Shown piece by piece: positions 1 to 64,000 of a DNA stretch of 64,000 nt. The DNA is from Actinomortierella ambigua. Lineage: Eukaryota > Mortierellomycota > Mortierellomycetes > Mortierellales > Mortierellaceae. A program made the translations under genes and the position numbers. The DNA lies in the NCBI GenBank assembly GCA_016098155.1, contig JAAAJB010000085.1, positions 17,266-81,265 on the forward strand, read 5' to 3'. Each line of letters starts with the position of its first letter. Position 1 is the stretch's first letter. The notes under the pieces are model-generated. The model searched no databases and was not told where the DNA came from. It worked only from the letters and a program-made list of their open reading frames with translations.

Positions 1-468
1 CTCACGCCATCTCATCCCAGAAGACTCTCGACGCTTCTCGGCTGTGTGCTCTCGCACCAAACCTATTCTCCTCAACCCATGGAGCGTGAGAGGAAGCGAG
101 TGGTTATCTACCTCCCCTCTCCCGTCATTCGCTCCATCCTCCCCTGACCACGTCCACGATCTTTTTTTCTTTTTCTTCTTCTTGTTTCCCCTCCTTCCTT
201 CCCTCCTCTTTGGTTCCTGGTCTGCAAATTGGCAATTTGCCCATCCAGCGCCATACGGACATCTGTCGTTTTATTTCAACCTCGAACCCTCACCCAACAT
301 CTGCACCCGGTCGTGTTGTGCTACACCGTGTGTTCGTGTTCTGTGCATTCTCTATAACAATCGCCCCGCGTGTTCGAACCACTTTTTTTCTGTTGCTTCC
401 TACTTCCCTCTTCCCCTCTTCCTTCTCCTCCTCCTCCTTGCTTCCCCTCCCCTCCTCTTCTTTCCCTT
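1..468 (+). promoter_or_regulatory. Leader/promoter of the TEA-domain gene
   Basis: This stretch is strongly pyrimidine-rich on the + strand (runs of T and CT), as is common upstream of fungal genes. Short upstream reading frames exist but are out of frame with the TEA gene. The first in-frame ATG is at 469, because the longer open frame reaching back to 370 begins with GTG. No clear TATA box was seen. Confidence 0.4.
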
Positions 469-1888
469 ATGACGACCGACGTCGGAACACTTGGGTGCCA
501 GCACAGCACCCATTCCCTCTTCCCGCGACAGGGCTCGTCTCCTCTCGCAGATGATCTCTGCTCGTCACCATCCCCCATGCTGCTCGACATGTCGTCGGCA
601 TCCCCTGTCCTCTCGCCTCCAACTTCCTTCTCCATGTCCCTGACATGCTCACCCTCGACTCTCTCGTCGGACCCTCTCCCCCCATCCGTCTACGCATCTC
701 AACTTATACTCGCTTCGAGCCAGACAACCCCTGTGCTCAAACCGACGTCCATCTCCACGACCTTCAACTCTGATGCTACCACTTCTACTGTTACCGCCAC
801 TACCACCACCACCACCTCCTCATCCTCTATGTTCACCTCCTCCCCCTTTCCCTGCTCCTCCTTGCTCAAGGACTCACAAATCGATGACAGCTCCATCCTC
901 AACCTAGACAGCTGTATACTTCCGCCTCCTATGAGCCCGCAGTCGTCGTCGATGATCCGTAGCCTCACCACCCTGCAGTCACCATTCCAAGAAAAGACGA
1001 CGGCGTTGTCCGCAGATGCTACCCAGGCTCTTGCCATCGACCTCAAGCAGGAACAACCCCTGACGCAGTTGCACAAGCATCTCCATCATCATCGTCACCA
1101 TCAACTCGATGCACTTGCGACACCCCCACCGACAGCAGCACTGGACGGCAAAGGGTTTCCCATCGATGCATTCCCTTCGCATATGTGCAACCATGGTCTG
1201 CATAACACAAGTCTTACCCCTCCAAGCATCTCCCTTGACCATCAACAACAACAACAACACCAACCACTCCCCTCTGCATCACAGCCCATCCGCTCGTCCT
1301 CTCCGCAACCACAAGCACATCTGACCAGCATGTCATTCGACGTCCTCGACAACAATCTTGTGCATCCTTGTACCGACGACGGCAACACAACCGAACTGCT
1401 GTCGTCAGCGAACCAACCAATCCCCAGCGGCATGAGCACCCAACGGGAGAACCAACAACACCAACAGCATATGCAGACGCACCAGCAGGAGCTGGAGTCA
1501 CAGCAGCGGCAGCAACTACAACTACTACAACAAGAACAACAACAACAATCAAGCACACAGGAGGAGGAGCAGCAGCAGCATCAGCGGCAGCACCTCCAAC
1601 AACAACAGACAGGCGAAGCTGAGCAGCAGCAGCAATGTAGCTCCTCCTCTCTTGTGCATCGCAGACCATCGACCTCCCTCCAAAAACGCCGCCAGTCGAC
1701 GACGGGCAAGGTTCGCGGAGGGCGTCATGCGATTCAGCCACCATTAGTCGAGCACCATCATCACACCCCTCCGCCCAATGCCTCACCCATTAACCACTAT
1801 CGTTCCGGGTCTCTTGACCTTTTCAAGATGGACCATGAACGACTCCTGCTCCAGCACCAGCAACACCTCTTTCAACAACAACAACAGC

Positions 1889-1925
<37 letters not shown>

Positions 1926-4900
1926 CCCTCCCCACCCCCAGCAACAGCATCAACAACAACAGCAACAGCAACAGCAACAACACCAACTACAACATCAGTA
2001 CCCACAACATCATCCTTCACATACAGCAGCTGCATCTCAACCTTCACAGATGGCTTCCACTTCTTCATCGTCAACATCCTCCTCCTCTCCACTACGACTT
2101 CACATCCAACGATCCTCTTCCTTCATGGGCGGCATGACCACAGCATCGCCTTCACCGTTATCGTCAGGCATGATCGCGTCGCCGACATACCCTGTCTTTC
2201 CCCACTCTGCTCACCCTCTTTCACACCAAACCCCCCACCCGTCGTTACCATCGTCGTCGTCTTCGTCTTCGTTGCCCTATGCTCATGCCAAAGGGGGTGA
2301 CACAGGCCTCCGTGCACATACACATCTGCATCACCCTTACCAGTCCCTGTGCGTAACCACATCGGGAACAGTTGCCTCTTCCACCAATGTCGCCGCCGCC
2401 TCTTCCTCATCTTCTTCATCTTCATCCTCCTCGTCATCTTCCTCCACTACTTCAACCGACTGTGCTTCCGCGCTCACTTCAGCCTCCGCCTCCACTGCCT
2501 CGCCACAGATGCTCTCGTCAGCAGGGATGGTCGAGGCTCTCATGACACCGACCGCTGCGACAGGACTGCCGACGCCAAGCAACAGTGTCACACCGAATGC
2601 CTCGGCCAGCGTTCTGGGCGGTGCACCATCGGGGGTCTCCAAGAGTCAGGGATCCATCAAGCGACGTCTCGTGAAGGACAAGCTGGCCAAGAACGAACGC
2701 GAGGAGGTAACGACGAACTTCTTTTCTTGAGAATGAGAATATGGACGGGACGCTCACGCACGCACACACAAACACACAAACACACACCCACCCACACACA
2801 CACACAAACGTACACATACACATTATGGGGGCAACAGAGCGATATCTGCTTCTCTCCTTCTCTCCATATGGCTTATTTCTCTCTCTCTTTCTTTCTCTCT
2901 CCACTTCGCCCCTTCTTCGCATGTTTTCCTTTTCTCCCTTTTCCCCTTCTGTTTGCCCCGTCTCTCTGTCTCCCCTTTCCCTATCGGTCGCCCACTTTTG
3001 CTCGCATTCACCGTTTCCCCCGTCTCCGTTGTTGTTCCTGGATTTCCTTTCCGTCGCTTCTACAACACTTCTCTCCTCCCTCTCTCTCTCTCTCTTGTTC
3101 TCTTTCTCTCCCCTACCCAACGTTGGTCCGACTGGTTCCCATCCTCTCCCCTCTCCTCATTTTTTTTCCTTCGAGAGAGCGTGTTGGGATGACAAGCCGT
3201 TACAACAACGTTTTGTTGTCGCTTACTTGATCACCTCGACCAAGCAAGTGACATTCGGGCAACCACTGGATAAGAGGGCTCAAACAGCCGAGAGTGAAGG
3301 GGGAGGCGAGAGAGAGACAGACAGATGGCCAAGGGAGAGATAGAGAAGGGGGGGGGGAGGATGATGCAAAGAGGATGGGAAACCAGAGATATAAATCAAT
3401 AGGCACCAACAGGGGAGGAAAGAGAAGGGGAGTGAGGGAGGGGGACGAGGGGAGAGAGAACGAGGATGCAAGAAAATGCTCAATGAGAGCATTCGTGCAG
3501 CACTCGTACAACCCACTGTTTGCCCAACAGGGCATGACATGGCCAATGCTTTTGTTGCATGTTGTGTGACCCTTTCGTACCTGTCTTGTTCCCACCCACC
3601 ACCCCATTTATTCCTCGCATTGGCGGGTGTCTTGAGGGAGGGGGAGGGGGAAACATTTCTCCCATCCAAACCTTTTTACAGCCAGACCTATGGCCAAGAA
3701 AGAGGGCCAGACAGTGAGGAGGAACTTCTGGTGCCTAGTGTGCCTAGTGTGCCTATCATTTCAGGCGCGTCGCTTGGAAGGAGGGAGGGGGAAGCCGTCT
3801 CCACAATCCACATGTCCTCCATGCAGTTGTCCACTTTCATGAACAAAAAACAACACAGTAGTATCAGGAGAGGGTGGACAAGAGAAGAGAGACAGGCAAA
3901 GGGGAAAAAAGGGTTGCCTGTGATCTAGTGAAAGAGGTGTTTCCCAGTTTCCCTCCAGATGTCACCTTCATGCTGTTCTGCTATCCGAGGCAAGGAGAAG
4001 AAGAAGGAAGGAGGGACGATGAGGATGGATGAGGGAGAAGGGGAGAGGGGGGACAAGGACTCTTCTGGACCACTTCATCTCCCTACTGCCATCCCCCCAC
4101 TGCCCTCAACAGCTCACTCCTGTCTGTCTATATGTCTATCTCTCTGTCTGTCTGTCTTCCAGCCTGCCTGCCTGGGCTGCCTGTCAATCACTACCCATCC
4201 TATCCTCCACTCTTTGTCTACCCATGATCGCCCAGCTAGCTTGCGTGTGTGTTTATTGTTTCTGTGTACCATTGGTCTTTTGTTGCAGGCATCGGCAAAA
4301 GAGGAATAATGACATATATAGAGGATGAAAGGGGGAGGGGTCTGATGAGAACCGCGACGATTGAATAGCGTCAACAACCCACGAAACAGGGGAGGGAGAG
4401 GAAGTGAACAAAGGGCCATGGAGGACTATCCATCCATACACACCTGTCCATCCTTCCTTCTATCCATCACCATCACCATCACCATCACCATCACCACAGA
4501 ACAACCACCACCACGTAGCACACAATCAGCTGTGCATCATGGTCGTTGTCGTCGTCATCATCCATCACCACTATCCCCGCGTGGGGACAGGAGCTTGAGG
4601 AAAGGAGGAAAAGGGAGGGGGCGCAGAGGAGGGAGCGGATAAATGGAGGGAAAGCAGCCATTAGGGCGAGCGGGGGCGGGACGGAGGAGGAAGGGGCGCT
4701 GGCGACGGGCTTCTCACCCCTCTCCCTTCACCTTCTCTCCTCTCCCTTCCCCTTGGCTCAAAAAGGGTGCATTCATTTATTGCTGCAAACGATCCCAGAT
4801 GGGCCTCAGCGGCACCTCCCCTTCATCTCCTCTTTCCAATCCCATCCTCCTCTCGCCCTCTCTCCCTCTCTCCCTTTCTCTCTCTCTCTCTCTTTCTCTC

Positions 4901-7779
4901 TTTCTCCTTCCCTCCCTTTCTCCTTCCTTCTTTTTGTTCCATCCTTGGCTTCCTTCAACGGGTCCAACGGATAAAAGTCCCAGCCTGTCAAACCACAAAA
5001 AAAAAGTGCTTTGAACACAAAACATAAACGTGGTCGCTCTTCCCCTCTGCGCCCTCCTCATCCGCTCCCTCTCCCTCTCTCACCCCCTCCCATCCATACC
5101 ATCCACCCTTCCAGCTTCTACGTTTTCCATCCACCTCGCTCTCGACTCCCCCTTGTTGGACTGGCTAGCTGCATAATCCCCGTCCTCTCTTTTCTTTCCT
5201 TCTTTCGTTTTCATTTTCCACTCTCTGTACCTCCTCTCCTACCCACTCCACTCCACCCCACCTCCACCTTTCATTCCTTTGTACGAAAAAAGGAGTAGCA
5301 TTCCTTGTTCACCCTTCAGCAACGCACTTTCCCGATTCAGCTTGTCCCAGACTGCATTCCTGACATATATCATCTCCTGTCCTCCTGTCCCTCGTCTTAA
5401 CCTCCATCCTTTTCTCATGCCCATGCGCTACCAGGTTTGGCCCACTGAGGTCGAAGAAGTCTTCTTTCGAGGTACGTGAACACCGTGCAGCATTCCTTGG
5501 CATCCTGCATTGAACCCTTTTGCCTACTGTGCGCTCATTGTTGAAATAAACGCGACAAGGTCACACCCCCTCGCACACACAGCGCTCACTCGTCATACTT
5601 CTGCTCGTCGTCTGATGCAATAGCTCTCGAGCAAGTTCCCAAGTTGGGTCGCCGCAAGATCCTAGTAGGAGGCAAGCCATGTGGTCGCAATGAGCTGATT
5701 GCTGAGTACATCTACCGCGAAACTGGTCGTGCCCGCACCCGCAAGCAGGTGTCTTCTCATATTCAGGTCCTCAAGAACACCCGCAAGAATGATCCTGCTT
5801 GTAAGTAGACCACCGACTCGGCCTCGGACGAAGGAGGAGAGCTAGTATCACACAACAACCACCCCCTGGAGCACCATCGCCTGCTCTTGTCTCATCTCAT
5901 TTGTTGAAACTCGGTGGAAACTAACAGTGCGCCCTCTCTTTTTTCCCGTCTACCAACCAACACCCCTGACACAAAAAAAACCATGCACTCCCCCCGAATG
6001 CCTGTCCCGTACCCTGTCGCATACGGCAAAAAAAAACCTCCCTCCCCCCTCCCCATGTGTCACTCAATGCAAACAAAATCAGTTCTCAAGCTGCTCATGG
6101 ATGTCGACAGTGACCAAATGGTTGATACACAGCCGCAACAGCAACAACAACAGCAGCCACAACAGCAAAGGATGTCCGAGTCCATCAGCCCAGCCACTTC
6201 ACCCATCACACCAAACTCACAGGCAGGGGATATGTACACCTTTTCTGGCGCAACTAATGCCCGGGGACACCCAAGCAATCATTATCTCGCGACAGCGACA
6301 ACACCGGGTGCTTCACTCTTCTTGTCAGAGTCTTCGGAGGAAATGAGTAATAACCGCCAGCATGGTCAGTCGTCCATGATGACCGACAATCGTACCTTTG
6401 TACGGCATCCACAGCAAGGATCGATGGAGGAAAGCGGGTTTCAACCATTGTACCAACACGGCCACCCTCATGTTCATCAACCGCCGCAACATCACCATCA
6501 CCAACAGCAGCACCAACCACAACGACAACAACGACCGCAACAGCAACAACCGCAGCATCATCAACAACCACAACAACAACATCATCACCATCACCACTTT
6601 CAACATGCGATGGGTCACTCGAACGGCTCGCAAATGCATGTGGGCATGAGCACGCCCACAGACTCGGCCATCTCACTAACGTCGGACATGAGCTGGACAA
6701 CAAGTTCGCACCCAATGGTTGCATCGACGGGAGTGACGACTCCAATGTCGACCATCAGTCCACATAGCATGTCTGATAACGACGATCAGCATGAAAACCA
6801 TCACCATCACCATCACCATTCAAGCTTTTCAGCCCTTGCCAAGGCAACGCTGCAGGAGAGTGCAATTGGACTCCATGATGCAACTTCATCGACCCCAGTG
6901 ACAGTGGCTCCTAGTACGCTGTCTCAGCCTTCGCAACCAGACTCGACAATAGCGAACGGCACAGTGGCGTCACGAGTGTTTTGGCCCCAGACGTTTTTGC
7001 TGTACATGGATTGTACCACCTCGGCCCAGACCTCGCCTTCCCCAGCACCCCAGGCACCGACGACCCCAGGAGGGACAGCGGCGCCATCACCGCCACCTTA
7101 CCATGCGCTGGCTAAAGCCGGGGACATGGACCGCGCGCAACTGATGACAGAGTCGATGCACAAACTAGCGATGGACAAATTCCCTTGCCTGTTCAACCTG
7201 TATCAGCAATCGATGTGTCCGTTCCTGCACATGACTGTGAAGATGAATCTGGATCTGACGCTCGACGGCATGTTTAGCAACAACAACCTGTTTGAGTCGT
7301 CTGAGCGTCGGGCGATCGAGTGTGCGACGACCATCTATTCGTTCGGGGCCAAGGTCTTGAAGGCTCGCGAGACCAAACAGGCGGCCTTGGTCGGCAACAA
7401 GTTTCTGTACCAGTTTGAGTTTGTCAACCAGTTTTTCAATGCTTTTCTGAAGGGCGTCAAGTCCCTCAGCAACTGGCAGGAGGTTGCCCTGGCCATGTCC
7501 AACCTGTCTGTCGTCCAGGTCTTTACCGATGTCGAGGACCTGCAGTCGATACCGCAACCGCCGACCACACCGCATCATCAACATCATCCTCACCACCACC
7601 ACCACCAGCATCACTCGACCATGCAGCCTCCGTTCTCGCCGACGGGACTGAGGCGCGAGGGTGATGGTGGTCGGTCGCCTCTGTTGGTGATGGCATATGA
7701 TTTCGAGCTTGGGGCCGGAGATGTCGTGGCCCGGTACATCTCGGATGGTTCAGAGATCCTCGACTCTCTTGTTTGTTAA
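469..7779 (+). CDS. TEA/ATTS-domain transcription factor (AbaA/Tec1/TEAD family)
   Basis: Proposed exons: 469-2706, 5435-5471, 5624-5800, 6083-7779 (1382 aa). Exon 1 (residues 1-746) is low complexity, with Ser/Thr, His and long Gln tracts near residues 470-505. The TEA DNA-binding domain starts exactly at exon 2 with VWPTEVEE and covers about residues 747-818, including the [19 protein letters not shown] block and the recognition helix [14 protein letters not shown]. The last exon resumes with FLKLL, has further Gln/His tracts, then a conserved C-terminal region (about 1112-1382, starting SRVFWPQTF) resembling the fungal AbaA/TEAD coactivator-binding domain. Exon 1 ends in phase 0 and joins the TEA start cleanly, which is why I treat both as one gene despite the 2.7 kb intron. 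TEA factors bind CATTCY-type sites and control development and morphogenesis. Alternative: exon 1 is a separate gene. Family assignment is firm; the join is probable. Confidence 0.85.
2754..2820. repeat. CA-rich microsatellite
   Basis: Imperfect (CA)n just inside the 5' end of the TEA-gene intron 1. Confidence 0.8.
4464..4496. repeat. (CATCAC)n microsatellite
   Basis: About five perfect hexamer units within intron 1 of the TEA gene. It lacks spacer structure, so it is not CRISPR-like. Confidence 0.8.
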
Positions 7780-8600
7780 TTTTTTCGCTTCTTATTTTTT
7801 TATTGGGTGTGTGTATTGAATTTTGTTCTATTTTGTTTGCTCTTTCTTTTTTTTTATACACACACGCGATGCCTGCGTGGACAAATCTCCTCTCGCCTCC
7901 ACCCGTATCCACACACTTCACCCTATCCAAGAAAAACAACAACAACAACAACAAAAAAAACTTGAAAATGTTTTGGTAGATACCCATATACTCCAGGAAA
8001 ACTTTGTATTATTTTCCTCCTCAGTTTACTCCATTTTGTTGTATTCTCTTCTTTCTTTCTGTACATACATTTTCGTGAATTTGCTAATACCTCGACACTC
8101 GTGGGGAAAAAGGCGAGGATGACACGGCCCTCAGCATGACGTGGACGTAATAATGTTGATGGCTAGACGAAGGACGAAATGCTCCTTGGCGAACTAAAGG
8201 GCCTTGCCCCAAAGGGCAGCGGCATACTTGTCAAGGACTCGCATGACGAAGGGCAACACGATATCGTGCTGAAGGAACCCCTCCGCCTCTCATTTCTAGC
8301 CCAACAATACTGATAGTTAGGCTACAAGCAAGCGCAGTAGTAAAACTTGCCCTTTTTTCGTCTTTCCCCCTCAAATCTACGCACGCATTGTTTTATATTG
8401 CTGACGGTAACAGGTGTCTGTGCAAAGCACGGAATGTTAGGCGGTACAAAAGTGAAGAATAACGTTTGCCCGCTTCGATAGCGCCAAGATCACTGCAGTG
8501 ACATTCATATCATCTTTGTGTTACTGGCATTTTGTTCGTTTGCAATTTCACGATGCTTGAGCCTCAGCTGGGGAGTAGTGTTGTTATACGCCGGGGGAAA
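7780..8600. other. Intergenic, 3' side of the TEA gene
   Basis: AT-rich 3' flank of the TEA gene followed by unique sequence. I see no supportable gene. Confidence 0.5.
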
Positions 8601-8972
8601 TCAAGGGAGTGTCAAGATTGAACGATGGTCCTCCTCACTTGACCCCACCCCCGCCATCTGACTATCCAAATAATGTGCCAAACCGTACATATCAAGGGCA
8701 TCAAGTGCTGCTGCGCGAAACCTGCCGTAAAATGTAGCAATACTAGGGATACCAAAAGACATGTAAACTCTCAGTGCCGTCAACAAAAGAAAGAACAATA
8801 ATAATATAAGCTTCTCTCCCCATGTGTTATAGATCGACTTTGCTTCAATTTCATGACCTGCTTCTCCAGGTTCATGTCCAAGCCATCTTTTTTGGGCAGA
8901 GAAGGGTTCATTCGCCGGCGCGTGCCATTCACATGTTTTGCATGGACATGACCGCCTGTGTTTCAGAGCCAT
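8601..8972 (-). CDS. Uncertain small ORF with CxCxxC motif and hydrophobic segment
   Basis: A 123-residue open frame. Near the N-terminus it reads RRSCPCKTC followed about 20 residues later by W..H, which faintly resembles the zinc-binding start of fungal KDZ-type transposases. It then has a hydrophobic stretch (LILLLFFLLLTAL) that could span a membrane. No full domain, homologue or splice context was recognised. It may be a decayed gene fragment or chance. Confidence 0.2.
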   Translation of the reverse strand: MALKHRRSCPCKTCEWHAPANEPFSAQKRWLGHEPGEAGHEIEAKSIYNTWGEKLILLLFFLLLTALRVYMSFGIPSIATFYGRFRAAALDALDMYGLAHYLDSQMAGVGSSEEDHRSILTLP

Positions 8973-9271
8973 GAGTTTGGTAAGGTGCGTCTATATAACG
9001 ATGACAACGTATGGCTGGCGACCCAGTTACGACACGATCAAAGTCCTACACAAGCAGTTGGGGAGAGAGCATGTAAGATCTGGGTCACACAGTCAAAGAG
9101 GGGGGGGGGCTCGCTTAACAGATTAAAGCCATGGCATCAAGTCCGAAATAGATATCCCTCCTTAGATTGCAGGGCGGTGGAGGCACCTGAGGCACAGGCG
9201 GCTCGTCGACTTTATCATGTGGCTGTAGCTCAGAGATTGCCCGGACAGCTCGGGCGGCTGAGGGGTGTGAA

Positions 9272-9417
9272 GTCACCCTGGTAGTGACAGCCTTGGGAGC
9301 TCGCCACGTGGGTGCGAAGGTCACCTCGGTGACGGATAGCTTTCTTCTATTGACTACGGTCCTGGGGCGTCGCGCCTGGTGAATGTTCCCCTGATCAGCT
9401 AAGCCACACTATAAAAG
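9272..9417 (+). promoter_or_regulatory. Promoter-like block without an evident gene
   Basis: Two inverted GTCAC/GTGAC pairs (9272-9288 and 9319-9333) flank a palindromic CACGTG (9305-9310). A strong TATAAAAG follows at 9410-9417. No convincing coding frame follows on the + strand, so this may be the promoter of a lost gene or of an unannotated RNA. Confidence 0.35.
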
Positions 9418-9635
9418 CGCGGCCTACTCGATGCCACGAAAGGGGTCCTGAATCCGAGCTTTACACGCACTATCCTAGGCCAGGGTCCTCCTTCTCCCCT
9501 TTCTGAACAAACGCCTGCAAATGACCTTTTGAAAGCTCCAGCCTGTTAACCCGCGTTTGGGTTCAAATGGTGTCTACCTTCCCTCCTCTCTCCATCACGG
9601 TCAAACTTCAGCCTGCCCTGAGTGTAGCCAAGCAG

Positions 9636-10082
9636 TTAAGCATATTGCTTCATAGGTTCATGTGAAGCATTTTCTGCAATAGGCTGTGCCTGGGAAATTT
9701 CAAAGGAACCACTGCTACTCTCTGGGCGCTTCTTGTCACCGGCGCTATGCCTACTCTTTTTTTTTTCTCGCTCGCAACAGTGATACGCACATCTTTCTCC
9801 CAAACAATAGTTGCTTTGGAACAAGCACTCCATAAAAGTTCCCGCTCGCCATTCTCGGTCTGTCTGACAAATCTTAGAGCCATGCAGCTGGTGATAGTAG
9901 TCGTTGTCTAGAAGGGCGTCTGCTAGCGCCTCGACAGACACAGCCGGACAAGTCCATGATGTAGGTCGCGGGCCGCTACTTGGTTGCTGTGTGGGTCCCC
10001 TGTCTCCGACAACTGTCTCTATGCAAGGCTGATCAGGAATTGCACTGACATCTCGACCATGTTCTCGGTCTGTTTTGTGCAT
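9636..10082 (-). CDS. Uncharacterised Cys-containing ORF, possibly a gene fragment
   Basis: A 148-residue open frame with a central cysteine cluster (motifs SKICQTDREW, MECLFQSNYCLGERCAYHCC) and a basic Lys/Arg run after it. There is no signal peptide and no recognised family. Composition looks protein-like in the centre, but the N-terminus is ordinary low-information sequence, so exons may be missing. It lies just beyond the 3' side of the QueA-like array on the same strand. Confidence 0.3.
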   Translation of the reverse strand: MHKTDREHGRDVSAIPDQPCIETVVGDRGPTQQPSSGPRPTSWTCPAVSVEALADALLDNDYYHQLHGSKICQTDREWRAGTFMECLFQSNYCLGERCAYHCCEREKKKSRHSAGDKKRPESSSGSFEISQAQPIAENASHEPMKQYA

Positions 10083-10608
10083 GTTGGCATGGCCTTACAA
10101 AGGACTTGCCCGCCCTCACTGCTCGAGCCTTGCGACTGAGGTAGTCTGTCTTGGCCCCTTCGATAATCCTCCAGTCATATGCCAGCGAGTCCGCCACCGC
10201 CTTCTGTCAGAGCTATAGTCTTGTTTCTATCGTAGTCGAGCATTCCCATAGATGGCCTTGCGTTAGACAGTAGATGAGGTTACATTTCTTTGACTTATTT
10301 TACTTTTTTTTATTGTCCAGAATCTTGTGGCTATGGGTGACGAAAGGCCTTCGGATCGCCGTTTGAGTTGTCCTTGGTGGGTCTGGGTATTGTGGTGATG
10401 GTTTGTATGAACGGAGAGAGAGAGCTGAGCATGTGCGAGTGGGCAGCATCGAGGAAGGTGCATGCTTGAAAGTTGGAAAAGGTGGAGCAGTTGAGGTGAG
10501 TGTAATAGGGAGAGGGGAGTGCCATGAAACGATATGGTTTTCATATGCAAAGTCATGTTTTTGAGCATGTACAGCAAGATGGGTGAATTCTGAAAAGGGT
10601 ATATACAT

Positions 10609-11673
10609 CTAAACTAAGAGCATGCTGTCACCGAACAAGTCGAACTCATATTCGCCCATCTCCAGAATCTCAGCATAGCTGCGCATAACAATCTCCTTGC
10701 CTGCGAATGCCGCTGTAAGCACAATGTGGCTGGACCGGGGACGGTGGAGGTTTGTGAGAAGAGCATCCACGACCTTGAACTCAAACCCAGGGTAAATGTA
10801 AAGGTCAGTCCACCCCGATTTAGCCTGAATAGGGGTTTTGGGTGCCTGAAAGACTGCCAGCGATTCGAGAGTGCGCAAGACTGTCGTACCAACCCCGACG
10901 ATGCGGCGCTTCTCGGCCATGGCTCGATTGATTTGTGCGGCGGCCTCGTCTCCAACTTCAAAGTACTCAGCTGTCATTTTGTGGTTCTCGATCTCTTCAG
11001 CGTTGATAAGGCTAACAGCAAAGTCTTCGGTCGTTCCAACATGCAGCGTGATGTATGCAATCTCTACACCTTTGCGGACAATCGAATCCAGCAGCTCGGC
11101 AGAGAAGTGGAGGCCTGCAGAGGGAATATCTAGCGAGCCCGGTGTCTTGGCATAGACTGAGCGGTAGGACTGATTCTTGGTCTGCCATAATGTGGGGTCA
11201 AGGTGTATCGTTTTATCGACGCGCGTGCCATAAGCGTCAAGAGTGGGCACCAGTCGTTCAAAAGGCTCAAACCTGGCCTTCCAGAGCGCATTGGGACGTT
11301 GACTGATCAGGGTACACGAGAGTTGAGGATCGTCCTTGCACGTTAGAGTGATACCAGGCTGTGGGTGAAATTTGCCTTTGAGGTCGAGAATGGTCGTACC
11401 GTCGGGCTCGTGACCGAGAAGGGACACCAGCATGGATGTGTCGCCATGATTAAACTCCAAGGTGTTTGATAGGATGTAGCTGTCATTCAAGACCAGAAGA
11501 TCGCCAGGATGGAGGTAGTCGATGATAGAGGAGAACACCGTGTGAATAATTGCATCTGCTCCGCGATCGAGCACGACCATCCTTCCACTTTCGCGGGTCT
11601 TGCCGCGCAAATCAACAGGATCGCTCGGCATCATCGCCGGGTTCTGACTGAAGTCAAAATCAGCAGTCTTCAT
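10609..11673 (-). CDS. QueA-like SAM-dependent ribosyltransferase-isomerase, copy 1
   Basis: Intronless, 354 aa from the MKTADFDF start. An in-frame ATG 23 codons upstream (11742) also exists, but the corresponding extension is frameshifted in copy 3 and bacterial QueA starts at the TDF-type motif, so I chose 11673. Family landmarks: PSAGLHF (residue ~184), TLHVG (~209), VGTTVLRTLES (~261), YPGFEFKVVDALLTN (~294) and terminal GDSML. Bacterial QueA transfers the ribosyl group of S-adenosylmethionine to preQ1 in tRNA, giving epoxyqueuosine. Fungi do not make preQ1, so the fungal substrate is unknown. The usual Asn-Thr-Arg motif after GDLLVLN is replaced by NDSYIL. Lack of introns in an intron-rich neighbourhood and the bacterial family suggest horizontal transfer. 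Length matches the family (about 340-360 aa). Confidence 0.85.
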   Translation of the reverse strand: MKTADFDFSQNPAMMPSDPVDLRGKTRESGRMVVLDRGADAIIHTVFSSIIDYLHPGDLLVLNDSYILSNTLEFNHGDTSMLVSLLGHEPDGTTILDLKGKFHPQPGITLTCKDDPQLSCTLISQRPNALWKARFEPFERLVPTLDAYGTRVDKTIHLDPTLWQTKNQSYRSVYAKTPGSLDIPSAGLHFSAELLDSIVRKGVEIAYITLHVGTTEDFAVSLINAEEIENHKMTAEYFEVGDEAAAQINRAMAEKRRIVGVGTTVLRTLESLAVFQAPKTPIQAKSGWTDLYIYPGFEFKVVDALLTNLHRPRSSHIVLTAAFAGKEIVMRSYAEILEMGEYEFDLFGDSMLLV

Positions 11674-11902
11674 GGCCTGTTGTGTTTCCGGGTGTATTGG
11701 AGAATAGAATGCGACAATGCAGAAGTTGAGATGAGTTACCATGGTGCATCACGAGGCAATGCAACCTATGTTGTGATGGACCTGTCGACTTACTGTGCGA
11801 GGTTAATGTCTCTGTGAGCAGCTTGTGCGGTGGAAGGAAGAATACCCTGCGGGCGATTTCAAAGCGAATGGGAAGGTGAGATTGCCAAGAACGAAGCGTG
11901 TT

Positions 11903-11912
11903 CCTTTAAATA
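11903..11912 (-). promoter_or_regulatory. TATA-like box upstream of QueA-like copy 1
   Basis: TATTTAAAGG on the - strand, about 230 bp upstream of the chosen start. The same decamer with flanking sequence occurs at the matching place in units B and C. Confidence 0.5.
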
Positions 11913-13054
11913 CATGTGCGGTACCACGCCGCTGTTGGCCATGTTTTCTGCCTGATCCGCTATGTAACCATCTTTTTTCCGTGCTGACTACCCCAACATT
12001 TGCGTCCTCTTCATTCCTGCACAACGCTGAAGAAAACATTTGTTTCCCATGCCCTGATCATCCGTTAGCATTTTGTCTGTGTGAACACATGCAAATGTGG
12101 TACAAACATAGACTAGCCCACCATACGGAACGGACCTCTTCAAACGTCATCTGACGAAGCCACGTCAATGCGGTTTCTTCCTTTCACGCCCTTGTGCGCA
12201 CATTGGCCCAGACCATTTTCGTTCTTGTCCCCATGCCAGGTTTCCTCCTTTACAGGACTCCATATCATTTTCTCACTAGTCCCGATGTCTGTAGCACAAA
12301 CCCTTTTCTCCTGAGCATTGTCCTAAGCTGACAACAACAGCGCGTCTCCAATAGCTGCTTACGCTACTGCCACCCTCCTGCACCATCTGTACTGTAGTGC
12401 CCGACTCTTCTGCGCTACATTTAACCTACGCGCCTGCTGATTGTTTGTATGTATCATTTATTTAATTGATCAGCCTATGCAGCACACCCTATCCCCAGTC
12501 TTTGAGGCAAGCGTTTATACTTTCTGTTCACTTTGCTTGACCCATCTGACGCCTGTATTCTGCTTAGACCCCTTATGCCTTGTTTAGACCCTGATTTTGC
12601 GAACCAGAACGCGCCTCCCTTCTACCCCCTCCCTGTTTTACACCCATGCGGACCTCTCTTCAAGTCACCTAGATAATGGCACTTTACTTATAGTCACCGA
12701 TTACCGTGCGCAGATGACTGGTATTGGTATCCTGGCATGTTCTCACGCTTGCGATGCTTTTTTTCACTTCGGCAGCGTACGTTGAAGTGCTTTGAATGGA
12801 AGCTCCTCAGGGTTCCATGAGTTCTCACGAAATAAGGTTTGAAATTCACACCCCCTTTGAATTCCCAAGCTTAGGGGCTTAGTTTTCTCTTTCGACCCCC
12901 TCCTCTCTCCTTCCAGGGAAGAGTCGTGAGACAAATCTATTGTGAGGCGACGCTGAAAATACCTCACCATGCCTTGTGCCCGTAGCATTCTATTTTTTTA
13001 CGATGCTATCAAAGTGAGTCGTGCCCTTGTCCTCATCTGCCCTGCTATGTTGCC

Positions 13055-13440
13055 ATGCATCTTAGCGGGCGACGGGGTAATGGCGATGTCGACTTTTCAG
13101 TCCACCTACGGGAGAATCACGACTACGCTTTGAACGTGACTGAGGTCAAGAAGGAAGATTTTCGACGGGGAGTTGCACAAAACATTGTGTAGTTGGAGGC
13201 AGCGCTCACAGAGAAGAAACACAGGCGTGAGACGTATGATATTGGCGGAGAAGAGGAGCCACCAGCAAAGCAAAGGACCTTTGGGATTGTCACGGACGCC
13301 GAGAAATGGGCGTTCCTTGACTGCACGATGGATGAGAATGACACTGTGTCGTTTAGGATGAGCTTTCTTGACGGGGATCTCAACTTTCGTGGCAGTTGCC
13401 ACAAAGATTTTTCAAAATGTTTTATGGCTCTGGTCTCAGA
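13055..13440 (+). pseudogene. Fragment of a Crinkler-type PD-(D/E)xK nuclease-like domain
   Basis: Reading from 13055, the frame contains SGRRGNGDVDF, then LNVTEVKKEDF, where D and ExK fit a PD-(D/E)xK core. It then reaches an in-frame TAG at 13190-13192 at a position where the family normally has Gln. The same frame continues with LEAALTEKKHRR and TDAEKWAFLDCTMDEND. This order is familiar from C-terminal domains of fungal CRN-like proteins (recalled, not searched). No N-terminal or NTPase part is present and similarity fades after about 13430. It sits inside a roughly 700 bp insertion absent from the paralogous unit B. I call it a dead fragment. Confidence 0.6.
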
Positions 13441-13711
13441 TGGGGGGCGAGATCCCGAAGCGGGACATCGAATCTCGAAACTGAGAGCAACATACACCGC
13501 TGATATATTGGGAGGCACAAGCGCAGACAACACAAGTTATCAAGACCCTGGATCATACGAACATCCTATTCTTCTGGCGCATCCTCCTATTGTAACACTT
13601 TCCCAAACCTCTCCTTGCAATACAATATCATCACCCCTCACCTCAGATAACAACATAAATATCCAACGCTCACTCCTCTACTTTTCTTTCGCGGCAGATT
13701 TCTTGATCTTG

Positions 13712-14545
13712 TTAGCTCACGAAGGCAGTGAACAGACTCATGGCATGAACACGAGATGAATGAAGTGTGCCAGGGAGCGTAACATAAATGAGGCAAGGCG
13801 GCGTGAAAGACTCGCCAATGGCAATCGCAGTCCATACTCCAACATTCAGACCATCACAGCCATCTCCGTGTGGTTTTGCTCTGCAAAGACGAACAGATGC
13901 ACATATGCTGCTTAAGGATGCGGAGGTATTGAATTGGCGGTTTTCGGAACACAACTGTACTATTATAGAGGTTGTCCACATTCTGCTGCCACCACGGCCT
14001 ATTTTTCCCCTCTTCATGTCTTAAACCATCGCTCCGCCGGAGTGAAGAAAAAGAGTCTACTGCAACCCCTCATATCTATTCTTTGCGAATAAATCTGTAG
14101 AGCAGTGGGCTAGAGCTCAGCTGATCGAGCGACAAGGCCACTCGATCGTCTAAACATTGTGCTACATAAATCGTAAACTCCAGAACAAGAGCCTAAACCA
14201 AAGTCCAACAACCACATTAATCATTTGGACTTTATCTGCTGTTGACAGTAGAGAGATAGCTTACCAGGTGGCTAGACCGCCTTGTGTACAGCAAAGGCAG
14301 ATTGTGCCTTCATGATACTGAAGGTGGTAGGGAGGAATCTGGGCCTCGTCTTTCTTCCGAAGTTTATTGTGTGAGATTTTCAACGTTGTGGAAGCTTGAT
14401 AGTCTTTCCGACTGCGCTCGTGTGATGTGGGGATCAGTTGTGGAGGTGAAAACGACTTGTTCTTTTGCCTCGACCCTGACACTTTTTGTTCGGGCAGGGG
14501 TTACAGTAAAGCCCAACCACGGATGGGTGAAAATCTTTCGCTGTC
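13712..14545. repeat. Duplicated module M1 (pair of 18094-18785)
   Basis: It begins TTAGCTCACGAAGGCAG and contains GGAGGTGAAAACG..TTGT and CCTCGACCCTGACACTTT, matching M2 in the same order. Internal segments differ by indels. It contains no supportable gene and was probably part of the ancestral duplicated unit. Confidence 0.65.
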
Positions 14546-15311
14546 CTTGTTCTGCCGGGATATCACTCCCTCCAAAATGAGTGCCACCCCTGCGGACATT
14601 CAAAAAAAACGCGTAAAAAATTTCGTGGCTTGTGTTTGCAAATTTTACAACACATAAATAGAGCGCCGTTGAACATTTTTTTTTTTCTTTCTTCCTCAAT
14701 CTTCACCCCCTTCCCCCACTCCTCCATTTCCACCATTTGGGTAAGTTGAGCATTCCATTTTTCCATTCATTCCTTTCACTCCTCTTCCTGTTGTCGCATT
14801 ATGATGATACACTAAAAGACATTTGCACGTCAGTCTGAGAACTGCCATGCTGTTTAATTAGCTATACCCAAATTTCTGATGCCCATCCTATCCACCCCCT
14901 ACCACACTCCCTCGCTTGGTGGATCGTCTTTCAAAGCCGATAAAAGGACATTGTTTATCTAACCTTTTTATCTTGCTCTGATCGTATGCTTTGCTAGTAG
15001 ATTGCAGCTTGATTCATTCTTCGTCAAGCGCAAGGAGCATCGTGAGTAATGGACTATTGTGGAAATCGTATCCTAAAATGTGTTGTGTCAATAAAAGACT
15101 ACGATTAAAAAGTGCTCATATGTAGAATGATGGATTGGAAATGTTAAATGATGGATCGGATCCTCTAAAGAAAGATGGATGTTAGTCACCACGCCGGATT
15201 CATAAACCAGAGGAAAGAAGTCTATCTTTCTCTCAGGCAGGAATCTTCGGCAAAAGCACCCAACCTGGGAAGACCTTGATTCGCTGACCATTGCGCCCTC
15301 CCATGGCCGAT
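14546..15311. other. Spacer between module M1 and unit B
   Basis: Unique AT-rich sequence; no gene, RNA or element recognised. Confidence 0.4.
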
Positions 15312-15460
15312 TGTTAGATAGTAGACGAGGTTACATCTCTTCATTTTTTTTCTTTTATTTTTTCGTCCAGAATCCCGTGGCTATGGGTGACGAAAGGCGC
15401 TTAGATCTCAGTCTGAGTTGTCTTTGGAGGGTCTGGGGTTTGTGGCGATGGTTGGTATGA

Positions 15461-15462
<2 letters not shown>

Positions 15463-15506
<44 letters not shown>
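15463..15506. repeat. (GA)n microsatellite
   Basis: Over 40 bp of GA repeats in the 3' flank of QueA-like copy 2. Unit A has only a short GAGAGAGAG at the homologous place, so it expanded after duplication. Confidence 0.85.
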
Positions 15507-15508
<2 letters not shown>

Positions 15509-15635
15509 GCGCATGCGTGAGTGAGAAGCATCAAGGAAGGTGCATGTTTGAGGATGGAATGGGGAGGGGGTGCGATAAAGCGATACGCAAAAGTCAAGTT
15601 TTCGACCAAGATCAACAAGATGGTGTATTCTGGAT

Positions 15636-16700
15636 CTAAACGATGAGCATGCTGTCACCAAACATGTCGAACTCGTATCCGCCCATCTCCAAAATCTCAG
15701 CATAGCTGCGCATAACAATCTCCTTATTCGCGAATGCCGCTGTAAGCACAATATGGCTGGACCGAGGACGGTGGAGATTGGTGAGAAGAGCATCCACGAC
15801 CTTGAACTCAAACCCAGGGTATATGTAAATGTCAGTCCACCCCGATTTGGCCTTGACGGGGGTTTTAGGTGCCTGGAGGACTGCGAGCGATTCGAGAGTG
15901 CGCAAGACTGTCGTACCAACCCCGACGATGCGACGCTTCTCGGCCATGGCTCGATTGATTTGTGCGGCGGCCTCGTCTCCAACCTCAAAGTACTCAGCTG
16001 TCATCTTGTGGTTCTCGATCTCCTCAGCGCTGATAAGACTTACATCCAGACTTTCGGCCGTTCCAACATGCAGCGTGATGTATGCAATCTCTACACCTTT
16101 GCGGGCAATCGAATCCAGCAGCTCGGCGGAGAAGTGGAGACCTGCAGACGGGATATCCAGCGAACCCGGTGACTTGGCGTAGACTGAGCGATAAGAGTCA
16201 TTTTTGGTGTGCCACAATCTAAGGTCGATGTTCATCGTTTCATCCGTGCGCGTGCCAAAGGCGTCAAGAGCAGGCATTAGTCGCTCGACAGGCTCAAACC
16301 TGGCCTTCCAGAGCGTGTCGGGACGTTGGCTGATCAAGGTACACGAGAGCTGAGGATCGTCCTTGCACATTATAGTGAGACCGGGCTGAGGGTCCAATTC
16401 GCCCAAAACTTCGATAGCGGTCGTACCCTCGGGCTCGTGACCGAGAAGGGACACCAGCACCGGTATGTCACCGTGTTTAAAAAGGATGCTGTTTGACATG
16501 ACATAGCTGTCGTTCAAGACCAGAAGATCGCCAGGATGGAAATAGTCGATAATAGACGAGAACACCGAGTGAGTAACTGAATCTGCTCCCCGATCGAGCA
16601 CGACCATCCTTCCGCTTTCGCGGGTCTTGCCGCGCAAATCAACGGGATCACTCGGTATGATCGTCGAGCTCTCACTGAAGTCAAAGTCAGCTGTCTTCAT
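15636..16700 (-). CDS. QueA-like SAM-dependent ribosyltransferase-isomerase, copy 2
   Basis: Intronless, 354 aa from MKTADFDF; the longer in-frame option starts at 16769. It has the same landmarks as copies 1 and 3 (PSAGLHF, TLHVG, VGTTVLRTLES, YPGFEFKVVDALLTN, GDSML) and no disabling change. Compared with copy 3, I count by eye about 33 differences in the first 170 residues but only about 10 in the last 184, so the C-terminal half is much more conserved. The motif after GDLLVLN reads NDSYVM. Being intact and under its own copy of the upstream block, it is likely expressed. Function beyond family membership is unknown. Confidence 0.85.
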   Translation of the reverse strand: MKTADFDFSESSTIIPSDPVDLRGKTRESGRMVVLDRGADSVTHSVFSSIIDYFHPGDLLVLNDSYVMSNSILFKHGDIPVLVSLLGHEPEGTTAIEVLGELDPQPGLTIMCKDDPQLSCTLISQRPDTLWKARFEPVERLMPALDAFGTRTDETMNIDLRLWHTKNDSYRSVYAKSPGSLDIPSAGLHFSAELLDSIARKGVEIAYITLHVGTAESLDVSLISAEEIENHKMTAEYFEVGDEAAAQINRAMAEKRRIVGVGTTVLRTLESLAVLQAPKTPVKAKSGWTDIYIYPGFEFKVVDALLTNLHRPRSSHIVLTAAFANKEIVMRSYAEILEMGGYEFDMFGDSMLIV

Positions 16701-16929
16701 GACTTGTCGTGTTCCCGGAAGTATTCGAGAATAGAATGCGACAATGTAGAAGTTGAGATGAGTTACCATGGCGCATCACGAGGCAATACAAATTGTGTTG
16801 TGGTGGACCTGTCGTCTTACTGTGCGAGGTTAATGTCTCTCTGAGCGGTTTGTGTGATGGAAGGAGGGATACCCTGCAAGCGATTTCAAAGCGAAAGGGA
16901 AGATGAAATTGCCAAGAGCGAAGCGTATT

Positions 16930-16939
16930 CCTTTAAATA
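16930..16939 (-). promoter_or_regulatory. TATA-like box upstream of QueA-like copy 2
   Basis: TATTTAAAGG on the - strand, embedded in a block identical or nearly so to units A and C. Confidence 0.5.
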
Positions 16940-17833
16940 CATGTGCGGTACCACGCCGCTGTTGGCCATGTTTTCTGCCTGAGCCGCGATGTAACCATCT
17001 TTTCCCGTGCTGATTACCCCAATATTTGCGTCCTCTTCATTCCTGCACAATGCTGACGAAAACATTTGTTTCCCAGGTCCTGGTCATCCGTTAGCATTTT
17101 TTCAGCGTGAACGCATACCAATGTGGTACAAACATAGAGTGGTCTATCATACGGAATGTAGGGTGCTTTTCAAACGCTATCTGACGAAGCCACGTCAATG
17201 CGGTTTCTTCCTCTCACGCCATTGTACCGCGTTCGTTTTGCTCTCACGCCAAGGCTGCAGTTTTACAGGACCTCATATTATTTTCGCACCAGTCCCGATA
17301 CCTGCAGCACAGACCCTGTTCCCCTGAACTTTGTCGTAAGGTGACTACATTTTGTGTTCAACAATGCACCTTCAATAACTGCTTTCGCCACTGTCGCCTT
17401 CCTGAACCCTCTTTACTGAGTGCCCGACTCTTGTGCGCTACAATTACCCTACGCGCTAATGGTATTGTGCATCATTTAACTTTTTGGCAGATGTGCAGCA
17501 CACCCGGCCGCCAGTCTTTGAGGCACGCGTTTATCCTTTCCGCTCACTTTGTTTTGAACCCCATCTCATGCTTTGCTCTCAGCCTAGACCCCTTCTGTTC
17601 CTTACCAGAAGGCGCTGAATTCTCCCTTGTATTTCACCCCTTCCCGTCTCGCTCTTCACCGGGGTAACTCTCAGCCATAGTCTTGCATCGAGTAAGATAA
17701 AGCATGCCTCAATTTACGTGCTGCCCATATGAACCTCTCTTTAATTCACCTGCATGATGGCTCTTCAATTTTGGTTATCGGCTACCGCCGTACAGTTATC
17801 GCTACCCTGGCATGTTCTAACGCCTGCGATGCC

Positions 17834-17857
17834 TTTTTTTTTTTTTTTTTTTTTTTT
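17834..17857. repeat. Poly-T tract
   Basis: 24 consecutive T within unit B; unit C has 22 T (21035-21056) and unit A 7 at the homologous site. Confidence 0.8.
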
Positions 17858-18093
17858 CCTTCGGTAGCGTACAAAGAAGCGTCGGCTCCTCGAGGCTCCA
17901 TGGGTTCTGAACACTCAAGCTAGAGTTACACATCTTGCAATACTCGCTGTGCAGCTTTGATTTTGACCCTGTTTTCTTGTTTCCCTTTCCCACGCCATAT
18001 TTTCTGATCACGCATGAGTACGGGGGAGACAAATCTTTTGTGAGGCGACAAAATCTATGCTTCAATGCCACATAGTTGTTTTTTTTTATCCTT

Positions 18094-18785
18094 TTAGCTC
18101 ACGAAGGCAGCGGGAAGACTCATGGTATGACACGAGCTGGGTGGCTTGACTGCCTTGTATTGTTCCTGGTCTCACAGCAGGAGTGGATAGGTGAGGGAGG
18201 AGTGGGGTGTGGGTGCAGGGATGAGGGGAGGGCTAGTCGTGTAAAGCGGAATTACTCTGCGAGAGGAAGATAGATGCTAAAGCACAAAGAACGCTCGCAG
18301 GGAAAATCAAAACACACACGGATGTATTGCTATCTCTGTGAGGGGTGTGCGTGTGTCTGCCTACCTGCTCGGGGTGATCCTTGGAAGTTTGGTTTTCCCT
18401 ACGAGTATTCTTTGTGCTTTAGTATCAATCTTCCCCCTCCCAGAGAGATTCCGCCTTACACCCCGCACCTTCTACACCCAGTCACCCCTGTTGTGTTCAG
18501 TGTGAAGCAAAGATAGATTGTGTATACATGTTACTAAAAGTAGTAGGCAGGAATTTGGACCCCGTCGCATGAGCGTCTTTTTGTGAGGGAAAGGAAGGGT
18601 TGTTTGTGTGACATGTTCATGATTTGGAAGCTTGATAGTCTTTCTGGTTGTGCTCGCATGGTGTGGGAGTCAGTTGTGGAGGTGAAAACGGCTTGTTTTT
18701 TTTTTACCTCGACCCTGACACTTTCTGGTTGGCCAGGAACTGCAGCAAAGCCTCGCTACCGATGGGTGAAAAATTTTCTCCTTGA
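18094..18785. repeat. Duplicated module M2 (pair of 13712-14545)
   Basis: Matches M1 at both ends (TTTTAGCTCACGAAGGCAG; CCTCGACCCTGACACTTTC). It directly separates units B and C and holds no supportable gene. Confidence 0.65.
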
Positions 18786-18897
18786 GCTGGGACAAAATCT
18801 CAACAATTACAATACCTTCAATAAAGACGAGCGTGTGCAACTCCTAGCCGTTGAGTGGACACTCCAAAAAACAGTGTATTCTGAGAGGAGTATACAT

Positions 18898-19962
18898 CTA
18901 AACTATAAGCATGCTGTCACCAAACATGTCGAACTCGTATTCTCCAATCTCCACAATCTCAGCATAGCTGCGCATAACAATCTCCTTGCCTGCGAATGCT
19001 GCTGTAAGCACAATGTGGCTGGACCGGGGACGGTGGAGATTGGTGAGAAGAGCATCCACGACCTTGAACTCAAACCCAGGGTATATGTAAAGGTCAGTCC
19101 ACCCCGACTTGGCCTTGACGGGGGTTTTAGGTGCCTGGAGGACTGCCAGCGATTCGAGAGTGCGCAAGACTGTCGTACCAACCCCGACGATGCGACGCTT
19201 CTCGGCCATGGCTCGATTGATTTGGGCGGCAGCCTCGTCGCCAACCTCAAAGTACTCAGCTGTCATTTTGTGGTTCTCGATCTCTTCGGCGCTGATATGA
19301 CGAACAGCCAGGCTTTCGGTTGTTCCAACATGCAGCGTGATGTATGCAATCTCTACACCTTTGCGGGCAATCGAATCCAGCAGCTCAGCAGAGAAGTGGA
19401 GACCTGCCGATGGAATATCTAGCGAGCCCGGTGTCTTGGCGTAGACTGAGCGATAAGACTCATTCTTGGTGTGCCACAAAGTAAGGTCGATGTGCATCGT
19501 CTCCTCAATGCGCGTGCCATAAGCGTCATAAGCGGGCATCAGTCGTTCGAAAGGCTCAAACCTGGCCTTCCAGAGCTCATCGGGGCGTTGGCTGATCAGG
19601 GTACACGAGAGCTGAGGATCGTCCTTGCACGTTAGAGTGATACCGGGTTGTGGGTTCAATTCGCCAATGATTTTGGTAAGCGTCGTACCCTCGGGCTCGT
19701 GACCGAGAAGGAACACCAGCGCGGATGTGTCGCCATGTGTAAAACGGAGGGCGTTTGGCAGGACATAGCTGTCGTTCAAGACCAGAAGATCGCCAGGATG
19801 GAAGTAGTCGAGAATAGAGGAGAACACCGTGTGGGTAACTGAGTCTGCTCCGCGATCGAGCACGACCATCCTTCCGCTTTCGCGGGTCTTGCCACGCAAA
19901 TCAATGGGATCGTTTGGTATGACCGTCGAGCTCTCACTGAAGTCAAAGTCAGCTGTCTTCAT
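18898..19962 (-). CDS. QueA-like SAM-dependent ribosyltransferase-isomerase, copy 3
   Basis: Intronless, 354 aa. Landmarks by residue: NDSYVL 63-68, PSAGLHF 184-190, TLHVG 209-213, VGTTVLRTLES 261-271, YPGFEFKVVDALLTN 294-308, GDSML 348-352. Upstream of MKTADFDF the extension seen in copies 1 and 2 is out of frame because of a 2-nt deletion next to the upstream ATG. The true start of the family is therefore most likely MKTADFDF, unless copy 3 lost a targeting extension. The ORF is intact. Substrate is unknown; bacterial relatives act on preQ1-tRNA or are uncharacterised paralogues. Confidence 0.85.
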   Translation of the reverse strand: MKTADFDFSESSTVIPNDPIDLRGKTRESGRMVVLDRGADSVTHTVFSSILDYFHPGDLLVLNDSYVLPNALRFTHGDTSALVFLLGHEPEGTTLTKIIGELNPQPGITLTCKDDPQLSCTLISQRPDELWKARFEPFERLMPAYDAYGTRIEETMHIDLTLWHTKNESYRSVYAKTPGSLDIPSAGLHFSAELLDSIARKGVEIAYITLHVGTTESLAVRHISAEEIENHKMTAEYFEVGDEAAAQINRAMAEKRRIVGVGTTVLRTLESLAVLQAPKTPVKAKSGWTDLYIYPGFEFKVVDALLTNLHRPRSSHIVLTAAFAGKEIVMRSYAEIVEIGEYEFDMFGDSMLIV

Positions 19963-20189
19963 GGCCTGTCGTGTTTCGGGATGTATCCGGGAATAGAATG
20001 CGATGATGCAGAAGTTGGTGAGTTACCATGGCACATCACGAGGCAATGCAACTTGTGTTGTGGTAGACCTGTCGACTTACTGTGCGAGGTTAATGTCTCT
20101 GTGAGCAGTTTGCGTGAAGGAAGGAGGGATACCCTGCAGGCGATTTTAAAGCGAAAGTGAGGATGAATTTATCAACAGCGAAGCGTGTT

Positions 20190-20199
20190 CCTTTAAATA
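20190..20199 (-). promoter_or_regulatory. TATA-like box upstream of QueA-like copy 3
   Basis: TATTTAAAGG on the - strand, preserved although the surrounding unit C sequence has drifted more than in A and B. Confidence 0.5.
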
Positions 20200-21300
20200 C
20201 ATGTGCAGCACCACATTGCCATGACCACGCTTTCTGCCTGAGCCGCTATAACAATTATCTTTGCCCGTACTGATTACCCAACATTTGCTCCATTTCGTTC
20301 CTACACAATGCTAAAGAAAACACTTGTTTCCCAAGCCTTGATCATCCATTAGCATTTTTCCGTGAGAACCCATGGAGATATCCTACAAACATATAGTCGC
20401 TTACGGAATGAATGGTGCTATTCAAACGCCATCTGACGAAGCCACGTCCGTCACGCCCTTATGCGTACGTGGACCCTGACCGTGTTCGTTTTCATGCCAA
20501 GATTGCGGTTATAGTCTAGAGGATTCCATGTCATTTTCGCACCTTTTCCCATGCCTGTAGCACAGACACCTACCCCTGAACCTTGTATTGTTTGTATCAT
20601 TGCATCTTCGGCAATTGCTTGCACCCCTGTTAGTGTCCATGCTATGGTGCCCACCTTGTTGTTGTGTATCATTAAACTTGTTGACAGATGTGCACCACAC
20701 CCGGCCCTCCGGCCTTTGCGGTACGCATTTGAACCCTAACTCACGCTTACCTTCAAGCTAGACCCCCTATCTTTATCTTTTTAGACTTCAATTCTTTGGA
20801 CCAGAAGGCGCTGACTACCCCTTGTGCCGCCCCCCTCCCCCTCTTGTTCTTCGCCGGGGCAACTCTCAGCCATAGTGTTGTATCGAGCAAGGTAAAGCGT
20901 GTCTCAATTGACGGCGCTGCCCATGCGGACCTTTCTCCATGTTACTTGCACGATGGCACCTCACTTTTGGTTATCGGTTACCGCGCACAGGTGATTGGTG
21001 TCGCCACACTAGCACGTTCTCACGCCTGTGATGCTTTTTTTTTTTTTTTTTTTTTTGGGCTTTCGTAGCTAGAACGGAAGCTTGATGAGTTCTCACGGGA
21101 AATTCACACCTCATCTGAACACCCAAACTAAGGTTGAACGTTTCTGAGCAGCATTAGTTTCCAACCCACTCTCTCTTTTCACCCCTCCCACGCCTACAAT
21201 TTCTGATCACGCATGTGGAGAGAGAGTCGTGAGACAATTTTTTTGTGAGGCGATAAACTCTATGCTTCAATGCCAAACAATTGGTTTTTTTTTATGTCCA

Positions 21301-21987
21301 CGTGGAGCAAAGGCTACCACAATGTTACTCTCCTACGTTTTCTATCCTTCTATCTCCATTCAACCCTCACTTACTATTTTTCCAAACAACGTGACGTGAC
21401 GAGCCAAGGATCAGTAAGCGGGTGATGGAATGAATGTATTGTAGCGTGTGAATTGTGCTATTACGAAGAGGGATGAGAAGCAGAAAGGCAGAGGAAGAGA
21501 GTCCAATGGGGCGAGTATTGGGAGTGAAAAGAGTTAGAGAGTGGAATGGAGAGTGGAGTGAGAGAGCCAATGACAACGTCTCTACAATAGTTAGAGCGGC
21601 AAAGATCTGTGCAAGTCCCCCGCATTTCTCAGCATCCATATCCCCAGGGTGCTTGACCCCACAAATGACAGTTTTGGTCAAGAATCGTCGCTAAAACGCG
21701 GGGAACCCATTCGAGGGCTCTCTCTGTCGCCACATGATGGCCATGAAACACAGAACTCAGCATACCCCACTTCTACACTCCATCCACTTGTGTGTGAGAA
21801 AAGGGACGATGGTTCCCTACTGGTCAGTCAACAACTGCCAGATGAAATTGGCGACACAAAAAATATGGTACAGCATTGGCATCTGGGAAATTTATTCTGC
21901 CAAAAGGGTATGGACAGAGAGTTGGTGTTCATCATATCTGTTTGAAAAAAAAAAAGAAAGAAAGAAGAAATTGCCTCGTTGACGAAA
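21301..21987. other. Spacer between the QueA-like array and the dehydrogenase gene
   Basis: Unique sequence containing the 3' flank of the dehydrogenase gene. Short open frames look random and no element end or repeat was found. Confidence 0.4.
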
Positions 21988-23079
21988 CTATCGAGACTCG
22001 GAGATGTATGAGGGAGGACGACTCTTATCCGAGCTCTTGTCCGAGCCCCTGTCCGAGCTCCTATCCGAGAGCGACATGCGCGCTAGAGACTCACGGGTCG
22101 CGGCCTGGGTGGTCTCGGGCAAATCAGACTTGGCGCGAACGGCGTCGATAAGCGAGCTCCAGTCCTGGTGACCCTTATTCTGCTCTTTGAGGGTTGTGAA
22201 ATGCTCATGAACCAGGTCCGCCGTCGGGAGGACCGTGTGACTGTCCTGGGCCAGCTGGCGCATATGGTTGACGTCCTTGAGACCGAGATCGATCGAGAAG
22301 CCATCCTCCTTACCGAACTGACCCTCGACCATGTTCTTGGCATACCCGGTCCAGACTGGGGACGGGAACGTGACCTCGATAAACTTGAGCAGTGCGTCTG
22401 TGCTGACATCCGACTTTTCCGCCAGCGTGAGTCCCTCGGCCAGGAGCTCCATCGAGCCTACGATGAAGAAATTGCCAATCAGCTTGAATGAGGACGATGC
22501 GCCGACGTTGGGGGTCTTGAGGTGGATGATCTGGCGCGACATGGTGTTGAAGTACAGGCAGAGCTTTTCGATCGCCTTCTGGTCACCTGCTGTGATCCAG
22601 ATCAAGCGCGCCGCCTTGGCAGCAGGTGGGCGACCAAAGACAGGGCACTGCAAGAACTTGTGCTGAGGGTAGACAGCGAGTCGTTCCTTGATGCTTGTCG
22701 ACAACTTTGGGGAGATGGTCGAGGTGTCGCAAAAGATGATCTCGTGGTCGACCTGGCCGGACAGCTCGATCAGGTGTTCATAGACCTCCTCGACGGCCTG
22801 GTCGTTCGACAGCGATGTGAAGATGATGTTTGACTGGGCCACCACGTCCTCGATCGAGTCTGCCACACGCACTCCATAGCTGTTGTGCAGCTTGTCGGCC
22901 TTGGCACGGGTGCGGTTCCACACTGTCATGTTGAGCGACCGCGACGTCAGGTATTTTTGAAGGTTGGCTGCCATGTAGTATCCCATCTCGCCCAAGCCGA
23001 TCCAGCCGATGCGGTCCTGGTGCTTGAGGTGTGGCAACAGCTTGTCGCGCAGCGAAAACTTTGACTTGCTGGAGGACAT
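21988..23079 (-). CDS. Beta-hydroxyacid dehydrogenase family protein (6PGDH/HIBADH-like)
   Basis: Single exon, 363 aa. An N-terminal Rossmann motif GWIGLGEMGYYMAANL (about residues 26-41) binds NAD(P). It is followed by VWNRTRAKADKL and a FCDTSTISP segment typical of the beta-hydroxyacid dehydrogenase active-site region. KLIGNF near residue 203 carries the expected catalytic Lys and the neighbouring Asn. The C-terminus is a Ser/Asp/Arg/Lys tail with repeats of SSDRGSDKSSDKS, not part of the fold. No mitochondrial presequence is obvious, so it may be cytosolic and closer to GLYR1-type reductases than to 3-hydroxyisobutyrate dehydrogenase. The exact substrate cannot be told. Confidence 0.85.
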   Translation of the reverse strand: MSSSKSKFSLRDKLLPHLKHQDRIGWIGLGEMGYYMAANLQKYLTSRSLNMTVWNRTRAKADKLHNSYGVRVADSIEDVVAQSNIIFTSLSNDQAVEEVYEHLIELSGQVDHEIIFCDTSTISPKLSTSIKERLAVYPQHKFLQCPVFGRPPAAKAARLIWITAGDQKAIEKLCLYFNTMSRQIIHLKTPNVGASSSFKLIGNFFIVGSMELLAEGLTLAEKSDVSTDALLKFIEVTFPSPVWTGYAKNMVEGQFGKEDGFSIDLGLKDVNHMRQLAQDSHTVLPTADLVHEHFTTLKEQNKGHQDWSSLIDAVRAKSDLPETTQAATRESLARMSLSDRSSDRGSDKSSDKSRPPSYISESR

Positions 23080-24060
23080 TCTGATGTTGTTGATGCTGGT
23101 GGTGGTGGTGGTGGTGGTATTTGGCGCGCGTGCGAAAATGGGAGGATGATGTGGTTGCTGGTGGAAAAAAAAAAGTTGAGGGAGCGAAGACAGAAAAAAT
23201 TAAGGAAGTGGGAAATCTGAGTTATTTATACATGCCGTGTTTTAAGTGGCCTTTTTTCTCTAAAGATTCTCCCGACAGGGTTGGTTTTTCCCCGCGTTTT
23301 ACTCGTTGTCCTTCCTTCGTCAGTGACATGGTCAAAAGAGTACCAGCCAGTAGGAACAAACCGGGGTCAAACCTATCAGGCTTATCGACCCTTATCCTGG
23401 CTAGACTCCTCATCAGGGTGCACGAGCCCTACTACGCTGGCTGACTCAAGCAGTCCTTGTCACCCTACAGGGAGGTTAAGCGGAAAGAGGCATTGGTGGC
23501 TGTGACTGAGGGTACTCTTGTCATGACCCGAACGTACAGTCAATATGGTTGTTCCAGGACGCGGTCTGTCCTGTCTCCTCTCACAGGTGTGAGGCTAGTT
23601 GACTGACTGACCAAAAGCGCAGCCCCTTCTGTCTAAACACCCATGGGCTCAAGCAAAACCACTCTGTATAATACCTCTTAACAACCCGATCCTCGCCTGG
23701 GTCCTGTCAAGCACCAACGATCCATTGTGCGTGTTTGTATTCGACAGCTGATTATGCTCCCCCTCCCCCTCCCTACTTTCCCACTCGTTCAAACCTCCCC
23801 TGCTTCACATTCTTCACTTCCTCACTTGAATAATTGCCTCTTCCTCCCTCTTCCTCCCTCCTTTACTTTTGGCATGATTCATGCACGATGACTAAAGTGG
23901 TTTGTCCATGCTCTCTTTAACCCCTTCCTTGTGCCCAGCAGGCCAACCTTGACTTTCCAAAAAAAGGTGGCTTAAAAACACAGAAAAATGGTTGGACAGA
24001 AAGCTCTGACAAATCTGACAGAAGAAAAACCATGTTTACATCGTCTATGACAAATCCCTC
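23080..24060. other. Intergenic: promoter of the dehydrogenase gene and 3' flank of ATM1
   Basis: Contains a GGTGGT-type repeat just upstream of the dehydrogenase start (23096-23118) and CT/TC-rich stretches. No gene was recognised. Confidence 0.4.
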
Positions 24061-26947
24061 TCACTTTGCACCGTATCCAAGGATGGCAGCCTCGCCCTCT
24101 TGCGTGTCCCACATGTACTTGTAGACGCCGTCCTGTCGCAGCAGCTCTTCATGGCGACCTTGCTCAGCAACGCGACCATCCTTGAGAACAATAATCTCGT
24201 CGGCATCCATGATGGTTCGCAACCGATGGGCGATAAAGATGCTCGTCGTTGTCTTCTCTTGCAAGATCTGCCGAATATTCTGCAACAGACCCTGTTCCGT
24301 ATGGGTGTCGAGCGCCGAGGTTGCCTCATCGAAAAGCATAATGGGCGAGTTCTTCAGGATAGCGCGTGACAACGCCACGCGCTGCTTCTCACCGCCCGAC
24401 AACATCAGACCACGCTCACCAACCTTGGTCTCATACTGGTCTGGCAACCGCATGATGGCCTCGTGGATCTGGGCCTTGCGCGCCGCGGCTTTGATCTCGT
24501 CCTCGGTCGCCGTCACACGGCCGTACTGGATGTTCTTCAAGATAGTGGTGTTGAACAAGGCTGTCTCCTGAGGGACCACGCCAATCTGCGACCGCAGGCT
24601 GTCCAGCTGCACATCGCGGATGTTTTGTCCGTCCACGAGGATGTTGCCAGAAGTTGGGTCGTAGAAGCGGAAGAGCAAGCGCAAGACTGTTGACTTGCCA
24701 CAGCCTGAGGGCCCCACAATCGCAACCTTCTTGCCCGATGGTACCACAAAGCTGACCTTGTTCAGGATCGGTCGATCCGGGCGGTAGCCAAAGACGACGT
24801 CCTCGAAGCGAAGCTCGCCTCCCTTGAGATCCGTGAGCACCAGCGGTGGCGCGTTGGGCTTGTCCTTGACGTTCGCATGGACCCCTTGCAAATTAAACAT
24901 GGTCTCCATGTCCACCAAGGCCTGACGTAACTCGCGATAGACGGAGCCTAAAAAGTTGAGCGGGACAGACAGCTGGAAGACCAACTGGTTGATCATGACC
25001 ACATCGCCGACCGTCATGGTGCCGTTCATCACTCCATGCGCCGCCAGGTACATCATGCCCGTCAAGGCCGTCGAGAAGATAACGTTCTGACCTGCGTTCA
25101 GGAATGCCAAACTTGTTGCAATCTTGATATATGCTGTCTCATACTTGGACAGTGCGCTGTCGTACTGCTTCATCTCGTACTTTTCGTTGTTGAAGTACTA
25201 TTGGACATGGGGAAATATTGGCCTCTTGTTAGCAGGGAGGCCTCTCGCCGTGTCTACCTAGTGAGGTGAGAATCATCTGCTTCCTTCAATGGCAAATAGG
25301 GTGAGTATACCTTGACAGATTCAAAGTTCAAGAGGGACTCTATAGCCACAGTCGCTGCCTGGTTATCAGCGGCGTTGGCCTGCTTTCTGAATTTTGTGCG
25401 CCAAGAAGTCGTCTGGACAGTGAACCAAGTGTAGGCAGCCATAGTAACAGCTGTAACGGCAGCAAAATTGGCGCCATAGTGGTAGGTCAAGATACCACAC
25501 ACCATGGTGATTTCCAAGGCTGTCGGTAGCAAGTGAAAAACCATGGATGACAACAAGAAGCTGATACCCCTATTCTCATCCAAAGCAGAGTAGAAGAGTG
25601 CACGCGCCACAGGGTGCGGGATAAATTAAAATGCTTGACACAGCCAAGTCTTCATCTCCAGAGAGTAGGAGGTACTAGCAATGTTTTTTTTCTTACTTTG
25701 TTCCTCGATCAATAGCACGTGAAAGACCACCGGTTTGTTTTGTCAGATGAAAAGACATATCCAGTTTGTGAAGGTGCTCAAAGACATTGAGCGACACACG
25801 GCGGATCGCCTTTTGAGCAACAGCAGCAAATACAGCATTTCGTAATTCGCCAAAGATGGACGATCCAGCTCTGGCGAGACCATCTAGTTAACAAAGACGA
25901 AGAAGCAGCAGAAGAAGAGTTGGACACTGTGAGTCTGAGATCAGCAGGAAAGGCGTTGCTAGTGAGGGGCAATAGGAAGTGGAGGGCATCAATGTTTGCA
26001 CGCATGAACCTACAACCAAGAATCACAGCGCCGGCGACAGCAAAGACGGTGGCGCCTTCAGGAAAAGTCATGTTCAGACTATCAATAATGTCCTTGAAGA
26101 AGAAGGGTACTTGCACATTGAGGACTTTGCCGAGAATCAAGAACGTAAGTGCAGTCACGACTCGGATCTTGACTCCTTTGTCACCCTTTGGCCAGATGTA
26201 ACCCGAAAGCTCTTTGAAGATTCGCCAGTCCAGTTTGTTCTGATCACTCGCCGTCTTGACGATCGAGTCCGTTGCAGATGAAGTCGAAGCAGCCTTGGCA
26301 CCCGTGGCAGCATCGGCAGCTGCCTTGGCGGCCTTTTGGGTGGATGCGCCCACGCCTGCCGCCGAGCCGTTGCCGACCTGCTCCCCAAATGCCGGTGGGG
26401 AATCCTTTTTGTGGGCGCCGTTACCCAGAGGGTTGTTGTTGTTGTTGCTCTGTTGGTTGCGTCGTGGCGGACTTGTCCTGAGTGAACGCCACTGTCCCTG
26501 CCTTGAGATCAGGTTGAATACTGACGGCGCCGTCGGACGCTGTTGCTGTTATCAGATATAAGAGAATAATGAGGGAGTAAAAAAATGACGTGATCAGCGC
26601 ATGCATCGCTCAACGGAAAGTCAATTACCGTCCCTGGATCTGCCCAACGGCTGATACAAGGAGCGACCTGCGTCAGTCTAATGAAAAGGACGAAAGTAAC
26701 GGCAGGGTCCATGGGAGAGACATACAGACTGTAGTACAGAGAGCAGGCGTTGAGGAAGACGTGCACGGTCGTGTGTGGGAATAATGGAGGAATGGTATCT
26801 CTGCAGTCTCAGTTGGGCAGCCACGGCCAGCGTGGAGGGGCTGGTGGCGGAGCCTGTTGCGCGAATCGATGTACCAGCCATCGCGAACGCGGTTGCCGAA
26901 GTCCATGGCAGCCGTGCAGCCTTGGACCAGCAGCCATGCAATGCCAT
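24061..26947 (-). CDS. ATM1: Mitochondrial ABC exporter Atm1 (ABCB7 family)
   Basis: Proposed exons (5' to 3' on -): 26947-26726, 26545-26014, 25883-25697, 25569-25311, 25197-24061; 778 aa, phases consistent. The first exon (from [15 protein letters not shown]) is Ala/Arg/Ser-rich and fits a mitochondrial presequence. The half-transporter membrane domain includes [30 protein letters not shown] and [17 protein letters not shown], all hallmarks of Atm1. The nucleotide-binding domain has Walker A GPSGCGKS (~561), signature LSGGEKQR (~665), Walker [13 protein letters not shown] (~686) and the H-loop His in FIAHRL (~715). Atm1 sits in the inner mitochondrial membrane and exports a glutathione-linked sulfur/Fe-S species for cytosolic Fe-S assembly. 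It is divergent from the PPR gene. The first exon is the least certain part. Confidence 0.9.
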
Positions 26948-27209
26948 GGCAACGAAGAAGAAATGGTGTGGTGTTGGTGAGTGGAGGGTAAGAGAGGAGG
27001 GGGGATGGTTGGCATGTTCCTTCCAAGACCACTTTTTTATTCATTGCCAGCGCAGCAGTCCCTGTGTTGCACAGGTGGGTTATCTCTCCCGACAAAAAGT
27101 GATCCGGTTGGCCTTCGATTGCATTGGCTGCCCCAATCGGAGCGTTAGAAATCACTCTCCCAGCTGCGCGAATCAGATCTGATAGCAACGGCATTCACAT
27201 AGACACACG
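26948..27209. promoter_or_regulatory. Short divergent promoter, ATM1 / PPR gene
   Basis: 262 bp separate the two opposite start codons. Both products are predicted mitochondrial, so shared regulation is plausible. No specific site was identified. Confidence 0.4.
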
Positions 27210-29410
27210 ATGCTTTCATTCGTAGCAGCAACAAGCACCAACTCTCCCAATGTGCTCCGTGTGGCTCTGCCACAACTTGCGCACAAGGTCGCGTTGGCAC
27301 CCTTGCGTCTCGCCCATAGATCCCTCTCCACGGTCACGACACCCTCTTTGCCTCTCCTCACTACCACCACCAATACCTCTACTGCATCACTGGGTCGGAT
27401 ACCAAGACTGACCTGGGCCGCTCGGACGTTTGCCTCAAGTACAGCCCCCACTCGTACAGCACCTGCCAAAAGGGCCGCCAGCGCTGCAAAGACAAAGTCT
27501 TCGTCACCAAAACCAACAGGCACCGCCAATGCCGATGCTGCTCGGATCAGGCCCAGAGCGCGACTTCCCAAGGATCCACACTTGATGTCACAGCGCGTTC
27601 TCAAGCTCGCGCGGCAGGGCAAGCTAGAAGAGGCCATCTTGCAGGTCAAGGAGGCACCCGTCTCTTTGCAGAATGAAGTTGTCTGGAACCATTTGATTGA
27701 CGAAGCGGGACGACTTGGCAAGACCAACCTGGCCTTGAGACTGATGAACGACGTATGTCCTCTCCTTTGGATCGCATCAAGGTGTATCTCTACCACAACA
27801 ACGAAAACACCAAAGACAAATAGCGACTGAAAAGCAGCTACTTACATACATTTTTTTGTTCTCTCTCATTCTCTCTCCCTCTCTAGATGAAAAAAAGTAG
27901 CATCGAGCCTACAGAACGCACCTACACAATCCTCTTCAAGGCATTGGCCAGGAACCCGTCCTCGCCTGAGACGGCTGCACGAGCACAGGGAATTTTTGCA
28001 CAGATGCAGGAACGTGATATTACCCCCAACTTGGTCCACACAAATGCCCTTCTCAAGGTCCTCGGCCGCACGGGCGACCTCGAGGCCATGCATCGGATCT
28101 ATGCCAAGATGCCCCGTCAGGGCCCTCAGGCTCCCGACACCATCACCTTCAACACAGTCCTCGGCGCGTACGGCCAACCCATGGCATCATTGCGGACCAA
28201 AGCCGAGGCGCCATCAGCGGACGAAACCTCCACCACCACCACTGTTGCAGCTATGACTCCCATGACCGCCAACGCCGCTGCCGATCAAGCGTGGAAAGTA
28301 TGGGAGGAGTGTCTGACGGCAAAGATCCATCGTCCAGAGGAGATCCACATTGACGAGCGACTGGTCAACTCACTGATGGTTGCCGTCCGGCAATCGGCGT
28401 CGCGTTCCAAGCATGGACTGCAGGTGATCGAGTCGCTGTACGGGGTTGAGCTGCTGAAGCAGCGCGGCGGCTCACAAACGCGCCAAGCCAAGCTCGAGGC
28501 GCTCAAGGAGAACCCCGCTAGCATGCACAGCCATCGCGCAAAGTTCCCTGGCGAGAGCTTGGGACTCGGGCCATTGCTGGCCACCAAGATGCCGTCGTTC
28601 TGGACAGTGGATTTGGTGCTGCAGCTGGCGAACAAGGCCGACCAACCGCAAGCCGGGCTTGCGTTTGTGTCCTGGGTCGAAAAGACGTTTGCGCAGGAGT
28701 TTGTGCCGGATATGAAGTTGTTGACGACCTTGGCCACGGCCTTTACCAAAGAGCGCCGGTTTGAAAAGACCCTCGCCTATCTGGATCTGTACCATCAGCA
28801 CCGTCTTCCAGAACCCTCGGTTGTGTTCTTCCAACAGGTGTTGGAGTCCCTGTATGGTCTTCGCGACAAGTCCAGCCGTGCATTTGAGCTGATGAAGGAG
28901 CTGGTACAACTGGCCGAAGGAGGTGTGTTGCTGCGGAAGGATGGTCGACCCGTCCAGGGCATGGATCCCATCGCGCTGTCGATCTATGGGTTGCATTGTA
29001 AGCGCCAGGGGCGTTGGCGGGAAGGGCTGGAGGTGCTGGATTTGAGCCAGTGGCAAAAGGTCATTGCTAAGAGCGACCACAGAAAGTCCAACCATGGCGT
29101 GAGCCAATTGGCGATCTATGTACTTCAAGAGACGCTCAAGAACCTGAAGAAGGAGTTGAGACGAGACGACTTTAATCTGGAGCAGCAACAACAGCATCCC
29201 GATGCATCGGGAAGCAGCGCTACGGCACCCCCCAAACTGATGACCAAGGCTGAAAAGATGCGCTTGGAAGGTGAGATCTTGCGGCGAGAGCAAGAGTTGA
29301 AGCTTGCGCATGAATCCAGTCATCGTTTTGCGCAAGAGCGCCAGGAGAAAGCCCGAGAGACCCGTGAAAGCTATAGGGAACGGAAGAGACCTACTCGGAG
29401 TGTTCAATAA
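27210..29410 (+). CDS. Mitochondrial pentatricopeptide-repeat (PPR) protein
   Basis: Exons 27210-27752 and 27887-29410 (688 aa). The N-terminus (about 100 residues) is rich in Arg, Ser, Thr and Ala with almost no acidic residues, as in mitochondrial presequences. PPR-type helical repeats follow: WNHLIDEAGRLGKTNLALRL, then TYTILFKALAR, then HTNALLKVLGRTGDLEAMHR and ITFNTVLGAYG, each with the 35-residue spacing and signature Asn/Asp positions. The C-terminus is Lys/Arg/Glu-rich and probably helical. PPR proteins bind organellar RNA for processing, stability or translation; the target cannot be predicted here. The overall layout resembles fungal Ccm1/Dmr1-type proteins, but I do not assign orthology. 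Confidence 0.8.
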
Positions 29411-29527
29411 ACGAAAAATTCGGGATGCGGAAGCATTTTTTTTTTTTCCCTATTTGTCGGTAGCCAGTCTTTTCCCCCTTCCGGTGTCTCTTTACTCTCC
29501 CACCTCACTTCCATCGACACTCAAAAC

Positions 29528-31114
29528 ATGCTCTCCAGGATCTCATTCGCAGGCCGCGCACATGCTTCACGGTGGCGCATTCTGCCGACTCGGGCTTCAC
29601 TGCAGGCATCCTCACCGACTTGTCCTCGCCAAGCCCGCATGTGCCTGAATCAGACACGCGGCATTGCAGGCGGTCATTCCGGCGCATTCAACGCTGGTGC
29701 AAGTGGCAGTGGCAGTGGTGGTCGGCGTCGTGTTCCACTCGTCGCCGTGGCGCTGATCGGAGGTGGTCTGGTGGTGACAGCGATGGGCCTATGGCAGTTC
29801 TACACGTCGGGCGTGAACAGGTTCCCCGTCCCGATCCGAGACGATCTTCGTAAGGCCCTCTACTACCAAAACTATGGCGACGACCCACACAAGGCCGTCG
29901 AGTTTTACCAAAAGGCCCTCGAGGCGGCCATCGTCCACCCCGATCTAGCCATCGATGGCCCCGAAGTCACAGGCATCATGATCCAGTACGGAACACTCTT
30001 GCAGGACATGGGCCGCAACCGTGAGGCGATCGAGGTGCTGACTGCTTGCTTTGAGACGTTGGTCCATGGTCGGATTTTGGGTCCCAAATATGGCCAGCTC
30101 AAGAAAACAAAGATCGAGGAGGCTACGACAGAAGCGCAGGAGCAACAGCAACAGCAACAGCAACAACAGCAACAACAGCAGGAACAAGTCGACCAGGCAC
30201 TGTTATGGCATGGTGTGGAGGACATGTCCGCGGTCGCTGACGACGCCGCGACGGCAATGGAGGAGGTCCCCAAGCATCATCATGCTGGCGTAGCGCACCT
30301 GGACGGCCCCACACGGCTCAAGACGATCGGTGTGGCGCAAAAGCTCGGTGATCTGTACGAGGCACTCAAACAGGACAAGGAAGCCGAGCGGTTCTATGTC
30401 TGGTCGGTGGAGCAGCTGTTGCGGGACTATGGTGATGACGATCAGGCCAACATGAACAGGAAGAAGCAGGACAAGAGTAACGGCCACAGCAACAAGGACG
30501 GATCTCCTTGGGCCGACCCGCTGGCGCAAAACCGCGAGTTGATGAAGAAACAGTTTGACTTTGACGAGCTGCCTGCATGGATGTCCAAGACCGATCTCGG
30601 CGCGAGCATTGAGGCCCTGGCCGGGTTTTACGCCAAGCGTGGCAAGTACCGCAATGCTGTCGTGCTGTATATGCGCGCTTTGGGGCTGAGCGACTCTGAG
30701 ACGTCCTGCCATGCGTCCGTCATCATGTGCAATATCTCGGACGCCCTCGCGGGACTTGGCAGGATGGATGAGGCTGTCCAGTGGGCCGAACGCGGTCTGA
30801 AATCGAGCACGTCGCTGTCTGGCCAGGAGTGCGACGAGAGCTGTGGTGTGATTTTGTACAACTTGGGCATGCTCAACGAGGTAAAAAAGACAAACTTGAA
30901 CATGGACGTCTAATAGGGAACTGGTACCTTGGAGAGAAGGGCTGACTTTTTTTTTTTACGTTTTCTCAATGAACGACTATAGATGAGGGGTAACATTCTC
31001 AAGGCAGAAGAATACTACAAAAAATCACGGTCGCATGGTGCCGAGACGGGATTTAAGGATTGCGTTCTTCAGTCCAACAAGGCGCTCAAGCGACTTAAGG
31101 AAGGCACGCGATAA
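29528..31114 (+). CDS. MGR3: Mgr3-like mitochondrial TPR protein (i-AAA protease adaptor family)
   Basis: Exons 29528-30880 and 30983-31114 (494 aa). An Arg-rich presequence (LSRISFAGRAHASRWRILP) precedes a single transmembrane segment, LVAVALIGGGLVVTAMGLW, at about residues 75-95. TPR-like repeats follow: KALYYQNYGDDPHKAVEFYQ, GTLLQDMGRNREAIEVL, YAKRGKYRNAVVLYMRALG, NISDALAGLGRMDEAVQWAE and, in exon 2, NILKAEEYYKKSR. A Gln tract at about 207-220 interrupts the repeats. Yeast Mgr3, with Mgr1, presents substrates to the Yme1 i-AAA protease in the inner membrane; TTC19 is a related animal protein. Assignment rests on the TM-plus-TPR layout and overall resemblance. It ends 113 bp from the convergent TMCO4-family gene. 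Confidence 0.7.
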
Positions 31115-31226
31115 CTTTAAATAAAGTAGAGTACAGTGTTCTTTGTACATTTGGTGTAAAGAGGGTATGACCCTTAGACTGCAACTGCTAAGAAGGGGTA
31201 TAAGCTACATTGTTTGAAAGATATAT

Positions 31227-34200
31227 CTACAGTGTGCCCAGCAGTGACACAATGAGGTTTAGATTCTCGCGGTACTCCAAGTGTCCGCCAACAATATCTG
31301 TCAGGTCGACATTCTCGATCCTCGGCACGCATTGGACTTCCTGAAGGCCTATTGAAGGGAGTCCAACAAAAAACAAGAACAAAAAAAGTCAGAAACTAGT
31401 CATATCCATTTAAAAACGACCTCCACCACGAAGAAACCCCCCCTCCTACTTGTTTTGCCCACTTACCAGCCACATCAAGTCCCAACGAATGAATGCGATA
31501 GATCGAAGCTAGTACAACGTCCTTCTTCGAGAACCCATTGACGAACCGGTTCGACACCACCGACGACGCCGCCTCCCACCGCTCCACCTCACCAATGTTG
31601 ATCGGCGCCCCCAGCAGCACGACCGAGTCGACCAGTCCAAACTCTTGCCGCTGGGCCAGGACCTGCAGGCACTCCCAAATGACTATGGCGCCCGTCGAGT
31701 ACCCAATCAGCGTTGTCGGGCGTGATCCTTGGACACGTTGACACAGGATATCCGCCAGCACATACCCTGCCTTGCGCGCCCGGTCCACGGCCATCGCCCA
31801 GGGGTTGTCGATCAAGTCACCGGCGCGCATGAACGCAAACGGTAGCACGAGGGCGCTTGCTAATGCGGCAAAGACAGTTTGTTGAATCACTTGGGCGGAG
31901 ACGACCCGGACGGCCTCGGTTGCTACAAACCGTTGAAAGGCGTTGCCGAGCGCTGTGAGCTCCTTGCGCTCAAAGGTCAAGTGATACACGTCCCGTCCAT
32001 CGAGTGAGCCCTGGAGGGTCGGCTGCCATGCGTCCAAAATTTCGTTCTCGTCAAACAGGTAGCCCGAAATGACAATTGTGAGCTATTTTCGTAGAAACAC
32101 ACACGTCCCCCACCACAACACCACCCAGTGGAACATAATTAAGGAAAAAAAAGGTTAAAATCAAATTTAGAGTGACGCACGGAGGTCAGCATTTCCATTT
32201 TCTGTGTGCGAGTGTGCATATCACCGGCATCGCGAGAAATAGATCTCAACTACAGGGCTCTGAGAACGTGACAGTTGGATGGGTGGTCAAGTGGTGCAGA
32301 ACTGACTCTGTAAAAAAGCCCACATGGCTGAGACTCTACGGTCGTTGTATATCCATCTTGATCCAGTTGTGCACCAATTGACTACATCACCCGAACTGGC
32401 CCTCCCAAGATTTTGCAGCCAAAGGTTTTGATCCGCGTGTATGAATGTGCATATGCGAATTTTGAAGGGCTACTTACATGAAGAGACGGGATCATAGGCA
32501 GTGTTGAATCCTTCACCATTGGAGTGAACAAAAGTTCCTTAAGATCTTGTGGGACATAAAAAAAAATGCACATTCAGAAACAAAGAAGCTCAACTGAAAC
32601 GTTAGATAATTTTCTGTCTCTCTCTCTCACCTCATCCTTCCTACAGAACCTGGGCGTTACGCTCCAACCATCCTCGGCTACCCAGTTTCATCCTTTTTTT
32701 TTTTTTTTTTTTTTTTTTTCCTTTATGAAGCCGATGCATCTTATAGGCGGCCAAACCGCCTCCCGATATGCCAAACAAGGAAGTCATCACCGCAATGCCA
32801 GCCGTCGTGCCCAACAACGCCGCGCCAGATCCGAGCAACACTCCAGCGCCAGCGGCCACCAGAGGTGCAGCGAGCCCTCCTGTGAGGCCAATGATGGTCG
32901 CGCCCGCAGCAAACGAAAGTCCTGTTGCCACGTATTTCCAAGTCCGCTTCTTGTTTTCAAGGTCCTGCATCGATTGTTGTGCTTGGTGCCGCATCGCCTC
33001 TGCCTGCGCGGCCTTGGCCTCTTGGTGGGGCAGTTGCCTCGATGGCCTTCGCTGTGGTTGTGAGGGGGATTGGGGTGGGAGTGTGGGGGATTGTGGTTCG
33101 GTCAGGGGTGGGAGGTTGTTATTGGAGAAAGAAGAAGAAGATGATGATGACGAAGAGGGTGATGATGACGACGAGCCAAGGCTAGTGATGGATCGCCAAA
33201 ACTTTGAATCCCGGAACGACGATCCAGTGGCGGGAGTCGGGCTGACAGGGCTTGGCGGGGCCACAGCGCCTTCCTCCTCGTACAGAGTCTCCAGTTCCAG
33301 TTGGCGGTTCTCTTCCTCGTCCCTTTGCCGTTCCTCCTCCTCTTTGGCCTTGGCCTCCCTCTCGGCCTCGAGGAGCTCCTGCTGATGGAAATACAGATGT
33401 TGGCCAATCTGTTTCTCGAGCGACACAAACGTGTCGACAGACAACATGAGGTATTGGCACATGTGGAATATTACTGCGCGCGCGCGGGCATCGTACTCGA
33501 GCGGTTGCAGTTTCACACTCTTGTGACTCGATGACGACGAACTCGTGCTGTTGCTGGACAGGCTGGAAACGCTTGGCGAGCGCTTGGACCGTCCAAAGAT
33601 GGGACTGTTGGTGTTGTTGTGGCTGCTGGTGCTGTTCCGAGGAAAGGGAGAAGGGATCGGCGGTGGTGGTGGTGTCGAGGGCGTGCCGTCAAAGTCATGA
33701 GCATCCGTCTCGGAGTATACTGGTGGAGTAGACAGTCGGTGGGACTGTCGCTTGGATTCTCGTGGAGGGACCACGGGCTCAAATCCCAGGCCAAGATAGA
33801 GAAGGTCGTTGATGATCTCGAGCCGAATGTCCTTGCTGGCGGGGGAAAGGGCGGAAGGGGCGATGGAGGGTGTTGGGGTCGACCAAGAGCTTGTGGACGA
33901 GGTCTCCTCCGGAGCGTCCATCGGGTCTGGCTGAGGCAACAAGGGCAGCGCCAGGACATCGGGGTTGCAATCCTGGTAGCTACCCGTCTCTTGTAGGAGG
34001 AGCAGCATCTCCTGCTCCTGGCGCGAGGTGATGCCGAGGTGGCGATAGAGCTTGCGCAGGTAGGTGTGTTTAAAGGGCAGAGTGCCGATGTGCATCGACT
34101 CTAGCGACGTGATAGCACAGGCAACCAAGGCAGCAATACTGAACCGCGACTGTTCAGGCCACTTGGAGGCATATGTCTCAATGCCACATGCTGAGGAGGT

Positions 34201-34236
34201 GGTGGTGGTGGTGGTGGTGGTCGCAGTTGCATCCAT
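31227..34236 (-). CDS. TMCO4/Mil1 family membrane protein (DUF726, alpha/beta hydrolase fold)
   Basis: Proposed exons on -: 34236-32682, 32545-32478, 32082-31467, 31348-31227 (786 aa, phases consistent). The N-terminal half has a conserved helical region (ITSLESMHIGTLPFKHTYLR), Ser/Pro-rich linkers and an acidic coiled-coil stretch. A glycine-rich hydrophobic hairpin follows (AAPLVAAGAGVLLGSGAALLG and neighbours). The C-terminal hydrolase-like domain contains LTIVISGYLFDENE and the nucleophile elbow GYSTGA, then VVLLGAPI and a closing DIVGGHLEYRENL. The family includes yeast Mil1 and human TMCO4, linked to membrane/TGN traffic but biochemically unclear. A 26-bp A-run in exon 1 encodes poly-Lys right after the YKMHR motif. 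It keeps frame only as assembled. Confidence 0.8.
32694..32719. repeat. Poly-T tract inside the TMCO4-family exon
   Basis: 26 T on + (26 A in the gene), encoding a Lys run between the membrane hairpin and the splice site. Confidence 0.8.
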
Positions 34237-34681
34237 GTCAATGGCAGCACACTGTTAGTTGGAATGAAGAGGGTATGGATAGTGTGGTGGGAGAGGAAGA
34301 GAGAAAGGTGAGAGAGAGAGAGGTGAGAAAGAGTGAGAGAGAAAGAGTGAGAGAGAAAGGAGTGGAGATAGTAGTGACATGCAAAAAAAAAAAAAAAAAA
34401 AAAAAGGTCACGTGCCATAGACCTGAGCGTGAGTGCAAGACTTCGCGTTCTCCCAAACTCTTTTTTTTTTGTGCAGAGAGTGTGTGTGTCTCTCTCTCTC
34501 TCTTTCCCCTTTTCTCCTCTTTCTTCTTCATTGCTTTCCATCACTTCAGCATTCTCCTTCCCTCTCTTTCTCTTCCTTCCCTTCCCTTGTTTCTCCCTGC
34601 TACCTCTTGTGCCCCCACCTCTCCCTCCCTCCACTGTACATCATCTCTCCTACCTCATTCCCCGCGTAACCCACATCAGTC
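34237..34681. promoter_or_regulatory. Divergent promoter, TMCO4-family gene / CDC10
   Basis: 445 bp with GA-rich and CT-rich blocks and an A-run of more than 20 bp (about 34382-34406). No discrete TATA box or protein site was identified. Confidence 0.4.
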
Positions 34682-37261
34682 ATGAGCGTTGAAGTCCCCG
34701 CCCAGGTGAGACTCCCCACGTTTCTCCATCATCAACCCACCACCACCACCACCACCGCCTCCAACCACACCAACCACACCATCTTGCCATGCTTCACTAT
34801 TTTCTAATGCATTTCCTCTCTACTGTTACCCTTGCCTTTATTGCACTCTATAGCCTTTCCTTCAGAGCTATGTCGGCTTTGACTCCATCACCTCGCAGAT
34901 TGAGAAGAAGCTTCTCAAGCGCGGTTTCCAGTTCAATGTCATGGTGGTTGGTAAGTCTCTTGTTTCCTTTCTCCCCCAGCAAGCGTGCCTAATTATAATT
35001 TATTTCCGACATACAGTTTGAATTATGAACGCGCGGACACACAGACACAAAGTGATAATTGGAATGATGGGGGGAAAAGAGAGGGGAGTGATCCAACGGG
35101 TGATGCCCGCAGACTAACCGTTGTCGTAACCGTTGCTTCCCCCCTCCCACTATCAAAAAGGTCAATCCGGTCTGGGCAAGTCGACCTTGATCAACACCAT
35201 CTTTGCCTCCCACCTCATTGACTCCAAGGGCCGTACCCAGCCTGATGAGCCTACACGCCAGACAGTGGAGATCCACTCCTTCACCGAGAGTAAGTGTCGT
35301 CCCAATCCTTTTTTTCTCTCACTTTCTCTCTCCTCCCCTCCCTTCGCCCACACCTTTTTTTTTTTTTACCCAGACTCTTGCATACTTTTAAATGGAGAAT
35401 CAGCACCACCGATGGAGAATCAGGAAACAAAAGAAAAGGGAGGGAGACGAGGATAGCATTGTTTGCTTCCCGCTTTTTTGGGCGAGGAGCTGCTCCCCTT
35501 TTGGTGCATTTTTTCTTTCACCAGCCAGAGAAAGAGAGCATCAAATAAGAAAGAGAGTCGTTTGGTTCGCGGATGCATCAACATTTTTTATAGATTGACT
35601 GGGCTCAAGCTCTGGGATGTTTAATGTGCTCAACTTTGCTTGTTGATGTTTCTTCTTTGTTATGGTGTTGATGTGCATGTATCCGGATACAGACACCTGT
35701 ATGGACCTTCCATTACAACTACCACCTTTTATTGTTCATGTGTTGGCCCTCTCGCAAGCGCTCCATTTTTCATATTTTTGCATCGTTCCCCAGAGAGAAA
35801 AAAAAAGGCACAAAGGAACGGGAAAGGGACTACCGCCAAACCCCAGCAAGGGCGCGCACAAACAACGCTGCCCTCTATCGAGGATGCACGACAAGGAAAA
35901 AAAGAGGACCAACAATAACAAATGGAAGCCCCGCTAACTCACAAAGACCCAAGCTCCACCAGTCAGAGAGTGTATGTGTGCGAGAGCCAGGAGGTCCCAG
36001 CAAAAGGAGGCTTTCTCTCTTTTACTCTCTCTCTCTGTCTTTCTCTTGCCCGTTCTTTGCCCTTGGAGCAAGGGAGGACANNNNNNNNNAAAAAAAAAAA
36101 AAAAAAAGAAAGGGACAAAAGAAAATAAGGATCAAACAGTGTCGTCCATCGACACACAACATTCGACCAATTGCAGGGACACACAGGAGTCGGTTCCTCT
36201 ATGCCCCCGTACCCCCTCTCCAACAACCTGCGTCCATCGTCTCCATCCTTGTCCTTTTTGCCCACATTTATCATTATATTAGTGACTAATTTATCTGACC
36301 TTCGGCGTGGCTTTTGCTCCTTCTTTCCCCTTCTCTAGCCATCATCGAGAATGGTGTCAAGCTCAGACTCAACATTGTTGACACCCCCGGATATGGCGAC
36401 CAGGTCAACAACGAGAACTGGTAAGGGACAACTCATTTCTACATAAATATAGTTAGGAGGTGACAAAAAAAATGTTGGAGTGAGAGCGAATAGAGAGATG
36501 AGAGACAGAGAGCCTTTTGTCGACGACAACCAAGTGAGGGATCGACAGGTTCATGATTGTACTAACACCCTTTTTTTACCACCATCTCCACCAATCCTCA
36601 CCTGGTACTATGCATGCACATTGTGGTGCTCTTGATACCAATTAGCTGGGAGCCCATCATCAAGTACATCAAGGATCAGCACTCGTCCTACTTGCGCAAG
36701 GAGCTGACGGCAGTGCGCGACCGCTTCATCCAGGACACGCGCATCCACTGCTGCCTGTTCTTCATCTCGCCCACGGGTCACTCGCTCAAGCCCATTGACA
36801 TTGTTGTGCTGAAGAAGCTGACGGAGGTGGTCAACGTTGTGCCCGTGATTGCCAAGTCGGACTCGCTGACGATTGAGGAGCGTCTGGCCTTTAAGAACCG
36901 GATCAAGGAGGAGCTTGGCTTCCACAACATCAAACTATACCCCTATGCCTCGGACGAGGATGATGAGCACGACGCTTCCCTGAACGAGTCGATCCAGGAC
37001 TTGATCCCCTTCGCCGTTATCGGTTCCGAACAGACCATTGTCGTCGATGGCAAGGCTGTCCGTGGTCGCCAGAACCGCTGGGGCGTCGTCAACGTCGAGA
37101 ACGAGGAGCACTGCGAGTTTATCCACCTGCGCAACTTTTTGACACGGACTCACCTCCAGGACCTCATCGAGACGACCTCCTTGATCCACTACGAGTCGTT
37201 CCGCGCCAAGCAGCTGCTCGCCCTGAAGGAGGGTGGCTCGCAGCAGCAGCACCACCACTAA
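34682..37261 (+). CDS. CDC10: Septin Cdc10
   Basis: Exons 34682-34705, 34866-34950, 35161-35289, 36339-36420, 36646-37261 (311 aa). The start MSVEVPAQ is followed by YVGFDSITSQIEKKLLKRGF, the alpha0/polybasic entry characteristic of the Cdc10 group. GTPase motifs: P-loop GQSGLGKS (37-44), switch II DTPGYGD and the G4 motif AKSD. The septin-unique element lies near the end (RWGVVNVENEEHCEF, HLRNFL). The protein stops soon after this domain with QQQHHH and has no C-terminal coiled coil, as expected for Cdc10/AspD. Septins polymerise into filaments and rings at septa and growing tips. Intron 3 is 1049 bp and contains the only assembly gap. Confidence 0.93.
36081..36089. other. Assembly gap (nine N) next to an A-run
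   Basis: Nine undetermined bases directly followed by about 17 A, inside intron 3 of CDC10. True length is unknown. Confidence 0.95.
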
Positions 37262-37568
37262 ACCCCCCCCCGCCTTTATTCCCCCCCCACACACACACTT
37301 CCTCCTCGTCCCACCTTTTGCTTTTTTTCTTATGTTGTTTTCCACCAACCTCAAATACCACTTGGACCCGTCCTCTGAAACTCCTTTTCTTTTTTGTTAC
37401 CATGCTCTTTTCTTTTCTCTCCAGCAGCACAATACACGCAACACCTAACCAACACATCAACAAAATAGTGAGGATGAGGCCCTTGGCATGATCTTACGAG
37501 GAGGGTCATGAGCTCATGGACTTGACTCTGTCGTGAGAGGTCGACAACTTGCTCAGGCCAAGTTTTTG

Positions 37569-37599
<31 letters not shown>

Positions 37600-38073
37600 G
37601 TCGTACACTCCTGTTCTTGGGGATCGTTGACAACCTTTTTTTTTATTTTTTTTTCTCCTTCTCTTTTCCTAATACCTCTATACATCAATTATATAAAGAA
37701 ACCCCCGCTCTCCTCCCAGTTTCTTTCGTGTTCGATGGTCTTGAGCCCTTCTTAGTAGCGACCGTCGCTGGCAAAGCGAAAGAAATAAGAAGGATAGCCT
37801 TTCTCTCAAAATTTTGCCCTCTAAATCTGTTTTGTTTTCCATGTGGGGCAAAATATTATGGGACGTCTGTGCGAGGGAAGCGGTATGTTGCTTTGGTGGC
37901 AACATTGGCATTCGTTTTGTTATTGTGATTGCGCCATCGTGGTACAGAACGTGGTGTTGGTTCACACACCAAGTGATGCGGGAGAAATCGGTCGAACTCC
38001 CACATCTCGTAGCTTTGATACCTTTGAGAGAAAACGTCAGGCCTTTTATTTGTAATTGTGTCTTATTTTTTTT
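37262..38073. other. Convergent 3' flanks of CDC10 and MTAP genes
   Basis: C- and T-rich 3' flank of CDC10, a CT microsatellite near 37569-37600, then AT-rich sequence. No gene recognised. Confidence 0.4.
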
Positions 38074-39334
38074 TTAGATGGTATAGTAGCCAGGGAGGAG
38101 GTACTCCAGCTTCTGGACAAGCTCAGGGTTGCGCTTCTCGGGGGCGGTCATGCAAGCATAGCGCATGGAGCCCTTGAGGCCCTCGACAGCCGATCCATCC
38201 TCAATGATCTTTTGCAGACCAGGCAAGATGGCGGCCAACAACCGCTGGGCATTGTTCGAGTTGGCCTTCAAGTTGGCAACGACGGCCTCGACCGTCACGG
38301 CCTCCTCGTGCTCCTTCCAGCAATCATAGTCGGTCGACATGCAAATCATCTGGTAGGCCATCTCGGCCTCACGGGCTAACTTGGCCTCGGGCAAGGCCGA
38401 CATGTTGATCACATCGCCTCCCCAAGACCGGTACATGTGCGACTCGGCCCGGGTCGAGAACTGGGGGCCCTCCATACAGACCAAGGTGCGGCCACGATGG
38501 AAATCGCCCTCGACAATCACATCACGCTGCGCCCAGATCGTCTCCTCCACCACCTTGGAGAACGGGTCCCCAAACATGGCATGGGCCACCAAACCGTGCT
38601 CGAAGAACGACGAAGGACGGATCCCTTTGGTCCGGTCAATGATCTGCGAAGGCAACACAAAGTCCCGAGGCTTCAACTCCTCCCGCAGCGATCCCACCGC
38701 AGAGAACGCAATGATCACCTGCACACCCAAAGACTTGAGCGCAGCAATGTTGGCGCGCGAGGGCACCTCCGTCGGCGTCAGATAGTGGCCACGGCCGTGG
38801 CGGGCCAGGAAGGCAATGTGCATGCCAGACTCTGTGCGCGCCACCGTGATGGCATCCGAAGGCTTGCCCCAAGGCTAGTAGCGAAAACATAAGAAAGAAG
38901 GAAAGAGTGTGTTGAATCAGTGGTCAATACATTGGTGTCACCATTCCAAGTCCCAAAGGTGGATATAGCGCAATCTTGTGCTAAAACTCAGGCACCAGGC
39001 AGGTATGCCCCCCCCCCTTTTCCTTTCTCCTCACTTTCGAGAGATCAAAAGCACATAACAACCAACTGCTACTTACAGTCTCAGGGTTGACCTCAGTGAC
39101 AAATTCGAGACCCTCGAGGTTGTAAAGACCACTACCGCCAATAACGGCAATCTGAACGGGCTGTTGTTGGCGGAAGAAAGAGAGAGAAGGGTGTGCAAAA
39201 AGTAGTGTGGGATGAAATGGGTTAGCAGCAACATAAACAAAAGAGCAGACAGCTTGGTAGTTCGTTGGTCAAAACACAAAGGTGAGATGTTGTCAGACAT
39301 TGCAGGTAGGAATGCATCTTACAGGAAGAGACAT
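38074..39334 (-). CDS. MEU1: S-methyl-5'-thioadenosine phosphorylase (MTAP)
   Basis: Exons on -: 39334-39323, 39160-39077, 38874-38074 (298 aa, the usual size). It cleaves methylthioadenosine with phosphate into adenine and 5-methylthioribose-1-phosphate in the methionine salvage pathway. Visible landmarks are IGGSGLYNL (phosphate site), PWGKPSD, FLARHGRGH, CMEGPQFSTRAES (nucleoside/phosphate contacts) and INMSALPEAKLAREAEM with the purine-binding region, followed by STDYDCW. The first coding exon has only four codons (MSLP). It was chosen because its ATG and donor fit in phase to the next exon and no other start lies nearby. The protein is probably cytosolic. Its gene lies 100 bp downstream of the HemW-like gene on the same strand. 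Confidence 0.92.
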
Positions 39335-39434
39335 GGTTACTTGCTCAATGAATGACGGAGAGGAAGAGTGAGGAACCAAAGTCCAGTCGTTGTGCGGGTC
39401 AAGAAAAGACAACAAAATCGCCGTCACGGCGCCC

Positions 39435-41164
39435 CTATTGGGGTAGAAGTTGCAGCACCAGTTCGTCGGCAACAGCCATTCCACGCTTGGTAGGCTGTAG
39501 CGATTCAGTGGTTCTTGTTAGGAGACCTGCCTCCACGCACCGATCAACAGACTCCCGTGGTAAGTACTATTAAGAAATGGTGAAGACATTGTCAGAGAAT
39601 CACTCTTCCGTGTGTATCATCTCCCTATAGCGCCTTTTCGCCTCCCTTTCGACATTGCTAGTTTACCTGCAGTAAGTTGTGTCCTGTGAGTTGTTCAAAT
39701 CTGTCCAATTGGACTCCTTTCTTAGTACGCATGCCTAGCACAACAAGCTCTTGCTTCCATTCATCCGCCGAGATCGGCACGGTCTTTCTTACTCTATGCA
39801 TACAAAAGAGGAGGGATGGCAAAGAACGTCAGTTTTGAGGAGTTCAGGCACAGCCAGTCTATTGGTTGAGCACAGACAGACATTAAAATCTCTTTACCCC
39901 GTGCCAATGATTTCACAGTGCTGCATCCAGCCTGCTGGATCACGGACGTTGAACGTCCTCTGATGCTCGTTTGTTGTCATATCTCGAACTCTGCCATGCG
40001 CGCCTGGTCCTACGCCAATGTAGTCCACCCCTATCCAGTGTCCACTGTTATGCTGACTATAGGCTCCACCGCGTGCAAAATTGGAGACCTCATAGTGTTC
40101 GAATCCAGCCTTGCCAGCAACCTATATATAATATATTAGGAAAGGTGAGCCATGTTGCTTCCATCTTTTTGACACGCGTTTGCATTGCTTCTCACTATTG
40201 GTGGGTGCATTTTACCTCGATGGCAGCCTCATACATGTCAGCCATAAGATCGTTTTCAGGAAGCTCGATTTTGCCCGCTCGAACGTCCTTGTGCAGTCTA
40301 CAAGATGGCAGGTTGGGGTGAGTGCGAACATTTCTTTGTAACCATTTTTTTGACCTGAGCAACACCAACAGAAACTTATGACAACTCATTCGTTATGGGT
40401 GATTTTACCTCGTTCCTGCCTCGACCGTAAGCTGGTAGAGTGAGATATGGTTGTCGGCAACGTCCATGGAAAAATCGAGCTCCTTGATCCAGTCTTGGAG
40501 AGTCTGGCCTTCGTGGCCCATGATGAGATCAAACGACACTCGACCGGGCCACACGGACCGAGCGTCATTCAGCGACCTGAGGGCCGAGGCTGGCGTGTGA
40601 TCACGGCCAAGAGCCTGAAGCGTCTCTGCGCGGAAGGTCTGGATGCCCAATGAGTACCGATTGATCCCCAAGCGAGCCAGCTGTCGTAGGGTACTGACGG
40701 AAGTGGTGGAGGATGGGTTGCCCTCCATGGAGATTTCAGTGTCTGGGGTGATGCCACCACCACTTTGACCATGTCGGTAGAGCACCTCGAGCACCGATGC
40801 AAACATGGATGGTCGAGCGAGGCTAGGTGTTCCACCACCGAAATAGATGGAGCGGATCGGACGTTGAGGAGAATACTGCCATCGAGCAAGCTGGTTCTTC
40901 AGGTCCATAACCAGGGCACGCTCCATCCTGTCATGATCTGGGTGTGGGTCGACATACTTGTTGAAACTGCAATAGGTGCACTTGCTGTTTGGTTGTACAA
41001 GTAGAAGCAAGGGTCACCCTCCAAATCAGACTTTTTGAATCAGCTTGTTCATGAACATGGCATTCCTTTATTTCCTCTCGTGCTCACTCATTGTACCTTG
41101 TACAGTATGGCCAGTGAATGTAGACTGAGAACGGTTGTAATGGCCATTTCGCTCTCAACGACAT
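39435..41164 (-). CDS. HemW/RSAD1-type radical SAM protein
   Basis: Exons on -: 41164-41097, 40984-40409, 40297-40216, 40121-39898, 39793-39667, 39566-39435 (402 aa; the fifth exon start could be 4-6 nt shorter). The [4Fe-4S] motif CTSKCTYC (C21, C25, C28) is completed across intron 1, preceded by SVYIHWPY. GGGTPS and the SLGIQTF region are SAM- and cluster-associated. HNSGHW stands where HemW proteins carry HNxxYW, and a C-terminal winged-helix-like segment ends in VLQLLPQ. The family was long annotated as oxygen-independent coproporphyrinogen oxidase, but HemW and RSAD1 bind haem and act as haem chaperones in bacteria and mitochondria. No long presequence is evident. It is not the genuine HemN, which has a different N-terminal motif. 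Confidence 0.85.
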
Positions 41165-42685
41165 GACATCAAGAAGTATAGTAGAGGTGAATTCAACAGA
41201 AACAGAAATTGTGCGGGATTTGGGCAAAGGTAATTCTCCGATAGGCGTGCGGTCCGAGACTAAGGAAAATCAGTGTACACTGATGGTAAGTTCGCGTGCT
41301 GCAGTTCATATACCATCTCTTGGTTTGTCACCCAAAAACTATGCAAAATAAAAAAGAAGAGCTGTTTTAATTGCGTGCCCATTGGACGCGCTTGCCACCC
41401 ACCGTCAGCAAAATTTTAAAATCGAAGATGAGTGGGTTATCAGAGTTGTCCTTAGAGCAAGGATGGATGCGACAATGGTATGATAGGGTCGGGAGGTTTC
41501 CATGACAATCTGTTCCAGATTCTCCCACGCGGCACAAGAAACAAAGACAAAGGATATCATTGCCCCCATCCCGCTTTCCCGTGCATTTGGCCCAGTCCTT
41601 TGCAGACCCCTGGTTAACAGCAACAACAACACTAAGAGGCCTTCTCTCCTCCCCCTCCTTCCTTCCTTGACCCATCAAAGACCCTTGATAAATCGGTGTC
41701 TCGATATCTTGATATCTTGGTCTGGCCGTGTGGTGATGAGAGAGGGGAGGGGGAGGACCGGGGCATGAGCAGACAGGGGTGATTAGGTGGATGGATGGAC
41801 GGTTGCGACGGTTGGACGGTTGGAGAAGGAGGCCTTTTTTTTGTGGGCTTTGAAAGGCATCGTGCAGGATGGTCGAATATCACACGTTTTTGATTGGGGA
41901 TGTCACTTTTTCACGGGGATGAGACAAGACAAGAAGAAGGGGGAAGACTAGGGTCGTTGAGAGGGTTGGGTAAGGGAAAGGAGGATTGTCAGTCAAAGGC
42001 TCTTCTTTGGATGGCAAGGTTCCGCAACATAAAATCACGCACTGTGACTTTGACCCTCTCTCCCCCTGATGTGATGAGTCGTCCAGCAGCTCTGCTTTTT
42101 TTGTCGAGTGTGTACCACCACCACCACACTCTTTTTATCTCTCCTCTCTCGCTCTCTTCCTTTTTTTGCTTTTTTTACTTTGCTTTGCAAACACTCTTTT
42201 CTTCGATAACTCATCCCTCTCCCCCCCTCTCGTCCCCTCCTCCTACTCCCTTCCTCCTCCCCCTTCTCCTCTTTCCTCTTCCTCCTGCCCTCCTTCCTCC
42301 CCCGCTCACCTCCCGCCTCGCATGTAATGAGCTTGTCCCTTCCACCTTTCTTCGTCGACTCTTCACCCTGTTGGCAGTATTATGGACCCCCTCCCCACTA
42401 GTGACAAAGGGAAGGCTATTGCGCACCGCCAACCCTCCCCGCACGGCTCTGGTTCGTTCGTTCGTTCTCCTCCATCATGGCTGTGGGAACCTTTGTCTCT
42501 CCCCCCCACCCACCTTTTCCGTCCCTGGATGATGGACTGTCTCATCCTTATACTATGCTGAGATCCCACGCACTCCCTTCACATCATCGATCGCTCACCC
42601 ACCCGCCGCTTTTAGCTGACTCTTTCTTTCCTCACCCTCACCCTCCCTCGCTGCAACAGAATGGCACCTCCACCTTTCCGACGGC
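41165..42685. promoter_or_regulatory. Divergent intergenic region, HemW-like / LRR gene
   Basis: 1.5 kb. The half next to the LRR gene is strongly CT-rich from about 42170, like other promoters in the window. No gene or known site was recognised in it. Confidence 0.4.
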
Positions 42686-45600
42686 ATGGCTTTGGACGGC
42701 GCTTCAGGGATCGCGCCGAGCCTACCTGGTTCAGGGGCGCTTTCCGCTATTTCGGCTTCATCTGTCAGTAGCACGACACCAATTACGACCTCAGAACCTG
42801 TCGTCTCCTCCTATGAAGCCACCTCTACCTCCGCCACATCCGATATACCCTCAACTGAGGAAGATGCTCTGTACACTCAGTTCCAGCTTCAGCTCCACCT
42901 TCAAGAGGCCCAACAGGAGGAGGAGCGACGTCTGTTAGAGTACTCACTCCTGCACCACTCTCAACAGCAACAGCAACAGCAACAGCAACACCACCACCAC
43001 CACTATCATCACCACCAAGAGCAGTACCATCAACCGCTAACATGGACAACCTCTGAGCCCTCTTTTGCGTCGGCAACCTTGCACAACTTCGATCTATCGT
43101 CCACAACATCGGATCACGACGCTATTTTTAATCAGGCACAACCACTCCTCTCCCCTCCTCTTGCTTCATCGCCGTCGCACATACCATCCCTTGTTACTCA
43201 GGACGATGCGCTAGCGTCGCTATTAGCGGCACACCCTGCATCGACTGCCTTCATGCCATCCATCCATGCCTCAAATGGATTTCTAGCCTCCGAGCAAGTC
43301 TTTCACACACACGACAACCCCATTTTAAACAGTCGTTGTAACATCACCCTCTCTGGCGCCGGCACCGGCACTGGAAGCGGTAGTGGTGGCAGTGGCGGCG
43401 GCGGAGGAATAGCAAGAGTCTTGGATACGATGACCGACTGTGATGAAGCAGAAGATGAAGAATATCTCCCGCCAAGTGAGCTCAAGTACATCATGTACGA
43501 TGATCATGTGTCTCCCATCACCATTCAGGAAGCGCTGGTTATCCTCAACGACCACTTGCACGACCTACGCATGCTCGATCAGAGCGTTGACCACGATGCC
43601 AACAACGTCGGCTGCGAAGGAGGTGAGGGAGAGTTGTGGGATCCTGCTGCCGGCTGTCCTGAGGAAGAAAATGATATGAGCTATCTGGATCTACTTGGGC
43701 TCGAGCAGGATGAGGACGAGGACGAGGGCGACATTGAGCCTGCGGACAATGAGGAGGATGGGCCGACGACCAATCTCGATCCAAAAAGCCGACTCCTCTC
43801 TTCACCGACGACTGCAGAAGGGGGTTATCCTTTCCCGTCCATGGGTGCCGATGGTCAAGCGCTCTCGAGCGAGCTCGAAGCATACATGGATGCATCGTCG
43901 ACGGTGGGCACACTTGCGGGCGACCCAACATCGACCCCATCACAACCACAGCGCTCTCGCACCAAGAAGGAACCCGATATATTACTCAACCTAGCAGGTC
44001 AAACCTTGACGCCGGACCATATCCACGACCTGTATTTCAGTCGGCACTATTCGCGTCTGGTGCATTTGAACCTGTGGGACACAAGTCTGGGGACCTGGGG
44101 AGCGCAAGCTGTAGGCGGACTCTTGTCGGACAGGGCTTGTCAGATTCAATATCTCAACCTTGGACGCAACCGGCTAGGCTTTGAAGGTATCATGCAGCTC
44201 TCAGGCATGTACAAGAACCACTCTCTGATAGAGGTTGATCTCTCAGACAACCAACTCGGGCCCAAAGCTATCCACAGTCTTCAACAGGTAATTAACTCTG
44301 TCGATCATCTTTCTCAAATATTTCACACAAACATAATTTATTCCGCAACCTTGTTTCTGACTCTATTCCTCTATTTTTTTTTCTCAGATTTTGGTACGTC
44401 TCAAGAAGCACAAGGCGTGCAACGTCCGACGTCTCAATCTGTCAAACAACGACATCAACGATGTTGGCTGCATCTCGCTTGCAAAGATCCTTGTCGGCAC
44501 CACTATCCAACACCTAGATCTTTCCTTCAACCAGATCTCTGATTGGGGTGCCTCCACCCTCCTACGTGCATTCACAGAATCCCGTAAAGGGCTCACCTTG
44601 GAAGGGCTGGTCCTCGAGGCCAACCGTCTCACATTTGCAGGCGGAGTCGACATGTGTAAGCTCTTGACTTTACCCCAATCTTTCGTCCGACATTTGGATC
44701 TCCGGGGCGCCAAGGTCACCGATGTGGGCGTCCCTTACTTGGTCGAGGCTCTTCGATCCCACCGCTGTGTCCTGCAGTCTTTGAACCTATACGATTGCCA
44801 ACTGACCGATACAGGCATCCACAGGCTCGGCGTCACCATCTGTGGCAACAATTCGCTGCGTGTCCTGGGTTTGGGCGCCAATGCCATTGGCGATCAAGGG
44901 ATTGCGACCCTAGCCCAATGTCTATGTGTCAACAATAGGCTGGAGGAGCTCGATATCAGTGAAAACGAGATCCCACTAAGCCGTTTGGGTGTCGAGACCC
45001 TGTTGGCCACCATGCGCGGAAACTGCACGCTGTTGAGTCTTATGATTGACTCGGATCCAAACTCGATACATAACCACCACCACCACCCGACGTCACACGG
45101 GCCAGCTGTTAATGGCGGCCTGTTTGACGTTTTCCTAGAGGAGGATCTGGATGATGATTCTCCTCACCATGCCGAGGAAGGCGGCGGCACTGATGCTGGC
45201 AGTATCGGTAGTATTCACAGTGATAATGAGTTTGGGGCGATAGCACCAATCACCACACTATCGTCGTCGACTACGGCCTCCGCCGCCTTAGTAGCAGGGG
45301 GTGATGGTGGCATACTAGACGACGAGCCCGCGGCGACAGAACAGGAGGTGGACGAGCAAGCAATTGCTCAGGAGCGACGGCGGTTCGAACAGGCAATGAC
45401 GACACTCAAGAGCTACGTGCGGTTGAATCACAAACGAACGATGCGGCTTCGGCATCAGTGCTTTGAGACCCTTGTCAGCGCGCGGATCCTCACGTATGGA
45501 CATGATGGTGACCCAGATGCCTCGGCTTTGGTGCAGGAGCATCATCCCTCTTCTACATCTACCACGACCACGGAGGAGGTCGTCCGCGTGTACCACGGTA

Positions 45601-46091
45601 GCAAGAACCCTCATGAAGGTGGCAGGAGCAAGTCGCTTGCTTTCATCCCTTCCAACACTGGACTGCCCACCCCACCCCTCTCCAATGGCGCCGGTTCAGG
45701 GCCGATCAAGTCGACGCCTTCCACCTCAGCATCAGCATCAGCACAAGCAGATCTTCCCGTGACTCCAGAAGAAGACTATGCAGCAGTGCCTCCAACTAAT
45801 ACAACCGCCACCGTGGCAGCGCTCGTCCCCTCCAGTACCAAGCCGACACCATCTTCCTCCATAGCCTCAGTCACGGCACGACCATCTCTGGTGCGACTGC
45901 CTTGGGAGATTCAAGAGACGATCCTGTTTTGCCTCGACGAGGATCGTGTCTTGACACGAAAACAATTTCATGCGATCCTGCGCCATGCGACCGAGCGCTG
46001 GGACACAGTGCGTCAGCCTTGGGAGCGGTGGGGTGATGTCCGCGAGACGATCCTAGAGCAGACTGGGTGTTATTACTATACTTCAAATTAG
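42686..46091 (+). CDS. Large leucine-rich-repeat (RNI-type) protein
   Basis: Exons 42686-44287 and 44388-46091 (1101 aa). The N-terminal 450 residues are disordered: Ser/Thr-rich, a Gln then His tract (about 94-112), a Gly/Ser repeat and acidic stretches. From about residue 458 to 754 run ribonuclease-inhibitor-type LRRs, each with the LxxLxLxxNxLxxxG pattern, e.g. YLNLGRNRLGFEGI, RLNLSNNDINDVG, HLDLSFNQISDWG, SLNLYDCQLTDTG and VLGLGANAIGDQG. The intron cuts between two repeats. A second acidic/low-complexity linker follows. The last about 70 residues (LPWEIQETILFCLDED onward) look like an F-box-type helical start but lie C-terminally. RNI-type LRRs are binding platforms (as in RanGAP). No catalytic Arg finger could be assigned, so function is open. 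Confidence 0.8.
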
Positions 46092-46463
46092 GGAAAAAAA
46101 GAAAAAAAATGCCCACACGAATATTTGAAGCAGTGTCCCCTCCAACCTCTTTACAAAATACACATCTAACTGAGTTCACCCTGAAGGAAGGGTGTTTGCA
46201 CCTTAACGCGAAAGAGAGAGGGGAGATTTTGAGCGTCACGATCATGTGACCGAATGGGGGCCTTCTCTCTGATTTTTGTGGCGTTTTTCAAAAACAAACA
46301 CATCAAACCTGCCATTCTTTTTTTTTTCTTGGTTTGCATCTCCCCCCCCCCCTCACCGTCCCTCTCCTCCATCACATACCACTTACCTACAACCCCTCAT
46401 ACTCTCCTCCACCTCCCCGCCTCACACTCAACTCTATAATTCCATTCATTATATATAAATAAC
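46092..46463. promoter_or_regulatory. Promoter of the LLPH-like gene
   Basis: 372 bp, T- and C-rich toward the start. TATATAAATA (46451-46460) lies only a few bases before the ATG and is probably leader sequence rather than a TATA box. Confidence 0.35.
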
Positions 46464-46762
46464 ATGGCCAAGGGTCTTCGTTCAAAATCCGCACGCAAGA
46501 ACCGTGCTATCAAGCGAGAGTCTGTCTTTGGTGCTGCCGACAAGGCTCGCATGGAGCGTCTGGCCGAGCGGTTAAAGAAGGACCACGAGGGCCCCAAGCT
46601 CTCGGAGCTCGAGGCCGCTGCTGCTGGCAATGCCGATGAGATGATGGAGGCTAACAAGTGTACGACAACAATTGACCGAAAAAGAAGCCATGTTCCTGGA
46701 TAGATCATTGGAAGGAGGAGCTATATATGTTGGCAGAAACACTCACGCACATACCCTTCTCT

Positions 46763-46813
<51 letters not shown>

Positions 46814-47012
46814 TCCCATGTCCTGTTTTTTGTGAACCCTTCTTTTAGCGGCGGATGTGGATATGGATGATGACAAGAAGATCTCGACAAGCGGCCGCAA
46901 GGATTCGGGCAACCAGCGTAGCAAGCTGGCCAAGCACGATAAGAAGAAGATGGGCAAGAAGGTCAAGGGCAAGGATCTCAAGAAGAAGACCTTCTTCCAC
47001 TTCCACAAGTAA
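46464..47012 (+). CDS. LLPH/YBL028C-like small basic nucleolar protein
   Basis: Exons 46464-46659 and 46849-47012 (119 aa). The start MAKGLRSKSARKNRAIKRES is the hallmark of this family, followed by ERLAERLKKDH and a Lys-rich C-terminus (KKMGKKVKGKDLKKKTFFHF). Family members are about 100-130 aa, nuclear/nucleolar and associated with pre-60S ribosome assembly. The 189 bp intron contains a CT microsatellite. Assignment is from the N-terminal motif and length; biochemical role in this organism is inferred. Confidence 0.85.
46765..46809. repeat. (CT)n microsatellite
   Basis: About 22 dinucleotide units inside the intron of the LLPH-like gene. Confidence 0.85.
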
Positions 47013-47590
47013 ATACAGACAAGGAGAGGAAGATAGAGGATGACACAAAGGCAAGGACAATGGAGGGAGGCAGTCATACTTGTTTGAAAGCTCCCCGCCC
47101 TCGTCCAACACCCATCCCTTCCACGCCACACGAAACTAGGGACAGGATAGGAGTCTCTGTTCTAGTGACGCAGAAGCCTTGCGTGATATCCTCCGAAGGG
47201 CGCTTGACGATGTTTTCGCGCGCAGACGTCCTATCGAAGCCTACATTTCCTGATGACCCATCTTTCACTGTCTACATACTACTTTTGCTTCTTCGCATAT
47301 TTTTTTGTTTCCCACCTTGTACTTCTAGTTCATTAAACATCATTACTTTTTTTTTAAAGTGTATGCTGTTCCCCATGCAACCTTTGCTGATCAAGCTCTT
47401 CTCGCTAGCGTGTTCAAATGGCAAACTTACAACACCTACACATACACACACAAGAAGACATTTTACTCTAAGGAAGAATGAATTGGGAAAAGGCCGAATC
47501 GAAAAGGTGTTGCGGCTATTCAGCCCGAACCAACCGACCAACATAAAATACGAAGGGGAGGGGAGGAAAGAATTGTTTCTTTTTTTTTTT
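47013..47590. other. Convergent 3' flanks of LLPH-like and EMC10 genes
   Basis: No gene recognised; short open frames here lack codon structure or motifs. Confidence 0.4.
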
Positions 47591-48984
47591 TCAGCGAGCG
47601 GCAGCAGCAGGCTTTGTTTGTTCAGGCTCGCTACCAGCCATCAGGAACATGAGCAAGGCAGGGACGATGTACATCCAGTACTTTTGCCAAAAAGACTTCT
47701 CCGCCTCGGGCTTGCCGGTCTCGTCAAGTTTGATGGTCTGAGCACGTGCATAACGAGCCCTAATGAAAAAAGATTGAAGAAAGAAAAAAGTGGTGAGGAC
47801 GAGAAAAGAAGCAGGGATCTTTTTTTTTTGTCCTAGTCAAAAACACCGTCCAGAAATACATGAAATACGTAAAAGGACGCTTTACCTAGGAGCCGTCTGA
47901 CCAACGGCGACATCCAGCTTGACGTGGTTGAACTGATCCAGCGACTGGATCTGGAACACCTCCTGGCTCTCTTCAGTGCATGTGTCAACGCTCGTATAGT
48001 AATCGAATCCATACAGGCGACGGTTCGCATCCAGATGCAGCGTGATCTCCTCGTTAAAGTCCGAGGCCACCAGCAGGCACTAAAGCAGAGAGAAAAAATA
48101 TTGGGGATCAACACTGCTGGTTCTCGTCACAAAAGGAGTGGATGAGTTGCGTGGAGTCGCGTGAAAAGAAAAAGAAAAAAAAAGCTTACCGACTTGACAG
48201 AGGAAAGGGCCTCCCACTTTCGCGACTCGTCCTTCAGCTTGATCTGATAAAACGCAGCAGAGCCAGGTCCCTTGGCTTGCGCCTGGGCGGCGCCCTTCAT
48301 GTAGAGCTCCTGTGCAGCTCTGACCGCTGGATCAACGTCCTCCTCTCCGTGAGGTTGTGACGATGACCCGTGCTCCTGTTCGTGTTGATCCTCCACCACG
48401 ACCTCCTGATCCTCGTGTTCCTGATCATGTTTAGGGAGATCTGCATATTCAATGTCGCCCGAATCCTCATGGTCGTCGTCTGTTGGGTACCGTCCGGTTC
48501 CCGCGGCACGGAGGTTGAGCTTAAAGTCCTTGGCGAGGATCTCGGCCACCTTGGGCGTCGTCGATAAAGGCGTGTACTGGATCGAGGCCCAGTTCTCGGT
48601 ATCAAAGACAATCTCGCCGCGCTTTTCAAACGTTTCGTGGTCGCTGAGCTTGTGGTAGACACCTAATGTCACTTCCTAATAGTAGCAAGGAGGCGACAAT
48701 AAAAAAAAAAGAAAGAAAAGAAAAAGAAAAAGAACAGAGAGAGAAAGAGAATGGGTCAGCTCCTCATTCCCTTCCTAGTCGACTGCATTTTGACTCCTGG
48801 CCACCCATGGGACGAGAACGTGTCGCGACGCCTGACAAATAGACACGCTTGCTACATGGGGAAAACAAGATGAGGGGTTGTTGGCTGTATAGTTTTCAAA
48901 GAGCTGCGTTCATTGAGTTACCTCAGCGAGGACATGAGCCGAGGCAACGAAAGCCAAGGCAACAGCGAAGGTAGAGATGCGCAT
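47591..48984 (-). CDS. EMC10: ER membrane protein complex subunit 10
   Basis: Exons on -: 48984-48922, 48675-48190, 48079-47886, 47759-47591 (303 aa). Exon 1 encodes exactly a signal peptide (MRISTFAVALAFVASAHVLA). The lumenal beta-sandwich domain follows (VTLGVYHKLSDHETFEKRGEI to QTAPR), interrupted by a His/Glu/Asp-rich loop (about 75-120). A C-terminal membrane anchor reads FWQKYWMYIVPALLMFLMAG, the best-known EMC10 signature (KYWMYI-P). EMC inserts tail-anchored and multi-pass proteins into the ER membrane; EMC10 is a peripheral lumenal subunit. Length and architecture match the family. Confidence 0.88.
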
Positions 48985-49739
48985 TGGACAAGGGGTGTCG
49001 TGAAGGAAGATGAAAGTGATCTTTACATCCAAAAAATAGGAGTGTATAACCTGTGGCGCATGTTCGGTATACTTTGCCAGATTTGGATGGCCCCAATATT
49101 GCGTGCCAACAGATCAAGCGAAAGCTATATTATTTCCTTCCGTGTAGCAGCCTGCTGCACCAACGCCGCCGCCCATGTCATTCTTCTTTTTTTCGTGTCA
49201 TGCTTCACACTTCTCGTGTCAATTTGTACTATGCTTCTCTTAAGGCGCTGTCGTCCTCGTCAAACGTATTGGCTTTGGTGGTGGGTCTTACCCTTGGTGT
49301 GGGTCCTGAAGTTCAGTACTTTTGATTTTCAGCTGGTAACAGCACACTAGAGATATGTTCCTGCTATGCTCCTCTCACAGTAAGCGCGCTTGCTTTTAAC
49401 ACTGCGTATATGTTTACTGCCAGTTAGTGGTGGCTGTTGACCATAATAACTGAACCACGTGTGGGGGAGCATTCGGAGGAAACATTGCATTGCAACCAAA
49501 GGTGTTGGTGGTCGTGAACTTTCTCCTGGCTTTCGTAGCATCGCTCAATCATGTGGCGGAAATCAGTGGGCCCATTCCAAAGGGAACGTGAAAGCACGAT
49601 GGGATGTCCAGGATTGATATACACTCTAGTAGACACAGCAAATGGTTTTATTGTGACAGTAGCCCCATGGAAGCAGGGAAATAAAAGGCGGTTGAACAAG
49701 GAGAAGAAAAAAACAACAACATGATGAACGGAAATGATA
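48985..49739. other. Intergenic between EMC10 and mitochondrial uL16m genes
   Basis: Contains the promoter of EMC10 and the 3' flank of the uL16m gene. No further gene or repeat recognised. Confidence 0.4.
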
Positions 49740-50588
49740 TTATGCGCTTGCAGTGAGGGTGGAAGGAGTGGATGATGCAGCGGGTGTTACAGACTCTGGC
49801 TTGACCGCCTTCTTGGGTGTTGCTGTAGCACCGGGAGCAGGGCGGGGCACCTTGGGGGGCTTGACAATGTCGGCACGGATGACAAACTCTGTGGGGACGG
49901 GCATCTTTGCAGCGGCAAGACGCAGGGCTTCCTTGGCGTGCTCGCGTCGCAGACCACCACCGCCAATCTCAAAGATGATGCGATTGATGCCAACACGGGT
50001 GGCATAGTAATCGACGGATCCTTTACCCTTGCCCATACGCGCCTCGCCACCCTTGGACGTGACGGGGATATCGGGGAAGACTCGAGTCCAGATCTGCGAA
50101 CCCTTGACCGTCTTGATCTTGCGCTTGATCGCCGTATGTGCCGACTGGATCTGCTTGGCCGTCATACGGCATCCATCCTTGATGCGCAGTCCATAGTCAC
50201 CAAACTCGACATAAGTGCCCTTGGTGGAACCACCGATCGGGATCGGGATCTTGCCCTTGTGCTTTTTGCGGTACTTCATCCGCTTTGGTTGCAGGCTGTT
50301 GAAACGTCGCTGCGTCTTGTTGGCAGGCGATCCAAGAGACCGCATCGTTGCCGAGCCAAGGGGCGAGGCGGCACTGTAGATCGACGTCTGGTAGGGCATC
50401 ATCATACTACCACCCAAAGCTGGGGCGTGGAAGCGCTGGCGGAGTGCCGACTGCAGCGAGCTGCCATGAGCGAAGGAGATGTGGCGGGTCGACTGGACAT
50501 TGTATGCTGCTGTGGATGCTACTGCTGGTGTTGCGGCAACTGTGCGGATGGCCCGCGACAGAGCGCTCCGGAAAAGGAGAGACGCCAT
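49740..50588 (-). CDS. MRPL16: Mitochondrial large-subunit ribosomal protein uL16m
   Basis: Single exon, 282 aa from MASLLFRSALSRAIRT. An ATG 13 codons upstream is possible, but its residues are Pro/His-rich and less like a presequence. A long mitochondrial presequence precedes the uL16 core: MKYRKKHKGKIP, EFGDYGLRIKDGCRMTAKQI, WTRVFPDIPVTSKGGEARMGKGKGSV and the C-terminal FEIGG block with LAAAKMPV. uL16 sits at the central protuberance/A-site tRNA side of the ribosome. A Pro/Ala/Thr-rich tail of about 35 residues extends beyond the bacterial protein. The gene is divergent from the Gis2-like gene, 228 bp apart. Confidence 0.92.
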   Translation of the reverse strand: MASLLFRSALSRAIRTVAATPAVASTAAYNVQSTRHISFAHGSSLQSALRQRFHAPALGGSMMMPYQTSIYSAASPLGSATMRSLGSPANKTQRRFNSLQPKRMKYRKKHKGKIPIPIGGSTKGTYVEFGDYGLRIKDGCRMTAKQIQSAHTAIKRKIKTVKGSQIWTRVFPDIPVTSKGGEARMGKGKGSVDYYATRVGINRIIFEIGGGGLRREHAKEALRLAAAKMPVPTEFVIRADIVKPPKVPRPAPGATATPKKAVKPESVTPAASSTPSTLTASA

Positions 50589-50816
50589 GGTGTGCTGTGG
50601 GTGTGGAGGTCCGGAATCCCGATTCAATGGTTTTCATGGAGCCTCTCTCTCCCCCCCCTAACTCAGGGTTGTTGTTGCGAGGGGGAGCCATTAATAACGG
50701 TCACACATTTTTATGTACCAACCATTCCCAGTCAAAACACAACTCCTTGATGAGAAAAAAGATTTTTTTGTATTGTATTCTCTCCACCCCTCTTCATCCA
50801 ATCCCACTAAATCATC
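50589..50816. promoter_or_regulatory. Divergent promoter, uL16m / Gis2-like genes
   Basis: 228 bp between opposite start codons; two translation-related genes face away from each other. No site identified. Confidence 0.4.
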
Positions 50817-52474
50817 ATGTCGTCGTACCGTCCTCGCAACTGCTACAACTGCGGCCAGCGTAATGTTGCTTGAATTTGTCTGCTATTCTCATTGTCATTT
50901 GGTGTTACTGTTGTTGGAGGAGAGAGTACCGATCGATCTGCTTGCATTGGGGGTTGTTGTGCAAGTCGATCGAAGGAGGTGTGAGTGAAGGAGAGGAGGA
51001 GAGAGTGTGAGAGATTCGTCGAGGAGGAGTTGCAGGTAGCCGACTTTCGATGCATTCCTCAATCAGCCATTCTTTGGACATCAACAAAAGCAACTCTTTG
51101 TCATTTCTCTCGGAACCATCCAAAGAATCCATCCGCTTTATCGACATCATGATTCCTTCCCTTACACCACAACAAAGCCGTATCAGATATACAGGCGCAT
51201 GCTACTTTGCAGCGCATTGTCAGGACTACTGCTCTACGAAATCCCTGTCCATCCAGCCGATATTCGACTCTGCCTCTGAGACGGGGCGTGGTGGTCTGAG
51301 CCACCTACTTTTTTTCAAAAGTTCCTCCCATGCAGAGTTTGGAGCAGCTGTTTGCTACTCCAGTGTTCCTCTATTGTCCTTGTATTTCTAATAAAGACGA
51401 GGAGGAGAGGAAGGCGAATTGTTTAAAACAAAACAGGCATCCCCATCAATGTATATCAAACAGTTTGATAGCAACGAAGGAAGGAGGGATAGAAATAGGG
51501 CGGATGGTGGTGATGGTGATGGTGATGGTGATGGTGATGACTGGAGGGACACCGTTACCCCAATATCGAGAGGACGCCGTTTGCTGATGGATCCGCATTT
51601 GTCTCTCTTTCTATCCCACTTTGTTATTGAACGATGCTTTATGCATTCACTTTGTCACCTGGCTCTCCTCGACTGGTGCTGTTTCATACGTGGATTCTAC
51701 CACAATAGCCGGTCACCAGGCTCGCGACTGCCAGAGCGCTGGCAAGCCCCTCTGGTAAGAAGAAGGAATGAATTTGTGGATGATGTGAAAGAAAGACTCG
51801 TTGGGTCGACGATGATCCAGTTGTTTACTGGAGATGCCTCTTCCTTCCCCTGTTTTATAGCTACAACTGCGGCGAGCCCGGCCACATCTCGTCCGAGTGC
51901 CCCTCGGAGCGCAAGGAGAAGTCGTGCTACAAGTGCAACCAGCCTGGCCACTTGGTAAGCTATACATAATATACACCTTCCCTCCTACGTCCAACATTTT
52001 CTTTAGTTCGTACACCACTTTGTCATCCCTGAATCCTTCCTCTTGGAGACCCTTAATTGGAGATGGTGACCAATGACGTGAGAGCGTCGTGGCATTCTTT
52101 ACCCCCTATTCGTACTGACCTTTCTAAGCTCTATCTACGAAAATATAATGTAGTCCCGTGACTGCCCCTCCCAGCCCGCCCACAGCTCGGCTGGTCCCGC
52201 CTGCTACCGCTGCAACAAGACCGGCCACATCTCGCGCAACTGCCCCGAGGGTGGTTACCAGCAGGGTGGCTACAGCGGCAACAGCAGCGGCCGCTCCTGC
52301 TACACCTGCGGTGGCTTCGGCCACATGTCGAGGGACTGCAACAACGGCCCCAAGTGCTACAACTGCGGCCAGTCTGGCCATATCTCGCGCGACTGCGGCG
52401 AGCCCGCCAAGGCCCAGTCCTGCTACAAGTGCCAGCAGGAGGGTCACATTTCCCGCGACTGCCCCCAGGCTTAA
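50817..52474 (+). CDS. GIS2: Gis2/CNBP-type zinc-knuckle nucleic-acid-binding protein
   Basis: Exons 50817-50859, 51709-51754, 51861-51954, 52154-52474 (167 aa). It has seven CCHC knuckles of the form CX2CX4HX4C: CYNCGQPGHQARDC, CYNCGEPGHISSEC, CYKCNQPGHLSRDC, CYRCNKTGHISRNC, CYTCGGFGHMSRDC, CYNCGQSGHISRDC and CYKCQQEGHISRDC, with a Gly/Ser linker after the fourth. Introns fall within or between knuckles. CNBP/Gis2/Byr3 proteins bind single-stranded nucleic acid, associate with translating ribosomes and affect translation and stress granules. Seven knuckles match CNBP and yeast Gis2. Intron 1 is unusually long (849 bp). Confidence 0.93.
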
Positions 52475-54811
52475 ATGTTGCCCATTTTTCCTCTGAGAAA
52501 AAGGTTGAAAGAAAAGAAGAAAAAAAAGAAAGAGCTGGGATGGGAAGAGAAAGAGAAGCAGCATAGGAGAGAATGAGAGCGAGAGAAAGAGAGTGAGAAC
52601 GGAAATAACCCTGCCTTTGATGGATCGGTTTTTTTTTTGTGCCTTCTCCTACTTTGGTTGTTCTTTTTCGTTTTGTTTAGCAACGTAGCGTACCCTTCTT
52701 TGTTTTTTTTTGTTGTTCCTCGTCTTGTGTTTTTTTCTTTTTTTTTTTTTACGTCCCCCCTTTTTTGTACTTTTTGTGACAGTTCTGTAAGATAAAGACT
52801 TGTTTGCGATCCAACTTGTGTAGCTACAAATGAATCGATGCTGTGGATAAAGTTAAGACATTGTGGTCTGTTGAAAGGTATTTGAAGGATATGTCGAAGG
52901 CAAGAATGTTTATATTACAAAGACTCCCTTCCATCTGAGATGTTTATTGTGGTTAAGCTTCCTCGTCTTCTCTCTGGTTTTGAAAATTGAAGCAATTGCT
53001 ATATAATCTTACAGGAACACCTAAAAAAAAAAAAAAAAAAACAAGGTCCGCGTTCTCGTTAAACACTTTGCTCGCCCTGATGACTATGCGCAATGTAGAA
53101 TAAAGCTCGTCCCGCAGGACATGGTTACAACTTACAATTGAGTCGGTGATACGTGGCTGAGTCCGTCCTTGCAATATTTGCACAGTACGTACAGTAGACT
53201 ACCTCTGCATCATTGTAAATAAAGACACGGAATGATAAACAAATAACAAATAAAAAAAAAGGCCAAGAGTCGACAATTGCTGCTCCGTTGCCGCCCCACC
53301 CACTTTGGCTAGGGTGGACTGTCCGGTAAACCGTTGTCAGCGCAAGAATAGGGGGAGTGGACGAGAGTCAATTGTCGTCACTCACAAACATTATTATTTT
53401 TGCGCAGTTGGCCCAAGACCCCAACGTGGCGTACGCCCTTTTGCATTTCACGTCGATATTTGACAAGAAGGTATTTGTAACCTATCGAAAGAACAGCAAA
53501 GGAGCGGTACATGGGCTTTTGGACTGTTCATAGCCAAGAGCGGGAAGAGGCAAGGATCCGCGAAGCCTACTTTGCCTTGCGAGGTGACTTGAGCCAAGGT
53601 CTCTTGGGCAAGATGCGCGGGGTGGAAAGTTTTGTAGCGCTTAACAGAAGTGTTGATGATCGGGTTGCGCTCTTTGCCCAGAGAACCGTATCCCAGCATC
53701 CTGCTCTTGGCCTCCTCCTTTTTTACTTTTACGCATAGCCTACCTGACTATTGCTGCGTACTCATTGTTGGTGAGCTATTGGGCACAAAACACACACATA
53801 AAGGCATTATGTTTGGGGAGTGAGGCAGTTTGATAGGACAATATTGTCATATTTGAGTTGATATACCACTGCCTTAGGATCATTCCGCAAGATGTGGACA
53901 TGAGGACTAGCCATGAGTGGCTGATATGATGACCTAAAAAGGAAAGTACAGTTGGCTGTGATCGGTTGATTGTAAGTCCGGAAAGACGCGCGTCCCTGTT
54001 CCCCTCGATCACTGCAGCAAGGTACGGGCGCAAAGAGAGCCCGGTTTTCCTTGTTCTGTCGAGAAAGCGAGGTTCCTCCACATATGAACCTTTTCCTCCA
54101 CAACTACTAGTGCCAGCAGCATTCACCCACACGTGGGTACAGACAGGAGGAACCAAGGCTAGATGATGGGTGGGTATATGGGAAGAGGCTCGACGTGGGG
54201 GCCAGGCAGAGGGAGAGAGAGAGAGAGATGAGCATTGTGCTAAAGCCCCTCTTTTTTTTCATCTCCTTGATTATCTGATGGCACGCGAGTTCGTCTACTT
54301 TTAGCTTGTAGACGACTGCATAGATATGTCATGGCATGCGACGAGAACAAAGAAAAGTGAGAGAGAAAAGAGAGAAAGAGAGAGAGAAGGAAAAGAAAGA
54401 AAAGAGTGGGAGAGACAAGAGTGCTGCTGCTGCTGTCCATAAAACAAACAAGAAAAGGAAACTTCCTTCGTTGCTTGGCATTTTCATATCTCACCCAAAA
54501 GGCAACAATAATGTATATGAGGTGACCTTTGTAAAGAGGTAAAAAAAATAAACTCTTTTTGGACCATACTCTTTTTCTCCTCCCCCAACACTCTTCTTTC
54601 TCTTCCCCTCTCATCTCCAATTAAGCGAGATTGCATTCCTCCCCTGCACCCCCTCCCACACCTCTCACTCTCTCTCTCTCTCTCTTTCATTCTTTTGTTT
54701 CAAGCGTTCAATCAACCTCACTTCCTCTCTTTACACACACACACGTACACGTCTCAATTGCCTTCTCATTCACCTTTTGCCCACACCCAATCTTCCTGTT
54801 CAGTGTGAGCA
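52475..54811. other. Long intergenic region, Gis2-like to bZIP gene
   Basis: 3' flank of the Gis2-like gene with T-runs, a 20-bp-class A-run (near 53023-53042), an unresolved possible exon near 53.4 kb, and a CT-rich promoter/leader before the bZIP start (from about 54540). Confidence 0.4.
53408..53738 (+). other. Possible orphan exon(s), unidentified
   Basis: After an acceptor-like TTTTTGCGCAG, a frame reads LAQDPNVAYALLHFTSIFDK and meets a donor-like GTATTTGT at 53471. A second frame (53511-53738) stays open for 75 codons. Both strands are open here. No family was recognised and no start or further exons connect, so this may be a gene relic or chance. Confidence 0.2.
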
Positions 54812-57439
54812 ATGATGAACATCGACAGCGGTCTGCTTGATGGCGTTCGAGTCGAGGACATGTCCAACGCCGAATTGTACCAATACCTCTTCAAAGCTGA
54901 CCTCGATGAGGATCTGCTTCCTCTCGGTGGCCTAGACGTCCCCACTCTGCCCTCAACGGCTGCTCTGGATGCTGCTGCTGCTGCTGCTGCGACTGAAGCG
55001 GCGTCTCCCTCCACCACATCCCTTGCCACCCCTTCCCCTTCCTTCCCGTTGCTCTCGCCGGGCCCTCCTCCACCCTACAGCCCCTCCAGCTCAGATAGCC
55101 TGTCCATCGGCTCATCCTCACCTCAGGAGCAGCCACTGCAGTTGGCGGTGGTCAGCTCACCAACCCTGCTCTCGTCCTCGTCCTTCTCTTATCGCCAACT
55201 CACCCCCAACATGCCGCCCAGCAAACCCTCCCTGAGCCCAGAGACCGTGGTGGTTCCTTTGGAGTCGGCAGCAGCCGAATTGGCTGAATTGCCCGCCTCT
55301 AATCCTTCCGAGACCTCCGCCAATGCGGCCCTGGTGGCGTCAATGTTGTCGTCTGCCAACGCTGGTAGCTACATCCCTACAGATCAGATGAATGTTTGGG
55401 TGCAGCGCTTCCAGCAACTGCAACAGCTGCAGCAAATGCACCACAGACAACAGCAGGAGCTCCTCTCGTCAAGACTCCTTGGTAGCGTTGGCGAGGATTC
55501 CGTGCCCTCCTCCTTCTCTCCTTCTTCGTTCCAGAAGCAACGGTCTGCCTCGCCTGCAGGCTCGTCCTCGTCTTCTCCCTCGTCCTCGTCCACTTCCCCG
55601 AACATGGTGAATGGTACGCCTGAGAAGGACAAGGATATCCTTTATCCCTCGCCACCTATGAGGGATGATATGGCCCTTGATAGCGACTCGGATGGTCATG
55701 GTGGCCAGCATGGCGGTCAGGAAGATGATGACCGTGATCCACTCAAACCAAGTCCGAGTGAGCTCAAAAAGATGACCAGTAAGGAGCGCCGTCAGCTGCG
55801 AAATAAGCTGTCGGCACGTAACTTCCGAGTCCGAAGAAAAGGTAACTATTCGATTCATGTGGCTTGCTTTGTGCTTCCTACAGTTGGCCTTGTTTGTCGT
55901 ACATTACTGCCAACGTCCAAGGGTGCGCATTGGACTTTTGAGAGAATTGAGCCGGAGGGGGGGGGTCTTTACTCTTTACTCACTCGCCACTATACAATCA
56001 TTTTTTTTTCGCAACCCAAAAAAACAGAATATATTGGATCTCTGGAGAACCAAGTCAAGGATGCCAAGAAGGAGAATGCCGAACTACAGCGCAAGCTGGT
56101 CCAGGCAGAGCTCAACATTCAGTTCTTGCGCCAAGAGCTCGAGACGGTACGCCTGCAACAATCGCTCTTCACAGAGTCCACAATGACACGCGACCATGCC
56201 AACTTGCTGGCAAGTCTCCTGAACCCTTCGACAGAGGTCTTCCCTTCGTCGTCGCCATCCACTCTTTCAGCGCTAAGCTCGTCTTCGACACCCAGTTTGA
56301 CTACGCTCAACACATCTTCTCTGTTGCCAACTTCTTCAAGAGGTGCCTTGACGGCCACCCAGCAGAGCACCTGGCAACAGCAGCAGGAGTTGATGAACAG
56401 CATCCACTTTAATAACATGACTATCCTCAACAATACCATCTCATCGATGCCTTCGACACAACAATCTCAGCAGCAACAACAGCAACGGCAGTCCGGCCTG
56501 CTGACGTCTGCTTCGATGGTCGAGGCCAGCACCAGTACCAACCCAGCCGAGCCGACAACAGCGTCGATCCAACCATTCATTCCCTTTGACAGCAACTGGG
56601 AATTGTCGGTTAACCGAGCCGAGGTACCTGATGCAAATATCGATCCAAAGCAGGGACTTTGCACACGCAACGATGAGGACATTCATGAGCTCCTGGTCCG
56701 TTATGAGGAGGTCAAGCAGGAATATGAGCGGGACGAGCAGATGCGCATGGAGCTCAAGGCGTACTCGGAGGAACGACTGGCGCGCTCTTTCGTCGTCATG
56801 CCGCCGCTGTCGACAAAGACAGGAATGCCGGCCTCGACTTGGAGCGTCTTGGACAAATCGCATGTCAACGAGTCTCACTTTATGCTCCAAGCGGTTGTCT
56901 ACATCATGATGATGCAGTTGACCAAGGCTCTCTTCGAGGCTGCTACATTGTCAAAGACTCAGATTGTCGACATGTTCCAAAAGATGGATGGGCCCCTGAG
57001 GTCCAGGATGCTCCTGACCCAGTCCAAGGACGATGAGGAAAAACTTGTTGGCGGCGGGCGTTCTCATTGCAAGTTCTCGCAATGGCGTGAGGCTTGGATC
57101 CGGAAATGCTGGCCATCGTTCTACAACAATCGCCAGCGTCTGTGCGCCTTGATCAACAACCACTTGGGCTGCCAGCAGCAAGAAGATCAGGATGCCGTCC
57201 AGTTGGCCCGGTTGATGGAGGAAGGCGCTGCCGCAGATTTGGAGCTGGCTACTCCTTCGTTGTGTGAGCGCGCTCGGTACTACCTCCCCGATTGGCTCAA
57301 GTGCCCTAACGTTGTTGCGATGGATCGCCTCGCCCAGAAGCGTCGCGAGGAACGCAATGCACTCATTGAAGCCGCACGCGCTCGCCAACAACAACAACAA
57401 CAACAACAACAGGCGGCAGAGGCTGTCGTTTCTGCTTAA
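54812..57439 (+). CDS. bZIP transcription factor
   Basis: Exons 54812-55841 and 56028-57439 (813 aa). A conserved-looking N-terminus (MSNAELYQYLFKADLDEDLL, acidic, possible activation region) is followed by Ser/Pro/Ala-rich linkers. The basic region KERRQLRNKLSARNFRVRRK (about residues 325-343) carries the N..R...F.R core. The intron falls right at its end and the zipper EYIGSLENQVKDAKKEN continues in exon 2 with heptad Leu/Ile. After further Ser/Thr/Gln-rich sequence, a predicted folded region (about 640-780) contains HFMLQAVVYIMMMQLTKALF and KFSQWREAWIRKCWP, not matched to a named domain. It ends in a Gln tract. It binds DNA as a dimer; target genes are unknown. A second ATG directly follows the first. 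Confidence 0.88.
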   Translation: MMNIDSGLLDGVRVEDMSNAELYQYLFKADLDEDLLPLGGLDVPTLPSTAALDAAAAAAATEAASPSTTSLATPSPSFPLLSPGPPPPYSPSSSDSLSIGSSSPQEQPLQLAVVSSPTLLSSSSFSYRQLTPNMPPSKPSLSPETVVVPLESAAAELAELPASNPSETSANAALVASMLSSANAGSYIPTDQMNVWVQRFQQLQQLQQMHHRQQQELLSSRLLGSVGEDSVPSSFSPSSFQKQRSASPAGSSSSSPSSSSTSPNMVNGTPEKDKDILYPSPPMRDDMALDSDSDGHGGQHGGQEDDDRDPLKPSPSELKKMTSKERRQLRNKLSARNFRVRRKGNYSIHVACFVLPTVGLVCRTLLPTSKGAHWTFERIEPEGGGLYSLLTRHYTIIFFSQPKKTEYIGSLENQVKDAKKENAELQRKLVQAELNIQFLRQELETVRLQQSLFTESTMTRDHANLLASLLNPSTEVFPSSSPSTLSALSSSSTPSLTTLNTSSLLPTSSRGALTATQQSTWQQQQELMNSIHFNNMTILNNTISSMPSTQQSQQQQQQRQSGLLTSASMVEASTSTNPAEPTTASIQPFIPFDSNWELSVNRAEVPDANIDPKQGLCTRNDEDIHELLVRYEEVKQEYERDEQMRMELKAYSEERLARSFVVMPPLSTKTGMPASTWSVLDKSHVNESHFMLQAVVYIMMMQLTKALFEAATLSKTQIVDMFQKMDGPLRSRMLLTQSKDDEEKLVGGGRSHCKFSQWREAWIRKCWPSFYNNRQRLCALINNHLGCQQQEDQDAVQLARLMEEGAAADLELATPSLCERARYYLPDWLKCPNVVAMDRLAQKRREERNALIEAARARQQQQQQQQQAAEAVVSA

Positions 57440-58160
57440 ATGCAGACTTTCTTCTTGCGCTTTCTTTTACCACTCTTTTCCCTGTATATATACTTGTTCC
57501 CTTTTATGAAATCCCCCCATGCGAGTATGTTGACCCCTCACACCCACAACTTCCTATTTTTTGAGGAAGGTGAGGGTGCGACGCTCTGCATGTTCTTCAC
57601 GAGAGATAGATATCCTTTGTAGCCTATTTATTTGTTATTTGATTTGTACCCGTAGTTGTCAATGAAGTCGCAACACCACGATTTTAGGGCCAAAAAGCTG
57701 CGGAGGGTCGTGACCCATTCTGATATGTCACACCATCGTACGACTGAGAGTTTTACAAAGGTTGAGCGCGTTCTCTTTTGATCCCAATATTCCAAATGTC
57801 ACTCACCCCCCCCCCTATCTTCATTCCTTGAAAAATATGACGCCGACAATTCATGATAGTCCATCTACCCCTGTCGCCTACAAATGAGAATCGTTGTCAA
57901 CCAACAAGAAATCATCCGGATCATACTTTGTGTGGTTGGTCTGTCAATCTTTTCTTTTGCAAGGTGTTCATTTTTGTTTCTTCCCGCAAAAAAACATAGC
58001 ACCCACGCACATTGACTTGACTCGAGTGCATTCAACGTACCATCTCTTCTCCTCTAACTTTCCCCCACCATAGACCCCTACCCCCCCTCCTTCCCTCCTC
58101 CCAAAAAACCTGAGAGTAGAGCTCCAAGAAAAAAAAGAAGAGTTTTCTGACTTTTCCAAG
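57440..58160. other. Intergenic between bZIP gene and secreted-protein gene
   Basis: 3' flank of the bZIP gene and CT-rich leader of the following gene. No gene recognised. Confidence 0.4.
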
Positions 58161-59345
58161 ATGAAGATCAACCACCTCTCGGCCATCTTGGTCCTCACCA
58201 CTGCAGCCGCGCTAGCCAATGCCAGCGCGATTGGTGCCGCCCAGGGCGGTGATGAGCTGCAGCAACCACAACAGCAACAGCAACGAGCCGCCGACACTGC
58301 CTCCGGTGTCGCAGCTGCTGTCGCCGCCAGCGGCGAGGAAGCTCCGCGTATCGCCCGTCTATTGAGGCGACTCGTCGACTCGACCCTCGGCAAGGAAGCA
58401 GCAGCGGCAGATGATCAGCGGGAGCCGCCCTCGGGAATAGAAAAAGAAGGCAACGACAACCGATTGCGTGTTAAGAGGGGCGCCATCCGTCGCTCCAATC
58501 AGGAGCAGCAGCAACAACAACAACAACAACAGAAGCAGCAGCAGCAGAAGAAGGCGCCCCAGCCGGCCGCCGATGTCAAGGCAGACGACAAAAAGAAACA
58601 GGAGCCGGCTGTCGCCCCAGCCGCGGCGTCTGATGAGGTCTCGAAAGCTCAACAGGCCAAAGCGGCGGCTCCTGCAGCCCCCGTTGAGCCAAAGGATAGC
58701 GGTGCAGCAGCCCCTGCTGCTGCTAAAGCCCCGGCCAAGGCAGAGACACCCGATACTGCAAAGGCCGCCGCGCCCGCAGCGCCGAAGGCGGTTCCTGAAG
58801 ACAGTCAGCCCGATGCAAAGGTGGATGCGGCGGCTGACAAAGGTGGGAAGGGCCCTGTTGCTCAACCTTCCACGCCCGAGGACGCCAGCGTGATCGACGA
58901 GAGGGAGAAGGTAGCGGCGGCGGCTAGAGCAGCCCACGGGACAAGTTGTGAGAGCGATTTTGAGTATTACTACTACAACGACGACAACGATTATGGTCGT
59001 CATGTCAATGATGAAGTGGAGGCAGAGGATGCAGCAGCATCCGAGAGTCATGGACCGAGCATCTTCTGCTCTCAGGGGGACATTTGTAGCGCTCTCAAGT
59101 TGACCGGCGTCGAGTCCAAGGACATGACCAAGGTTGTGCAACTGTTTAGCAAGGATGCCCGCCGAGCCGCCACCAATGACGAAATCGCGGTACTGTCCAA
59201 GGTTGTTGAGAATTGTATCAACAATATGTCTACGGACGAAAGCGCCCCAGCCGCTGGGGAAGAGCTACAGACGGAGACGCAAAAGCCTGGCGACGACGCG
59301 AAGGGCTCCACCCCGCCACAGAGTGCCAAACCTCAGAAGCAATAA
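58161..59345 (+). CDS. Predicted secreted Ala/Gln/Lys-rich protein with Kex2 sites
   Basis: Single exon, 394 aa. A clear signal peptide (KINHLSAILVLTTAAALANA) is followed by a Gln tract, then RLLRRLVDS and RLRVKRGAIRRS, which carry dibasic sites including RVKR, a good Kex2 (kexin) cleavage site. A second Gln tract and a long Ala/Pro/Lys-rich repeat-like region follow. A short acidic Tyr/Asn/Asp stretch comes next, then a C-terminal part with two Cys (IFCSQGDICSALKL) and one more in VENCINNM. No family recognised. The layout fits a cell-wall or secreted precursor processed in the Golgi. Confidence 0.7.
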   Translation: MKINHLSAILVLTTAAALANASAIGAAQGGDELQQPQQQQQRAADTASGVAAAVAASGEEAPRIARLLRRLVDSTLGKEAAAADDQREPPSGIEKEGNDNRLRVKRGAIRRSNQEQQQQQQQQQKQQQQKKAPQPAADVKADDKKKQEPAVAPAAASDEVSKAQQAKAAAPAAPVEPKDSGAAAPAAAKAPAKAETPDTAKAAAPAAPKAVPEDSQPDAKVDAAADKGGKGPVAQPSTPEDASVIDEREKVAAAARAAHGTSCESDFEYYYYNDDNDYGRHVNDEVEAEDAAASESHGPSIFCSQGDICSALKLTGVESKDMTKVVQLFSKDARRAATNDEIAVLSKVVENCINNMSTDESAPAAGEELQTETQKPGDDAKGSTPPQSAKPQKQ

Positions 59346-60009
59346 GAACAAACTCATGGATGCCGTGGAATCCCTTGGAAAAGAAGAAGAAGAAATAATA
59401 AGGCGGTGAGTAGGAAGGGGGTGGTGGTTGCTGGCGAAGGAAGGATAGATATTCAGCCTTCCGTTTTGTCGACGCACTGACATTGTTCTGACAATCAAAC
59501 AAATAAAGTAAAGTAGACCATGGATGTACAAGCTTTTTTTTTTTTTTTTTTGGTAAACTCAATGCATTTACTCGAATTAGCAAGAGGGGAAGTTCCATTT
59601 ACCCCGCATACATAAAAAGCCGTTCTCTGTTGCAAAGGGTGACATTCGATGCAACAAGGACATTTTGAGAGTGGAGGGAAAGGATGAAATGTTTAATGAT
59701 TAGGCTAGTCGAGTCTTAAGAAGACTTTAGCCCATTATTCGAGGCAAGGGGGACACCCATATGTCCCACGCACTGCCGCCCCTTCTTCTCTTGTAGTGAA
59801 GCCGAGCCATCTAGCTGAATAATAATTTCGGTCTGTGGTAGATCTTATACATGTATCTTGTGACGAGATACCTGTTGCATTCGACAAACTGTTTCGCACA
59901 CTAGATGACCTCAGAAGGCCATCTTGATTCGATCAGATACTCTGTTCGACATCACCGAACTAGTTGTTTTGTTGAACGAGAAGGTACGATGCAGGCACGA
60001 TGGGCAATA
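59346..60009. other. Intergenic
   Basis: 3' flank of the secreted-protein gene including a T-run (59535-59552); otherwise no recognisable feature. Confidence 0.35.
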
Positions 60010-60241
60010 TCAGCCAATTGAACGGGTCAATCGGCCAAGCACCCGCAAAATCGTCTCTTTGTTACTAGGCCACTTGAGCACACTCGATACGGAGACGTTG
60101 AGCAAAGCAGCGGTTCGGGTCTTCGACAGCCCATGGAAGCTGTAGCGTGCGCGCAATCGCAACTCCTCAGTGATAGCCGAGGAGGGAAGACAACCAAGAG
60201 AGTGCGTTGGAACGGCGTGAGAAAAGACGAGACGGACAAGA
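60010..60241 (-). pseudogene. Possible helix-turn-helix transposase remnant
   Basis: A 77-codon open frame on - without a start codon contains EELRLRARYSFHGL then SKTRTAALLNVSVSSVLKW, a shape like the N-terminal helix-turn-helix of Tc1/mariner-type or similar transposases. It ends shortly after with a stop. No catalytic domain or terminal repeats were found nearby. Weak evidence. Confidence 0.3.
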
Positions 60242-60515
60242 CTCTATGAAAAAGTGAGCATGAGATGAGCAAAGGTAGCGTGAGAAAAACGAGAGATCTC
60301 TGGAAAAAACAATAGATGGATGAGAAGTGAGAACGCTTGATTTCTACACTTCAAGCATGGTAAAATGTGCACATCCAAGTTTTCGCAGCCTGAAGCGATG
60401 CCATAACTGCGCAGGCTGATGGTATTAAGAGTGGAAACACAGGTGCTCTCTAGTAAGCGGATTAGGGCCATTTTTTAATGTCAAGAATAACTCTGGACAA
60501 AGAAATGGACTGTAA

Positions 60516-60929
60516 CTAATGCTGACTATAAAGTCCTCGATGGGGTCTTGCAGTAAAAGCCTTGATTCCTGCACACGTTCCCTTGGGATCGTACTCCGAG
60601 CAGTCGTAGTTTGGAGTGCTGGAACATTTGTTATGGTTCCATTCATTGTCCCAGCAAGTTTTGTACGAGCCCTTAGTGTTACATCCGTCATCATACCCGC
60701 TGCAGCAGGTGTGGAGTCCGACAAAATGGCAGCACCAGCAGTAGGCATCATGAGCTTTGGCCGTTTTTTCAATGCCCATCAAGTACAAGGCGGTATTCAG
60801 GGAATTCTTCTCGTTCGTACATGTGTTCAACTCGTTATTGCATGAAACAATATCGGTGCAAAAGGCATGCACGGTTGAGATCGCACCCAGGGAGCATGCA
60901 AGAAAGAGCGTCGCGAACTGGTGTTTCAT
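60516..60929 (-). CDS. Small secreted cysteine-rich protein
   Basis: Single exon, 137 aa. The signal peptide MKHQFATLFLACSLGAISTV ends near HAFC. The mature part holds 13 Cys in about 115 residues, in clusters such as AYCWCCHFVGLHTCCSGYDD and KTCWDNEWNHNKC. There is no transmembrane segment or GPI signal. A TATAAAATGA box lies about 140 bp upstream, which supports a real, compact gene. No family recognised. Such proteins in fungi include effectors, adhesins and antimicrobial peptides, and none of these roles can be chosen here. Confidence 0.7.
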   Translation of the reverse strand: MKHQFATLFLACSLGAISTVHAFCTDIVSCNNELNTCTNEKNSLNTALYLMGIEKTAKAHDAYCWCCHFVGLHTCCSGYDDGCNTKGSYKTCWDNEWNHNKCSSTPNYDCSEYDPKGTCAGIKAFTARPHRGLYSQH

Positions 60930-61070
60930 TCTATGTCAAATATTTACACAATATTAGTAGTCCGCAGTCGAATAGGACGCAAAATCATTATAGGAAGCTG
61001 GAAAGGATAAATATGAACCTACTTTGAGACTGCTGGTGATGAGTTGAAGAATTGTGAGATGTGTCTTCCC

Positions 61071-61080
61071 TCATTTTATA
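61071..61080 (-). promoter_or_regulatory. TATA box of the cysteine-rich protein gene
   Basis: TATAAAATGA on the - strand, about 140 bp upstream of the ATG at 60929. Confidence 0.5.
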
Positions 61081-62381
61081 GTAAATGGGTGCTTTACCAA
61101 GGTTTGCAATGATTTGAATTTTTCCTTGGAAAGTGAATGGGCCCTACGCATGCCAGCGACGCTTACCAAACCCGACATTCCCAAAATGGTGAAATTGGAC
61201 TTTGTGCTGTAAGTTTGTTCTCTCAGCTGTGCAGCCGTCCATCATGCATCTCTTGAAAAACCACATCTATTGACAATCCACATCTTTACACACTCCTGTC
61301 ACCTATTTCCCCGTGCATATGAAGGAGGGGTGTGAATAGCGCTCCGACCGTCCATTTGCACTCGCATCCATATGAAAAGGCGCAAATAAGCAAAAGTTAT
61401 TGCCGCAAACAACTGTGCGAGAAGCATTTCCAAGTGAAATCCACAATAATCGCCTTCGTACACTCGCCATTGGTGTTTCTATGCGCCCTTTCTTCGTCCA
61501 AGCGCTGTGCGTGTTTTCTTTTTTTCGTTGTCCACTCCCTATGCAAGCCTGAGCCCCTTTTCGCAAAGCTGCTAAGTCGGATATTGTGCCTTGTTCGCTC
61601 AGATTGTCCGTCACGAACGCATTTCATTTGCAATGGCGTACTCAACGAGCAAGAGATTCGACTTGCCCATTGACAATGACATGCAAACGACAAGGTTGAA
61701 GAAAGATGTTTTTGTCGAAGAAGCACTAAATAATTTCAAAATATCCCTAATAAAAGTCTTGAAACAAAATCCCTAGGCAAAGTCTATGATTTCTGAATGG
61801 CGTTGCTCTGTGATGTGCGTCGCGATATGGTATCAAGTGGCGACACTTTTCATCATTTTCCCACACATGCATGCACGCTCACTCATTTCTATATATCATA
61901 CACACGCATGTGCCTATCCATTTTCCCATTTTTTTCTCACACTTTTACCCGCTCATGCCTTGTGCCCATCTTTTATTCGCAATCTTTTCCCACTTCTTGG
62001 CATTTATGTCTCTATGTCGTATAGACATTGTAGGATGATGCGATACGGCCTCCCTGTTTATTGTATGACTCTTTTCTTTATTCTCGCGAGAAACTACAGA
62101 TACAAAATGAAATTTTGTCCAAAACAGGATTCCTCACCTTTGACGAGTGAAGGAACGAAGAAAAGGCAACGCAGTGGGTAGGGAAGGGTGGGAGAATAGA
62201 GAGAGAGGCTGTATCGCATCATCCTATTGATCCTTCCTTCGTCGGCATACTATCGATGTTGCTTCCTGTGGAAAAAGATACTCTGAAGAGACAGGATCTA
62301 AGAAACACTAAAGACCAACAGCGGAGATCTAGGCCATACAGATTCCACGCCACCATATACACCAACCAATAGATAACTAGA
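61081..62381. other. Intergenic, no supportable gene
   Basis: AT-rich unique sequence with short frames on both strands, none with a domain, signal peptide or splice support. Confidence 0.4.
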
Positions 62382-62720
62382 TCAAGTATCCAATAAATAG
62401 GATGTATGTATGGGGGACAGAGGTCCTACATCCGGACACAACGGACTGAAAAACCCTCTACCTTTCAACACATGACCAATGACTCCAAGTAGCAAGACTC
62501 GGTCTTTGTTGTTCAGATGAGAGAGATTAGACCGACCATCCACTACAGCCTTCTCCGTGAGATCAGCCTCTTCAATCGCATTCATCAACGTGTGTGGACG
62601 ATGATGCTTCCTGCTGGAAGAGGGCTCGGGTAAGAGAAATAAACGCACATTGGAGATTGGGTGTGCACTGCAGATTGGACATCTCGCTGTAGTTTCTGAA
62701 GAGAGCAGGCTTGGGCGCAA
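62382..62720 (-). pseudogene. Possible CRN-related N-terminal fragment
   Basis: Within a 112-codon frame, LTEKAVVDGRSNLSHLNNKD followed by RVLLLGVIGHVLKG resembles a short segment I associate with fungal Crinkler-like proteins (memory only). It lies just downstream of the CRN-family domain on the same strand. It has no continuation into an NTPase domain. Confidence 0.3.
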
Positions 62721-62827
62721 AGAGTGGGAAAGAGACTGTTCGAATGGGCAAAGAGTGACATGAGCGCATCAATCTGCAGATGAAGGCTATTTTTTTTTAT
62801 TGGGGGACATAACTGGAACGATCATAC

Positions 62828-63930
62828 CTATGCTCTTTGCTTTTTAACACGGTCCTCATCATCACTGATATCGTCATCGGCTGGTCGTTTCTCCACGCTC
62901 TTGAGTCTGTCAATGGACTGGACGTGTTCTTTGGGAAAGATTTTGCCAAAGTTGGTCTCGCTGACACGTATCACGACCTGTTGCAGGCCGCTCGCTTCCT
63001 TCTCGGGAACGTCGACGACTTCCGGCAACCTGGGAGCACACATCATAGGGTAGGCGACGACCATGCTGATGTAGATGCTGTCTGGGCACAAGTTCTGGAA
63101 ATCCTTGGCATGATCCCGGATGCAAGGCGCCGAAACCGTGGCCAGTGCGGCATCCCAAACGCACTTGTAGAGTTTAGATGTACTCTTGTGCAGCTTCATC
63201 TGTACAAAGATAGGCACTACCTTGCGGCCATCGATGCGGACAAAGAACACCATGTCTGGTCCCGATGGGCAGCGGTGGGGGAAGAAGAACGGAGCGACTG
63301 GCAGGTTGTTGCGAGTTGAATGGTGGTTGACATGTGCGTCCATAAATTCTTCCATCGACATCCTCTCATGGGTCGTGCCCTGCAGGAGGCAAGGATCTTT
63401 CCAGCCAACAATCTCCACCTCATCAGCAAGATCAGGACACATGGACAAGATTCGTGGCTGATGGGACCAGTCGGAGAGCTGTCGCGTCTTGAACGTCTCG
63501 CTGAAAACGGTCATCATATACCGCTCAAAGAGGTTTCCCTTAGCGACTGCGTCCGACCGATCCATCAGGCTCTTGAGGTCCACCTGGAGGCCCGGGTCTA
63601 TCGCGTTGAAGTAGTTTTCCACTGCCTTGAACACGAAGGGCTCGTCGACAACGGTGACAGCGTCGTTCTTGATGATCTTCATCCGGCCAAAGGCTTCCTG
63701 ACATGTGGTCGGCCACATAGCGGCGCGTCGAGAAGTTTCCGCAAGGAAGCAGAAGCTTCTCCTTGCTATCCATCTGCACTTCAACTGCCTCGCCTGTCGG
63801 TTTGCGGAATACATAGAAAAAAGCGGAAGGCATAGTGTAACAAAGTGTGAGGGAGAATGGAAAAAAGGTGTGAAGAGACCTGCCGGCCGGCTCATCCGGC
63901 AATTTCAACATCTTTTTGTGGCTTAACAAG
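62828..63930 (-). pseudogene. Crinkler-family C-terminal nuclease-like domain, frameshifted
   Basis: From about 63670 down to the stop at 62828, one frame encodes a domain with NLFERYMMTVFSETFKTR, RMSMEEFMDAHVNHHSTRNN, SGPDMVFFVRIDGRKVVPIF then VQMKLH, and NFGKIFPKEHVQSIDRLK. It ends in an acidic stretch and the basic KKQRA. PDxVFF...VQxK fits a PD-(D/E)xK-like active site (QxK variant). Upstream, the matching frame is shifted by one base: RKPTGEAVEVQMDSKEKLLL and GNFSTRRYVADHM lie in another frame up to about 63690. The family is that of CRN-like proteins with an N-terminal NTPase module, which would lie beyond the window end. It is either a decayed copy or carries an assembly error. Confidence 0.55.
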
Positions 63931-64000
63931 CTCGATCAATGGGTTTTCTGCGTGAGCTGGTGGACTTTGGCTGCCGCCAGCATCCGGCAGTGCCGCAAAA

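Follow-up and report, generated by a model that had tools for sequence, protein, structure and literature searches.

What three genes of the QueA family may be doing side by side in the fungus Actinomortierella ambigua is the question raised by the stretch of DNA analysed here, which is 64,000 nucleotides long and is referred to as the window. No enzyme other than QueA is known to build with the ribose of S-adenosylmethionine (SAM), a passage of the literature on this chemistry mentions no natural-product relative, and the acceptor of QueA is preQ1 in tRNA. The answer proposed here, to which about even weight is given, is that the window genes belong to a QueA-like subfamily that came from bacteria, was duplicated within the A. 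ambigua lineage, and would carry out a QueA-type ribosyl transfer to an amine outside tRNA.

The three genes and their duplicated blocks

The window contains three QueA-like open reading frames (ORFs) on the minus strand, which match the Pfam family Queuosine_synth (PF02547) with 280-290 bits (cut-off 25) in alignments that cover positions 2-322 of the 322 in the profile, that is, its full length. Copy 1 (c1, 10609..11673, 280.4 bits), copy 2 (c2, 15636..16700, 280 bits) and copy 3 (c3, 18898..19962, 289.7 bits) each consist of 354 codons, share the start MKTADF and have no internal stops, and the three pairs of proteins are identical at 292/354, 299/354 and 311/354 amino acids. For c1 and c2, ORFs of 377 amino acids that begin at an upstream ATG are also listed, but the same ATG is out of frame in c3; MKTADF is therefore the likely start, and a longer N-terminus for c1 and c2 was ruled out. 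Sequence homology links c3 to three QueA structures (1YY3, 1VKY and 1WDI; best E 1.2e-59), and its AlphaFold2 model has a mean pLDDT of 89.3 and a pTM of 0.90.

The tandem triplication that was originally predicted, with three intact, full-length copies arranged head to tail, is thus confirmed, and the limits then given to the array agree with three duplicated blocks, all on the minus strand, at about 10262..12764, 15313..18089 and 18896..21295. The first block holds c1 and flanking DNA and is 82% identical to 15313-17597 over 2,345 aligned columns, plus 12643-12764, and the blocks that carry c2 and c3 pair with each other at 79% over 2,500 columns (15634-18089 with 18896-21295). A TATA-like word of 17 bases is identical in all three copies, 228-230 bp upstream of each start (11903..11919 for c1, 16930..16946 for c2 and 20190..20206 for c3), and its three occurrences compare with 0.01 expected from shuffling. 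No fourth copy or clear fragment was found in the window, where the remaining hits have E values of 3.6 or more, and the host assembly of 33.8 Mb contains three PF02547 matches, all on the contig of the array.

A subfamily apart from canonical QueA

Judged by their sequences, the window genes are members of a small, separate subfamily, for which the label 'QueA2' is coined here, and whose members are scattered among fungi, actinobacteria and Burkholderiales and joined to canonical QueA by a long branch. In a quick IQ-TREE analysis, 65 QueA2 rows form a clade apart from eight canonical rows with an SH-aLRT of 100, and in FastTree the node between the two is labelled 0.75 after re-rooting. The window copies score 219-236 bits with the QueA equivalog model TIGR00113 (cut-off 267.45) and 239-250 bits with NF001140 (cut-off 324). 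All ten QueA2 proteins tested (three from the window and seven others) fall under both cut-offs, whereas the three canonical controls lie above them; the cut-off of a third model, NF002398 (588), is reached by neither group. The original prediction of QueA as a preQ1-tRNA enzyme is not borne out by a subfamily that stands apart and below both main equivalog cut-offs.

Canonical QueA (PF02547, TIGR00113) resembles the window genes in the full-length family match, in the three homologous structures and in an invariant core of 34 columns (across 37 QueA2 and 8 canonical rows), but differs from them in several respects, including pathway partners that were not found in the host. The identity of c3 to the 8 canonical rows is 33-38%, and 27 columns (20 substitutions and 7 gaps) have different fixed states, at 90% or more, in QueA2 and in 18 canonical sequences, a small set that was not chosen at random. 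At these columns the QueA2 state is found 24 times in c1, 24 times in c2 and 25 times in c3, with exceptions to the fixed residues at positions 153 (c3), 215 (c2), 222 (c1 and c2), 346 (c1) and 233 (all three); some columns that are invariant in the 18 canonical sequences are variable in QueA2. QueA2 is also acidic, with a mean net charge of -12.5 (121 rows) as opposed to -2.1 (18 canonical rows), and of -6.9 as opposed to +1.2 for the insert alone. This acidity, insert included, would be consistent with weaker RNA binding, yet acidity and replaced residues together are no proof that the binding of tRNA was lost.

In the tree, the fungal QueA2 rows are nested among bacterial rows, which supports horizontal transfer and, with it, the bacterial origin that had been proposed for the array. 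The bacteria with members of the same subfamily include Nocardiopsis, Nocardia, Kitasatospora, Burkholderia, Massilia and others, and the 16 named bacterial rows are 58-66% identical to c3. Relatives are present in many fungi, and their distribution is patchy. The gene had been called unexpected in a fungus; it is indeed present, but is less surprising in view of these fungal relatives, of an Aspergillus niger case and of algal QueA found with QueG. In A. niger, which has a member of the family too (one of its proteins, P0091, groups within the main clade of fungi), An08g09210 was described as 'S-adenosylmethionine tRNA ribosyltransferase' and called 'somewhat surprising' in a passage of a 2007 report (PMC2375020).

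A scan of genome contigs with c3 yielded 159 confirmed loci, of which the 80 retained are 30-38% identical and are taken as probable canonical QueA (three were checked), canonical-like loci being recovered because the search patterns were not those conserved in QueA2. Among plasmids 23 records matched, none above 36.8% identity to the query; the 21 phage records were all below 60% (ten are listed at 33-37%), and viral contigs gave no match. At E 1e-85 or better, QueA2 was found in 0/369 genomes of one class, 0/63 of one order and 0/398 of one phylum (partly shared with the class set), blanks that show little because these sets had no positive control; none of the sets was centred on an actinobacterial genome.

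Divergence among the copies and the possible acceptor

The dN/dS (NG86) of c1 is 0.28 relative to c2 and 0.30 relative to c3, and pN/pS is 0.30-0.34 for the three window pairs (Fisher p 7e-12, 5e-10 and 4e-10). These pairwise ratios point to purifying selection on the three copies, in line with the earlier claim that they had been preserved at full length. The catalytic core is kept in c1, c2 and c3, and their largest differences lie in a small beta-barrel, the inserted domain. Since synonymous divergence does not fall consistently within the core, gene conversion was dismissed as the reason for its conservation.

Under the proposal favoured here, a fungal ancestor would have taken up a QueA2 gene from bacteria, and tandem duplication would have followed in the A. 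ambigua lineage. The chemistry of QueA would be retained, such that SAM loses adenine and methionine and its ribose-derived carbons pass, with isomerisation, to an amine. The acceptor would be a non-tRNA amine, for instance a small molecule of specialised metabolism, rather than preQ1 in tRNA, and the shared core with its divergent beta-barrel would agree with an adaptation of the copies to different acceptors. More tentatively, and with the balance somewhat against it, QueA2 may decorate small molecules with ribosyl groups taken from SAM and be traded among soil bacteria and fungi, the A. ambigua array holding copies with different acceptors. SAM would then donate ribosyl groups in a reaction other than the modification of tRNA. 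By its locus number, An08g09210 lies inside two secondary-metabolite clusters predicted around An08g09220; both were called by software of a kind that over-predicts, and their boundaries were not set by hand. A Pfam scan of 14 window ORFs showed no secondary-metabolism backbone gene. 'Queuosine biosynthesis' is probably a wrong annotation for these genes of fungi and actinobacteria, and QueA2, being probably independent of tRNA, would offer a simpler system in which to study SAM-ribose chemistry and a possible way to metabolites that have yet to be described.

The divergence of the barrel may instead reflect weak constraint on copies that are redundant (dosage) and unspecialised, an explanation that is compatible with transfer to a non-tRNA amine and has a considerable chance of being correct, if one short of even. 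Across the whole family, the inserted domain is less conserved than the rest of the protein (median insert-to-core divergence ratio 1.95 in 437 pairs), and a putative counterpart pair of c1 has a ratio of only 1.2. The window pairs, however, have ratios of 3.2, 2.6 and 4.2, which are reached by 0.9%, 10% and 0.2% of the 437 family pairs (these are not independent of each other), and between c2 and c3 pN is equal to pS in codons 60-118.

Host queuosine machinery and the setting of the array

The host has TGT-family genes and Qng1-family loci, that is, queuine salvage, and its QTRT1 carries the queuine-type residues Val161 and Gly232 (human numbering). No match to QueF (PF14489), QueG (DUF1730, PF08331), QueH (PF02677) or YhhQ (PF02592) was found in the host assembly by an exon-by-exon search, which could miss a split gene, nor was a BL-TGT found. 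A preQ1-tRNA role of the window genes is unlikely because the TGT is of the queuine type and QueF, QueG, QueH and YhhQ were not found. TGT and queuosine are reported to be absent from streptomycetes, and Kitasatospora (Streptomycetaceae) is among the QueA2 bacteria, which speaks for a non-tRNA acceptor; against it stand the actinobacterium Corynebacterium glutamicum, which was used as a control and has a TGT, and the Burkholderiales, in which a normal Q pathway is usual.

QueA2 might act on free 7-deazaguanine bases or nucleosides such as preQ1, and so serve to make or scavenge a deazapurine metabolite or a micronutrient resembling queuine. This would be a small step from QueA chemistry in a host with genes for queuine salvage, and preQ1 may occur in soil, but the idea is unlikely: with no match to QueF or to QueG and QueH, neither preQ1 of its own making nor an epoxide reductase of these families is visible in the host, and deazapurine genes are absent from the 14 window ORFs scanned.

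Decidedly improbable is a true QueA function, in which the eukaryotic TGT would insert environmental preQ1 into fungal tRNA and QueA2 would convert it to epoxyqueuosine, widening salvage to preQ1. The shared Pfam family, the homology to QueA structures and the TGT-family genes of the host speak for it, as do passages of two reports: eukaryotic TGT in cells accepts preQ1 derivatives, which enter the tRNA of S. pombe and of human cells (PMC9561289), and a mitochondrial use of preQ1 with QueA and QueG has been proposed for some algae (PMC12301720). The algal genes, from Chloropicon (green) and some red algae, are likewise eukaryotic genes of the bacterial-type QueA family, but they are accompanied by BL-TGT and QueG, neither of which was found in A. 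ambigua, and their products are predicted to be mitochondrial, whereas the window copies have no N-terminal extension that is in frame in all three. The missing QueG, QueH and YhhQ matches, the queuine-type pocket of QTRT1, and the replaced canonical residues, low equivalog scores and acidity of QueA2 also stand against this function.

On one side of the array is a gene whose product has a TEA-family (YAP-binding) domain (5914..7779, plus strand; PF17725 YBD, E 8e-06), and on the other a beta-hydroxyacid dehydrogenase-like gene (21988..23079, minus strand; PF03446 and PF14833) whose closest named relatives are from Mortierellaceae genera. Fungal DNA therefore borders it on both sides, as had been claimed, and its placement in an 'accessory region' is not upheld. 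Bacterial contamination is an unlikely source, because at least two QueA-like copies with the same dehydrogenase neighbour recur in a second A. ambigua assembly (DFQ26_005947, DFQ26_005949 and DFQ26_005953, whose listed contigs have one and the same length), and it was discarded on the strength of this recurrence, the fungal flanks and the confinement of all PF02547 matches to one contig. Neutral amplification without a selected function, or contamination, would agree with the patchy distribution and with copies that diverge between two A. ambigua-like strains far more than the adjoining gene, but is very improbable in view of the pN/pS well below 1 in all three pairs, the conserved upstream word, the flanks and neighbour just described, and the lack of PF02547 matches elsewhere in the assembly. 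Between these strains, c2 is identical to DFQ26_005949 at 340/354 positions and the flanking dehydrogenase to DFQ26_005947 at 362/363.

The array and its fungal setting

Three uninterrupted QueA-family open reading frames (ORFs), each of 354 codons from a common MKTADF start, lie on the minus strand (c1, 10609-11673; c2, 15636-16700; c3, 18898-19962), and these are the only PF02547 matches in the whole 33.8-Mb assembly, where the window sits on an 81-kb contig. Each gene is found within a duplicated block of 2.4-2.8 kb, and a TATA-like 17-mer is exact in all three copies, 228-230 bp 5′ of each start. The c3-c2 spacing is 3,262 bp and the c2-c1 spacing 5,027 bp. The larger gap contains about 1.5 kb (12765-14283) in which just 60 bp can be matched to the other blocks; this extra DNA carries a 188-codon ORF with a TTG start (13193-13759, plus strand) and no Pfam match, possibly a gene fragment. 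A segment far downstream of c2 (14284-14539) is 72% identical to DNA downstream of c3 (18500-18778), whereas the DNA immediately downstream of c2 resembles that of c1 instead, a pattern suggesting that one simple block duplication probably did not build the array.

The array is located in fungal DNA, because both flanks, a second A. ambigua assembly and genes further along the window (ABC-transporter, septin and L16) all point there. One flank is a beta-hydroxyacid dehydrogenase-like gene (21988-23079, minus strand) that is identical to DFQ26_005947 of the second assembly at 362 of 363 positions and whose closest named relatives among the 120 matches listed are Mortierellaceae genera; the other flank is a gene with a YBD domain (5914-7779, plus strand). 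In the second assembly, DFQ26_005949 is identical to c2 at 340 of 354 positions and DFQ26_005953 to c1 at 306 of 354, and both, like DFQ26_005947, are listed on a contig 95,236 long. From this equal length and the locus tags we infer that the three share one contig, so that at least two copies lie near the dehydrogenase gene there as well. Given these flanks and the copies beside the same gene, contamination, which the original prediction had named as its possible undoing, is not borne out. Near the window end, a 355-aa ORF (62828-63895, minus strand) has no Pfam match.

The QueA2 subfamily and its origin

The QueA-like subfamily holding c1-c3 is referred to here as QueA2. When 5.8 billion proteins were searched, 7,933 of the 8,000 candidates scored matched at 1e-10, and 120 of these matches were listed. 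The listed matches and the window proteins served to build a set of 121 rows, in which 40 rows are fungal (three of them window proteins), 16 are bacterial and the other 65 are unlabelled and mostly metagenomic; P0053, which is named Kitasatospora, belongs to this last group. With a basal member (P0117) as query, at least 213 proteins matched at 1e-60 among 8,000 scored. Named fungi with QueA2 are Mortierellaceae, Aspergillus, Metarhizium, Alternaria, lichen fungi, Dactylellina and Tirmania, among others. The bacteria that carry a name are Nocardiopsis, Nocardia, Kitasatospora, Spirillospora, Actinosynnema, a Pseudonocardiaceae MAG, Burkholderia, Paraburkholderia, Trinickia and Massilia. Proteins of A. 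wolfii and many other Mortierellaceae are present in the searched database, and the 120 matches listed include no protein from A. wolfii, Podila, Linnemannia or M. alpina; QueA2 is likely absent from these taxa.

QueA2 was split from canonical QueA, the bacterial preQ1-tRNA enzyme, with an SH-aLRT of 100 in a quick IQ-TREE analysis (73 rows, with 8 of 18 canonical sequences) for which the tool warns of long canonical branches; in FastTree, with all 18, the separating branch was 1.42 and labelled 0.75 after re-rooting. Of 41 fungal rows, 39 group together (SH-aLRT 92), adjoining 12 actinobacterial rows, and the Tirmania and Entomortierella rows fall outside this main group. The AU test did not reject a single fungal clade, either with all 41 rows (p 0.316) or after Tirmania was left out (p 0.547). 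The Tirmania nivea row (P0005) stands beside bacterial rows in an unsettled position, which may reflect another transfer event, contamination or an error in the tree. When rooted on canonical QueA, the base of the tree consists of bacterial and unlabelled rows, and transfer from bacteria to fungi would fit this rooting. The horizontal acquisition and tandem triplication originally proposed are well supported.

QueA homologues were stated in 2005 to be bacteria-only, and in 2007 A. niger An08g09210 was reported to be without homologues in the other fungi compared and was called "somewhat surprising" (PMC2375020). A 2013 survey predicted a cluster around the backbone gene An08g09220 with no manual boundary, its limits being An08g09150-An08g09400 (SMURF) or An08g09140-An08g09360 (antiSMASH), both tools being described as prone to over-prediction; by its locus number An08g09210 falls within this predicted cluster. 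The open-access literature searched, as far as accessible, yielded no description of the QueA2 subfamily or the Mortierella array.

Relation to canonical QueA and the host queuosine pathway

The window genes share with canonical QueA the PF02547 domain and 34 invariant columns, including P-x-A-G-L-H and G-x-T-x-x-R-x-L-E. Their identity as canonical QueA is nevertheless not supported: none of the 10 QueA2 proteins tested reaches the cut-off of TIGR00113 or of NF001140, whereas three of three canonical controls lie far above both (the NF002398 cut-off was reached by no sequence tested, canonical controls included), and 27 columns are fixed differently in the two groups (20 substitutions, 7 gaps; for example, QueA2 has Asn in place of canonical Ala at 70 and Glu in place of Arg at 343). 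At these columns the QueA2 state is found 24 times in c1, 24 in c2 and 25 in c3. Near 157-161 the canonical stretch is missing or replaced, changes and an insertion occur near 215-222, and position 71, Arg in all canonical sequences, is mostly Thr in QueA2. Mean net charge is -12.5 in QueA2 (121 rows) versus -2.1 in canonical QueA (18 rows), and -6.9 versus +1.2 in the insert, a small inserted beta-barrel domain.

The most likely reading, at roughly an even chance, is that QueA2 acts on a non-tRNA amine. Streptomycetes are reported to be without TGT and queuosine, and Kitasatospora is a member of the Streptomycetaceae; if this lack extends to the genus, action of its QueA2 on preQ1-tRNA would be ruled out. 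The actinobacterium Corynebacterium glutamicum, a control, has TGT.

The host assembly has a QTRT1 gene, an exon of which has QTRT1 as its best structure matches (E 4e-135). In human TGT, Val161 and Gly232, replacing bacterial Cys and Val, are reported to accompany queuine use, and the same study states that the Cys-to-Val change lowers preQ1 binding; when residues are counted from where the match to a 403-residue QTRT1 chain begins, the fungal protein has the Val of LDDVV at 161 and, within GLSGGE, the first residue of the Gly pair at 232. The assembly has one further TGT-family locus, presumably QTRT2. Two loci (G000:C334:156627-158078 and G000:C838:53372-54135) match the Qng1 family (PF10343), of which one locus is usual in eukaryotes. 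An exon-by-exon search of the host assembly, which a split gene could escape, gave no match to QueF, QueG (DUF1730), QueH or YhhQ; in algae, by contrast, QueA is described as accompanied by BL-TGT and QueG (PMC12301720). Against the non-tRNA reading, TGT is reported to put preQ1 derivatives into S. pombe tRNA (PMC9561289).

Divergence and turnover of the copies

Among the window copies dN/dS is 0.27-0.30 (NG86) or 0.32-0.43 (YN00), and synonymous divergence has no consistent trend along the gene. Non-synonymous change peaks at codons 60-177, and between c2 and c3 pN equals pS at codons 60-118; in an AlphaFold2 model (mean pLDDT 89.3, pTM 0.90) strands at about 65-136 span much of this region. 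The ratio of insert divergence to core divergence is 3.2, 2.6 and 4.2 for the three window pairs, versus a family median of 1.95 (5-95% range 1.1-2.8; 437 non-independent pairs), and is 1.2 for c1 versus DFQ26_005953 and 4.4, from just 14 differences, for c2 versus DFQ26_005949. Weak constraint is an alternative explanation of the high insert divergence.

The five Actinomortierella rows form one clade in IQ-TREE (SH-aLRT 100), in which c2 pairs with DFQ26_005949 (99) and c3 then joins (99); the positions of c1 and DFQ26_005953 within it are not settled, the two pairing at 0.79 in FastTree, and DFQ26_005953 is clearly nearest c1 in the first half of the protein only. The duplications are probably older than the split of the two A. 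ambigua strains. Between the strains (window 10609-23079 versus P0002, P0004 and P0128) the dehydrogenase is 99.7% identical but the QueA2 proteins 96% and 86%, so the array evolves or turns over much faster than its neighbour, and copy turnover is possible.
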